Below are positions 1 through 41,855 of a stretch of 41,855 nt of DNA, piece after piece. Below the pieces are notes generated by a model. It was not told the DNA's origin and did no database searches. It saw only the letters and a list, made by a program, of their open reading frames with translations. The first letter of the stretch is position 1; each line of letters begins with the position of its first letter. This DNA comes from Pirellulaceae bacterium (lineage in GTDB: Bacteria; Planctomycetota; Planctomycetia; Pirellulales; Pirellulaceae): assembly GCA_028281725.1 (NCBI GenBank), contig JANQJJ010000027.1, positions 1 to 41,855 of the forward strand, written 5' to 3'. The position numbers and the translations under genes were made by a program.

Positions 1-1628
1 TGCACTGTCGGCGCGTGAAGGAGATTGTTCCGCGTGGATGCTCCGCTGAATTTCCAGACCGATTCCTTTGGGTTGCAGTCAAATTTCCAAATCAGCTCGC
101 CCTTGCCGTCCGAAGTTCCCCACGGGTCAAAACTGTACAGCCAGCCATCGCCGCCAGGAAAGATCACCTGAGTCTTGCCAGCCAACTCGGCAACCACAGG
201 TGATCCCCACTGCCCATGCAGAACGTTTTGTCCCGGCGAATCGTCTTGCCACAGAAGTTTGCCGGTCTTTTTATCAACGGCAATAAAGCTGGGTGCGTCG
301 GCCAATGGAGGCGTATGCGTTTCGTCGACACCGTTTCCGGTGACGGCGAAAATGCGGTCTCTCCAGACGGCAATCGTGCAGGTGCTGAGGTTGTGAGGAC
401 GTACGCCAAGTGCCGACATCATATCCAGCCGCCAAACGACATCCGCTTCCTTGTCATCGGTAAAGGCTTCGTTTTGTTCCGGTCCATCGTTCCGATCATC
501 GTGGAATCCCATCGTATCCAGGCAGACGATTTCGCAGCGATTGGTCACATACCACAATCGATCACCTTCGACGCATGGACGACTGGTCACACCCTGCAAC
601 GGCCAATCGTGGACTCGTCCCGTCGACAATTTTTCGTTGGAATGTTGCCATAGAAATTTGCCGTCGGGCTTTCGGAAGCACAGCAACACGCCCAGATCAA
701 CATGGCTGGGGTATCGTGCGAGGTAACCGTGAGCATTGTTGGTTCCGATATAGACGTGCTTATCATCAACGACCGCTGCCCGCATCGTTTGCGATCCCAG
801 CGGCATCCGCCATCGAACGTTTTGCCCCGACTCAGCATCCCATGTCAAAACGGTCTTCGAGTCATCAGCCAATTCCGGGTTCACCTGTTTGGCCGGCGCG
901 TCAAGCTTAGGTGCAGGGCTCGCTGATGTTGGGTTCGCTGATGTCGCCCACTTCGGCGGCTTGTTTTGAACCTCGATTTTAGCCAGCCAAGTTGCTCCGC
1001 GTTTCAAGGTCACTCGGTCGCCCAAGATTTCGATGCTTGCCGATTCATCATCGACCTCGATATGATACGTGCCGGCGCGCAGCCGAGTCGTGATCCCTTC
1101 CTTCGACACGGTCAGCTCTTCGACGCACCTTTCTCCATCGACAATCCGGATAGGCACGGACGCTTCCGAATTGCTCTCGATTCGAATCGTGCCTTTGCCT
1201 GATTCGAGAAAAATGAGGACTCCGGCAAAAAGCAGCAACGCCATCGCTGTTGCAAGGATCCGCCTCGGCCATGGCGATCGTCGGGAACCTCCGCTTCCGA
1301 TCACTCCAGCGACTTCATAACCGCCGATGCGGCCAAAAGAATTCGGATCATCCGTCGGCGCAAGATGCGCTAGCACTTGTTCGACTTGTGAATCAAACCG
1401 ACCATCGACTTCCGAGCCGAACCGATCGGAACTCGGCAAACTATCCGCGCCACCGAGCAGCTTGGTGGCTTCTTCCCAGACGGCTTCGTCGGCGACTCGA
1501 CGTTCCAGTTCTGCCCCGCAGCTGGCGCACTGATGGAGGTGTCGCGTCAATTCACGTTCGGCATCAGAGCTAAGATCGCCGTCTACAAACGCGGCCAGTC
1601 GCTTTGGATCGCAGATCAGCTGACTCAT
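1..1628 (-). CDS. Membrane-anchored zinc-finger / PQQ beta-propeller protein with a vestigial kinase N-lobe (partial, C-terminus off the window)
   Basis: The ORF track misses this gene because it has no stop in the window; I translated it by hand. Residues 1-40 form an anti-sigma-type zinc finger (C6, then HLHQCASC with H30/C34/C37). Residues ~98-114 read FGRIGGYEVAGVIGSGG, the opening strand and glycine loop of planctomycete Ser/Thr kinases. The protein then jumps straight to a basic patch and a transmembrane helix (~122-141). After that come the ESGKGTIRIESN-type post-membrane domain seen in those kinases and a PQQ/quinoprotein-like propeller with repeated W-rich strands. The lysine, HRD and DFG parts of a kinase are absent. 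The start ATG overlaps the TGA of the upstream sigma factor (ATGA), so the two are translationally coupled. Inferred role: membrane sensor and anti-sigma factor of that sigma factor. It cannot phosphorylate. The C-terminal extent is unknown. Confidence 0.88.
   Translation of the reverse strand, partial: MSQLICDPKRLAAFVDGDLSSDAERELTRHLHQCASCGAELERRVADEAVWEEATKLLGGADSLPSSDRFGSEVDGRFDSQVEQVLAHLAPTDDPNSFGRIGGYEVAGVIGSGGSRRSPWPRRILATAMALLLFAGVLIFLESGKGTIRIESNSEASVPIRIVDGERCVEELTVSKEGITTRLRAGTYHIEVDDESASIEILGDRVTLKRGATWLAKIEVQNKPPKWATSANPTSASPAPKLDAPAKQVNPELADDSKTVLTWDAESGQNVRWRMPLGSQTMRAAVVDDKHVYIGTNNAHGYLARYPSHVDLGVLLCFRKPDGKFLWQHSNEKLSTGRVHDWPLQGVTSRPCVEGDRLWYVTNRCEIVCLDTMGFHDDRNDGPEQNEAFTDDKEADVVWRLDMMSALGVRPHNLSTCTIAVWRDRIFAVTGNGVDETHTPPLADAPSFIAVDKKTGKLLWQDDSPGQNVLHGQWGSPVVAELAGKTQVIFPGGDGWLYSFDPWGTSDGKGELIWKFDCNPKESVWKFSGASTRNNLLHAPTV
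1287..1337 (-). other. Remnant of a protein kinase N-terminal lobe inside the anti-sigma-like protein
   Basis: The encoded peptide GRIGGYEVAGVIGSGG matches the beta-1 strand and start of the glycine-rich loop of bacterial Hanks-type kinases. It stops exactly where MG..V.KA would follow and continues in frame into the juxtamembrane segment SRRSPWPRR. This pattern fits an in-frame loss of the whole catalytic core. Confidence 0.75.
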
Positions 1629-2224
1629 AAGTGGGATGCCTCGAATTCCGCAACTGCTTTTCGTAATCGCTGCATGACTCGGCAGCGAGCGGTGTAAATC
1701 GTTCCAAGCTCTTTGCCTAGCCTTGCAGCCGCTGCCGGGTTGCTCAGACCATCAATGACCGTCAGCTTGAAGGCCAGCCAAGTGTCCGGTTGCACGTCGC
1801 CGCTGACAATCTCCGCAGCGCGACGATATCGCTCTCGGCGAATCTCCCAATCGATCAACGACTCCGTCTCCGAGTCGGCTTGTGGATACGCAGCCAGCAA
1901 CTCCTGCATTGACGAACCGCCGGCGGCCTCATCTGCCCCGCGTCGCGAGATCGCATTGACGATCGCGTTACGAGTGACTCGCCTTAGCCAGTGACGGAAC
2001 CGCGTCGATGCGTCCTGCTTTTTCCAACGACCAATCGCGGACGCGACCGCCAGCAAGACTTGTTGCGACAGGTCCTGAGCATCGGCTTCCTGAAACCCGC
2101 GAGCTACTGCCGTTCGAAAAATGACCGGACGATACATCGAAACAAATTGTTCCCACGCCACCCGGTTTTCAGGGTCCTTGACCTGAACAATCAGGCTTTC
2201 GCGGGTCTCGGGGAACTGTGTCAT
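1625..2224 (-). CDS. ECF-family RNA polymerase sigma factor (planctomycete kinase-linked type)
   Basis: About 199 aa if started at MTQFPETRE (ATG at 2224). The track's longer ORF adds 19 unconvincing residues (MFDSCRVEFRLWF...). Region 2 is seen in FVSMYRPVIFRTAVARGF...DAQDLSQQVLLAVASAI, followed by FRHWLRRVTRNAIVNAISRR, which fits regions 2.3-2.4. Region 4 is the C-terminal helix-turn-helix DGLSNPAAAARLGKELGTIYTARCRVMQRLRK. It would direct RNA polymerase to a small regulon, possibly including its own promoter. Its TGA overlaps the ATG of the zinc-finger membrane protein, the usual sigma/anti-sigma order. In planctomycetes such sigma factors are commonly paired with membrane Ser/Thr kinases; here the partner has lost the kinase. 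Confidence 0.93.
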   Translation of the reverse strand: MTQFPETRESLIVQVKDPENRVAWEQFVSMYRPVIFRTAVARGFQEADAQDLSQQVLLAVASAIGRWKKQDASTRFRHWLRRVTRNAIVNAISRRGADEAAGGSSMQELLAAYPQADSETESLIDWEIRRERYRRAAEIVSGDVQPDTWLAFKLTVIDGLSNPAAAARLGKELGTIYTARCRVMQRLRKAVAEFEASHL

Positions 2225-2509
2225 GACGTGTTTCAGCTGATGGAACCAAAGACGGAATTCTACCCGACAACTGTCAAACACACGAATTCGGAATCCTTAC
2301 ACGAAAACTTTCCATATCAGCTCCCCGGTCTTCCTTGTGGAAAGAGAGCACGAGCCCCCGGAGCAATATCGGAGTTCTTTCATGGAAAGTCGAAAACAGG
2401 CTACACCCAAAGTAAAACTGCTCTAGGTGAATCAATCCAGCTTAGACAGGGGGCGGCGCGGCTGGGCAGTGAGAGCGACGCGGGGCGTGAGCGGGCGACG
2501 AGACGCGTG
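2225..2509. other. Intergenic region between the DUF3686-type ATPase gene and the sigma factor
   Basis: No convincing gene. On the minus strand a TAGAAT -10-like box lies about 40 bases upstream of the sigma start, but its -35 is poor. The nearby TTGACA is only 9 bases from TAGAAT, so the two cannot form one normal promoter. No clear terminator for the ATPase gene was seen. Confidence 0.4.
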
Positions 2510-5500
2510 TTATTCCTTTTCCGCGGCGTCGATTTCGTTTTGTAGCTCTCGGTATTGCTGCAGGCAGTCATCGATCGAGTTGCGCAGACGCTCGAGCTGA
2601 GTATTGTTGATCGCTGCCGACTCCAGCACAGGGCGCAATCCGTCGTAGAGTAGCTGGAATTGGCTGCGGACCAGATCGGTCATCACGCGCGGAACGGAGT
2701 GTTGGACCAGTACCTTTTGTTCGGGTAGTTCTCGACTGGCCGACTCCATGCGCCGGGCTTCCGTGGAGATGGCATCGCTCACCTGGCCACCTAGCGAGCC
2801 CAAGCCCGCGTTGAGATGTGCCAAGCCTTCCTCAAGTGCGGCAGCGCGATCGTTCGCGTGACTGGCGGCAATGGCCTGCGACATCGTACGGCGGATGGAC
2901 TCCAGACCATCGCGAAGACCGGACAGTATCCGCAACACTTGGGCCGTGCTATCGTCGCCCTCCAAACCCTGCATGCGGACGCTCTCCACGTAGGCGTATT
3001 TGATTTGCTCCCAGCGGTCAGCCTCTTCGGTTGTTAACGTGCCCAACAGTTCCCTAAACTTCAGCAGATTCGATTCGCCATCTCGCGTTAGCGTCTGCGC
3101 GTCCTGCTCGTAGTTCGCCATAATCAAGCTCTGCAACTCTGCCTCGTTCATGACAGGTACCACGCGTTCGGCTATACGGTTCATATTGCGATAGCTGCCC
3201 TGCAACTTGAATGGAGGCTCGGTACGGTACGCATCGGCCTGAGCCGCACTGCGGATGTAAGTTCGGTTGACGCGTAAAACAATGTCACGCACCTTCAACA
3301 GCTTGGTAATCACCGAGATCATGTCCGATAGCTGGTCACCGGCCAAGTTGGATTCCAGTTCCAGCCGCTCGGTTGTGCCCAACTCGGCGGCCCGAATGAT
3401 GGCGCGTTGGTCTCGGCTGGAGCAGCGCCCCAGCTGTTGTAGCGACGAGTTGCTGGTCAGGCAGTTTTCGATGTAGCTCAACTCGAACGCTTCGCGCGCG
3501 TCCCCGATAATTTCTCCCAAGTTGTAAACGTCGGCTCGATTGGACAACATGTCGGGTATCTGAAAACGATCGCCGCTTTCGGTGTAGGGATTGCCCGCCA
3601 TAACGACGACCACCTTCCGGCCTCGCAGATCGAAGGTTTTGGGCTGGCCGCGGGAGACGCCTTCAATTCTTCGCGTCGCATCGCACAATGGAATAAACTT
3701 TTGCAGCAGTTCCGGATTGCAGTGTTGAATGTCATCCAAATACAGCATGACATTGTCGCCCATTTCGAGCGCCAAATTGATTCGACGCACCTCTTCGCGC
3801 GCCGACGCGTTCGTTGCCTCGGCGGGATCCAGCGACGTGATCTGGTGTCCCAAGGCAGGTCCGTTGACTTTGACAAACACCAGCCCTAGTCGGTTGGCAA
3901 TGTACTCCATCAACGTCGTCTTGCCGTAGCCCGGCGGACTGATCAGCAACAACAGCCCCATTCGATCGGTTCGCTTGCCTTCGCCGGCTGCGCCAATTTG
4001 TTTGGCCAGGTTGTCACCTACCAGCGGCAGATAAACTTCGTCGATCAGCCGGTTGCGTACGAAGCTGGTCAGCACCTTCGGTTTGAACTCGTCGACGCGC
4101 AGTTTTTTGCTGGCCTCCTGGATCAGTCGATGCTTCGTATGGCGCAGTGCCGTGAAGCGAGGGAGCGTCTCGCGGCGGTAGCTATCCAGCCGAGATAGAA
4201 ACTCGTGATAGTTCAGTCTGAGCGTGCCGCCGGAAATTCTGGGGTGATCACCGACCACCGAATCCAGTTGCAGCGCTACCGGTACGTCTGGACCGGGCGT
4301 ATACCCATCGCGGTCGCTGAGCAGCAACGCCGCCACCTCCAGTCGATAATTGCTTATCGGATCGGGGTCTTCCGCTGCGCCTGATTGTTCCGCGATGTAT
4401 CCATCCACGGCGTCGCAGGAGAGCGTCCAGGCGGCAACCGGGTCATCACCATTGGCCGCAATCGACTCAGCCAATCGGCCGCGCTCGTCGGATGGTAAGT
4501 GGTCTTGCAAGTGTTGCAGCACGTGGACGGCTCTGGGGCTGGCGACGACCTTGTCGCATCGGCTGGTTAGCTGCGAAAACAGGTAGCGAGCCGCCAACGA
4601 GACTTGCGGAGGCGATATGATCCCTTTGCCGCATTTCATCATCAACCTTCTAAGACGCCGCTCGTAGCCTTGGCCCGCGACGGATTTCGGCAGCATGGCA
4701 GCCACGGTTGCGAAGCCAGAAATCCATGTCTCCATCTTGGCTCGACGCTCTGCCGGCACGAGTGTGTTCCAGACAAACCAAGCCGGGCCGCGGACGTCGG
4801 GTGCAAACTTCAGCAAGCCCAGCTGCTGGTCCATTTCTAGCAGTGCGCCGAGTATTTTGGCTGCGTCACGATCGTGGACACCCCGCGAATAGCCTTCGTC
4901 GTGCCGCTGCTGCATCTGAGCGCGTACGAGCTCGACACGAGCGTCCGGCTGGAGCTTCAGGAACTGTTTCGATGACTCTCGCAATTCGTCGAATAGTTCC
5001 GCAGCCAGAAATTCGCCGCGATAGATTTCTTCAGATTCGCTCGGTAGCAACTGTTGCCACAAGTCCTGGGCTTCGTCGAGTGCCGGGTCGCTTAGGTCCT
5101 GGAAGAACTGGGTACCGGTCAAGTGCATTTGCAGCCGGCCGCTGCGCACCACCGACGTCAGCTCGATCGTCTGTCGATTGACTGAGAAACGGTGTCGCCC
5201 CAGCTGGATCAGCCCTTCTTCGCCGGTGAATAAATCTTGCCGATCTCTCAATTGCCGTAGCGAGTCGTCCGATACCGTCTTCAGGCGACTTAAGATATCG
5301 TCCATGCGTACCGTGTCACCGAGCTCTTGCAACTGGTCGGCGATCTGCCGCACCTTGTCGACCATAGGGTCGGAGGCGAAGTAAGACCGAAGAGCATCGG
5401 CATCGGACAACCGCAGAGCTCTGGAGGTGATGCCCTGCATGATGCGGTCTGCCGCCGACGCGAGCGACTGAGCTCGGCGCGAACGCGCCTCGATCAGATG

Positions 5501-7732
5501 TTGACGGCGAGCTTCGAACGCTTCGTACAGCGATTCCCGTTTTTCCGTCAGCCTCAGCAGCAATTCATCGAATTCGGCAAAGCGACCTTCCAATTCTTCC
5601 AGCTGCAGCATCATCCGAGTGAGCGCATCGTCTAGCTTTTCCGGCGTATCCGCCGTCTCCAGCGCGCCGGCGGCCGCTTGATCGAGAAGCTTCGTCTGGG
5701 ACGCAAAGTCGGCTTCCATTTCACCTGAGAGCAGGTCGCGAATGCGGGCTTTGAGTCCGGAGCGAACTCGATTCAATTCCGCCAGCAGATCGCCGGTCTG
5801 ATCGACGATCGCCGTCCTCTGCGTGAGATCTTCGATCTTGAGTTGCGAGACGGTTTCGATCAGCAACTCCAGATCGGAACCGATTTCCGCCAGTTGCTCT
5901 TCCAGGTCGCGTCCGTCGGCAGCGGACCCGACCCGGTCGACCGCCTCTTCTGCGACGGAGATCCGCTGGCCGTAAGGCGTTAGCGATTTGGGGTTCAATA
6001 AAAACTGGACACAACGGTGGCCCAATCTCTCGGCCGCTTCAGCCAGCCGGGTTTCCAGATCGACGACCGCCGCCTCGTCGATAAACCGCCGCCCGCGGAG
6101 TCCAATGGCATGGCCACGTTGCTCGCGTATGCCAGCCAACCGGACCACGAAGTCGCCTATGGAATCGAAGGGCGACCGCGCGATGGCCTTGAGCAATTCG
6201 GTTGCGCTGGTTTGTGTTTCGACCAGTGCCTGCTCGGTCTCGCGGCGAACGCGTACGACTTTGTCAAATTCCTCGACCGCCGCGGTCGCCGTGTCACGAA
6301 TCTTCGCTAGCGGCTCAGAGAGCCGCATCGTCTCCTCTCGATCTAACCAGAAATAGCTATCCAGGACATCCGTGGAGCGTTTGGCCAAGTCGAGATAGAG
6401 ATCCGCGTAGGAGTCGTCCTTATCGATCAATTGCAGCAGTTCTTGGCACTCGGCCATACCGCGCACCAACTCGCGATTGCCGATCTTGTAGAGCATGGAG
6501 TCCGTGGCGACTTCAGCACGAAAGTTAGGCCCGACATACGGCGTGTGCCAAAGCTGCAGCGCGTGGTGCTTCTGAGCATGATCTTGAGAACGAAACGAGA
6601 TCATTTGCCCGTCGTCAAAAAACGCTTGGCCATGGCAAATCAGAGGTGTGTCGACTTCCTGGCGAATCAGATTGTAACGCAGGTGCAAGTATGTCCCGGA
6701 CTCCAGGTCGGTGAAGACGTAAAGGAAGTCCTCACCGTTGGGTGCCGCGATCGTCCGCTCATACAGCAGATTCTGCATGCCGTGATCAAACAGCTTGTGG
6801 TTGCCGGTTTGCAAATAGAATCCGCCGGGGAAGATGATGCCCTGATCGTCCGGAAGCAGGACGCAAGCTTGTGCCATCGCATCCATACGCGAGACCTGCT
6901 GACGTTTGGTGCTGTAGACCAGATATCGGAAATCCTTTTCCAGATAGGGTTTCATCTTCAGCAGAACGATGTTGCCCATCACGCAGTAGTGGATCTCGGC
7001 ATCGTCTAGCGTCTGATCTACGTTGGCGACAGGCTCAGAGTAGATGCCGCTTCCATCTTCGGTATTATCTTCGATTTTGATCGTCAGATCACCGCCGACG
7101 CATTCGACGAACACCAGATCGTTAATCGAGATATGCGGGTGCAGGCCGCTACGATGCTGATCCCGGGTCGCGCGCTGCCAGCGAAACGCATGTTGCTCCG
7201 GAAAGCGGACTTCTTGATCGCTACGATTATCCACGTAGCGAAGCCGGCTCCCCTCAATGGCCCATTTGAAGGCTTTGATGTCCGTCGGAGTCTTGCCAAC
7301 TTGGAAGACAAAGTAGACCAGCGGGCCGGCGCGAAAAAACCGGGAGAAGGTCGTGTCCTTGTAGTAGCGATACAGTTCACCAAAATCTTGGCGGAAACGA
7401 TCGTCGAACAGTTCTGACAACTCGACTTGATGCGCGATTTCTCCTTCGAGCCGATACAGGCTCAAGACGTCATCGCAGTTGATTTCGGTTTTCAGCCCAA
7501 ATTGGACGTTGTAGCCCAGCAGGACCAAATCGCCAATCGCCAACAAGTCGCGCGGTATGCAATTGTGGTCCGTGGACACGTGCGCCGTGCCGCCCAATCG
7601 CGTTTCGATGTTGCCGAAGACGGCCGAGCGAGCCGCATTGAGTTTCTCAAATCGTTCACGTAGATCGGCGGCTGCATCGCGCAGTCGATTGCGAAGGACT
7701 TCGTAGGTACCAGTTGCCAGCGATTCTGCCAT
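2510..7732 (-). CDS. Giant AAA+ ATPase with DUF3686-like N-terminus ('DNA repair ATPase' family), flotillin-operon partner
   Basis: 1740 aa. Residues ~1-450 resemble the DUF3686-type N-terminal region (LAIGDLVLLGYNVQFGLKTE). Residues ~470-900 are highly charged and helical, probably coiled coil. The AAA+ module has Walker A LLISPPGYGKTTLMEYIA (~1260-1275), Walker B NVMLYLDDIQH (~1325-1335), a sensor-1-like segment VVVVMAGNPYTESGDRF and an Arg in MLSNRADVYNLGE. A second helical region fills ~1440-1740. There is no signal peptide or membrane helix, so it is cytosolic. The family is annotated as DNA-repair ATPase, but I see no nuclease or DNA-binding motif. It follows a flotillin and an OB-fold membrane protein on the same strand, suggesting work at a flotillin scaffold (inference). 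Its ATG has no Shine-Dalgarno; a small ORF stops 2 bases upstream, suggesting coupled initiation. Confidence 0.9.
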   Translation of the reverse strand: MAESLATGTYEVLRNRLRDAAADLRERFEKLNAARSAVFGNIETRLGGTAHVSTDHNCIPRDLLAIGDLVLLGYNVQFGLKTEINCDDVLSLYRLEGEIAHQVELSELFDDRFRQDFGELYRYYKDTTFSRFFRAGPLVYFVFQVGKTPTDIKAFKWAIEGSRLRYVDNRSDQEVRFPEQHAFRWQRATRDQHRSGLHPHISINDLVFVECVGGDLTIKIEDNTEDGSGIYSEPVANVDQTLDDAEIHYCVMGNIVLLKMKPYLEKDFRYLVYSTKRQQVSRMDAMAQACVLLPDDQGIIFPGGFYLQTGNHKLFDHGMQNLLYERTIAAPNGEDFLYVFTDLESGTYLHLRYNLIRQEVDTPLICHGQAFFDDGQMISFRSQDHAQKHHALQLWHTPYVGPNFRAEVATDSMLYKIGNRELVRGMAECQELLQLIDKDDSYADLYLDLAKRSTDVLDSYFWLDREETMRLSEPLAKIRDTATAAVEEFDKVVRVRRETEQALVETQTSATELLKAIARSPFDSIGDFVVRLAGIREQRGHAIGLRGRRFIDEAAVVDLETRLAEAAERLGHRCVQFLLNPKSLTPYGQRISVAEEAVDRVGSAADGRDLEEQLAEIGSDLELLIETVSQLKIEDLTQRTAIVDQTGDLLAELNRVRSGLKARIRDLLSGEMEADFASQTKLLDQAAAGALETADTPEKLDDALTRMMLQLEELEGRFAEFDELLLRLTEKRESLYEAFEARRQHLIEARSRRAQSLASAADRIMQGITSRALRLSDADALRSYFASDPMVDKVRQIADQLQELGDTVRMDDILSRLKTVSDDSLRQLRDRQDLFTGEEGLIQLGRHRFSVNRQTIELTSVVRSGRLQMHLTGTQFFQDLSDPALDEAQDLWQQLLPSESEEIYRGEFLAAELFDELRESSKQFLKLQPDARVELVRAQMQQRHDEGYSRGVHDRDAAKILGALLEMDQQLGLLKFAPDVRGPAWFVWNTLVPAERRAKMETWISGFATVAAMLPKSVAGQGYERRLRRLMMKCGKGIISPPQVSLAARYLFSQLTSRCDKVVASPRAVHVLQHLQDHLPSDERGRLAESIAANGDDPVAAWTLSCDAVDGYIAEQSGAAEDPDPISNYRLEVAALLLSDRDGYTPGPDVPVALQLDSVVGDHPRISGGTLRLNYHEFLSRLDSYRRETLPRFTALRHTKHRLIQEASKKLRVDEFKPKVLTSFVRNRLIDEVYLPLVGDNLAKQIGAAGEGKRTDRMGLLLLISPPGYGKTTLMEYIANRLGLVFVKVNGPALGHQITSLDPAEATNASAREEVRRINLALEMGDNVMLYLDDIQHCNPELLQKFIPLCDATRRIEGVSRGQPKTFDLRGRKVVVVMAGNPYTESGDRFQIPDMLSNRADVYNLGEIIGDAREAFELSYIENCLTSNSSLQQLGRCSSRDQRAIIRAAELGTTERLELESNLAGDQLSDMISVITKLLKVRDIVLRVNRTYIRSAAQADAYRTEPPFKLQGSYRNMNRIAERVVPVMNEAELQSLIMANYEQDAQTLTRDGESNLLKFRELLGTLTTEEADRWEQIKYAYVESVRMQGLEGDDSTAQVLRILSGLRDGLESIRRTMSQAIAASHANDRAAALEEGLAHLNAGLGSLGGQVSDAISTEARRMESASRELPEQKVLVQHSVPRVMTDLVRSQFQLLYDGLRPVLESAAINNTQLERLRNSIDDCLQQYRELQNEIDAAEKE

Positions 7733-7734
7733 GG

Positions 7735-7953
7735 TTACTTGTTGCTATCTTCAGAGGGCAGGGTAGAGAAACTGAAGCGAAAATCCGGCCGATGGAGCCG
7801 CTGAAACGTCGTCCCCCATTGCCACCGCGAAGTCTCAGCGAATTGGCCGTGGTGCGCCGGATACGCCAGCGCGGCCAAGTGAGGCCACGGCAGCTGACCC
7901 GAGTCTAGTTTAAGCCTTCCCGTTAGTCGTCTTGCGTGCGACGAGTTGGCCAA
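7735..7953 (-). CDS. Possible small protein between flotillin and ATPase genes (72 aa or shorter)
   Basis: This frame opens inside the 3' end of the flotillin gene (first usable start is a TTG at 7953) and ends with TAA only two bases before the ATPase ATG. The part beyond the flotillin stop reads as a plausible protein, with W/F/R-rich strands such as SRWQWGTTFQRLHRPDFRF. About two thirds of third positions are G or C by hand count, like the neighbouring genes. Against it: no clear Shine-Dalgarno, an awkward start and no family I recognise. It may be a real coupled gene, a leader for the ATPase or chance. Confidence 0.3.
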   Translation of the reverse strand: MANSSHARRLTGRLKLDSGQLPWPHLAALAYPAHHGQFAETSRWQWGTTFQRLHRPDFRFSFSTLPSEDSNK

Positions 7954-9946
7954 TGGGCTGGTCGGCCAAGTTCAGTGTGCCAGCCATGCCTAGCAAGTCT
8001 ACAAGTTGCGAACGCATGCTGTCGGAGCCCCCGTTCGATAGCAGCTGCGCGATCAGAGCCGCAACGCTCAAATCTTTGATCTCACCGCTGCTCAAGTTGA
8101 ACTGATCTACCAGGTAGGCCAAGCTTTCTTTGAATTTCTCGGGATCGCCCGTGAAAAAAGTGTTCTTGACGTCGGTTGCCACCTGGGAATTGTAGACAAA
8201 ACGATCGATGGCCTTGCCACCCTTGACGGCGGACGATATTTGATCGAAGAACTCACCGTCACCACCGACGATGTCGATTTTAGCTGCCTTCAGCGCCTCG
8301 CCGAGAACCGAGGCTTGCTCACCGGCGATGGACTGTTGAGCTTCAATGGCTGCAATCTCGATATCCTTATCCTTTTCCAACCGCAGTTTAAACTCCTCGT
8401 GTTCCTTGCCGACGCCGTCAAGCTCCTTCATGGCGGCGGCCTTTTCGGTGATACCGTGGGCTTCACTCAAGTATTTTTCTTTCAGCACGAGCGCCTCGGC
8501 CAACCCTTGTTTCTCCGCCGCAGCCGCCTGGGCTTCGAGTACGTGGGCGCCCGCGAGCCCTTCGGCCGCATGCTCTGCTGAGGCCGCCTCGGCCAACATC
8601 TTGGTCGCTGCGCTCTGTTTCTCGGCGCGATCACGATCCGCTTCGGCCTCGATGCGGACTTGTTCGGCCAGCAATTCAGACGCGTTGCGCGCGGCCTCTG
8701 CCGCTTTGACTTCCTTGATGAGCGCCTGTTCGGCAGCCATTTCCGCGGCGGTGACTTCCACCTTCTTCTTCCGCTCTGCCTCGGCGAATGCCTCCGTATC
8801 TTGAATCCGTTGTTGCTCTTCGACCACAGCCCGTTCGACGACTACTCGTTCGCGGATCACCTCTTGAATGTTGCGACGTTCGGTCTCAATTGCCTTTTCT
8901 TTTTCAACCTCAGCGACTCCCACCACGCGCTCGCGTTCGGTGGCTTCCAGGTGCCGGTCGCGCGCCACGCGCTCCAGCTCGACTGCGTCGGTCCGCTCCT
9001 TGTTGCGTTGGGCGACGAGAATCTGCCGGCTCTTGTTTTCTTCGGCGACTCCCAGGTCCTCCTCCGTCGCAATGCGAGCTTGCTCGGCCGCCAGGCGGTT
9101 TTCCTCTTCAACTTTTCTCGCCGCCGCATGCTCGCGAGCCTCGATCTCAGCAACTTCTCGCTTCTGCTTTTCGACCGCTTCAACCCGCTGGCGTTCCAGC
9201 TCCAAAATGGCTTCCTGCGCCTCCACATCTTGTTTCTTGAGGGTCTTCTCTCGCTCCCGCGTGTAGTAGTTTTCCTTGACCTTCTCACCGGAAGTCAGCT
9301 CGGTGATCTTCTTGATACCCTCGGCGTCCAGGATGTTATTGGGATTGAGTAGTTCGAGTTTTGTCTGCTCCAGGAAATCGATAGCCGCATCGTCAAGCCG
9401 ATAGCCGTTCAGATCGGTACCAATCACCTTCAGGATTTCGTCTTTGAATTGCTCCCGTTTGTCATAGAGTTCGACAAACTCAAACTGTTTGCCAACCGTC
9501 TTGAGCGCTTCTGAGAACTTCGAGTCAAACAACTCGCGCAGCGTTTCGACTTGGCTTGCTCGTCTGCAGCCAATGGACTGGGCGACTTCTCGCATCTCTT
9601 CCTGAGTCTTGTCGATCCGAATAAAAAACGCCACGCGGATATCTGCACGGATATTGTCCTTGCAGATCAAACCCTCCGAACCCTCCCGAGCGATTTCGAA
9701 GCTCTTGAGCGTCAAATCCATCTTCTCATGGCGATGCACAACCGGAACAACAAAAACCCCGTTGGCCGTGACGACTTGCATGCCGCCCCAACCGGTGCGC
9801 ACGATGGCCTCATCAGGCCCCACCTTGACATAAAATCGGCTGGCAAGTGCGGCTAGTCCGATCAGAAACGCGATAATCGCAACGATGACGATGATTGCGT
9901 AGATCGCAACATCTGGTAGCTGACCAAGCATAAGTAGATCGTTCAT
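7910..9946 (-). CDS. Flotillin (SPFH-domain, YqiK-type) membrane-microdomain scaffold protein
   Basis: 678 aa. One N-terminal membrane helix (~12-37, VAIYAIIVIVAIIAFLIGLAAL) is followed by the SPFH/band-7 domain (~45-220: FYVKVGPDEAIVRTGWGG, then NIRADIRVAFFIRID). A very long Glu/Ala/Lys-rich coiled coil follows (~230-540), with the EAEADRDRAEK-type repeats of flotillins. A globular tail ends in LADQPIGQLVARKTTNGKA. Flotillins oligomerise on the inner membrane and organise fluid or rigid microdomains. The gene starts 9 bases after the stop of the OB-fold membrane protein, so they are one transcription unit. The length and NQ-poor, E-rich coiled coil fit YqiK rather than the shorter FloA group. 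Client proteins are unknown; the adjacent ATPase is the obvious candidate. Confidence 0.95.
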   Translation of the reverse strand: MNDLLMLGQLPDVAIYAIIVIVAIIAFLIGLAALASRFYVKVGPDEAIVRTGWGGMQVVTANGVFVVPVVHRHEKMDLTLKSFEIAREGSEGLICKDNIRADIRVAFFIRIDKTQEEMREVAQSIGCRRASQVETLRELFDSKFSEALKTVGKQFEFVELYDKREQFKDEILKVIGTDLNGYRLDDAAIDFLEQTKLELLNPNNILDAEGIKKITELTSGEKVKENYYTREREKTLKKQDVEAQEAILELERQRVEAVEKQKREVAEIEAREHAAARKVEEENRLAAEQARIATEEDLGVAEENKSRQILVAQRNKERTDAVELERVARDRHLEATERERVVGVAEVEKEKAIETERRNIQEVIRERVVVERAVVEEQQRIQDTEAFAEAERKKKVEVTAAEMAAEQALIKEVKAAEAARNASELLAEQVRIEAEADRDRAEKQSAATKMLAEAASAEHAAEGLAGAHVLEAQAAAAEKQGLAEALVLKEKYLSEAHGITEKAAAMKELDGVGKEHEEFKLRLEKDKDIEIAAIEAQQSIAGEQASVLGEALKAAKIDIVGGDGEFFDQISSAVKGGKAIDRFVYNSQVATDVKNTFFTGDPEKFKESLAYLVDQFNLSSGEIKDLSVAALIAQLLSNGGSDSMRSQLVDLLGMAGTLNLADQPIGQLVARKTTNGKA

Positions 9947-9955
9947 GGGTTCGGT

Positions 9956-10630
9956 TTATTCCTGGGTTACAGAATCAGTCGATGGGGCATCGGTCGTTGT
10001 GGGCGAAACAATGTAAACACGATGTTTGGCGTCGTAGTGAGTGAGCCACACTCTTGTACCTTGCACTAGGTGCGGTCCATCGGTACGCACATTGAGAAGT
10101 AGCGGCGATCCATCTGTTTTGAGTCTCACCTGCCCAAACTCGGAAGTCGCTTGTAGCGAGCTGATTTGACCTTCCTGCCCGACAATCGAACTCGAGTTGA
10201 GGCGCTCGGTGATAAACCATTTTTTCATCGGATTGGTAACGAATTTTGTAATCGGCAGAGAGATTGCCAGGTTGCGAGCAACCAGTAGCGTGGACCAGAA
10301 CCAGCCCGGCGGCGAAAAAAAATGGGCGTCTAACAAACTCCACAAGCACGCGGAGGTAAACCACCAGATGGACGCGAACGCACCCATCCAGATCACCATC
10401 GGAATCTCTTTCAGGTTTAACCAACGCAGCGTGACGATTCCCAGACCACCCACCGCCTCAGCACCGGTCGGTGTGTCCACGTCGACATCGATGTCCAAAT
10501 CCAGGTCAGCGCCCGGCATGTCCAATTCAACGGCCCCCAGCATGGCCAGGAGACTCCACCCCACCACAACGCCCAGTAAGAGCGTTGCCGGCAGTACCGG
10601 TCCTGAGAAGATTGTGATGACAATTTCCAT
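9956..10630 (-). CDS. OB-fold inner-membrane protein, YqiJ/NfeD-like flotillin partner
   Basis: 224 aa. Three hydrophobic segments are visible: ~8-34 (LPATLLLGVVVGWSLLAML), ~75-99 (IPMVIWMGAFASIWWFTSAC) and ~107-128 (WFWSTLLVARNLAISLPIT). The C-terminal ~145-210 stretch (IVGQEGQISSLQATSEFGQVRL) is a small beta domain of the OB/NfeD kind. An acidic loop DLDLDIDVDVD lies between the first two helices. NfeD or YqiJ proteins are known genetic partners of flotillins, and here the flotillin gene follows after 9 bases. A GGGGGAG Shine-Dalgarno precedes the ATG, supporting the start and marking this as the first gene of the operon. Confidence 0.88.
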   Translation of the reverse strand: MEIVITIFSGPVLPATLLLGVVVGWSLLAMLGAVELDMPGADLDLDIDVDVDTPTGAEAVGGLGIVTLRWLNLKEIPMVIWMGAFASIWWFTSACLWSLLDAHFFSPPGWFWSTLLVARNLAISLPITKFVTNPMKKWFITERLNSSSIVGQEGQISSLQATSEFGQVRLKTDGSPLLLNVRTDGPHLVQGTRVWLTHYDAKHRVYIVSPTTTDAPSTDSVTQE

Positions 10631-10914
10631 TAACTCTCGCTCCCCCGAACATCGGACACCAAGGGCTCTCTCTCTAGGGCGTCGGATCCCAAGAACTTAG
10701 GCGCCTGTTGCCAACGAAATAGTCTAGTTACTCGCCCTACTGGCGGCGAGTTGACCAGCAGCCAGGGCAGCCGAGCACGATCTGATTTCGGCGGTCAGCT
10801 GGTCCACCGCGGCGCCGGCATGCGACCAGTCGCAGGCAGCTTGGTGAAGCAAAGGCGGAAAAGTCGACGCTGAGCCGCTTTTGGTAGTTTGCTTAGTTTG
10901 GTTAACTATTCCGG

Positions 10915-11310
10915 CTGACTAAGCAATTCCAGGAATTCCGATTGTCGGGTTTCCGATGAGAGACGTAGACTTGCTTCGGGAACTACCACCCCGGATCACT
11001 TGCAAGGTGTCCTCAGGTTCAGAACGTACCATCCTTCGGAGAGGAAGCGGACGTCCAGTGCGCCCAGAGACTGCTCGGGTTACCGGCGACCTTTGTCCCG
11101 GCTGGACAGATTTGGGTAGAAACCCAGGTTGTTTGTTCGGGCAATCTGCTAGCGTTGGACCAGTCGAGTCCTCCGACCGGCGGACGTTTCGATCCGAGAG
11201 TCCAGCTCGCGCCGCTCATGCGGTGAGTTGAAGGCGGAACTACTCATCCTTGATTGGAGCTTGCCGAGGCAAGCCAAGGCGGCACCACGAGCCACGGTGC
11301 CGCCTTTTTT
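10915..11310 (+). ncRNA. Candidate structured non-coding RNA of unknown family
   Basis: A run of plus-strand hairpins ends in a strong intrinsic terminator, with no protein gene to terminate. Visible stems: CGGG/CCCG near 10977-10995; TGGGT/ACCCA closed by AGAA near 11114-11127; GTTGGAC/GTCCAGC near 11154-11207 enclosing CGA/TCG and TCCG/CGGA stems; GCTTGC/GCAAGC with a CGAG loop near 11260-11275; then the terminator. A weak promoter (TTGGTA, 16-base spacer, TAACTA-like box at 10903) would start it near 10915, giving about 395 nt. The conserved cores of RNase P RNA, tmRNA and SRP RNA were looked for and not found. The 5' end is uncertain. Confidence 0.38.
11278..11310 (+). terminator. Strong intrinsic terminator
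   Basis: Perfect 9-bp stem GGCGGCACC/GGTGCCGCC followed by TTTTTT. The opposite strand has no T-run, so it acts on plus-strand transcription only. Confidence 0.85.
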
Positions 11311-11491
11311 CGTTAATCCATCGAAGCTTGCGTTTCGGCGGTGTCGCCAACCGCATGGTCGCTGATCTTTCCCAGATTGGCCAGCTCGTACCGAGACGCA
11401 CCGGCGGGTGCGCGGCGGATTGGAAGCGTCCGGTGGTGAAGCGATGCGCACCGGCGCCGACCGGCGGAGCGGTCAGAGCGACCACGCGGTG

Positions 11492-13036
11492 CTACGATCG
11501 TTCGATTCGTGCGATGCGTTGGCGGACAGACGCCGCTTCCTCGCTGCGCTCTTCGTGCTCGAGGATCCGAGCCTCATTCTCGAGAGATTGCAGCAGCGAC
11601 TGAGAATCACTCTGCTGCACGAATTGCGTTTGGGCTGCATGCAAGGCCTCCAAACCTTGATCGGTATCGCCGATGATCAGTTGGGCCAGGGCGAGATCTG
11701 CCGTAGCCTTGCTTTTGGTCGCCCAGTCCAATCCGGGCGATTCGTTGAGCGCTTTGTTGAGCAACTGAGCGCCTTGCTGATAGGCTCCCGATTGCAACTT
11801 GGCACTTCCCATAGCGGCGGTTGCGGCGGCCGAGATACCTTCATTGGCGCTTGCCGCCGGACCGCTAAGGATTGCCGCAGCCGCTGGACTTTGCCCCAGG
11901 GCGGCCAGGCATTTGCTTTGAGCAATGCGCAACCACATCACGTCCTCCCCTTCGGCGAACGTCTCTGCCTTTTTGAAATTGATCAAGGCGAGCTGTGCCG
12001 CGCCCTCGTCGAACAGCGCGTTGGCGACCGATGTCCAAAGGACCATTTCGACGGCTCCGCTAGCAGTGCAGCCGACCGATTCGGCGTGCTTGGCCAACGC
12101 CGTTTGGATTTGCTTCGGCCAAGCGGACTTGGCTGGACGCAATTGTTCGGCTCGCAGCCAAAAGCCGGTGTCGAGAGGAAGGTTCGCGCCGGAAGCAGCC
12201 ATGTGTTGCGAAAGCGCCTGCGTCCAAGCTTCGTTGGCTTGCGGCAATCGACCGCTACGGCTGGCGGTCGCGGCAACCATCAACCACAAATCGGCCGCCA
12301 GCAAGTCTTCGTGTGCGTTTTCGGCGATGCCGATCGCCTGCCGATAGAGAGACTCGGCCCACGCGGACCGGTCTGACAGCAGTTCTCTCAGAGCCAGCAA
12401 GCGTAGGCAATCGACCAGGACCAACGGGTGATCGAGCGCCTGCGCCGCGTCTTGCAGTTGGTCCGCAGTCTCAGCGGCGGGCTCTGTCGTCAGGAGCGTC
12501 TCCGCAAACGCATTTCTCTGTCGCAGGTAGGATCTAGCCAGGTTAGGCTTTTCGCCGGCCAGCGTCAGGAGCGAGTTCCAAGAGCCGTTCTGGGGATGAG
12601 ACGACCTCTGCGTGAGTACGCTCGCCACCAATCTTACCAGCGGATCTTCCGCGGAACTCGCCCAGCGTTCCGATAGAAACCGCGCGGACACATCGGGGTT
12701 CTGAAGAACGATGGTCGCCGCTGAGCGCATCTTTTGCTGCTGCAGCAAGGGGCTGATCAAGGTGACAAACGCGTCGACTTCCAACGTCGTTGCGTCGGCA
12801 GTTCCCAGGACGACCTCGTGGCCATCGAACCGGATGGTTCTGGCCGGCGGATTAGCCACCTCCTTGCCCGAAGTGCCGGCCGACCCCGCGCGCGAGTCGG
12901 ATAGATCGCCGTGAAATATCTTGTCCAGTTCCGTACTGATGCCCGAGAGCGACTGATTGCTCTGGTCGAACAGGCGGCATCCCGATAGTAGCATCGTGAG
13001 CGCCAGGCACATTGATAAAAATAACCGAGTATTCAT
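11492..13036 (-). CDS. TPR-rich outer-membrane lipoprotein of the secretion cluster
   Basis: 514 aa from ATG at 13036. AAGGA lies 8-9 bases upstream and the product then begins MNTRLFLSMCLALTMLLSGC, a textbook lipoprotein signal with Cys20. The track's longer start adds 17 residues that would spoil the signal. The mature protein is almost entirely alpha-helical, with repeated Ala/Leu-rich helix pairs typical of TPR or Sel1-like superhelices (for example ALINFKKAETFAEGEDVMWLRIAQSKCLAALG). It lies 60 bases downstream of the secretin on the same strand. TPR lipoproteins of the PilF/PilW or pilotin kind help secretins insert or assemble in the outer membrane, so that role is likely but not proven. 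No enzymatic motif. Confidence 0.88.
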   Translation of the reverse strand: MNTRLFLSMCLALTMLLSGCRLFDQSNQSLSGISTELDKIFHGDLSDSRAGSAGTSGKEVANPPARTIRFDGHEVVLGTADATTLEVDAFVTLISPLLQQQKMRSAATIVLQNPDVSARFLSERWASSAEDPLVRLVASVLTQRSSHPQNGSWNSLLTLAGEKPNLARSYLRQRNAFAETLLTTEPAAETADQLQDAAQALDHPLVLVDCLRLLALRELLSDRSAWAESLYRQAIGIAENAHEDLLAADLWLMVAATASRSGRLPQANEAWTQALSQHMAASGANLPLDTGFWLRAEQLRPAKSAWPKQIQTALAKHAESVGCTASGAVEMVLWTSVANALFDEGAAQLALINFKKAETFAEGEDVMWLRIAQSKCLAALGQSPAAAAILSGPAASANEGISAAATAAMGSAKLQSGAYQQGAQLLNKALNESPGLDWATKSKATADLALAQLIIGDTDQGLEALHAAQTQFVQQSDSQSLLQSLENEARILEHEERSEEAASVRQRIARIERS

Positions 13037-13096
13037 TACGATCCTTCGCCTGTGGCCCGACGTCTCAGCGGTCATCCCTGGTAGCAAGACGGAACT

Positions 13097-15256
13097 TCAA
13101 TATGCAGCGGAGCTTACATTGTGTAAACGGAACAAACTGGCACGCTCGGTACACTCGGGGTCCGAGCGGATGACTTTGCAGGGCAAGTAGGTATCCATTG
13201 TTCCCGCAGCGTCAGGACTGTTGGGATGGAGACTCAGATCGCCGAGCATCTGCTGACTGGTCGCAGCGGATTCCGATGGCGTGTTGAATACATAGGGACG
13301 AATGACCACGACCAACTCGCTACGCGTACGACTGGAGGCTTGGCGTTTGAAGAAAAAGCCTAATCCAGGAATGTTGCCGAGTACCGGCACCTGATCCTTG
13401 GAATCGCTGACCTGCTCTTCGATCAAACCACCGAGCGCTACCGCCATACCATCCTGGGCGACCACCGTGCCACTGACCGTTCTCCGCCTGACCGTGTCGA
13501 CATTGACGCTGGTCACTCCGGCGCCTCCGGCGTCGGGCACCGGGATCGACGCGCCCCCCAAAATGCGCTCGGAATTCTCTTCGACGACTCGCAAAGTCAC
13601 GGTTCTATCCGCATTGATATTGGGAGTAATCAGCAGAGACTGCCCGACATCTCGCAGTTCGGTAATTGGCGTAGCCGCGACGGCTCCGTTGACTGCATTG
13701 AATCCTCCCACGACCTGAGATGGCGTAAAGCCAACAGTAAAGGGCAAGGTATCGCCGACAAAGATACGGCTGACTTCGTTGTTGGCCGTCAGGATCAGCG
13801 GCGTGGCCAAGGCCGTCACGCGGCTTTGGCTCTCAAGCAACTGCATACGAAACTGAAAATTGTTGTCGACCACCTGAAACGTCAGAGAGCCGGGAACGTT
13901 GCCGGACAGGCCCAACCCGGCAGGTAGCGTTCGCGCCGCGGCGTTGGCACCAGGAAACGCCGGAGCTAGATTGCCATCGCTGAAGGTTACTGCCTCGTCG
14001 TCGCCACCGGAAAAGTACTCAAAGGCTGAGTTGATTCCGTCAGCCAGACCGATGCGTAGCACTTTGACTTCCAGCAAGACCGTCGGCGTGGGCACGTCCA
14101 GCTGCTGGACCAGACGTTCAATCTGCTGCATCGATTGCGCGTCGCTCGAGCGGACGATGACCTGATTGTTTCGGCGAATGGTCGACACGTAAATCGTCGC
14201 TTCATTGCGCCGCATCAAATCCGCGCGGTCCTCTTCACTGATGCGTCCGTTATCTGCCAGTTGGTTCTCTAGCCGCTGGATTTCCTCCGCCGCGAGGTTG
14301 TCCAAGCTGGTGTTCTCCGAGATGGTTGCGGCCGGGCTTACGCGACTGCGAGACCGAGCGGTCAGGCCGCCAAGCCCTGGCACACCGCCGCCGAGGGCAC
14401 CGCCAAATCCGCCCAGGAGGTTGTTGCCCAAGCCGTTGTTGAGTCCCAGCTGCCCACGGGGGCCGCCTGGTCCTCCGGTTTCAAACGTTCCCAGCCCAAG
14501 GGAGCGGCCATCGACCAGATCGAAACGGCTGAATCGCTGGGTCAGGTCAATTAAGTCGTCGGTATCGGCGTCTGCGATGTTCAGTTGCACGCGGTCCCCA
14601 AACACCTGTCCGATCACCTGAGCGACCGCCGACGGATTTGGGTACAGCAGCGTGAATACGCGAGTCTCTTCCTCACGGAAGCTGGTCAGATCCTTTTCAT
14701 ATTCTTCGGAGGTTGCGATCCGCACGATCCCCGATTTCTCGTCGATGCGATAGTAGAGCCCGTTGGCCTTGACGATCGCGTCTAGAGCATTGATGGAAGA
14801 CACGTTTCTCAGATAGACCGTGACCATCGTTTCACCCGCATCGGCGGATGTAATGACGTTCAATCCGGCCTGCTCAGAAAACAGCTTCATGGCCTCCGAT
14901 AGCTTGACTTCTTCGAACTGGACGAGCTCCAGCATCTTTCTCTGAGCCTCAATCGCCGGCGAAGCGGGAGGCGGCTGAACGGGTTCGACGATCAGCGATC
15001 CTGGCGGAGCCGGGGCCTCCTGAGCGGGGGATGGCAGGGGATGATCGTCCAAATGCAGTGAGCTGCCGTCGTTTTGATCTTCCGCGCTGCCGCCGGGCCC
15101 ATCCGCGGTCGCCGATTGGCGGCTGGAGTGGTTTGCACCTTGGGATGGATCTTGTCCCAACGGATGACGAGGTTGCAGAATCATCAACACGAAAGCTACT
15201 AGAGCAAACTTTCGAAACGATCCTTCTGCGAGAACAGTCATCTTATATGCGTCCAT
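13097..15256 (-). CDS. Secretin (GspD/PilQ-like outer-membrane channel)
   Basis: 719 aa. An N-terminal hydrophobic export signal (~15-30) leads to a Pro/Ser-rich linker. An STN/N0-type domain follows (~108-180, FEEVKLSEAMKLFSEQAGLN) and an N1-like domain with TRVFTLLYPNPSAVAQVI. The secretin barrel region is at ~500-660. Its signature is VALGGLIEEQVSD, VPVLGNIPGLGFFFKR and SELVVVIRPYV. A Gly/Asn/Leu-rich insert (~245-300, GLNNGLGNNLLGGFGGALGG) interrupts the N-domains. The secretin forms the outer-membrane gate of a type II or type IV pilus-type system. It is transcribed divergently from the pseudopilin and platform genes and upstream of the TPR lipoprotein. The start is not fixed by a Shine-Dalgarno; Met6 (15241) is an alternative. 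Confidence 0.94.
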   Translation of the reverse strand: MDAYKMTVLAEGSFRKFALVAFVLMILQPRHPLGQDPSQGANHSSRQSATADGPGGSAEDQNDGSSLHLDDHPLPSPAQEAPAPPGSLIVEPVQPPPASPAIEAQRKMLELVQFEEVKLSEAMKLFSEQAGLNVITSADAGETMVTVYLRNVSSINALDAIVKANGLYYRIDEKSGIVRIATSEEYEKDLTSFREEETRVFTLLYPNPSAVAQVIGQVFGDRVQLNIADADTDDLIDLTQRFSRFDLVDGRSLGLGTFETGGPGGPRGQLGLNNGLGNNLLGGFGGALGGGVPGLGGLTARSRSRVSPAATISENTSLDNLAAEEIQRLENQLADNGRISEEDRADLMRRNEATIYVSTIRRNNQVIVRSSDAQSMQQIERLVQQLDVPTPTVLLEVKVLRIGLADGINSAFEYFSGGDDEAVTFSDGNLAPAFPGANAAARTLPAGLGLSGNVPGSLTFQVVDNNFQFRMQLLESQSRVTALATPLILTANNEVSRIFVGDTLPFTVGFTPSQVVGGFNAVNGAVAATPITELRDVGQSLLITPNINADRTVTLRVVEENSERILGGASIPVPDAGGAGVTSVNVDTVRRRTVSGTVVAQDGMAVALGGLIEEQVSDSKDQVPVLGNIPGLGFFFKRQASSRTRSELVVVIRPYVFNTPSESAATSQQMLGDLSLHPNSPDAAGTMDTYLPCKVIRSDPECTERASLFRLHNVSSAAY

Positions 15257-15698
15257 TAGCCAGCATTGACAGACGTAGGCCTATCGATATCAAGCTTATC
15301 GACTGGGTAAACTTTGCGGCTTGAATCGGATAGTGAACTTGGACCGTTTTTTAGAAGATAGCCTCACACCGCTACATATTCTCTGAGCGCTGAACTGGTA
15401 TTCCGTAAGAGTTTGCCAGATATCGCGTACTACACTTGGCCGACATGTGTTTTCTTGTATCGGCCCTGCGGAATGCGGGTCGGTTGTTGGGCTCAGCCCT
15501 ACCGACCGGCCATGGATGGTGACGCAGGTTTACGAAAATTGAAGTTTTTTTGGCTTTCGGAGATCTCCTCGCTAACGGTGTGCTAGAGTTTTTCGATTGA
15601 ACAAGAAATGTGGCAGTTTCAATTTGGACACATCAAGCCTTCGGAGGGAAGGTAGTGATTGTAGGACATTACCCTCCTGAAAGATAAGAGAGACGGAA
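15257..15698. promoter_or_regulatory. Divergent control region of the secretion cluster
   Basis: This 442-base gap separates the minus-strand secretin from the plus-strand pseudopilin operon and must hold both promoters. For plus transcription an extended -10 box TGCTAGAGT (15581-15589) lies about 110 bases before the pseudopilin ATG, with no good -35. A stem near 15643-15677 occupies the leader. A short string identical to a common cloning-vector polylinker lies at 15284-15302. Confidence 0.45.
15643..15677 (+). promoter_or_regulatory. Leader hairpin just upstream of the first pseudopilin gene
   Basis: GGAGGG pairs with CCCTCC and TAGTG with CATTA (one G-U), with an AAGG bulge. The stem ends 21 bases before the ATG, leaving the ribosome site free. 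It may stabilise an abundant mRNA or tune translation. Confidence 0.5.
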
Positions 15699-16442
15699 AT
15701 GACAGCCCCACAGAGAACACGCCCGAGTCGTCGCGGTTTCACGTTAGTGGAATTGATCGTTGTCCTGATGATTCTAGTCGGATTGGCAGCCATATTGATC
15801 CCGGCGATTACGGACATGGTTGCGCGGACGAACGCTAGTTCCGCTTCCGCGAACATAACGGAGATTTCCAACGCGATTCAGCGTTATGAGGCGCAGTTCT
15901 TGGATTATCCCAACAACCTGGACTCAATCATGAGCGCGTTGAACACTTCGCCAACCGACTTGGACACCATGACAGCCCAGCTCGATGCGCTGGTCGAGGA
16001 TGTGACGCTCGCGACCGCCGTGCGTGCTCCGCTGACCGCCGCCGGTATTACCAGCGTCGGTGTTCATACCGCGGGCGACACCACCTTTGATCAGGCCACA
16101 GCCACCCCTTTGGCCGACGGTGACATAATCCAGGCTCTGACCGTCGCCGCTCAGCAGACGCTGGGGCTAGAGACGACCGGGGTCGCCGGCAAGTACGTTG
16201 TGCTTGGGGTGGGCTCGTTGTCGGACATGAATGGGAAAACGATGATCGATGCCCCCGTGTACTTCCCTGAGGATGGTACGTTGAATCCCGAAGCGGTCTA
16301 CGCCAGGTTTATCGCGGTGTTTCAGATTAGCGACGGCGTCTCCCCGCTCGACCGGGCCAGACTGGCGGCGATCCTGACACCGACCGGCGAACGGCTCGGC
16401 GACCGTCTATCCGACTACTTCGAAGTAACGACCAACAACTAA
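15699..16442 (+). CDS. Major pseudopilin-like protein (GspG-like, type IV prepilin N-terminus)
   Basis: 247 aa. The class III signal is RRG|FTLVELIVVLMILVGL with Gly at -1, Phe at +1 and Glu at +5, so it is cut and N-methylated by a prepilin peptidase (not encoded here). One hydrophobic helix (14-36) is followed by a helical stalk and a Thr/Ala-rich domain without the GWNGPY motif of the two next pseudopilins. It is the first plus-strand gene of the cluster, has its own structured leader and is followed by a strong terminator. That arrangement is typical of the subunit made in greatest amount, with read-through feeding the assembly genes. RBS region AGAGAG lies just upstream. Confidence 0.92.
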   Translation: MTAPQRTRPSRRGFTLVELIVVLMILVGLAAILIPAITDMVARTNASSASANITEISNAIQRYEAQFLDYPNNLDSIMSALNTSPTDLDTMTAQLDALVEDVTLATAVRAPLTAAGITSVGVHTAGDTTFDQATATPLADGDIIQALTVAAQQTLGLETTGVAGKYVVLGVGSLSDMNGKTMIDAPVYFPEDGTLNPEAVYARFIAVFQISDGVSPLDRARLAAILTPTGERLGDRLSDYFEVTTNN

Positions 16443-16482
16443 GCTGGCGGGTCTCTTCGGAGAACTCAGTCGAACCACTTAC

Positions 16483-16519
16483 AAGCCGGCAAGGAAATCA
16501 AATCCTTCGCCGGCTTTTT
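16483..16519 (+). terminator. Intra-operon terminator after the first pseudopilin
   Basis: AAGCCGGC...GCCGGCTT stem extended by AGGA/TCCT, then a T-run. It probably makes downstream genes depend on read-through. Confidence 0.8.
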
Positions 16520-16641
16520 CGTGCGGCAGCCGGCTGGGCGCGACTCCCTTAGTGACCACCGGCAGAGCGGGTGGTCTGAGGAACAAGGGCGGAGAATTGA
16601 GTTAGCTTGCGGTCAGGACCGCTGGTAGCCGGGGGTATCCA

Positions 16642-17196
16642 ATGAAACGACGAAACGCATTCACTCTTATGGAGCTGGTCGTGGTGCTACTGGTCGTAGC
16701 GGCGATGGCCGGCATTGCAGTACCGGTGTTCTCGGGCAAGATGGTCGAGGCGAATGAAACCGCGACGAAGGCGTCTCTGAGTGAGATCCGCGATGCGGTC
16801 ATGGAATACTGGAAAGACACCAAGCATGTGACGCTAGACGGCATCGGCACCGTAGCAACCGAAGCGCAGCGCTTTCAAATCGACTGGTTATTTGCCAATC
16901 CAGTCTCCGATGACACGACCGTTGATTTCGATTCCAACACGCGCATCGGCTGGAACGGTCCCTACATTGCCGAGTCCACAGGGGACATCGTTGCCCTCGG
17001 TGGGCCCGCTTTGGTGGATGCATGGAACCAGGCGATCGTGCTCCAGGATGTGAACTCCAGCGCCGACTTGCGAGACGTCCGAATTGTCTCCGGCGGACCG
17101 AACGGAACTGTCGACATACCGTCTGGCACGGCGACCAGTGCGCTAACGACTGCCAACGTGGGGGACGATATCTATGTCGCCATCGAACTACGGTAG
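16642..17196 (+). CDS. Minor pseudopilin (GspG/GspH-like)
   Basis: 184 aa. Prepilin N-terminus MKRRNA|FTLMELVVVLLVVAAM with Glu at +5, but Ala instead of the usual Gly at -1. The C-terminal half contains IGWNGPYIAESTGD and ALVDAWNQAI, echoing the GPY...DPWG.PY block of GspG pseudopilins. A GGGGG ribosome-binding stretch precedes the ATG. It overlaps the next pseudopilin gene by 23 bases, so the two are co-translated. Likely an initiating or capping subunit of the pseudopilus; which Gsp letter it corresponds to cannot be decided from sequence alone. Confidence 0.9.
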   Translation: MKRRNAFTLMELVVVLLVVAAMAGIAVPVFSGKMVEANETATKASLSEIRDAVMEYWKDTKHVTLDGIGTVATEAQRFQIDWLFANPVSDDTTVDFDSNTRIGWNGPYIAESTGDIVALGGPALVDAWNQAIVLQDVNSSADLRDVRIVSGGPNGTVDIPSGTATSALTTANVGDDIYVAIELR

Positions 17197-18076
17197 TCGG
17201 CGCTGTGCCTTAACACTGCTCGAGCTGGTCATCGCACTGGGAATTCTGGCTGTTCTATCAACCGTTGCCGTACGATCGCTCGAACCGCTGGCGGATCAGG
17301 CCCGCTACGAAACGACGCAGCGCGTGCTGAATGACTTGCGTGCTGCGACGATCGGTGATGCCGGTGCCAAGCTGGCCAGTGGCCAACAAGTGCTGTCGGG
17401 CTACACGGCCGACACCGGCTTGTTACCGACCGCGCTGGATGACCTGAACACGAAACCATCGGGCATCGCCGCCTACGCGGCGCAGAGTTTCGATTCGGAC
17501 CGTGATCTGACGAACGATTTGACGCTCGGCAGCGGCTGGAACGGCCCCTACCTGCATCTGGGAGCCGGCGTGAGCACCGTCCTGGACGGTTGGGGGAATG
17601 CCCCGCTCGTCGATCCGGACGGCGGCGTGTTCGACTTCCAATCCCTAGGGTCGGACAATGACTCGACCGCGCCCGAAGATGGCTATCGCGCCGATCTATC
17701 GGCCCAGATCAACTCTCAGGATTATCAGGTCGACATTACCTTTCGGCTATTTGATATCGATGGCGGTGGACTGCGAATCGATCCGGCACCGACCGGCACC
17801 GAGCAGCTGGGAGTCCTGTTCTATGCTCCCAATGCCTCCGGCGGAACGACCGGAGCCATCCAGGAGCAGATGTTGATTGTTGCTTCAAGCGGCTCATTTG
17901 AAGTGACCCGTTCGAATACCGTCCTCGGCGCTGTGGCAGCTCGCGCGATCCAGTGGCTGGACACTGACGGCGATGACGTGTTGGACGTAGGAGAGTCGAT
18001 TCAGACCAAGAGCTACATACACTACTTCAACGCGGTCCCGTCATCGAGTCTGAGAATTGAGATGGACTTGCGTTAG
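17174..18076 (+). CDS. Large minor pseudopilin (GspG/GspJ/K-like)
   Basis: 300 aa. Starts inside the previous gene with a GGGGGA Shine-Dalgarno. The prepilin segment is RRCA|LTLLELVIALGILAVL with Glu at +5, Ala at -1 and Leu at +1. The globular part carries GSGWNGPYLHLGAG and VLDGWGNAPLVDPDGG, related to the GWNGPY block of the preceding pseudopilin. A late Asp-rich stretch DTDGDDVLDVGE looks like a calcium-binding loop, known in pseudopilins. Its size suggests a tip or minor subunit. Fifteen bases separate it from the GspL-like gene. Confidence 0.88.
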   Translation: MSPSNYGSRRCALTLLELVIALGILAVLSTVAVRSLEPLADQARYETTQRVLNDLRAATIGDAGAKLASGQQVLSGYTADTGLLPTALDDLNTKPSGIAAYAAQSFDSDRDLTNDLTLGSGWNGPYLHLGAGVSTVLDGWGNAPLVDPDGGVFDFQSLGSDNDSTAPEDGYRADLSAQINSQDYQVDITFRLFDIDGGGLRIDPAPTGTEQLGVLFYAPNASGGTTGAIQEQMLIVASSGSFEVTRSNTVLGAVAARAIQWLDTDGDDVLDVGESIQTKSYIHYFNAVPSSSLRIEMDLR

Positions 18077-18090
18077 GTGACCGATCAATC

Positions 18091-19635
18091 ATGTTTCGAA
18101 GAAAGTACACACTCCTGCTGATCACGCCGGGCGCCATAGCACGCGTCGACGCGTGGGGTCGCGCCGCGCCGCAGGTGACGCGTTGCTGGTCGACCGCGCG
18201 CCCGGTGGAGCAGACGACGCCGGAACTGATTGAAAGTGCCTGGCGGCTTGGTCCGAACCAGGGTGGCAAAGTCTGGGTGTTGTCGACCGATTTCTGGTCC
18301 GGCGTCGTTACTTTGCCTCCGGACGTGCTCCAGATGGTCTCCGGCGATGAACGGGCGCAGGCAATTGCACTCGAAGCCGAATCGTACTCGGGCATCTCAC
18401 CGTTTGATTGCCAGATCGATTTTCAGAGGATCACGCCGGGCGATTCCCGAGAGGCTGCCTGGTGGGTCACTCAGATTCCGAAGGCCGAGTTGTCCGAAAT
18501 CGATGAGGCGGTTAGTCGCCTGGGAGCTGTCTTCGGTGGCGCCGCGCACCCCGCCCTACCAATACCTCCGCAGCCGGATGGAAAGCACCCGCGCGATGCC
18601 GAAGGGCATCCGCATGGCGACGCAAAGGTCCAGCCGTGGGAAATGATGCAGCAACTCGGCGAACTAACTATCTCCAGCGCTGGCATGGGCCCGATGCTGC
18701 AGCAACTGCGCATCGAAGGCGGAGTCTTCGGACAGTCGTCGCGCGCCGCCGATCCAGCGTCTGGAGCCGAGGCCGACAACCCACACCATGCCGGCCGCCG
18801 ATGCTATCAGATCGTCGATGGCCACTGGCAGCCACCTTCGTCCGCGGTCGATCCTGTCACCGAAAACGCAGTCGCCGACAAAACAGCAACCATCGACTTG
18901 TCGAGCGCCAGCGGTCTGGAGACCTATGCGGCAGCTTGGCTTGAAAGCCTCTTGGCAAGTCATTCAGGGACTGGGAGTGGATCGCCCAAGATTGCCGCCG
19001 AGAGGCACCCACTCACTGGCGAGCAGCAACGAACCGCAGCGGCCGTGCTGGCAATGGTGGTATTCGGAGTCTGCGCCGCGAACCACTGGATCGGCAACCG
19101 GCGTATCGCCGCCGAAGTAGCCACCGTGGAAACGCTGGAAAATGAAAGAAAGGCTCTGGAGACCACCCAATCCGAATTGCAAACGAAACAGAAGCGAATC
19201 GACTTCCTCAGGCAGGAGATCGACGAAGCGGACAGCCGGCGTGCCGCGCTACAACACAACACAGCGCTGGCTCTGCGGATGCTCGACCAGCATCGTCGTC
19301 GCCCGCTCGCACTCATCGATGCACTGGCGACTGCGGCGAGTCCCGACTGCTGGATCGTCAGAATCGAAGATCGCGACGAGCGAACCGCCATCGATGGATT
19401 TGCGATCAGTGACCAGGCGGTCTATGAGCTGGCCAGCCAGTTGGAAACACTACTTGCGCCAGGTGGATGGCGTGTCCATCCGGCTGCGGCGCAGCGGCGT
19501 AGTGATCATCTGGTGGAGTTCTCGATCGAGTTCGACCAACGACCTTGGCCGGCCGAGGCGGACGGAACCGATCCCTTGAATTCCGATCTGCTGACTCGGT
19601 CCGTTGTCAACACGAAAGCGAGGAGGGAACTGTGA
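18091..19635 (+). CDS. GspL / PilM-PilN fusion-like inner-membrane assembly protein
   Basis: 514 aa. The N-terminal ~1-290 residues are cytoplasmic and divergent, in the position of the actin-like PilM/GspL domain (ALEAESYSGISPFDCQIDF resembles the PilM-type core). A single membrane helix follows (~315-333, TAAAVLAMVVFGVCAANHW), then a coiled coil (~340-395) and a ferredoxin-like periplasmic domain (ALIDALATAASPDCWIVRIE) of the PilN/GspL kind. Such proteins bind the motor ATPase in the cytoplasm and PilO/GspM in the periplasm. Its TGA overlaps the GTG start of the GspM/PilO-like gene. The N-terminal half is weakly conserved and contains a His/Asp-rich loop near 165-180. Confidence 0.75.
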   Translation: MFRRKYTLLLITPGAIARVDAWGRAAPQVTRCWSTARPVEQTTPELIESAWRLGPNQGGKVWVLSTDFWSGVVTLPPDVLQMVSGDERAQAIALEAESYSGISPFDCQIDFQRITPGDSREAAWWVTQIPKAELSEIDEAVSRLGAVFGGAAHPALPIPPQPDGKHPRDAEGHPHGDAKVQPWEMMQQLGELTISSAGMGPMLQQLRIEGGVFGQSSRAADPASGAEADNPHHAGRRCYQIVDGHWQPPSSAVDPVTENAVADKTATIDLSSASGLETYAAAWLESLLASHSGTGSGSPKIAAERHPLTGEQQRTAAAVLAMVVFGVCAANHWIGNRRIAAEVATVETLENERKALETTQSELQTKQKRIDFLRQEIDEADSRRAALQHNTALALRMLDQHRRRPLALIDALATAASPDCWIVRIEDRDERTAIDGFAISDQAVYELASQLETLLAPGGWRVHPAAAQRRSDHLVEFSIEFDQRPWPAEADGTDPLNSDLLTRSVVNTKARREL

Positions 19636-20276
19636 ATAGAATCGCCATATCCCAGTCCGCCTTTCGATGGATCGTTGCTCCGGCGGGATTGATCATTTTG
19701 GGTTACTACGTGCTCTGCTTTCGCCCACAGCAGCAAGAACTGGCAGGGCACATCCAGGCGCGTCAAGAGCTACTCAAATCAGCCGAGACCGTACGATCGC
19801 AGCGGGCCGCGGCGAACCAAGAACTTGAGCAGGCGCGCACCAGGGAGGAGAACGAGTCCGAGAGGCTGTTGCGGCTCGAGCAAACACACTCCCGTCTGGT
19901 GATGCACACGGACACTCGGACCAAACGCATGTTGGCCTCGTCGACGCCCGTGAGGGGGATGAGACGACTGCTAGAAGTCTTGGCTAGAAACAACTTGACC
20001 TGCGTCGACAACTCGCCGCTCCCACTCGATGGCAACGCGGACGAGCACGGCATGCGACCGCTCGGTCCGATCGCGGAATTGGTCGGCAATCCGTCGTCTG
20101 ACCTGAACTCGCGCCTAGCGCATCGCCTCACGCTGGCTGGTCGATTTGCCGACATGCAAGCGGCATTGCGCGAGATTGCAGAGTCGCACCACGAACTGAT
20201 TCCCCTGTCGCTCTCGATGGAACTCGATGATGCCACGTCTGAACAAAGGCGTTGGATTTTGAAAGTCTTACTGTAA
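19632..20276 (+). CDS. GspM/PilO-like inner-membrane platform protein
   Basis: 214 aa from the GTG at 19632, chosen because AGGAGGGAACT precedes it and because it overlaps the upstream TGA (GTGA). The track's ATG 87 bases upstream lies inside the GspL-like gene and gives an unlikely basic leader. One membrane helix (~14-32, WIVAPAGLIILGYYVLCF) is followed by a coiled coil (~35-85) and a small alpha/beta domain ending RRWILKVLL. This is the layout of PilO/GspM, which pairs with PilN/GspL in the periplasm. Similarity is by architecture and position only. Confidence 0.8.
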   Translation: MNRIAISQSAFRWIVAPAGLIILGYYVLCFRPQQQELAGHIQARQELLKSAETVRSQRAAANQELEQARTREENESERLLRLEQTHSRLVMHTDTRTKRMLASSTPVRGMRRLLEVLARNNLTCVDNSPLPLDGNADEHGMRPLGPIAELVGNPSSDLNSRLAHRLTLAGRFADMQAALREIAESHHELIPLSLSMELDDATSEQRRWILKVLL

Positions 20277-20282
20277 AGCACC

Positions 20283-21803
20283 ATGTCCCTTTCGATTACG
20301 ACAGACGACTCCAGCGCACCGGCTCGAGGTCTCGATCTGGATCAAGTCCGGATCGATCCTACTTGGGCGCGCCGTGTGCCGGCGCCCGTTGCCATGCGGC
20401 GGCGGGTCCTACCGCTATGCCGCGTCGCAGATCGGGTGGTAGTCGCGTGGGCGGGTGGTGATGCGGAATCCGTCGAGCGCCTTCTGCAGCGTTACCTGGA
20501 TGTCGGTTTCGAGATGGTGGAGGCCGAGCCGGAATCGCTACGGCGGAGCCTGCTCAAAGTGTATGACGCAGCCAGTCGCGGCGCGGCGGGCAACGCCTCG
20601 CAGGCCCTCAGAGCCGGTGGCAACCAGCCGGAAGGCGCCGAGGATGCGGTCGCCCTATGCGATGAGATGTTGTTGGCGGCGCTGCTGCGCAGGGCATCGG
20701 ACATTCATTTGATTCCGACTGAGGAACAACTATCGGTGCAACTTCGCGTGGACGGACAACTGGAGAGCTACGGCGATTTACCCCGGGAACTGCAAAGCCC
20801 CGTGGTCAGTCGGCTGAAAGTGCTGGCGGGACTGGATATCGCTGAGAAACGCGTTCCGCAAGATGGCAGGTTCACCGCCCGAATCGGCGGAAAGCAACAA
20901 AAGGTAGACATCCGGGCCGCGACCCTGCCAACGCGTCATGGCGAACGAGTCACCATGCGTCTGCTGTTGCCACTGGACGCTTCCGCCTCGCTCGAGTTGC
21001 TGGGTATGAGTGGGAGGGACTTGGCAAGTTTTCAGGCAGCGACTGGGCGGCCGCACGGTCTGGTTCTATTGACCGGCCCCACTGGCTGCGGCAAATCGAC
21101 GACCTTGTATACCGCGATCGAACAACTGAGGACGTCCCGCGGCGGCAACGTGATCACGATCGAGGATCCCGTCGAGTACGAGATGCCTGGCGTGACGCAA
21201 GTCGAGGTCGATTCGGCGGACAAAGTGAACTTCTCTAAAGCACTCCGCAGCATCCTTCGCCATGATCCGGATGTGATCATGATCGGTGAGATACGGGACT
21301 CGGAAACAGCGGAGATTGCCATCAAGGCGTCGCTGACCGGGCACTTGGTGTTCAGCACCTTGCATACCAACACGGCCGCTGGCGTCGTGACGCGCTTAGT
21401 GGATCTGGGGGTCGAACCGTTCCTGATTGCCGAAACCCTTCGTTTGTCGGTGGCTCAACGACTCGTTCGTCGGCTGTGCCCTCATTGTCGCGAGCCTCGT
21501 TTGATGTCCCGTGCCGAGGCACAAAGGCTCGACAGCAATGAATTGACAGGGCGTACGGTCTATGAACCCAAAGGCTGCGTCTACTGCGCTGGACGCGGAT
21601 ACTGCGGGCGGATTGCCCTGTTCGAAATGCTCGAGAGCAACGAAAAATGCGCGGCGATGATTTCTGCGGGTGTTACCGAGGTGGAGTTGCTTGAAGGCAT
21701 GCGAAAAGAAAACCAACCTTTGCTGGTTGACGATGGAATCGAAAAAATCCTCTCCGGGACAACCACTGTGCAGGAAGTGCTCAGTGCGGTTGCCAAGTGG
21801 TGA
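20283..21803 (+). CDS. gspE: GspE/PilB-family secretion motor ATPase
   Basis: 506 aa. N-terminal MshEN/T2SSE-N-like domain (~10-100), then the RecA-like motor: Walker A LLTGPTGCGKSTTLYTAI (~262-278), Asp box TIEDPVEYEMPGVTQVEV (~291-308), Walker B DPDVIMIGEIRDSETAEIA (~327-345) and His box GHLVFSTLHTNTA. A zinc-binding tetracysteine module (CPHC ~398, CVYC ~432) is present as in GspE and PilB and absent from retraction ATPases such as PilT. It hydrolyses ATP at the inner-membrane base to drive pseudopilus growth. It starts six bases after the GspM-like stop and ends five bases before the GspF ATG. Confidence 0.97.
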   Translation: MSLSITTDDSSAPARGLDLDQVRIDPTWARRVPAPVAMRRRVLPLCRVADRVVVAWAGGDAESVERLLQRYLDVGFEMVEAEPESLRRSLLKVYDAASRGAAGNASQALRAGGNQPEGAEDAVALCDEMLLAALLRRASDIHLIPTEEQLSVQLRVDGQLESYGDLPRELQSPVVSRLKVLAGLDIAEKRVPQDGRFTARIGGKQQKVDIRAATLPTRHGERVTMRLLLPLDASASLELLGMSGRDLASFQAATGRPHGLVLLTGPTGCGKSTTLYTAIEQLRTSRGGNVITIEDPVEYEMPGVTQVEVDSADKVNFSKALRSILRHDPDVIMIGEIRDSETAEIAIKASLTGHLVFSTLHTNTAAGVVTRLVDLGVEPFLIAETLRLSVAQRLVRRLCPHCREPRLMSRAEAQRLDSNELTGRTVYEPKGCVYCAGRGYCGRIALFEMLESNEKCAAMISAGVTEVELLEGMRKENQPLLVDDGIEKILSGTTTVQEVLSAVAKW

Positions 21804-21808
21804 GACGC

Positions 21809-23032
21809 ATGGCCCAGTTTTCATATCTAGCGCGAAACAGCTCCGGTACCATCAGCCGAGGAACGCTCCAGAGCGCGTCGGCCGACGAGTTGCGTCAGGC
21901 ACTTCGAAACCGGGGCCTTCGATTGCTTAGTGTCCAAGAGAAATTCCAGCCGCAGTCTGCCTGGTCGCAATTGCGGAAGACCTTGGACTTCGGTGCTTGG
22001 CTACCGCCCAGATCGATTCACGTCGAGGTGCTACTGGAACAACTGGCCGTCATGTTGCGTAGCGGACTAGAACTGGTGACTGCGCTTCAGACGCTCAGCA
22101 CGCAGGCCGAAACGACCGCGCTGAGGCGGATTTGCCGCGGCTTGATCGAAGAGGTCCGCGGGGGAGACTCTCTGGCCGAGGCGATGAGTCGGCACCGAGC
22201 ATTTCCGCCAATCGCCGTGCAGCTGGTTCGGGTGGGCGAAGCAACGGGCAAGCTGGATCTGGTCCTGGACCGAGCTGCGGCATACATGGCGCGGAGCCGG
22301 AAGACGCTCGTCAGCGTGCTGTCGGCCTTGGCATACCCGCTGGTAGTCGCCGCCGCCGCGATCGGCGTATCAGCCTACCTGGTGATCTGCGTCATTCCGG
22401 AGCTGGCCAAGTTTCTCCGCGCGATGGGGCGGACCTTACCGGCAATTACCCAGTCACTGCTGGACGTATCCGATGGGATCGTTGCACTGGGACCAGCCGT
22501 AGTCGCTTTATTCGCAACCGCGCTGATCGGTCTGGGACTGGTCTACTTTTGGCCTCCAGGCAGGCTGCAGATAGATCGCTGCCTGTTGCGTGTCCCCGTG
22601 CTGGGAAGACTGCTGCGGATGTCGGGTACCGTCACGTTTGCCAGTTCCCTGTCCGTGATGCTTCGCAGTGGGGTCACGCTCAAGGACTCACTCGAAACCA
22701 TCGCGCAGCTCCATCGCAATCGATTTCTGGCTTCTCGCGTGGAGCTGGCCAAGGAGTCGGTCGTGCGCGGCACAGGGCTAGCAAGCCCGTTGGCCGCTCC
22801 CCACGGTCACACTCCCATGCTTTCAAGCATGATTGCCGTGGGAGAGCAAAGTGGCGAAATGGACGAGGTCCTGGAACAGGTTGCCGGCTTTCATGAATCT
22901 CAGCTGGAATCGTCACTGAAACGCTTTAGCGCCCTGATCGAGCCGGCCATCATTGTCGTCGTTGGCGGCGTCGTGGGTTACGTCTACCTCGCGTTCTTCG
23001 TTGCCCTGATTGGCACTGGAGGGAATATCTAA
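21809..23032 (+). CDS. gspF: GspF/PilC-family inner-membrane platform protein
   Basis: 407 aa. I use the ATG at 21809 (MAQFSYLARNSSGTISRGTL, the usual GspF opening) rather than the GTG at 21797. Two T2SSF domains are present. The first contains LEQLAVMLRSGLELVTALQTL and the second SSLSVMLRSGVTLKDSLETI. Membrane helices lie near 170-200, 228-252 and at the C-terminus (EPAIIVVVGGVVGYVYLAFFVALIG). It forms the membrane hub turned by GspE. The stop TAA shares its last A with the next gene's ATG. Confidence 0.96.
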   Translation: MAQFSYLARNSSGTISRGTLQSASADELRQALRNRGLRLLSVQEKFQPQSAWSQLRKTLDFGAWLPPRSIHVEVLLEQLAVMLRSGLELVTALQTLSTQAETTALRRICRGLIEEVRGGDSLAEAMSRHRAFPPIAVQLVRVGEATGKLDLVLDRAAAYMARSRKTLVSVLSALAYPLVVAAAAIGVSAYLVICVIPELAKFLRAMGRTLPAITQSLLDVSDGIVALGPAVVALFATALIGLGLVYFWPPGRLQIDRCLLRVPVLGRLLRMSGTVTFASSLSVMLRSGVTLKDSLETIAQLHRNRFLASRVELAKESVVRGTGLASPLAAPHGHTPMLSSMIAVGEQSGEMDEVLEQVAGFHESQLESSLKRFSALIEPAIIVVVGGVVGYVYLAFFVALIGTGGNI

Positions 23033-23463
23033 TGGAAAAGATGAATTGCATTCTAGCGGCTTGCTGCCGGCCGCCCGCGCTGGCGGTCTTTATTCTCGCT
23101 GGGTCCGCGGGCTATGGTCCAGCGCGGGCCGAAGACCCGACCGTACCGAGCGAAGAGCTGCTGAAAAGGCTGCAGCTGGCCGGCCCTCCGCCCCAACAGG
23201 CGATCACGACTGACGCGGAGCCCATTGCGATGCCGGTGCTGAAGCTCAAGGCGCTTGTGCTCAGTCCGGATTCGAACGGCTCAGCGCTGATTGAAGCCTC
23301 CGGCCGAAGCTATTTCGTCCGTTTGCAGAAACGATCCGCGAAGGAGAAGCCCAAACTCGAGGGTTTTTCAACTGGCGAAGTCGATTTCACCGTGGAAGAC
23401 TATTCCGCTTCCGCGGTATTGCTGCGCGCTCAGCCCCAGAATAGGCTGATCATTGTCAAGTAG
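23032..23463 (+). CDS. Small periplasmic GspC/PilP-like protein
   Basis: 143 aa. Hydrophobic N-terminus (ALAVFILAGSAGYGPARA) looks like a signal peptide or membrane anchor. The mature part ends in a compact beta-rich segment (ALIEASGRSYFVRLQKRS, then VLLRAQPQNRLIIVK) resembling the HR domain of GspC or the beta domain of PilP, which contacts the secretin N0 domain. It overlaps the gspF stop by one base (TAATG) and ends the operon, as PilP/GspC genes often sit near platform genes. The assignment rests on position, size and fold style rather than on a diagnostic motif. Confidence 0.7.
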   Translation: MEKMNCILAACCRPPALAVFILAGSAGYGPARAEDPTVPSEELLKRLQLAGPPPQQAITTDAEPIAMPVLKLKALVLSPDSNGSALIEASGRSYFVRLQKRSAKEKPKLEGFSTGEVDFTVEDYSASAVLLRAQPQNRLIIVK

Positions 23464-23577
23464 CGACGCGGCCCCCCATCGGTTCGCATGATTGGCGACT
23501 CCGCCGAGCCCTCACTTCTTCGAACGAAACGTGAAGACTCGGGGGGGGAGTGACTAACGCCGTGCCGGGCGACGAAT

Positions 23578-23595
23578 GGAGGCTGCGTAGCCTCC
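23578..23595 (+). terminator. Possible hairpin at the end of the secretion operon
   Basis: GGAGGC/GCCTCC with a TGCGTA loop lies between the last secretion gene and the sulfatase. No T-run follows, so termination is uncertain. Confidence 0.3.
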
Positions 23596-23648
23596 GCCTG
23601 GCGTGATCGGCGGTGGGGTGCTGCGACGGGGCAATCCAGGAGAACGGC

Positions 23649-25286
23649 ATGGTGCGTAAGACGTGGATCGGTTTTTGGCTCATGGGGCTCTGCTCGGTAA
23701 GCGGTGTGCGGGCCGCCGAATCGTTGCCAAACGTGATTTATGTGATGGCCGATGATCTGGGCATTGGAGATGTCGAGTGTTATGGCGGCCAGCGCTGCCA
23801 GATCGCCACGCCCAACTTCGATCGCCTAGCGCGCGAAGGCATGAAATTCACCGACGCGCATGTGACCGCCTCGGTCTGCATTCCCTCGCGGATCGCCATC
23901 ATGACCGGGCGTTACGCCTGGCGGTTTCGCCCTCCCAAACCGGACGGTCGCTGGGCATTTCTGCTGCCTCGGATAGACACCGGACGGGAAACGCTCGGTA
24001 CGTTGATGCAACGGGCCGGATACGCGACCGGATACATCGGTAAATGGCACTTGGGGACGTTGATGCAGACGACCGATGGCAAGGTCCAAGGTAGCGAGAA
24101 CACGGACTTTACCAAGCCGCTCCAAGTCGCGCCGCCTCAATACGGCTTCGATACCAGTTTCATTCTGCCGGGATCGCTGGACATGTATCCTTACGTGTTC
24201 ATTCGCAATCAGGAGTTTGTCGGCGATGTTACCGCACAGAAGGGGTGGAGTGCCTTCAACCGAATCGGACCAGCGGCCGAGGACTTCGAAGATGTCCGGG
24301 TCCTGGATACGTTGTCAACCGAGATGGAGACCTTTATCTCGCAGCACGCCCAGGACTCCAAGCAGGGAAAGCCTTTCTTTTTGTACTTCGGCCTGACCGC
24401 ACCCCACACGCCCATTAGTCCCAGCGAGGCGTTTGAAGGCAAAAGCGACTTGGGGCTGTACGGCGATTTCGTCGGCGAAGCGGACCACTGCCTGGGACGC
24501 GTACTGGCAGCACTAGATCGTCATGGGATTGCTCAGAACACACTCGTCATCGCTACCTCCGACCATGGCGCGTGTCCTTGCGCGGGGAACATTCGCAAGG
24601 CGACACGAGGACAAATCCGTCTCCTGGAGGATCAAGGACACTATTCGGCCGGCATCCACCAGGGCTACAAGTTCTCGATCTACGAAGGTGGGCTGCGCGT
24701 GCCATTTGTCGTCAGGTGGCCGCAGCAGGTCCAAGCCGGCGCTGTCTGCGACCGACTGGTCAGTACGATGGACCTCATGGGCACGCTGGCAGAACTTTGT
24801 GCTGTGTCTCTAGAGAACGATGCCGGAGAGGATTCCATCAGCTTTCTTCCCCTGCTACACGATGCTAGCGGTCCCGGCACGCGCGAAAGCTTGCTCCTGA
24901 ATTCGACGCATTCGCTGGCAATTCGCCGTGGCAAGTGGAAGCTCTGTATGTGCCCGGGTAGCGGATGCTCAGGTACTCACGGTAATCAGCCGCCGGCTGC
25001 CGAGGCGTGGCAGGCCGCCACCGACCGCTACGGCAAGCTACCCAAGTCGGCCGACGATTTCGTCTCGCCTGAATTCCTACAGTTGTTTGACCTGGAGGCT
25101 GATCCCGGGGAAACCCGCAACGTGGCGGCAGAGCACCCGGTGGTCCTCCAAGAGTTGATGATGATTGCAGTTAAGGTCGCAATCCGCGGACGCAGTACCC
25201 CCGGGGAGCAGGTTGCCAACGAGGCGGAGCGGTTTGACCTATTCACGCCACTGCCGAAATCGGTTCGGGCACCGGCGCCGAAGTAG
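23649..25286 (+). CDS. Exported sulfatase (alkaline-phosphatase superfamily, formylglycine type)
   Basis: 545 aa from the ATG at 23649, preceded by CAGGAG at good spacing; the track's start 36 bases upstream lacks this. Signal peptide MVRKTWIGFWLMGLCSVSGVRA. The metal-binding start PNVIYVMADDLGIGD gives Asp35/36. The formylglycine motif is CIPSR with Cys77, to be oxidised by a formylglycine-generating enzyme not in this window. The ATSDHGA block supplies further metal ligands, and a C-terminal LFDLEADPGETRNVAAEHP motif is typical of arylsulfatases. It removes sulfate esters, probably from algal polysaccharides, after export; the substrate cannot be told. It stands alone, 185 bases after the secretion operon. 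Confidence 0.96.
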   Translation: MVRKTWIGFWLMGLCSVSGVRAAESLPNVIYVMADDLGIGDVECYGGQRCQIATPNFDRLAREGMKFTDAHVTASVCIPSRIAIMTGRYAWRFRPPKPDGRWAFLLPRIDTGRETLGTLMQRAGYATGYIGKWHLGTLMQTTDGKVQGSENTDFTKPLQVAPPQYGFDTSFILPGSLDMYPYVFIRNQEFVGDVTAQKGWSAFNRIGPAAEDFEDVRVLDTLSTEMETFISQHAQDSKQGKPFFLYFGLTAPHTPISPSEAFEGKSDLGLYGDFVGEADHCLGRVLAALDRHGIAQNTLVIATSDHGACPCAGNIRKATRGQIRLLEDQGHYSAGIHQGYKFSIYEGGLRVPFVVRWPQQVQAGAVCDRLVSTMDLMGTLAELCAVSLENDAGEDSISFLPLLHDASGPGTRESLLLNSTHSLAIRRGKWKLCMCPGSGCSGTHGNQPPAAEAWQAATDRYGKLPKSADDFVSPEFLQLFDLEADPGETRNVAAEHPVVLQELMMIAVKVAIRGRSTPGEQVANEAERFDLFTPLPKSVRAPAPK

Positions 25287-25480
25287 CGTTCCGAGTCAGC
25301 CGTGCGCCCCGGTCAGCAGGGCAAGTGCAGCAAAATTTGATCTATCGACCTCGCGAGGTATTTGCTAGGAACCACCTAAAGGCTTTATGACCGCCCAATA
25401 AATCGACGTAGTGCCACCTGGGCCGCTTTTTCGCACTCGTTAGCCAACCCCACCCTTTTGCCGACACGGATGTCGACAAC

Positions 25481-28042
25481 ATGAAGAAGACAACTACTCG
25501 CCTCGCAACCATTGGTGGAATCGTCGTTTTGGGAGCCTGTGCCATTGCTCTGGCACAGCACGATGCGCGGAATCGCCCCCGTGAACCGGTTCAACCTCAA
25601 GCGACGGCACCGGAACCGGCTGTTCCTATTTCGGTCGACGGATTTGATAAGCAATGGGAAACGGCTGGCGGCTTGTCCGAAGATTCTATCGTTCGTGCCA
25701 ACAATGCCGGTCTATCTGGCGATGGTACAGAGCATTTGACCGGATACTCGAATCCACTTCGTGGGGACGAGCCGCCGGTGACTCCTGAGCCGCAATCCAA
25801 CTCGCTAGTCGTCCCCGCGTCCGGCGAATCTCCCGCCGATCCCGAGACCGGCGAGCAGAAGTCCCCTTACAGTCCACCAGCCTGGCTCGGCGGCGGAATC
25901 TCCCAACCTCCACCGGCGACGCCTAAGGTCGCCGCACCATCGAGCGCTGCTGCGGCGGGCACACCATTTCCCGCTTCGCCTTCATCGGCGCCCGCTCCTC
26001 CCGCGGCTCTCGCCCCACCGGCGGGCCTCGCACAGCTGCCTACGTTGCCCCCGGGCAACCTTTCCTCACAGCAGGGCCCCCTTCCTGGTGTGACTCCGCC
26101 ACAGCCTTCGAGCACTGCCGGTTATCCGCCTCAGGGCACGGCTTCGCTCAGCGCTCCGGCTCCGCCCCAACCAGGCCCTGCCGCCGCCGGGCCGAGCTCC
26201 GGGACAGGGGCTCTGCCATCGACGGGCCTGCCCCCATCCGGGCTGCCAGCCCCGCCATCGACAGCAGGGGTTGCCGGAAGCCTTTCGGATAGACAGCCCG
26301 GCGTGCCCCAGGCGACCAGCAACTTCCCGAGCGTACCGATGACTGGAACTCAGCCACCTACGGGAGTGGTAGGCGACGGCGGCCAGAGCCAGCGACTGCA
26401 AGACAACTCTCCCGCGATACCGGCGGCAGGTCTGTCGGGGATCACCGCTCCGGCCGCTCCACCGACACAGGCAGCAATCAGGCAACCTGGCGTGGGAGTC
26501 TCCGGATATGGCCGCGGCGAACTGAATGCTCTGCCAGCATCCACGGCCACTGAGCCGAATCCGACGACCGGGCGCCGGTCGGCGGTTAGCCCACTGGGTG
26601 CTCCGGGAAAAACGTTGGCCTCGATGGCTAGCCTGGTAAGCAATCAACCGGGAAACCGTTACCTCGACGGATCGCAAAATCCAATCATGTTGATTCAAAA
26701 ACGGGCGCCGGAAGAAATCCAAGTCGGTAAGAGAGCCACGTTTGTCATCACGGTTCGCAATGCAGGAAACGCAGCCGCTCATGGCGTCACCGTGGTCGAC
26801 AGCGTGCCGCGTGGGGCTCGTTTTGCGGATTCGACCCCGGCCATCTCTCCAGATGCGAACGGGTTTCTCACTTGGGAGCTCGGGGAAATGGCTGCCGGCG
26901 ATGAGCGTACCATCCAAGTGCAGATTATTCCGGAAGTACAGGGGGAAGTAGGAAGTGTCGCTTCGGTGCACTTCGCGGCGCAAGCGTCGGTGCGAACCGT
27001 CGCCACGCTGCCAAAACTGGAGCTATTGCTAACGACCCAGCCGGAAGCACTCATTGGCGATCGTCAACGAATTACCGTGACGATCAAGAATGCGGGAACG
27101 GGCGTTGCTCGTGGAGTCAGGTTGGAAGCGGATATTCCACAGCAGTTGGCACACGAAAATGGCGTTTCCCAGTTGGGAGTGGACCTCGGCGACATGCGCC
27201 CCAACGAATCCAGATCCATCCCTCTGGACGTGACGGCCGTGGAGCCCGGCCAAGCGACATGTCTGGTACGGGCAATTGCCGGCGATGGCGTCCAGACCGA
27301 AGAGAATGCCCTCATCGACGTGCGCGCACCTCAACTGGCAGCCACGATTCGCGGTCCTGGGCTGCGTTATCTCGAGCGGCAGGCAACGTATCAAATTCAG
27401 GTCCAGAACGTGGGAACGGCTGCCGCCACGAATCTGGATTTTGTGGTTCACCTGCCAGTTGGACTGAAATACAACTCGTCCAATAATGGCGGCAACTATG
27501 ATCCTTCAACCCATACGGTCGACTGGGGGCTCCAAGAACTGCCAGCCGGACAACCAGCACCGGTTGAGTTGACGGTATTGCCGGTGCAGGTTGGGCCGCA
27601 ACCGATTCGTTTTTCGGTAACGGGTGATCTGGGTGTGAAAGCCGAGGCGAATGGCCAGGTCACAGTCGAGGGCCTGGCGGAGTTGGCATTTACGATCGGC
27701 CAAGACGATGGGACGGTTGAAATCGGCGCCTCATCGACCTACTCAGTCCAGGTGACCAACGTCGGCGACAAACCGGATACGGATGTGCAGCTTGCCGTGC
27801 AGCTTCCCGACGGTGCGCAGCTAGTCGCGGTGGACGCGCCTGTGAAGTACCAGGCCGAAGGAAACAAGATTATCTTCGCACCGATTCCGGCAATGCGTAA
27901 CAAGGATCAACATACCTTTCGCTTCCAAGTTCAGCACAATCGAGCGGGAACTCAGGTGGTCCGCACTCAGCTGACCAGCGCCAACTGGCCGGTCGCTGTC
28001 GTCAAAGAGAAAGGCACGCTGGTCTACAACGACCAGAATTAG
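25481..28042 (+). CDS. DUF11-repeat exported surface protein with a long Pro/Ala/Gly-rich linker
   Basis: 853 aa. Signal-like N-terminus (ATIGGIVVLGACAIALA). Residues ~80-400 are a low-complexity Pro/Ala/Ser/Gly linker. Residues ~400-853 hold about four Ig-like DUF11/CARDB-type repeats, with recurring VTVRNAGNAAAHGV, VTIKNAGTGVARGV, VQNVGTAAATNL and VTNVGDKPDTDV strands and WELGEMAAGDE-like turns. Related planctomycete proteins are sometimes called OmcB-like, but this one has no cysteine-rich part. It is probably periplasmic or cell-surface and structural. There is no LPXTG-like sorting motif or membrane helix at the C-terminus. The Shine-Dalgarno is weak. Confidence 0.93.
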   Translation: MKKTTTRLATIGGIVVLGACAIALAQHDARNRPREPVQPQATAPEPAVPISVDGFDKQWETAGGLSEDSIVRANNAGLSGDGTEHLTGYSNPLRGDEPPVTPEPQSNSLVVPASGESPADPETGEQKSPYSPPAWLGGGISQPPPATPKVAAPSSAAAAGTPFPASPSSAPAPPAALAPPAGLAQLPTLPPGNLSSQQGPLPGVTPPQPSSTAGYPPQGTASLSAPAPPQPGPAAAGPSSGTGALPSTGLPPSGLPAPPSTAGVAGSLSDRQPGVPQATSNFPSVPMTGTQPPTGVVGDGGQSQRLQDNSPAIPAAGLSGITAPAAPPTQAAIRQPGVGVSGYGRGELNALPASTATEPNPTTGRRSAVSPLGAPGKTLASMASLVSNQPGNRYLDGSQNPIMLIQKRAPEEIQVGKRATFVITVRNAGNAAAHGVTVVDSVPRGARFADSTPAISPDANGFLTWELGEMAAGDERTIQVQIIPEVQGEVGSVASVHFAAQASVRTVATLPKLELLLTTQPEALIGDRQRITVTIKNAGTGVARGVRLEADIPQQLAHENGVSQLGVDLGDMRPNESRSIPLDVTAVEPGQATCLVRAIAGDGVQTEENALIDVRAPQLAATIRGPGLRYLERQATYQIQVQNVGTAAATNLDFVVHLPVGLKYNSSNNGGNYDPSTHTVDWGLQELPAGQPAPVELTVLPVQVGPQPIRFSVTGDLGVKAEANGQVTVEGLAELAFTIGQDDGTVEIGASSTYSVQVTNVGDKPDTDVQLAVQLPDGAQLVAVDAPVKYQAEGNKIIFAPIPAMRNKDQHTFRFQVQHNRAGTQVVRTQLTSANWPVAVVKEKGTLVYNDQN

Positions 28043-28063
28043 TCACTCGCCTCCTCGCCGTCA

Positions 28064-28093
28064 CTTCGCGCCGGTCGGGTCACTGGCGCGAAG
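28064..28093. terminator. Hairpin between convergent genes
   Basis: Perfect 9-bp inverted repeat CTTCGCGCC/GGCGCGAAG with a 12-base loop, between the ends of the DUF11 and SufT-like genes. No strong T-run on either side, but the position suggests two-way termination. Confidence 0.45.
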
Positions 28094-28103
28094 CGCTTGA
28101 AAA

Positions 28104-28433
28104 CTAGAAGATATTGAGTTGGTCTCGCGCGTCCTCAGTCATCATATCTTGGGTCCAAGGCGGATCCATGACCACTTTGATATCCACTTTGCCTATTCCG
28201 TCCATAGCCTCAATTACCTGGCGGCTATTGCCGACCAATTGCGGGCCTGCCGGACACATGGGGCTGGTCAGGGTCATCTCGACGTTGATATCCGTCTTCC
28301 CTTCCTCTTCGCTCGGCTGCAGGTCGACCACATAGACCAACCCCAAGTCGACGATGTTAACGAACAGCTCTGGATCGATCACCTGCTTGAGCTCTTCACG
28401 TACTGAGTCTTCGCACAATGATGGGTTCGACAT
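28104..28433 (-). CDS. SufT/PaaD-like iron-sulfur cluster assembly factor (MIP18/DUF59 family)
   Basis: 109 aa from MSNPSLCEDSV (ATG 28433). The track's start adds 75 Arg-rich residues not expected in the family. Hallmarks are IDPELFVNIVDLGLVYVV near the start, MTLTSPMCPAGPQLV with the conserved Cys in the middle, and VVMDPPWTQDMMTEDARDQL at the end. The family helps mature Fe-S proteins in the cytosol, either as SufT with the SUF pathway or as PaaD-like factors in phenylacetate oxygenases. No suf or paa genes are adjacent, so the general SufT-like role is more likely. Confidence 0.93.
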   Translation of the reverse strand: MSNPSLCEDSVREELKQVIDPELFVNIVDLGLVYVVDLQPSEEEGKTDINVEMTLTSPMCPAGPQLVGNSRQVIEAMDGIGKVDIKVVMDPPWTQDMMTEDARDQLNIF

Positions 28434-28763
28434 GGCTCTTTGAGCACTCCTGTGAAAGATAACTGGGGCCACACCAAAGCAGACTGCTTGGGACAAAAGA
28501 TCGGACAACGATTCACTAATTCCGCTATCTTCTCTTCCGCGCATTTTTCTTCCGCTCGTTGCCCTGCGGCTACGAGCTTCTATTCTAGCATCCCGCACCC
28601 AAAGCTCCACCTCGGCCGGCGCGCGCCTGCACCTTGGGAAGTGGCGTTGTCCAGGCAAGGGGTAGGAAACCAGGCAACAGGAAGAATTGCTATTCTCGGA
28701 AAGTTAACCGCAGGACTATATTCGCCGGTGGTAAATAGCGCCTTAACCCCCGAGGAGTCGGTA
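28434..28763. promoter_or_regulatory. Divergent intergenic region
   Basis: 330 bases between the SufT-like and secretin-like genes. A plus-strand -10 box TATATT at 28717-28722 lies 42 bases before the ATG, with only a poor -35 (TTCTCG, 18-base spacer). No promoter for the minus gene stands out. The open frame upstream of 28764 is Arg/Ser-rich and not protein-like. Confidence 0.3.
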
Positions 28764-30029
28764 ATGCCTGGTCTACCGGAGAATGGATTTCCAGTTTTCA
28801 AACTTGAGACGACGCTGCTGGTCAGCCTGCTGGTCGTCTGTTTCTCGTCCGGCCTGCGCGGTCAAACCGGTGCCCAGCCGTCTGGGCAAGACGCCGGAGA
28901 CGAGATCGTTCGCGTGGAAACCTATCCCGTAGCGAGCATCCTGCTGCAACTGGAAGAAGAAGCCGGCAGGGTCGGCGCCGAAGCGGAGCGGTGGCTCAAG
29001 CAACGACTCGGGACGCTGTGCTCGGCAGGACAGGCTGGTGACGCCGATTCCCGCGCCGCACAGGCAGCCGAGCCCGTTCCGGGACGAGGCCCGTTCGATT
29101 CCCTTGGCAGCGTGTCCCTGGCGGGAACCGAGTTGGTCGTCAGAGGCACCTCGGAAGACCATCGAAAGGTTCGTGAGGCCCTAGAGACATTGGAGCAATT
29201 CGGTATCCGCCAGGTGATCATTCGCGCTCATGTCTTTCAGGAGGAAGTGACCGAAGGCCAGTCGGCCGCTATGGCCGCGTTGCCGATCCACTGGTCGCAT
29301 GTCGAAGCCCAGTCGCGAATTGCCGAAACCCCGGAGTCGTCTGTGCAGCCGGCGTTCTATGCTGGCGGAGCGCTGCGTTTACCGGCGGCCAACCATACCG
29401 CTTCCAGCGTTACAACGGAGAAGGATGACTTGCAGCCGCCCCAAGGCGTGACATCGGCAACCTGGACAGAGGCGACGTCGATCATCGAGCGTTCTACTCC
29501 CGTGCTCTATACGTTGCTGGCGCCACGGGAAAGCCGCGGATTACTTGCCGCACTGAAGCGTTCCGAGTCGATCGAGACGGTGATGTCCCCCACGGTGGCC
29601 GTCTTTAATGGGATGGTTGCCAAGATCAGCAACGCCTCGGAGCGACCGTTGGTAACCGGAATCAAACCGACTGTCGTCGAGCTTGAGGGGCGGCAGCAGA
29701 TCGAGTTTGTTCCGGGTATCCGCGTCTATTCTGAGGGTACTTCGATGCAGCTCCGGCCGGAATTGGTCGATGGCAAGCAAGTGCGGCTCAGCTATCAACT
29801 GAAGATCTGCAAGATCCAGAAGGTCGATACGCTGGACATCCATCGGGCCGACGGGCGCGGAGATTTTACGATCCAGATTCCCGAAGTCGCGTCAACTCAG
29901 TTCCGCGCCAGTCTCGATCTTCCGCTCGACTACTCTTTGGTCGTCCGCACGACCGATACGGATCCCGAAGGGGTCAGGCGGTCCACCTTGATTGTTTGCC
30001 AGTGTTCGGCCGGCGACGTGGCGGACTAG
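28764..30029 (+). CDS. Orphan secretin-like exported protein
   Basis: 421 aa. The start at 28764 is set by GAGGAG seven bases upstream and the signal peptide that follows (TTLLVSLLVVCFSSGLRG). An N1-like segment (LAGTELVVRGTSEDHRKVREALETLEQFGIRQVIIRAHV) is followed by a secretin-barrel-like part (APRESRGLLAALKRSESIETVMSPTVAVFNGMVAKIS ... GIRVYSEGTSMQLRPELVDGKQVRLSYQL). The VPVLGDIPxLGxLF block that closes genuine secretins is missing. It may be a reduced secretin, a secretin-like periplasmic adaptor or a planctomycete surface protein. It is far from the main secretion cluster and is not in an operon with it. Confidence 0.85.
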   Translation: MPGLPENGFPVFKLETTLLVSLLVVCFSSGLRGQTGAQPSGQDAGDEIVRVETYPVASILLQLEEEAGRVGAEAERWLKQRLGTLCSAGQAGDADSRAAQAAEPVPGRGPFDSLGSVSLAGTELVVRGTSEDHRKVREALETLEQFGIRQVIIRAHVFQEEVTEGQSAAMAALPIHWSHVEAQSRIAETPESSVQPAFYAGGALRLPAANHTASSVTTEKDDLQPPQGVTSATWTEATSIIERSTPVLYTLLAPRESRGLLAALKRSESIETVMSPTVAVFNGMVAKISNASERPLVTGIKPTVVELEGRQQIEFVPGIRVYSEGTSMQLRPELVDGKQVRLSYQLKICKIQKVDTLDIHRADGRGDFTIQIPEVASTQFRASLDLPLDYSLVVRTTDTDPEGVRRSTLIVCQCSAGDVAD

Positions 30030-30123
30030 GGCGCGCAAGCGCTTCCGTGGTGCGTCGCTCTCGCTCGATTGAGCCGCGATTTCGTTGATTGGAGAGGCAC
30101 CAGGCCCTTGCTGCTGGCACGAT

Positions 30124-31674
30124 TCAATTGTTGAACGTCCGGAGTAGTTTCCGTCCGCGGTAGATGGCTAGGATCAGTTCGGGAGTGAGACTCGTCGGAT
30201 TGGTCGTCACCGGATAGCAAAGCAACTCCTGACCGTCCGTGATGGCACACAACGTCTTTTCGTCTTTGGTGACGCGTGAGAGCAAAGCGATCTCCCCAAG
30301 GAAGAACGTTAGGGCGATACCTTCGGTAACCTCCAGACCCTGTTCACCCAAGCTGTCCAGCAGGTGATCGGCCTCTCGTCGTTGAGCCGGATTGAGCAGA
30401 GCGAGCGGCACCTCGAATATCTCATCGTGCTCCACATGCCAACCGGCGAAGGCCGCGTAGATGTCGTCCACCGGCAGATTCGCCAGATCCGCGTAGAACG
30501 CGTGGGCTACCGGTCCGGCAATGCCAATGTTGCTGATCTGGTTCGCCTGCAATTGATAGGTGTAGCGAAACAAGAAACAATCCCGCGGCTCCTCGTAACT
30601 GGGCCAGTACTGGGATCGCGAATCGATCAACTCCATCTCGCTCGGAGGAAAGCCAAACTGATCGGCCCCTGCCAGCCAAGCCGCCAATTCGGCTTCGGCG
30701 AGCGCTTGCGGATAGCGAAGCGTCTCATCAATCTGCTCCGCAAAGCCCAGCTCCTCCGCGTAGGCGACCGCCCGTAGCCGCGCGACACGGTCAGAAGCCA
30801 AGTCGATCAGGCGCTGTCGGCCTGTTTCATCTCCCATTCGAGCCAATGCCCCGGCAGCCTCGGTCTGAATCCTGCGGTGAGACAGTTCCAGGGCGCGGTT
30901 GAGACTGACGTCCGCCTCTCGATTGCCGATCAGTCCGAGAGCGTCGCAGAGCGAAACGGTAAGCGAAACGCTATCGCCAAGCACGCGTTGGACTGCTTCG
31001 ACCCGGTCACCAAACTGCGAAGGATCCTCCTCTAGTTTGCCAAGCCGCTGAGTCACTTTGCCGAGGAGACTCGTCAGCTCCGAATACCGCTCGCACCAAG
31101 GGTGTTCGCGCAAGCGCCCGGTGCGGACGGAGTAATTCGCCAGATCCAACAGCGTGGCCAAAGTTGCCGGCTGGACAAATCCGTCATCCAATCGATCAAA
31201 GAACAGCTCCAGTAGATCGGCCCGCGCATTCCACAACGGACTCAGCGCCAGCCCGACCGCTTGCCAGTCATCCGGCGGCGAATCGACCAGCAGGGCAGCC
31301 AGGGCGCCGATGGATTCTTCATCCGCCTGGGTCGCTAGCATCTGCAGCGCGTGAGCGGCGGCTTGCAGGTCGACTTCGCTCAGCTGATCGTACACTCGCG
31401 CAATGGTGTCCGGAGCGATCAAAGCCACATCGCTGTCGGACTCTGCCGATAGCGCCTGAGTCCGGCTGGCCACCAACTGCATCAGGATGCGTAACCGCCT
31501 CGGACTGGTGGCCAGTTCATCGAAATTAGCGCTGACGACCTCCAGCAGGGATTCCAGCTCCAGTGCCGGAGCAGTCTTTACAGCGAGAGCCAACTCTTCG
31601 GTTGGGGCTTCTGCGGGAGACATTTTGAGCCAGCGGCAGGCAGAATGAAGCCACTGGTCGTCGCTAGTTTCCAT
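30124..31674 (-). CDS. Helical-repeat (HEAT-like) protein of unknown function
   Basis: About 516 aa. The ATG at 31674 is preferred to that at 31680 because AAGGA lies six bases before it, whereas it directly abuts the first ATG. Most of the protein is alpha-helical; the middle (~240-310) shows HEAT/PBS-like repeats (ADVSLNRALELSHRRIQTEAAGALARMGDETGRQRLIDLAS). The C-terminal ~330-516 is a separate alpha/beta part with LIDSRSQYWPSYEEPRDCFLFRY and a final ILAIYRGRKLLRTF. No signal peptide, membrane helix or catalytic motif, so it is probably a cytosolic scaffold. I do not recognise the C-terminal domain. Confidence 0.88.
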   Translation of the reverse strand: METSDDQWLHSACRWLKMSPAEAPTEELALAVKTAPALELESLLEVVSANFDELATSPRRLRILMQLVASRTQALSAESDSDVALIAPDTIARVYDQLSEVDLQAAAHALQMLATQADEESIGALAALLVDSPPDDWQAVGLALSPLWNARADLLELFFDRLDDGFVQPATLATLLDLANYSVRTGRLREHPWCERYSELTSLLGKVTQRLGKLEEDPSQFGDRVEAVQRVLGDSVSLTVSLCDALGLIGNREADVSLNRALELSHRRIQTEAAGALARMGDETGRQRLIDLASDRVARLRAVAYAEELGFAEQIDETLRYPQALAEAELAAWLAGADQFGFPPSEMELIDSRSQYWPSYEEPRDCFLFRYTYQLQANQISNIGIAGPVAHAFYADLANLPVDDIYAAFAGWHVEHDEIFEVPLALLNPAQRREADHLLDSLGEQGLEVTEGIALTFFLGEIALLSRVTKDEKTLCAITDGQELLCYPVTTNPTSLTPELILAIYRGRKLLRTFNN

Positions 31675-32027
31675 TTCCATTCCTTAAACTCGTTCTTGTC
31701 CGGAGTGAACCGGCGTTGGGCTCCGGCGGACGTGAGATTCCCGTCGATCGGATCTTGAACTGCCCTAAATTGCCATACTTGGTCGGAAATCTCCGATTTT
31801 ATTGCACACGGGACGGTCGGAAACGACAATAGGGAGTGACACCAATGCCCTGTCGTAGCTACTATTTAGGGGTCATTTTGTTCAGTTAGGTTACGCCGTA
31901 CAGGCTAGCCCGAAGCGCCAGCAAGGTCGTTCGTCCCTTTCTCGTGCGTCGGGCTAGCACAACACACGTGGCCAAGTAAACGGTCACTCAGCGCGTCTAT
32001 CCGCATCGCCGCTTTTGTAGGAAGTTC
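31675..32027. promoter_or_regulatory. Divergent control region; long structured leader of the DEAD-box helicase
   Basis: A plus-strand promoter is visible as GTGACA (31836-31841), 18-base spacer and TACTAT (31860-31865). It predicts a start near 31872 and a leader of about 155 bases. The leader holds the long hairpin at 31904-31958. Elements for the minus-strand gene are limited to its AAGGA. Confidence 0.5.
31904..31958 (+). promoter_or_regulatory. Long hairpin in the DEAD-box helicase 5' leader
   Basis: GCTAGCCCGA pairs perfectly with TCGGGCTAGC, extended by GCGC/GTGC inside, around a 25-base loop. It starts about 30 bases after the predicted transcription start and ends 70 bases before the ATG. 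A cold-sensing or self-regulating leader is a reasonable guess for an RNA helicase gene. Confidence 0.55.
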
Positions 32028-33377
32028 ATGCAATCCCAGATTTCCGCACCCGATTCGGTGCCATCCGACGGTCTTGAAACCCGAGCAAATTCTCAAGAAA
32101 TCTCCTCGTTTAAACAACTGGATCTGTCGCCCGTGATGTTGCGGGCTCTGAAAAGACTCGGTTACGAGAAACCCTCTCCGATCCAAGCTCAAGTGATTCC
32201 ACCGGCTTTGGATGGTCACGACATCATTGGTCAGGCTCGCACCGGAACCGGAAAAACAGCCGCGTTTTCTATCCCAATCCTCGAGTTGCTTGATCCGCTG
32301 CGCGAGTGCCGTAATCCTCAGGCGCTGATCTTGGTGCCGACACGCGAGTTGGCTGAGCAGGTGTTTCAGGAGATCGAGCGTTTGGCCCATGGCTGCAAAA
32401 CGGCTTGCACCGTTCTCGCCGGGGGCAAACACATGCGGCGTCAGATGCGTCAATTGCAAGAGGGAGTTCAGATCGTCGTTGGAACCCCTGGTCGGGTGTA
32501 CGATCACATCCAGCGTCGTACGTTCAAGACCCACGACCTGTGGTGTGTTGTTCTCGATGAAGCGGATCGTATGCTCGACATCGGCTTTCGCCCGGCGATT
32601 GAAAAGATCCTGCGGGCATGTCCCAAAGATCGGCAGACGATGCTCTTGAGCGCCACGTTGGCACCCGAGATCCAGCGATTGACCAAGCGATATCAGGTAG
32701 ATCCAGTCCATATCAATTGCTCCAGCAGGCAGGTCTCCGTCGAAACGATTGAGCAGCGATACTTCAGCGTCAAGAAGGAGGAGAAATTCACGACGTTGGT
32801 GGGTTTGCTGACGCGTGAGCAGCCGCGACAAGCCATTATCTTTTGCCGCACCAAGCGAGGCACGGATCGGCTTCATAGGGCCCTGCAAACCGAATTGGCG
32901 AAAATTGATTCTTTGGCCAAGACCAAGTTGGCCTGCATTCACGGAGATATGAATCAGCGCGACCGAGACCGGGTTTTTGGCGATCTTCGCAGTGGCAAAG
33001 TTGGAATCTTGGTCGCTACGGACGTCGTAGGACGCGGTATCGATGTTTCGACCGTTTCGCACATCGTCAACTACGACATCCCACTGGACTGCGATGACTA
33101 CGTGCATCGCGTTGGTCGAACCGGACGCATGGGACGTGAGGGAATTGCATTCACGTTTGTGACGGCCGATGAGGGCGATCAACTGACTTCGATTGAACTC
33201 AATATCAACCGTTTGCTCATTCGGGATTCGCTCGGTAGCGAAGTCTCCGAGGAGGCTGCCGCGACTGCCGAAACGGATGTCCAGGAAGAACCTGCCGCCC
33301 CCAAGAAAAAACGTCTCTTTCCGATCAAACGCAAAGGCAATGACCGCTTGGCTCGCGTGGGTGCCAGGCGGAGTTGA
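32028..33377 (+). CDS. DEAD-box ATP-dependent RNA helicase (RhlE/CsdA-like group)
   Basis: 449 aa. Q motif FKQLDLSPVMLRALKRLGY...PSPIQAQVIP (~28-58), motif I ARTGTGKTAA (~70), Ia PTRELAEQ, Ib GTPGRV, II VLDEADRML (~174), III LLSATL (~206), IV IIFCRTKRG, V ATDVVGRGIDVSTVSHIVNYD and VI HRVGRTGRMGREG (~359). The short C-terminal tail is acidic, then basic (PKKKRLFPIKRKGNDRLARVG), and lacks the RNA-binding domain of DbpA. It unwinds short RNA duplexes in ribosome assembly or mRNA decay, often induced by cold. GAAG before the ATG serves as ribosome-binding site. The terminator at 33526 ends the unit. Confidence 0.97.
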   Translation: MQSQISAPDSVPSDGLETRANSQEISSFKQLDLSPVMLRALKRLGYEKPSPIQAQVIPPALDGHDIIGQARTGTGKTAAFSIPILELLDPLRECRNPQALILVPTRELAEQVFQEIERLAHGCKTACTVLAGGKHMRRQMRQLQEGVQIVVGTPGRVYDHIQRRTFKTHDLWCVVLDEADRMLDIGFRPAIEKILRACPKDRQTMLLSATLAPEIQRLTKRYQVDPVHINCSSRQVSVETIEQRYFSVKKEEKFTTLVGLLTREQPRQAIIFCRTKRGTDRLHRALQTELAKIDSLAKTKLACIHGDMNQRDRDRVFGDLRSGKVGILVATDVVGRGIDVSTVSHIVNYDIPLDCDDYVHRVGRTGRMGREGIAFTFVTADEGDQLTSIELNINRLLIRDSLGSEVSEEAAATAETDVQEEPAAPKKKRLFPIKRKGNDRLARVGARRS

Positions 33378-33525
33378 GCGTGAGTGCCTCGCCAGACTTG
33401 GCGAAGCTCATCCGGCGTCTAGGCTCGGCTTGATTGATTTGAGCCGCCGGGCGCCTCCTGCAGAGACGTCGATAGATTTACCAAAATCTACCTAGTTCTC
33501 CTCTGCTTCCTACTAAGCCCATTTG

Positions 33526-33550
33526 CCGAGAAAATTCTCGGATTCTTTTT
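33526..33550 (+). terminator. Intrinsic terminator after the helicase gene
   Basis: CCGAGA/TCTCGG stem with an AAAT loop followed by ATTCTTTTT. Confidence 0.65.
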
Positions 33551-33834
33551 GGCCCGTGCTTCTCTGCGGCCGACTTCGCAAAATCTTCACAAAGCCTTAA
33601 TCCGCTTCGAGTTAGGTCTTCACAATTCCATTTGGGGTGGAGTGCGGCCTACCGCAATCAATCGATACAAGTGCTTGCAAAACAGCCACTTACGCTTGGC
33701 TCGGAAGTAAAGTTTGACATGTTCTTAAGATCTTATAAACTCTGCCCAAAGTGCTAGATGTAGTGCACGCAAACCGGCGATATACTATAGGTAGTGGTTT
33801 CTGCACGGCCAGCATCTAAGTTTTAGGAGTCTTA

Positions 33835-33969
33835 ATGCGGGCGAAGAAGCTCGAAAAAAGAATCCGACGACAACCATGAAGGTGAACGTAGGTTCAGTAT
33901 TATTTCTTATCTTGATCAGCACCATGAAGAACGCCTGGAGGCACCGAAAGACCCTAGTTTGGTGAAATA
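33835..33969 (+). CDS. Possible 44-aa small protein, split by one base in an A-run (alternatively tandem leader peptides)
   Basis: TTTAGGAG at ideal spacing precedes an ATG that reads MRAKKLEKRIRRQP and stops. Moving forward one base within the six-A run gives an open frame MRAKKLEKE then SDDNHEGERRFSIISYLDQ and HHEERLEAPKDPSLVK, ending at TAA 33969. It looks protein-like, with a basic start and an acidic, His-rich body. The alternative is that the first peptide's TGA overlaps an ATG (ATGA) opening a 29-aa hydrophobic peptide MKVNVGSVLFLILIST..., which has the higher G/C at third positions. So this may be a sequencing error in a small gene, real frameshifting or coupled leader peptides. It lies about 110 bases before nrdJ. 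Confidence 0.35.
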
Positions 33970-34079
33970 AGCTGGTTGTATTTGTGCCGGGTTTATTTTG
34001 CCGGGGGGCAATTGGGTTCCTCATTGTTGTTAATTCGCGGAGCGAGATTCCAGATTTCAACTTGTAAGGAGATTACAGG

Positions 34080-37000
34080 ATGGCGACAGTTGAACTAGGT
34101 CGTAAAGGACGGAACGTGAAGTCGAAGCGTGCCATGACCAAGCCACAAGGTACTTCCCAAGCTGGTGCTTCTGGAGAGGGCCTGAAGATTGAGCAGCGGT
34201 TTTGCCCAGAGGGCGTCGATCCGTTTGATACGGTTAGTTGGGAGGTGCGTAGCGCGGCGATCAAGGATGAAAGTGGCCAAGTTCTATTCGAGCAAACCGA
34301 CTGCGAAATTCCTGAAAGCTGGAGCCAGCTGGCGACGAACGTCGTGGTAAGCAAATATTTTTATGGCGAGCCTGGCACAGCCAAGCGCGAGAAAAGTGTC
34401 CGCCAGCTGATTCACCGCGTGACACGTACGATCACCGACTGGGGTATCGCCGACGGCTATTTTGATTCGGCGGCAGATGGTGAGCAGTTTTACAAAGAAC
34501 TCTCCTGGTTGTGCTTGCATCAAAACGGTTCGTTTAACTCGCCTGTCTGGTTCAATGTGGGACTGTTCCATGAGTACGGTGTCACCGGCGCAAAATGCAC
34601 CTGGAATTACAACCCGGAAACTCAACAGGTGGAACAGCCGGAAAACCCCTATGAGTTTCCTCAAGGTTCGGCGTGCTTCATTCAAAGCGTCGAAGACAAT
34701 ATGGAAGACATCATGCGGCTGGCCAGCAGCGAAGCGATGCTTTTCAAGTTTGGTAGTGGTACCGGAACCGACCTGTCGACCATTCGCAGTTCTCGCGAAA
34801 AGCTTTCTGGTGGTGGCACCCCTTCAGGGCCTCTCTCGTTTATGAAGGTCTATGACTCGATCGCAGGTGTCATCAAAAGTGGCGGCAAGACGCGACGTGC
34901 GGCCAAGATGCAATCGCTCAAGGTCACGCACCCGGATGTGCTGGATTTCATTGAGTGCAAGTGGAACGAGGAGCAAAAGGCTCATGCGTTGATCCGCGAA
35001 GGCTATGAGTCGAACTTCAACGGGGAAGCCTACTCGTCCGTCTTCTTCCAGAATGCCAACCTGTCGGTACGTGTCACGGACAGTTTCATGGATGCCGTAC
35101 GCGATGGCAAACAGTGGCAGACCAGCTGGATTAGTGGGAAATCGACCGGAACGCCACCATCATACGAAGCGCGCGAAGTTCTCAACCGCATGGCCGACTG
35201 CGCTTGGCATTGTGGTGATCCAGGCGTGCAGTATGACACGACGATTAACGACTGGCACACCTGCCCGAACTCAGGGCCAATCAATGCCAGCAACCCATGT
35301 TCGGAGTACATGTTCCTGGACAACACCGCCTGCAATTTGGCCAGCATCAACTTGATGAAATTCCGTCAGGAAGATGGACGGTTCGATATTGAGGGCTTCA
35401 CCGCCGCCTGCCGGTTGTTCTTTATTGCCCAGGAAATCTTGGTCGGTCACGCTAGTTACCCAACGGAGCGGATTGCAAAAAACAGTCACCTGTTCCGCCC
35501 ACTGGGACTGGGGTACTCCAACCTCGGCAGCATCGTCATGACCGCCGGTGCGGCTTACGACTCCGATGAAGCGCGTGGCATCTGTGGTTCGATTACGAGT
35601 TTGTTGCATGGTGCGGCGAATTTGGCCAGCGCGGAAATGGCTGGTGTGGTTGGACCGTTTGAGTCGTATGAAATGAACAAGGAACCGATGCAGCGTGTCA
35701 TGCGAATGCATCGTGACGCCGTTGGGGAAATAGACGACTCGGGCCCGGATTACCTCAAGGAGGCAGCTCGCAACCTGTGGGACAAGGTGGTCGAACTCGG
35801 AGATCGTTACGGTTACCGCAATGCCCAGGCAACGGTGCTGGCTCCAACTGGTACGATCAGCTTCATGATGGACTGCGATACGACCGGTATCGAACCGGAC
35901 ATCGCCTTGGTCAAGTACAAGCAACTCGCCGGTGGCGGTGTCCTGAAGATTGTCAATCGCTCCGTGGCTCTTGGGCTCGAAACGCTCGGCTACTCCGAGG
36001 ATCAGATCAAGGCAATCATCGAGTATGTGGACAAAAACGACACCATCGAAGGGGCACCCTTCTTGGAAGACGAACACCTGTCGGTATTCGACTGTGCATT
36101 CAAACCAGCCAAGGGAACACGCAGTATTCCTTGGCAGGCTCATGTGCAGATGATGGCTGCTGCTCAACCCTTCCTATCCGGCGCGATCAGCAAGACGGTC
36201 AACATGCCCAGCGATGTCACGCCGAAGGATATCGCCGACGCCTACTTCTGGGGTTGGGAACTGGGACTCAAGGCCATTGCCATTTACAGAGACGGCTCCA
36301 AGCAAAGCCAGCCGCTCAACACGCAGAGCGAAGGCGATAAGGAAGCCGAACAACAGCAGGAAACGGTGGTCTATAAGCCACGCCGTGAACGTCTGCCCGA
36401 TACGCGGCAATCGATTACTCACAAATTCAATATCTCCGGCCACGAGGGCTATCTGAATGTGGGGCTCTATCCGGACGGACGTCCCGGCGAGCTGTTCATT
36501 ACGATGGCCAAGGAGGGATCGACCGTCGGTGGTTTGATGGACAGTTTCGGTACGGCCATCTCCATGTCACTGCAGTACGGGGTTCCACTGGAAGTGCTGG
36601 TGAACAAGTTCAGCCACACGCGCTTCGAACCAATGGGGCATACCACGAACCCGGATATTCGCATCGCGAAGAGTATGGTGGACTACATCTTCCGCTGGAT
36701 GGGAATCACCTTCCTGGCCGGTTATCGCGAAGCCGCTTCAGGGCAGCTCAAGTCTGAAACGCCGGTCGCCCCCTCCGGCAAGAAAGAAGCCAGTGACAAG
36801 AGTGACAAGGCGGTAGCCGGGCCTGCCACCAAGGCGGACGGCAACGGCGCTCTCGAAGCAAGCCACGAGACGGACACCGCGGCTTGTTACAACGGCGAAG
36901 TCGCGACTGTGGACGCGAAGAGTTTGGAGCGGGCCGGCGTGGCGCTGGCGGAGGCAGCTATCGGAAAAGTGGGCGGTAGCCGCGACTCGCAGTTTGCTGG

Positions 37001-37106
37001 CTTCCAATCGGATGCTCCCAGCTGCGATAACTGTGGCTCGATTACCGTCCGCAACGGCAACTGCTACCTATGCCACAATTGTGGTAACTCCATGGGATGC
37101 AGCTAG
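34080..37106 (+). CDS. nrdJ: Adenosylcobalamin-dependent (class II) ribonucleotide reductase
   Basis: 1008 aa. Family blocks in order: NGSFNSPVWFNVG (~145), GSACFIQSVEDNMEDIM with a redox Cys (~195), FKFGSGTGTDLSTIRSS, the NxCxE active-site motif NPCSEYMFLDNTACNLASINL (~404-424), ATVLAPTGTISFMMDCDTTGIEP (~583) and the second-half MSLQYGVPLEVLVNKFSHTRFEPMG. A low-complexity Lys/Ala linker (~890-930) precedes a C-terminal Cys cluster CDNC...CYLCHNCGNSMGC, which is a zinc site and disulfide shuttle. It reduces ribonucleotides to deoxyribonucleotides using B12, in the cytosol, with or without oxygen. AAGGAG lies nine bases before the ATG. It stands alone; no nrdR or B12 genes are nearby. Confidence 0.98.
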   Translation: MATVELGRKGRNVKSKRAMTKPQGTSQAGASGEGLKIEQRFCPEGVDPFDTVSWEVRSAAIKDESGQVLFEQTDCEIPESWSQLATNVVVSKYFYGEPGTAKREKSVRQLIHRVTRTITDWGIADGYFDSAADGEQFYKELSWLCLHQNGSFNSPVWFNVGLFHEYGVTGAKCTWNYNPETQQVEQPENPYEFPQGSACFIQSVEDNMEDIMRLASSEAMLFKFGSGTGTDLSTIRSSREKLSGGGTPSGPLSFMKVYDSIAGVIKSGGKTRRAAKMQSLKVTHPDVLDFIECKWNEEQKAHALIREGYESNFNGEAYSSVFFQNANLSVRVTDSFMDAVRDGKQWQTSWISGKSTGTPPSYEAREVLNRMADCAWHCGDPGVQYDTTINDWHTCPNSGPINASNPCSEYMFLDNTACNLASINLMKFRQEDGRFDIEGFTAACRLFFIAQEILVGHASYPTERIAKNSHLFRPLGLGYSNLGSIVMTAGAAYDSDEARGICGSITSLLHGAANLASAEMAGVVGPFESYEMNKEPMQRVMRMHRDAVGEIDDSGPDYLKEAARNLWDKVVELGDRYGYRNAQATVLAPTGTISFMMDCDTTGIEPDIALVKYKQLAGGGVLKIVNRSVALGLETLGYSEDQIKAIIEYVDKNDTIEGAPFLEDEHLSVFDCAFKPAKGTRSIPWQAHVQMMAAAQPFLSGAISKTVNMPSDVTPKDIADAYFWGWELGLKAIAIYRDGSKQSQPLNTQSEGDKEAEQQQETVVYKPRRERLPDTRQSITHKFNISGHEGYLNVGLYPDGRPGELFITMAKEGSTVGGLMDSFGTAISMSLQYGVPLEVLVNKFSHTRFEPMGHTTNPDIRIAKSMVDYIFRWMGITFLAGYREAASGQLKSETPVAPSGKKEASDKSDKAVAGPATKADGNGALEASHETDTAACYNGEVATVDAKSLERAGVALAEAAIGKVGGSRDSQFAGFQSDAPSCDNCGSITVRNGNCYLCHNCGNSMGCS

Positions 37107-37225
37107 TGCAGGCCCGCACACCCACATAGCTTGGTCTATCAACGATTTCCGACGTGAACTCGCTGCAAACCGGCTAAACCAAAGTAAAAATGCTCTAAGC
37201 GCGGAGGATTCATGTGGGTCCCATG

Positions 37226-37250
37226 GCCTGCCTGTCCCCAGGTAGGCTTT
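37226..37250 (+). terminator. Probable terminator of nrdJ
   Basis: GCCTGCCTG/CAGGTAGGC stem (one G-U) with a TCCC loop followed by only TTT. Confidence 0.5.
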
Positions 37251-37269
37251 CCGCCCGCGCGCCCAAGAC

Positions 37270-37340
37270 ACAGCGAAGCAAACGAGTTAAACACAGAAGC
37301 CTGCGGAGAAACAGCGAAGCAGACACAGAAGCCAGCGGAG
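37270..37340 (+). repeat. Imperfect tandem duplication between convergent genes
   Basis: Two copies of ACAGCGAAGCA...ACACAGAAGCCnGCGGAG, at 37270-37308 and 37311-37340. The first has about ten extra bases (AACGAGTTAA) in its middle. No coding potential is evident. Confidence 0.6.
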
Positions 37341-37377
37341 TGATCGGCGACACGCAGACCACTCCGCCGGTTGGTCT

Positions 37378-38151
37378 CTACTGCTTCTGCTGGCTGCGTC
37401 GCTGGATGATACCTTCGAGCTTCTTGCGTTCCGCCTCCAACACGTCCGCTGGTATCTCAGCGGGCGTTACGGGAGTGCGATCGAGTTCGTCATCTTGAGT
37501 TAGCTTGCGCAAGCGAATGTTGCGATACCAGACAGGATCGCCGTGATCCTGCAAACTCAACTTCGCCCCGCGGGCTGCCAAATCTCCTCCACGCGCCTTG
37601 AGCAGCTCGACATTAAACCGGTACTTTTCGTCGGCATAATCAAAATCGACGACTTTCTCACCGTTGAGCCAATGTTGCACGACCGTACCTTGGCAGACGA
37701 TGCGTCCCTGGTTCCACTGACCAACCGGTTTGGTGGCATCGTGCGAAGGCGCCATGCAAAAGTAGACCGACGCGGCGCTGGTTCTCGGATTCTTTCCATC
37801 TTTGTGCACCGCGTTATCAAGAATCTGGTACTCGTACTGTCCCGGACGATAGTACACGCCACTGTTACTCCCCTTGGCTACCTTCCATTCGAATTGCAGT
37901 TCGAAGTCATCCGGGATTTTCCGGGCCTCGTAAACCAAACTCCCACCCTTGCCCCTGCGGGCAATCACGCCCTCTTCGATGCTCCAATTCCCCGAGTGCT
38001 TCCACCCGTCCAGGCTGCTGCCATCAAACAACACATCAAACGAGTTTTCTGACTTCACCGCTCCCTCGTCGGCAACTCCGGTGGCCGCATGCAGGCCAAG
38101 AACAGTCAGCAAACCGGTTAAGACAAATCGTGGGATGATCATATTTTTCAT
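37378..38151 (-). CDS. Exported DUF1080 (3-keto-disaccharide hydrolase-like) protein
   Basis: 257 aa from MKNMIIPRF (ATG 38151). The upstream ATG would add MVFWVGTT before the signal peptide. Signal region MIIPRFVLTGLLTVLGLHAATGVA. The rest is a single concanavalin-like beta-sandwich of the DUF1080 family: FDVLFDGSSLDGWKHSGNWSIEEG opening, FELQFEWKVAKGSNSGVYYR centre, YEYQILDNAVHKDG, and LQDHGDPVWYRNIRLRKL closing. These are all standard family blocks. The family includes glucoside 3-keto hydrolases and is greatly expanded in planctomycetes; it acts on sugars in the periplasm. A short charged C-terminal helix follows the domain. Exact substrate unknown. Confidence 0.93.
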   Translation of the reverse strand: MKNMIIPRFVLTGLLTVLGLHAATGVADEGAVKSENSFDVLFDGSSLDGWKHSGNWSIEEGVIARRGKGGSLVYEARKIPDDFELQFEWKVAKGSNSGVYYRPGQYEYQILDNAVHKDGKNPRTSAASVYFCMAPSHDATKPVGQWNQGRIVCQGTVVQHWLNGEKVVDFDYADEKYRFNVELLKARGGDLAARGAKLSLQDHGDPVWYRNIRLRKLTQDDELDRTPVTPAEIPADVLEAERKKLEGIIQRRSQQKQ

Positions 38152-38449
38152 AGTCGTACCTACCCAAAAAACCATAGCGTGAAAGGAACGGTCGTCCCAT
38201 CCGCCGAATCAGGATCGTTGACCGCCCAGAGCGCTTCTCATGCCGCGAGCGGATCGATCAACGATTGACACCTAAACAACAAGCCGGTCGCCAGTATAGC
38301 GACCCGCTGTGTCCCGTGCAGATCATTCGAAGTGAGGCTTGCTAGGCTTTTGCGTGGTCGATATCCTAATCGATGCTTCGACAGGAACGGTCACCAAAGG
38401 CTCTCGTCCAATTGCCCGGCATGCGTTTGATCCTGGTTTTTCTTGATTC
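38152..38449. other. Divergent spacer between DUF1080 gene and tRNA gene
   Basis: No gene. An 8-bp inverted repeat ATCGTTGA/TCAACGAT spans 38214-38265. The tRNA promoter candidate is annotated separately. Confidence 0.5.
38339..38367 (+). promoter_or_regulatory. Probable promoter of the tRNA-Leu gene
   Basis: TTGCTA, 17-base spacer, TATCCT; each box matches the sigma-70 consensus at four of six positions. Predicted start about 75 bases before the tRNA. Confidence 0.45.
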
Positions 38450-38534
38450 GGCTGAGTGGTGGAATGGCAGACACACAGGATTTAAAATCCTGTGAGGGGT
38501 TTCCCTCGTGCGGGTTCGAGTCCCGCCTCAGCTA
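38450..38534 (+). tRNA. tRNA-Leu (anticodon UAA)
   Basis: An 85-base cloverleaf. Acceptor GGCTGAG pairs with CTCAGCT (first pair G-U), D-arm GTG...CAC around GAATGGCAGA, and anticodon stem CAGGA/TCCTG with loop TTTAAAA (anticodon TAA at 38483-38485). A long class II variable arm (GAGGG...CCCTC) and T-arm GCGGGTTCGAGTCCCGC complete it. Discriminator A; CCA is not encoded and must be added by the CCA-adding enzyme. The long variable arm and A73 identify leucine. Confidence 0.97.
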
Positions 38535-38741
38535 CTTCTTTGCATCCCCTCTCCGCTATTCCCAAGCGGCCGTTCACCACCTGGCGCCACCTTTCTCCCT
38601 GCAAGCCGCTCGCGGAGAATATCCATTCCCACGTCGAGATCTACCTGAAGCGGTGCCGGGGCGGTGAACCTTATGGGCAGCCGGGGCGTCCAGACAGGAC
38701 ACGCAGCGTGCTATGTGAAAGAAAAACTGGGTAGGCGAGTT

Positions 38742-39932
38742 ATGTCAAATTGGAATGTGTCTCCGCTCCGTGACCCTCTGGACGCCTACTTCTCGATTGC
38801 CGGCGAAGCCCTGCTGTACTCTGACCGGTCCATTTGGGAAACTTATGTCAAGCGAATTGGCAGCGAGAACTTAAGAGGCGTCTGGGACGGAGAGCAGTTT
38901 GTCGGCGGCTTGGCATTCTATCGCATGGGCCAATGGTTTGGTGGTCAGGCCATTCCGACTGCTGGCATCTCCGGCGTTGCAATCGACCCCGCGGCGCGGG
39001 GCAGTGGAGCTTGCCGGGCCCTGCTGACCAGCCTGCTTCGCGAACTGCATGCCGAGGGAATCCCCCTTGCCTCACTCTACGCATCGACTCAGCGTCTATA
39101 CCGCGGTGTTGGCTTCGAGCAGAGCGGCCATCGTTTTCAATATTCGATTCCGATGAGTTCCCTTCACGGCTCGCATAACAAGGTCAGTCGCGATCTTTCG
39201 GTCACGCGTCTGGTGGACCCACCGCTGGATGTACTCGACCGAATCGCGACCGTTCGCGCTCGATCGAGCAATGGACTCTTGCAGCGAACCGCAGGGCTGT
39301 GGGAGCGAGTGACGCAGCCTATTGGAGCCACGACCACCACCTACTTGATTGGAGAACCGACTCACCCCGAAGGATTTGCGACGCTGCAACACGGAGCGCG
39401 TTCGGCAGGCTTACCGCAGCCTCTGGTAGCGATCGACTGGGTCGCCAATACCGCTGCCGCAATGCAGCGTCTGATCGCTCTGGTAACGGACCACCGTAGC
39501 CTGTGCGACCAGTTTCGTTGGTACGGCGGCCCCAATGATCCTTTGCACCTGCTAGCGAGTGAACAGTACGTTGCGGTAACCGATCACATCCGGTCGTTAA
39601 ACCGAATCATCCGCTTTCAGGATGCCTTTGAGCTACGAGGCTATCCGAGCGGCCTGAGCGGAGAGTTGCATTTCTCCGTTCGTGACGAATTGCTGCCGGA
39701 AAACCATGGAAACTGGACTTTGAAGCTCAACGGCGGTAAAGCGCAAGTCGAGCGGGGTGGCGAGGGTCACATCCAGCTGGCCATCCGTGCGGCGGCTCCG
39801 TTGTTCACCGGCCTCGTGAACTGTTCGCAACTCATCGCCGCGGACATGATTGCCTGCACCCATCCGGCACAAGTCCAACTAGCCGACCTCGTCTTTGCCG
39901 GTCCCGCTCCCTGGATGCCAGAGATTTTCTAA
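38742..39932 (+). CDS. Eis-like GNAT N-acetyltransferase with SCP2-type C-terminal domain
   Basis: 396 aa from MSNWNVSPLRD (ATG 38742); the track's upstream start adds 26 residues that do not fit the family. The first GNAT domain has GISGVAIDPAARGSGACRALL (~76-96), which holds the acetyl-CoA pyrophosphate loop, and LYRGVGFEQSGHRFQYSIP. A second degenerate GNAT part follows (~150-290). The C-terminal ~300-396 is sterol-carrier-like (GELHFSVRDELLPENHGNWTLKLNGGKAQVE) and ends in LVFAGPAPWMPEIF, the typical Eis terminus whose carboxylate serves in catalysis. The family acetylates amines, including aminoglycosides in mycobacteria; the natural substrate here is unknown. It lies 207 bases after the tRNA. 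Confidence 0.93.
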   Translation: MSNWNVSPLRDPLDAYFSIAGEALLYSDRSIWETYVKRIGSENLRGVWDGEQFVGGLAFYRMGQWFGGQAIPTAGISGVAIDPAARGSGACRALLTSLLRELHAEGIPLASLYASTQRLYRGVGFEQSGHRFQYSIPMSSLHGSHNKVSRDLSVTRLVDPPLDVLDRIATVRARSSNGLLQRTAGLWERVTQPIGATTTTYLIGEPTHPEGFATLQHGARSAGLPQPLVAIDWVANTAAAMQRLIALVTDHRSLCDQFRWYGGPNDPLHLLASEQYVAVTDHIRSLNRIIRFQDAFELRGYPSGLSGELHFSVRDELLPENHGNWTLKLNGGKAQVERGGEGHIQLAIRAAAPLFTGLVNCSQLIAADMIACTHPAQVQLADLVFAGPAPWMPEIF

Positions 39933-39988
39933 CGCCCACGAGCGTTCCAAGCCCGTTGGACACATTCTCAAGCGTCCCCGCAACACAA

Positions 39989-40009
39989 GCCAGCGACGAA
40001 TTCGCTGGC
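39989..40009. terminator. Hairpin between convergent genes
   Basis: Perfect 8-bp stem GCCAGCGA/TCGCTGGC with loop CGAAT between the acetyltransferase and lipoprotein genes. No T-run, so termination is only suggested by position. Confidence 0.35.
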
Positions 40010-40069
40010 CCGAGTAGGGTGATCCTGTGTAGACTTTGCCGGTGCCGGAGGCACCGCGCCACTCCTCGG

Positions 40070-40549
40070 TTACTTCGACGTCAAGGCAAAGTCGATTTGG
40101 TTTTCCGGCTCGGCGGCGACCGTCTCCTTTAAGATCGTCTGACTATTGTACTTTTCCGGAATGGCCCCCGCTCCGGCCGCGGCTCCGGCCTGATAGTCAT
40201 CCGGACTTCCACCTGCGGCTTCTTGCTCGTAGGCGGCGTTGTCAGAACTCTCGTAGGTGTCATCTGTCCCGCCACCTTCGACCACAATATTTTTCGTGAT
40301 CGAAACTCGGTAGCTGCCGGCCGGCACACCCGCCCCCCTGAGGCACCGGAGAGCGTACGAGCCATCGGCACCCGTGGTAGCCGTTCCAGTAAAGCCGCCC
40401 GGTCCCTCAGGCGAAAAAATCACCAACAGACCTTCCATCGGCTTGTTATCGAGTGTGACCACGCCGGTGACACCATAAAGTTTCAGACCGTCCCCGCAAC
40501 CAGCCAAACTCAGTAGCAGCGCCCCTAGCAACCAACCTTCGGTTTTCAT
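40070..40549 (-). CDS. Lipoprotein with carboxypeptidase-regulatory-like (transthyretin-like) domain
   Basis: 159 aa. Lipoprotein signal MKTEGWLLGALLLSLAGC with lipobox LAGC (Cys18). The mature start LKLYGVTGVVTLDNKPMEGLLVIFSP is the common planctomycete CarboxypepD-reg-like beta domain, followed by GADGSYALRCLRGAGVPAGSYRVSI. A Gly/Ala/Glu-rich flexible part and an ENQIDFALTSK end complete it. No enzyme motif. It lies 92 bases downstream of the DUF1559 gene on the same strand, a pairing frequent in planctomycetes. Probably a structural or adhesion-related envelope lipoprotein. Confidence 0.9.
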   Translation of the reverse strand: MKTEGWLLGALLLSLAGCGDGLKLYGVTGVVTLDNKPMEGLLVIFSPEGPGGFTGTATTGADGSYALRCLRGAGVPAGSYRVSITKNIVVEGGGTDDTYESSDNAAYEQEAAGGSPDDYQAGAAAGAGAIPEKYNSQTILKETVAAEPENQIDFALTSK

Positions 40550-40641
40550 TTAGCGAATCCTCTTTTGGTGCATGCAGGAACAGCTGGGCAAAAAAGGGAG
40601 CCCAGCTGCCCCACGCAACTTGTCTTTGCGCAAGAAACTTT

Positions 40642-41730
40642 TTACTCAGGTAGCATCGCAGCCTCTCGACCTTGCCTACTTCCAAGAGCCCCCCAAACAC
40701 CGTAGTCCGAAGGACGACTTCCCGGGTTAGCGCGGCTATTGGCTGCTTGATTGCCAGTATCTATGTTTTCTGAAACAAAATGCACGGATGCATCGGTCAT
40801 CGCGACCTGAACGCCACCTGTGTGCCAGCTCGATGGCGGGCTCATATCTTCGTTACCGTCGACACCACCCCAGTGACAGGATGGACCATTGGGTCTGACA
40901 ATCGTTGCAAAGCCTACGAAGTACGGACGCCCGTCCCAAGCGCGGCCTCCCGTTGGGCGAAAGGCTCTTCGGACATCGCCGGTCAGCCGGTTGTCGGCTC
41001 CGACTCGGGCCAGGCACGCGGCTGGGTTCCACTGCCGCACATTGAGCGCTACGCCACCAAGAATGTCTCGTTCGGAGCCACCGGCTACTCGTTCACTCAT
41101 CGCGATCGTATTGGCGGTTCCGTCCGTGACCGCCGACATCTGTATCCAGCGATTAATCTGGAAAACGCCCCGGTTGTCTCGGTTTTGAGACGGGCGGAAG
41201 TGGTTCTGATGATAGTCGTCGCCGACGCAGACTTTGTAGTTGATTAGCGACGGACTTTCATTGCGATTTGTCGGAGGCGGATCGGAAGGACAAATCAACG
41301 TCGGAATGTCAACCTGCCAGTTCACCGCCGCCCATGCTCGTTCCTCATCGTCGGCAAAGTGCCCGGGAAGGTTGTCCCATGGGTCGGGCAAGCCAACACC
41401 ATGGGGCCTGGATCGAGCCGAGATTGCATTGCTGAGAGGCCCCTGCTCGATATACGGCAGGATCGATAACACATACGAATAACGGCGCCAGCGATTACGG
41501 CCCAGGCCAGGATTATTGGTGTACCCCATCGGCGGCAATACCTTGGCCGCCGATTCGTAGTTGTGAAGCGCCAGCGCCAGCTGCCTCATATTGTTCGAAC
41601 AAGACATCCGCCGCGAGGCCTCTCGAGCTGCCTGAACGGCCGGCAACAACAGACCAACCAATATGCCGATGATAGCAATGACCACCAACAGCTCCACCAA
41701 TGTGAAGCCTTTACGCGAAGACTTTGACAC
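40642..41730 (-). CDS. DUF1559 protein with type IV prepilin-like N-terminus
   Basis: 362 aa from the GTG at 41730, which follows a G-rich GGGGAAGAG and gives MSKSSRKG|FTLVELLVVIAIIGIL with Gly at -1 and Glu at +5. The track's ATG at 41778 would put an odd MLYVSYYYQVCWGG stretch first. After the helix comes the family signature LLPAVQAAREASRRMSCSNNMRQLALALHNYES. Then come VLPPMGY, SYVLSILPYIEQGPLS, TLICPSDP, VTDGTANTIAMSERVAG and the closing GGVQVAMTDASVHFVSENID. DUF1559 proteins exist almost only in planctomycetes and relatives, in many copies. They are thought to be pseudopilin-like surface or secretion proteins, cut by a prepilin peptidase. Confidence 0.94.
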   Translation of the reverse strand: MSKSSRKGFTLVELLVVIAIIGILVGLLLPAVQAAREASRRMSCSNNMRQLALALHNYESAAKVLPPMGYTNNPGLGRNRWRRYSYVLSILPYIEQGPLSNAISARSRPHGVGLPDPWDNLPGHFADDEERAWAAVNWQVDIPTLICPSDPPPTNRNESPSLINYKVCVGDDYHQNHFRPSQNRDNRGVFQINRWIQMSAVTDGTANTIAMSERVAGGSERDILGGVALNVRQWNPAACLARVGADNRLTGDVRRAFRPTGGRAWDGRPYFVGFATIVRPNGPSCHWGGVDGNEDMSPPSSWHTGGVQVAMTDASVHFVSENIDTGNQAANSRANPGSRPSDYGVWGALGSRQGREAAMLPE

Positions 41731-41855
41731 AACTCTTCCCCCCCAACAAACTTGGTAATAATAAGACACATAAAGCATTGACTAGGTAGAGATATCACAC
41801 ACTAGGGCACCCATCAAGGCTCCCCAACTTACCACAGGCGGGGTAAAAATACACA
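41731..41855. other. Upstream region of the DUF1559 gene, window edge
   Basis: No gene. It carries the promoter side of the minus-strand DUF1559 gene, but no clear -35/-10 pair could be chosen. Confidence 0.4.

Follow-up and report, generated by a model that had tools for sequence, protein, structure and literature searches.

What remains of a kinase-linked ECF sigma factor system when the kinase is cut out of it? Many ECF sigma factors of Planctomycetes adjoin Ser/Thr kinases, the planctomycete STPK-linked groups including ECF59, ECF61, ECF62, and ECF217 (PMC8999054), and the mode of control exerted by the kinase is known only for ECF43. The question is raised by a pair of genes at one end of the window, by which we mean the whole stretch of 41,855 nucleotides analyzed here. 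The window is an entire contig (C493) of a MAG of 568 contigs that is 85.5% complete and 5.7% contaminated. As judged from sequence, the locus is best explained as an ECF sigma/anti-sigma pair whose ancestors were kinase-linked ECF systems of Planctomycetes. We estimate a probability of about 0.58 that this pair became a plain anti-sigma switch of the membrane through a real and recent in-frame deletion of the kinase.

The sigma factor is encoded by the ORF at 1625-2281 (minus strand), which matched Pfam Sigma70_r2 (3.5e-9) and, weakly, Sigma70_r4_2. Its likely true start is the ATG at 2224 (MTQFPETRES), and its stop codon TGA and the start codon of the partner gene overlap as ATGA (1625-1628). 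The partner gene (ORF 3-1628, minus strand) begins at the ATG at 1628 and is open as far as position 3, where the contig ends. It encodes, in this order, a zinc-finger anti-sigma domain, the start of a kinase (DPNSFGRIGGYEVAGVIGSGG), the segment SRRSPWPRR, a transmembrane (TM) helix, a beta domain, and a BamB-type PQQ propeller. Pfam detected zf-HC2 (residues 10-37, above cut-off) and PQQ_2 in the C-terminal half, and no Pkinase match anywhere in the 542 residues of the protein. The missing 3' end of this gene was not found in the MAG assembly, nor did any plasmid closely match the window. Further along the window, a DUF3686 AAA ATPase of 1740 residues (2510-7732, minus strand) is encoded beside a flotillin-like protein with no Pfam match at 1e-4 (7910-9946, minus strand).

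Residues 1-114 of the partner protein (1287-1628, minus strand) run up to the point at which the kinase is cut. The anti-sigma domain (1362-1628), delimited by zf-HC2, alignment A2, and an AF2 model, comprises a zinc-binding bundle and, set apart from it, a helix at residues 80-89 (1362-1391). Its zinc ligands are arranged as C6-x23-H30-x3-C34-x2-C37, of which H30, C34, and C37 are invariant in alignment A2. The AF2 model is a modest one (mean pLDDT 65, 13 sequences); it places the helices of the bundle at residues 8-15, 21-33, and 35-57 (pLDDT mostly 75-90), helix 4 at residues 80-89 with low confidence, and the kinase stump within a disordered stretch (pLDDT below 50 at residues 59-118). Past the cut (1203-1286, minus strand), the protein continues with SRRSPWPRR, a juxtamembrane segment of positive charge (1260-1286), and a single TM helix (1203-1259). 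The hydropathy maximum of 2.43 falls at residues 124-142, preceded by RRSPWPRR, AF2 predicts a helix at 120-143, and the juxtamembrane and TM segments can be aligned with the SRPPW-TM region of locus L144.

In class I anti-sigma factors, helix 4 contacts sigma region 2, and Hx3Cx2C is the zinc signature (PMC7406223). Both elements are N-terminal to the stump and are retained in the window protein. The predicted layout, in which a flexible linker connects the three-helix bundle to helix 4 and a disordered stump precedes the TM helix, matches the class I description in PMC7406223, and the single TM, the extracytoplasmic part, and the sigma gene directly upstream are further features shared with the RsiW type. 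However, the window protein comes from a kinase ancestor and has a glycine-loop stump in its linker, and its binding of sigma is putative. The top sequence match, DdvA (PDB 8rlz), was a weak one (E 0.18).

The kinase stump FGRIGGYEVAGVIGSGG occupies residues 98-114 (1287-1337, minus strand). An alignment to kinase homologues, which the earlier note had proposed, equated it with the start of the kinase N-lobe in all homologues. The stump is real, and its length, given as 16 residues in the note, varies with the measure used: by the Pfam Pkinase model, with position 1 set from the orthologue, it has 11 residues (Y104-G114, 1287-1319), and by the family-conserved motif it has 17 (F98-G114). The alternative that the stump is natural linker sequence, with no kinase behind it in any homologue, was ruled out, since a kinase stands there in all assessable relatives. 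Compared with the closest orthologue, from genome G040, the stump is identical at 22 of 24 positions, against only 45 of 87 in residues 1-90. This near absence of drift next to a half-identical upstream domain points to a recent loss or, with lower probability, to a product of assembly. It also implies that little time has passed in which maintenance of the product could show, which leaves room for pseudogene, strain-variant, and artefact readings.

The pattern among relatives is uniform. In approximately 112 of 112 assessable relatives in Planctomycetes, the fetched loci, searched with an HMM built from the same family, had a kinase at exactly the junction residue, a result well beyond chance that bears out the statement of the earlier note that planctomycete homologues usually have a full Ser/Thr kinase at this point. 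The kinase directly follows the stump in 89 of 90 zinc-finger and stump ORFs (88 distinct kinase-bearing ones, as one gene was fetched twice), and the remaining ORF (L137) stops at a contig end. It was also present in 17 further sigma-linked loci and in seven of seven class-level relatives. The sample includes complete single-contig genomes (G008, G233, G226, G223, G184, and G188), so contig breaks do not account for the pattern. When the window protein was used as query, matches from relatives and from the genome of the window itself as a rule stopped at residues 114-116 or started at about 111-126, with some 270 residues between them. In the G040 orthologue, Pfam Pkinase begins at the residue matching Y104 and is 252 residues long; 270 residues separate GG from PPPIRRRW, before the membrane helix, and none of them is present in the window. 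The partners of all sigma-clade orthologues (G040, G233, and G228) have a full kinase, which makes the loss derived in the lineage of the window. The pair still resembles STPK-linked ECF systems: the sigma gene adjoins that of the partner, and the partner retains the zinc-finger N-terminus, the stump motif, the TM, and a domain past the TM. However, it is without a kinase, and a PQQ propeller replaces the sensor of the orthologue.

No joined, kinase-less homologue was found in searches at family, order, and class level (241, 397, and 398 overlapping genomes), which rules out an ancient kinase-less subfamily. Apparent junction-spanning matches in G011, G027, G010, G100, G389, G700, and G778 all proved to contain kinases once fetched, and the matches of L078 and L087 from residue 119 were spurious extensions. 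Sigma loci for which no zinc-finger/kinase ORF had been tabulated (L227, L230, L231, L239, and L242) were read by hand. L239 does carry a kinase, and no recognizable zinc-finger gene was seen in L230, L231, or L242. The last of these (G228:C54:41500-49500) holds, near the intact pair, a second but truncated orthologous sigma gene (76% identical, 137 codons) that has no partner. In L227 (G226:C1:5973500-5978700), from the complete genome G226, a minus-strand ORF (offset 1238-1553) lies directly after the sigma gene and encodes only a zinc finger. It has 105 codons, stops after LTPTDD just before the stump, and includes neither kinase nor membrane helix; apparently, either the kinase was lost independently here or the gene is decaying or a pseudogene. 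Two further kinase genes are disrupted, a sibling zinc-finger/kinase gene of the window's own genome by an in-frame TAG (G000:C543:882-1730) and L246 (G739:C101) by a frame shift, reflecting decay or assembly errors.

The deletion junction was compared at the DNA and protein levels with L207, L144, L146, L147, L208, and L209. The cut falls after G114 (1286/1287, minus strand), in frame and inside the glycine loop, as the earlier note had read it, with GSGG kept and joined straight to SRRSPWPRR. The latter aligns with ASRPPW or GSRFPP, immediately before the membrane helix of the homologues. Missing at the junction are 270-288 residues relative to most homologues compared, and 402 relative to one carrying an insert. 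In the linker of L147, TCC CGN comes after a glycine codon, and the deletion could therefore have been guided by a short repeat at such codons. The 20-mer before the junction has a single match in the genome, also when two mismatches are allowed, which makes a repeat-driven error of the assembly graph unlikely. The MAG contains no stray copy of the lost kinase: no remaining kinase is more than 64% identical to that of the orthologue, and the best leftover matches belong to other zinc-finger/kinase loci. GC content and codon bias are alike on both sides of the junction. Meanwhile, the G233 orthologue (L208, G233:C1:6193500-6198200) has about 130 extra residues between kinase and TM, suggesting that this border accepts insertions as well as losses.

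The sigma factor itself is well preserved. It is 74% identical to orthologues adjoining kinase-bearing partners and clusters with those of G040, G233, and G228 in the sigma tree (SH-aLRT 95); a fourth orthologue, from another family (G545, 70% identity), also has a partner with a full kinase. The acidic DxxD of region 2.2 is kept as D-A-Q-D (EADAQDLSQQ), and among kinase-linked homologues the first D is found in 102 of 105 and the second position is D/E in 96 of 105. With the zinc ligands kept as well, the claim that both the sigma partner and the zinc finger are preserved holds. The ECF43 pairs (EcfP-PknT and EcfK-PknS) resemble the relatives of the window in having an ECF sigma beside a receptor-type Ser/Thr kinase. 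However, ECF43 sigmas are without the acidic DxxD and require phosphorylation, whereas kinase-linked groups other than ECF43 retain the region 2.2 acids (PMC8999054, PMC13147305). The window sigma, with no kinase beside it, does not show the ECF43 hallmark of a replaced DxxD and a phosphorylated Thr, and phosphorylation of the EcfP type should therefore not be needed. As it retains the acids like its kinase-linked relatives, loss of the kinase need not lock the sigma off. Seven of eight conserved Ser/Thr columns are kept, the sole loss being E191 (sigma ORF numbering), in a column occupied by Ser/Thr in 94 of 105 kinase-linked sigmas. A role for E191 as a compensating phosphomimetic was rejected, since two kinase-linked homologues share the Glu and 74 of 106 rows deviate at one or more of the eight columns.

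The outer part of the protein has a different history. The extracytoplasmic beta domain (residues 145-220; 969-1196, minus strand) is predicted with confident AF2 strands and is 58% identical to that of L144 from G008, where it occupies the post-kinase position; it had no Pfam assignment and no significant PDB match. The BamB-type PQQ beta-propeller (3-863, minus strand) was recognized by PQQ_2 (1.5e-11) and by a Foldseek match to BamB (E 1.5e-8). Residues ~252-542 are 57-61% identical to stand-alone, BamB-like planctomycete propeller proteins. Elsewhere such propellers occur alone or with peptidase-like membrane domains, whereas the one in the window is fused to an anti-sigma domain. The sensor, which the earlier note took to look intact, cannot be called so, because some 200 residues of the propeller family would lie beyond the contig end. 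Nor is it simply the old sensor retained: the G040 orthologue has DUF1559 instead, and among 120 such propeller ORFs none joined a PQQ module to a kinase and no ancestor with both turned up. The change thus consists of the loss of the kinase plus a different sensor. The regions behind the membrane helix vary widely among homologues, suggesting that module exchange is general there. L140 (G011:C20) and L141 (G012:C409) join members of this propeller family to domains that by eye, with a HELAH-type motif, resemble M56-type (BlaR1-like) membrane peptidases; the propeller may be a mobile sensor module used in several receptor types.

The evidence for the deletion comes from one locus in one incomplete draft MAG, and the gene leaves the contig 1.3 kb beyond the junction. 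A competing but unlikely account invokes an error of assembly or binning, or else a strain variant present in the minority. According to it, the true gene has its kinase and the tail past the junction was misjoined or chosen. The number of contigs, the contamination, and the nearby contig end would all fit, as would the nearly uneroded stump, the differing nearest relatives of the three modules, and the fact that MAG contigs often break within these conserved kinases (L123, L127, L132, and L137). However, the join is in frame and falls at homologous domain borders, and the unique 20-mer, the even base composition, and the lack of an orphan kinase in the assembly also argue for a genuine deletion.

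A genuine deletion could still have broken the system and left a remnant on its way to becoming a pseudogene, which we consider slightly less probable than an artefact. The short time since the deletion and the decay in related loci (the 105-residue zinc-finger-only ORF of G226, the C543 stop codon, and the G739 frame shift) are in line with a dying gene, but the frame is open for 583 codons to the contig end, and neither the zinc ligands nor helix 4 nor the sigma gene has been lost. A random deletion preserves the frame just one time in three. Phosphorylation in trans, with another of the cell's many Hanks kinases acting on the pair, seems improbable. The genome yields 59 kinase matches when searched with the kinase domain of the orthologue, and PknB phosphorylates separate ECF anti-sigma factors of M. 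tuberculosis (PMC8999054). Nevertheless, no partner kinase was recognized among the window genes examined, and no phosphosite appears altered or added, given the seven of eight Ser/Thr columns kept and the presence of E191 in kinase-linked sigmas as well.

We therefore favor a recent in-frame deletion that would have removed the whole Ser/Thr kinase from an anti-sigma/kinase protein. The remnant would have a class I layout, with a zinc-binding anti-sigma domain in the cytoplasm, a short linker that includes the stump, a TM, and an extracytoplasmic beta domain with propeller. Plain sequestration in place of phosphorylation, which the earlier note suggested, is mechanistically possible as the sigma keeps its DxxD, and with these acids kept and the kinase gone it is the most likely residual mechanism. 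The partner protein would hold the sigma of the overlapping gene at the membrane, and the outer part would sense a signal upon which the sigma may be released by regulated proteolysis or conformational change, with no phosphorylation by a kinase of its own. Here we infer, beyond the facts of the sequence, the sequestration, the topology, the signal, and the release step, as well as a deletion that is real and fixed. A working one-step switch, made through clean excision of the kinase from a sensor-kinase/anti-sigma protein and gain of a BamB-like sensor, is a more tentative proposal, to which we give somewhat less than even odds. On this plausible reading, the locus is a kinase-linked ECF system minus its kinase that, if functional, acts like a class I membrane anti-sigma factor.

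The relatives examined start with a zinc-finger anti-sigma-like domain, and a natural kinase-less pair would separate the roles of this domain and the kinase. This opens a testable question: does the zinc finger alone hold the sigma, and does the kinase normally release it? If the one-step switch is true, the locus would be a natural experiment in which the zinc-finger part of planctomycete ECF kinases proves to be a true anti-sigma factor and the kinase a dispensable add-on.
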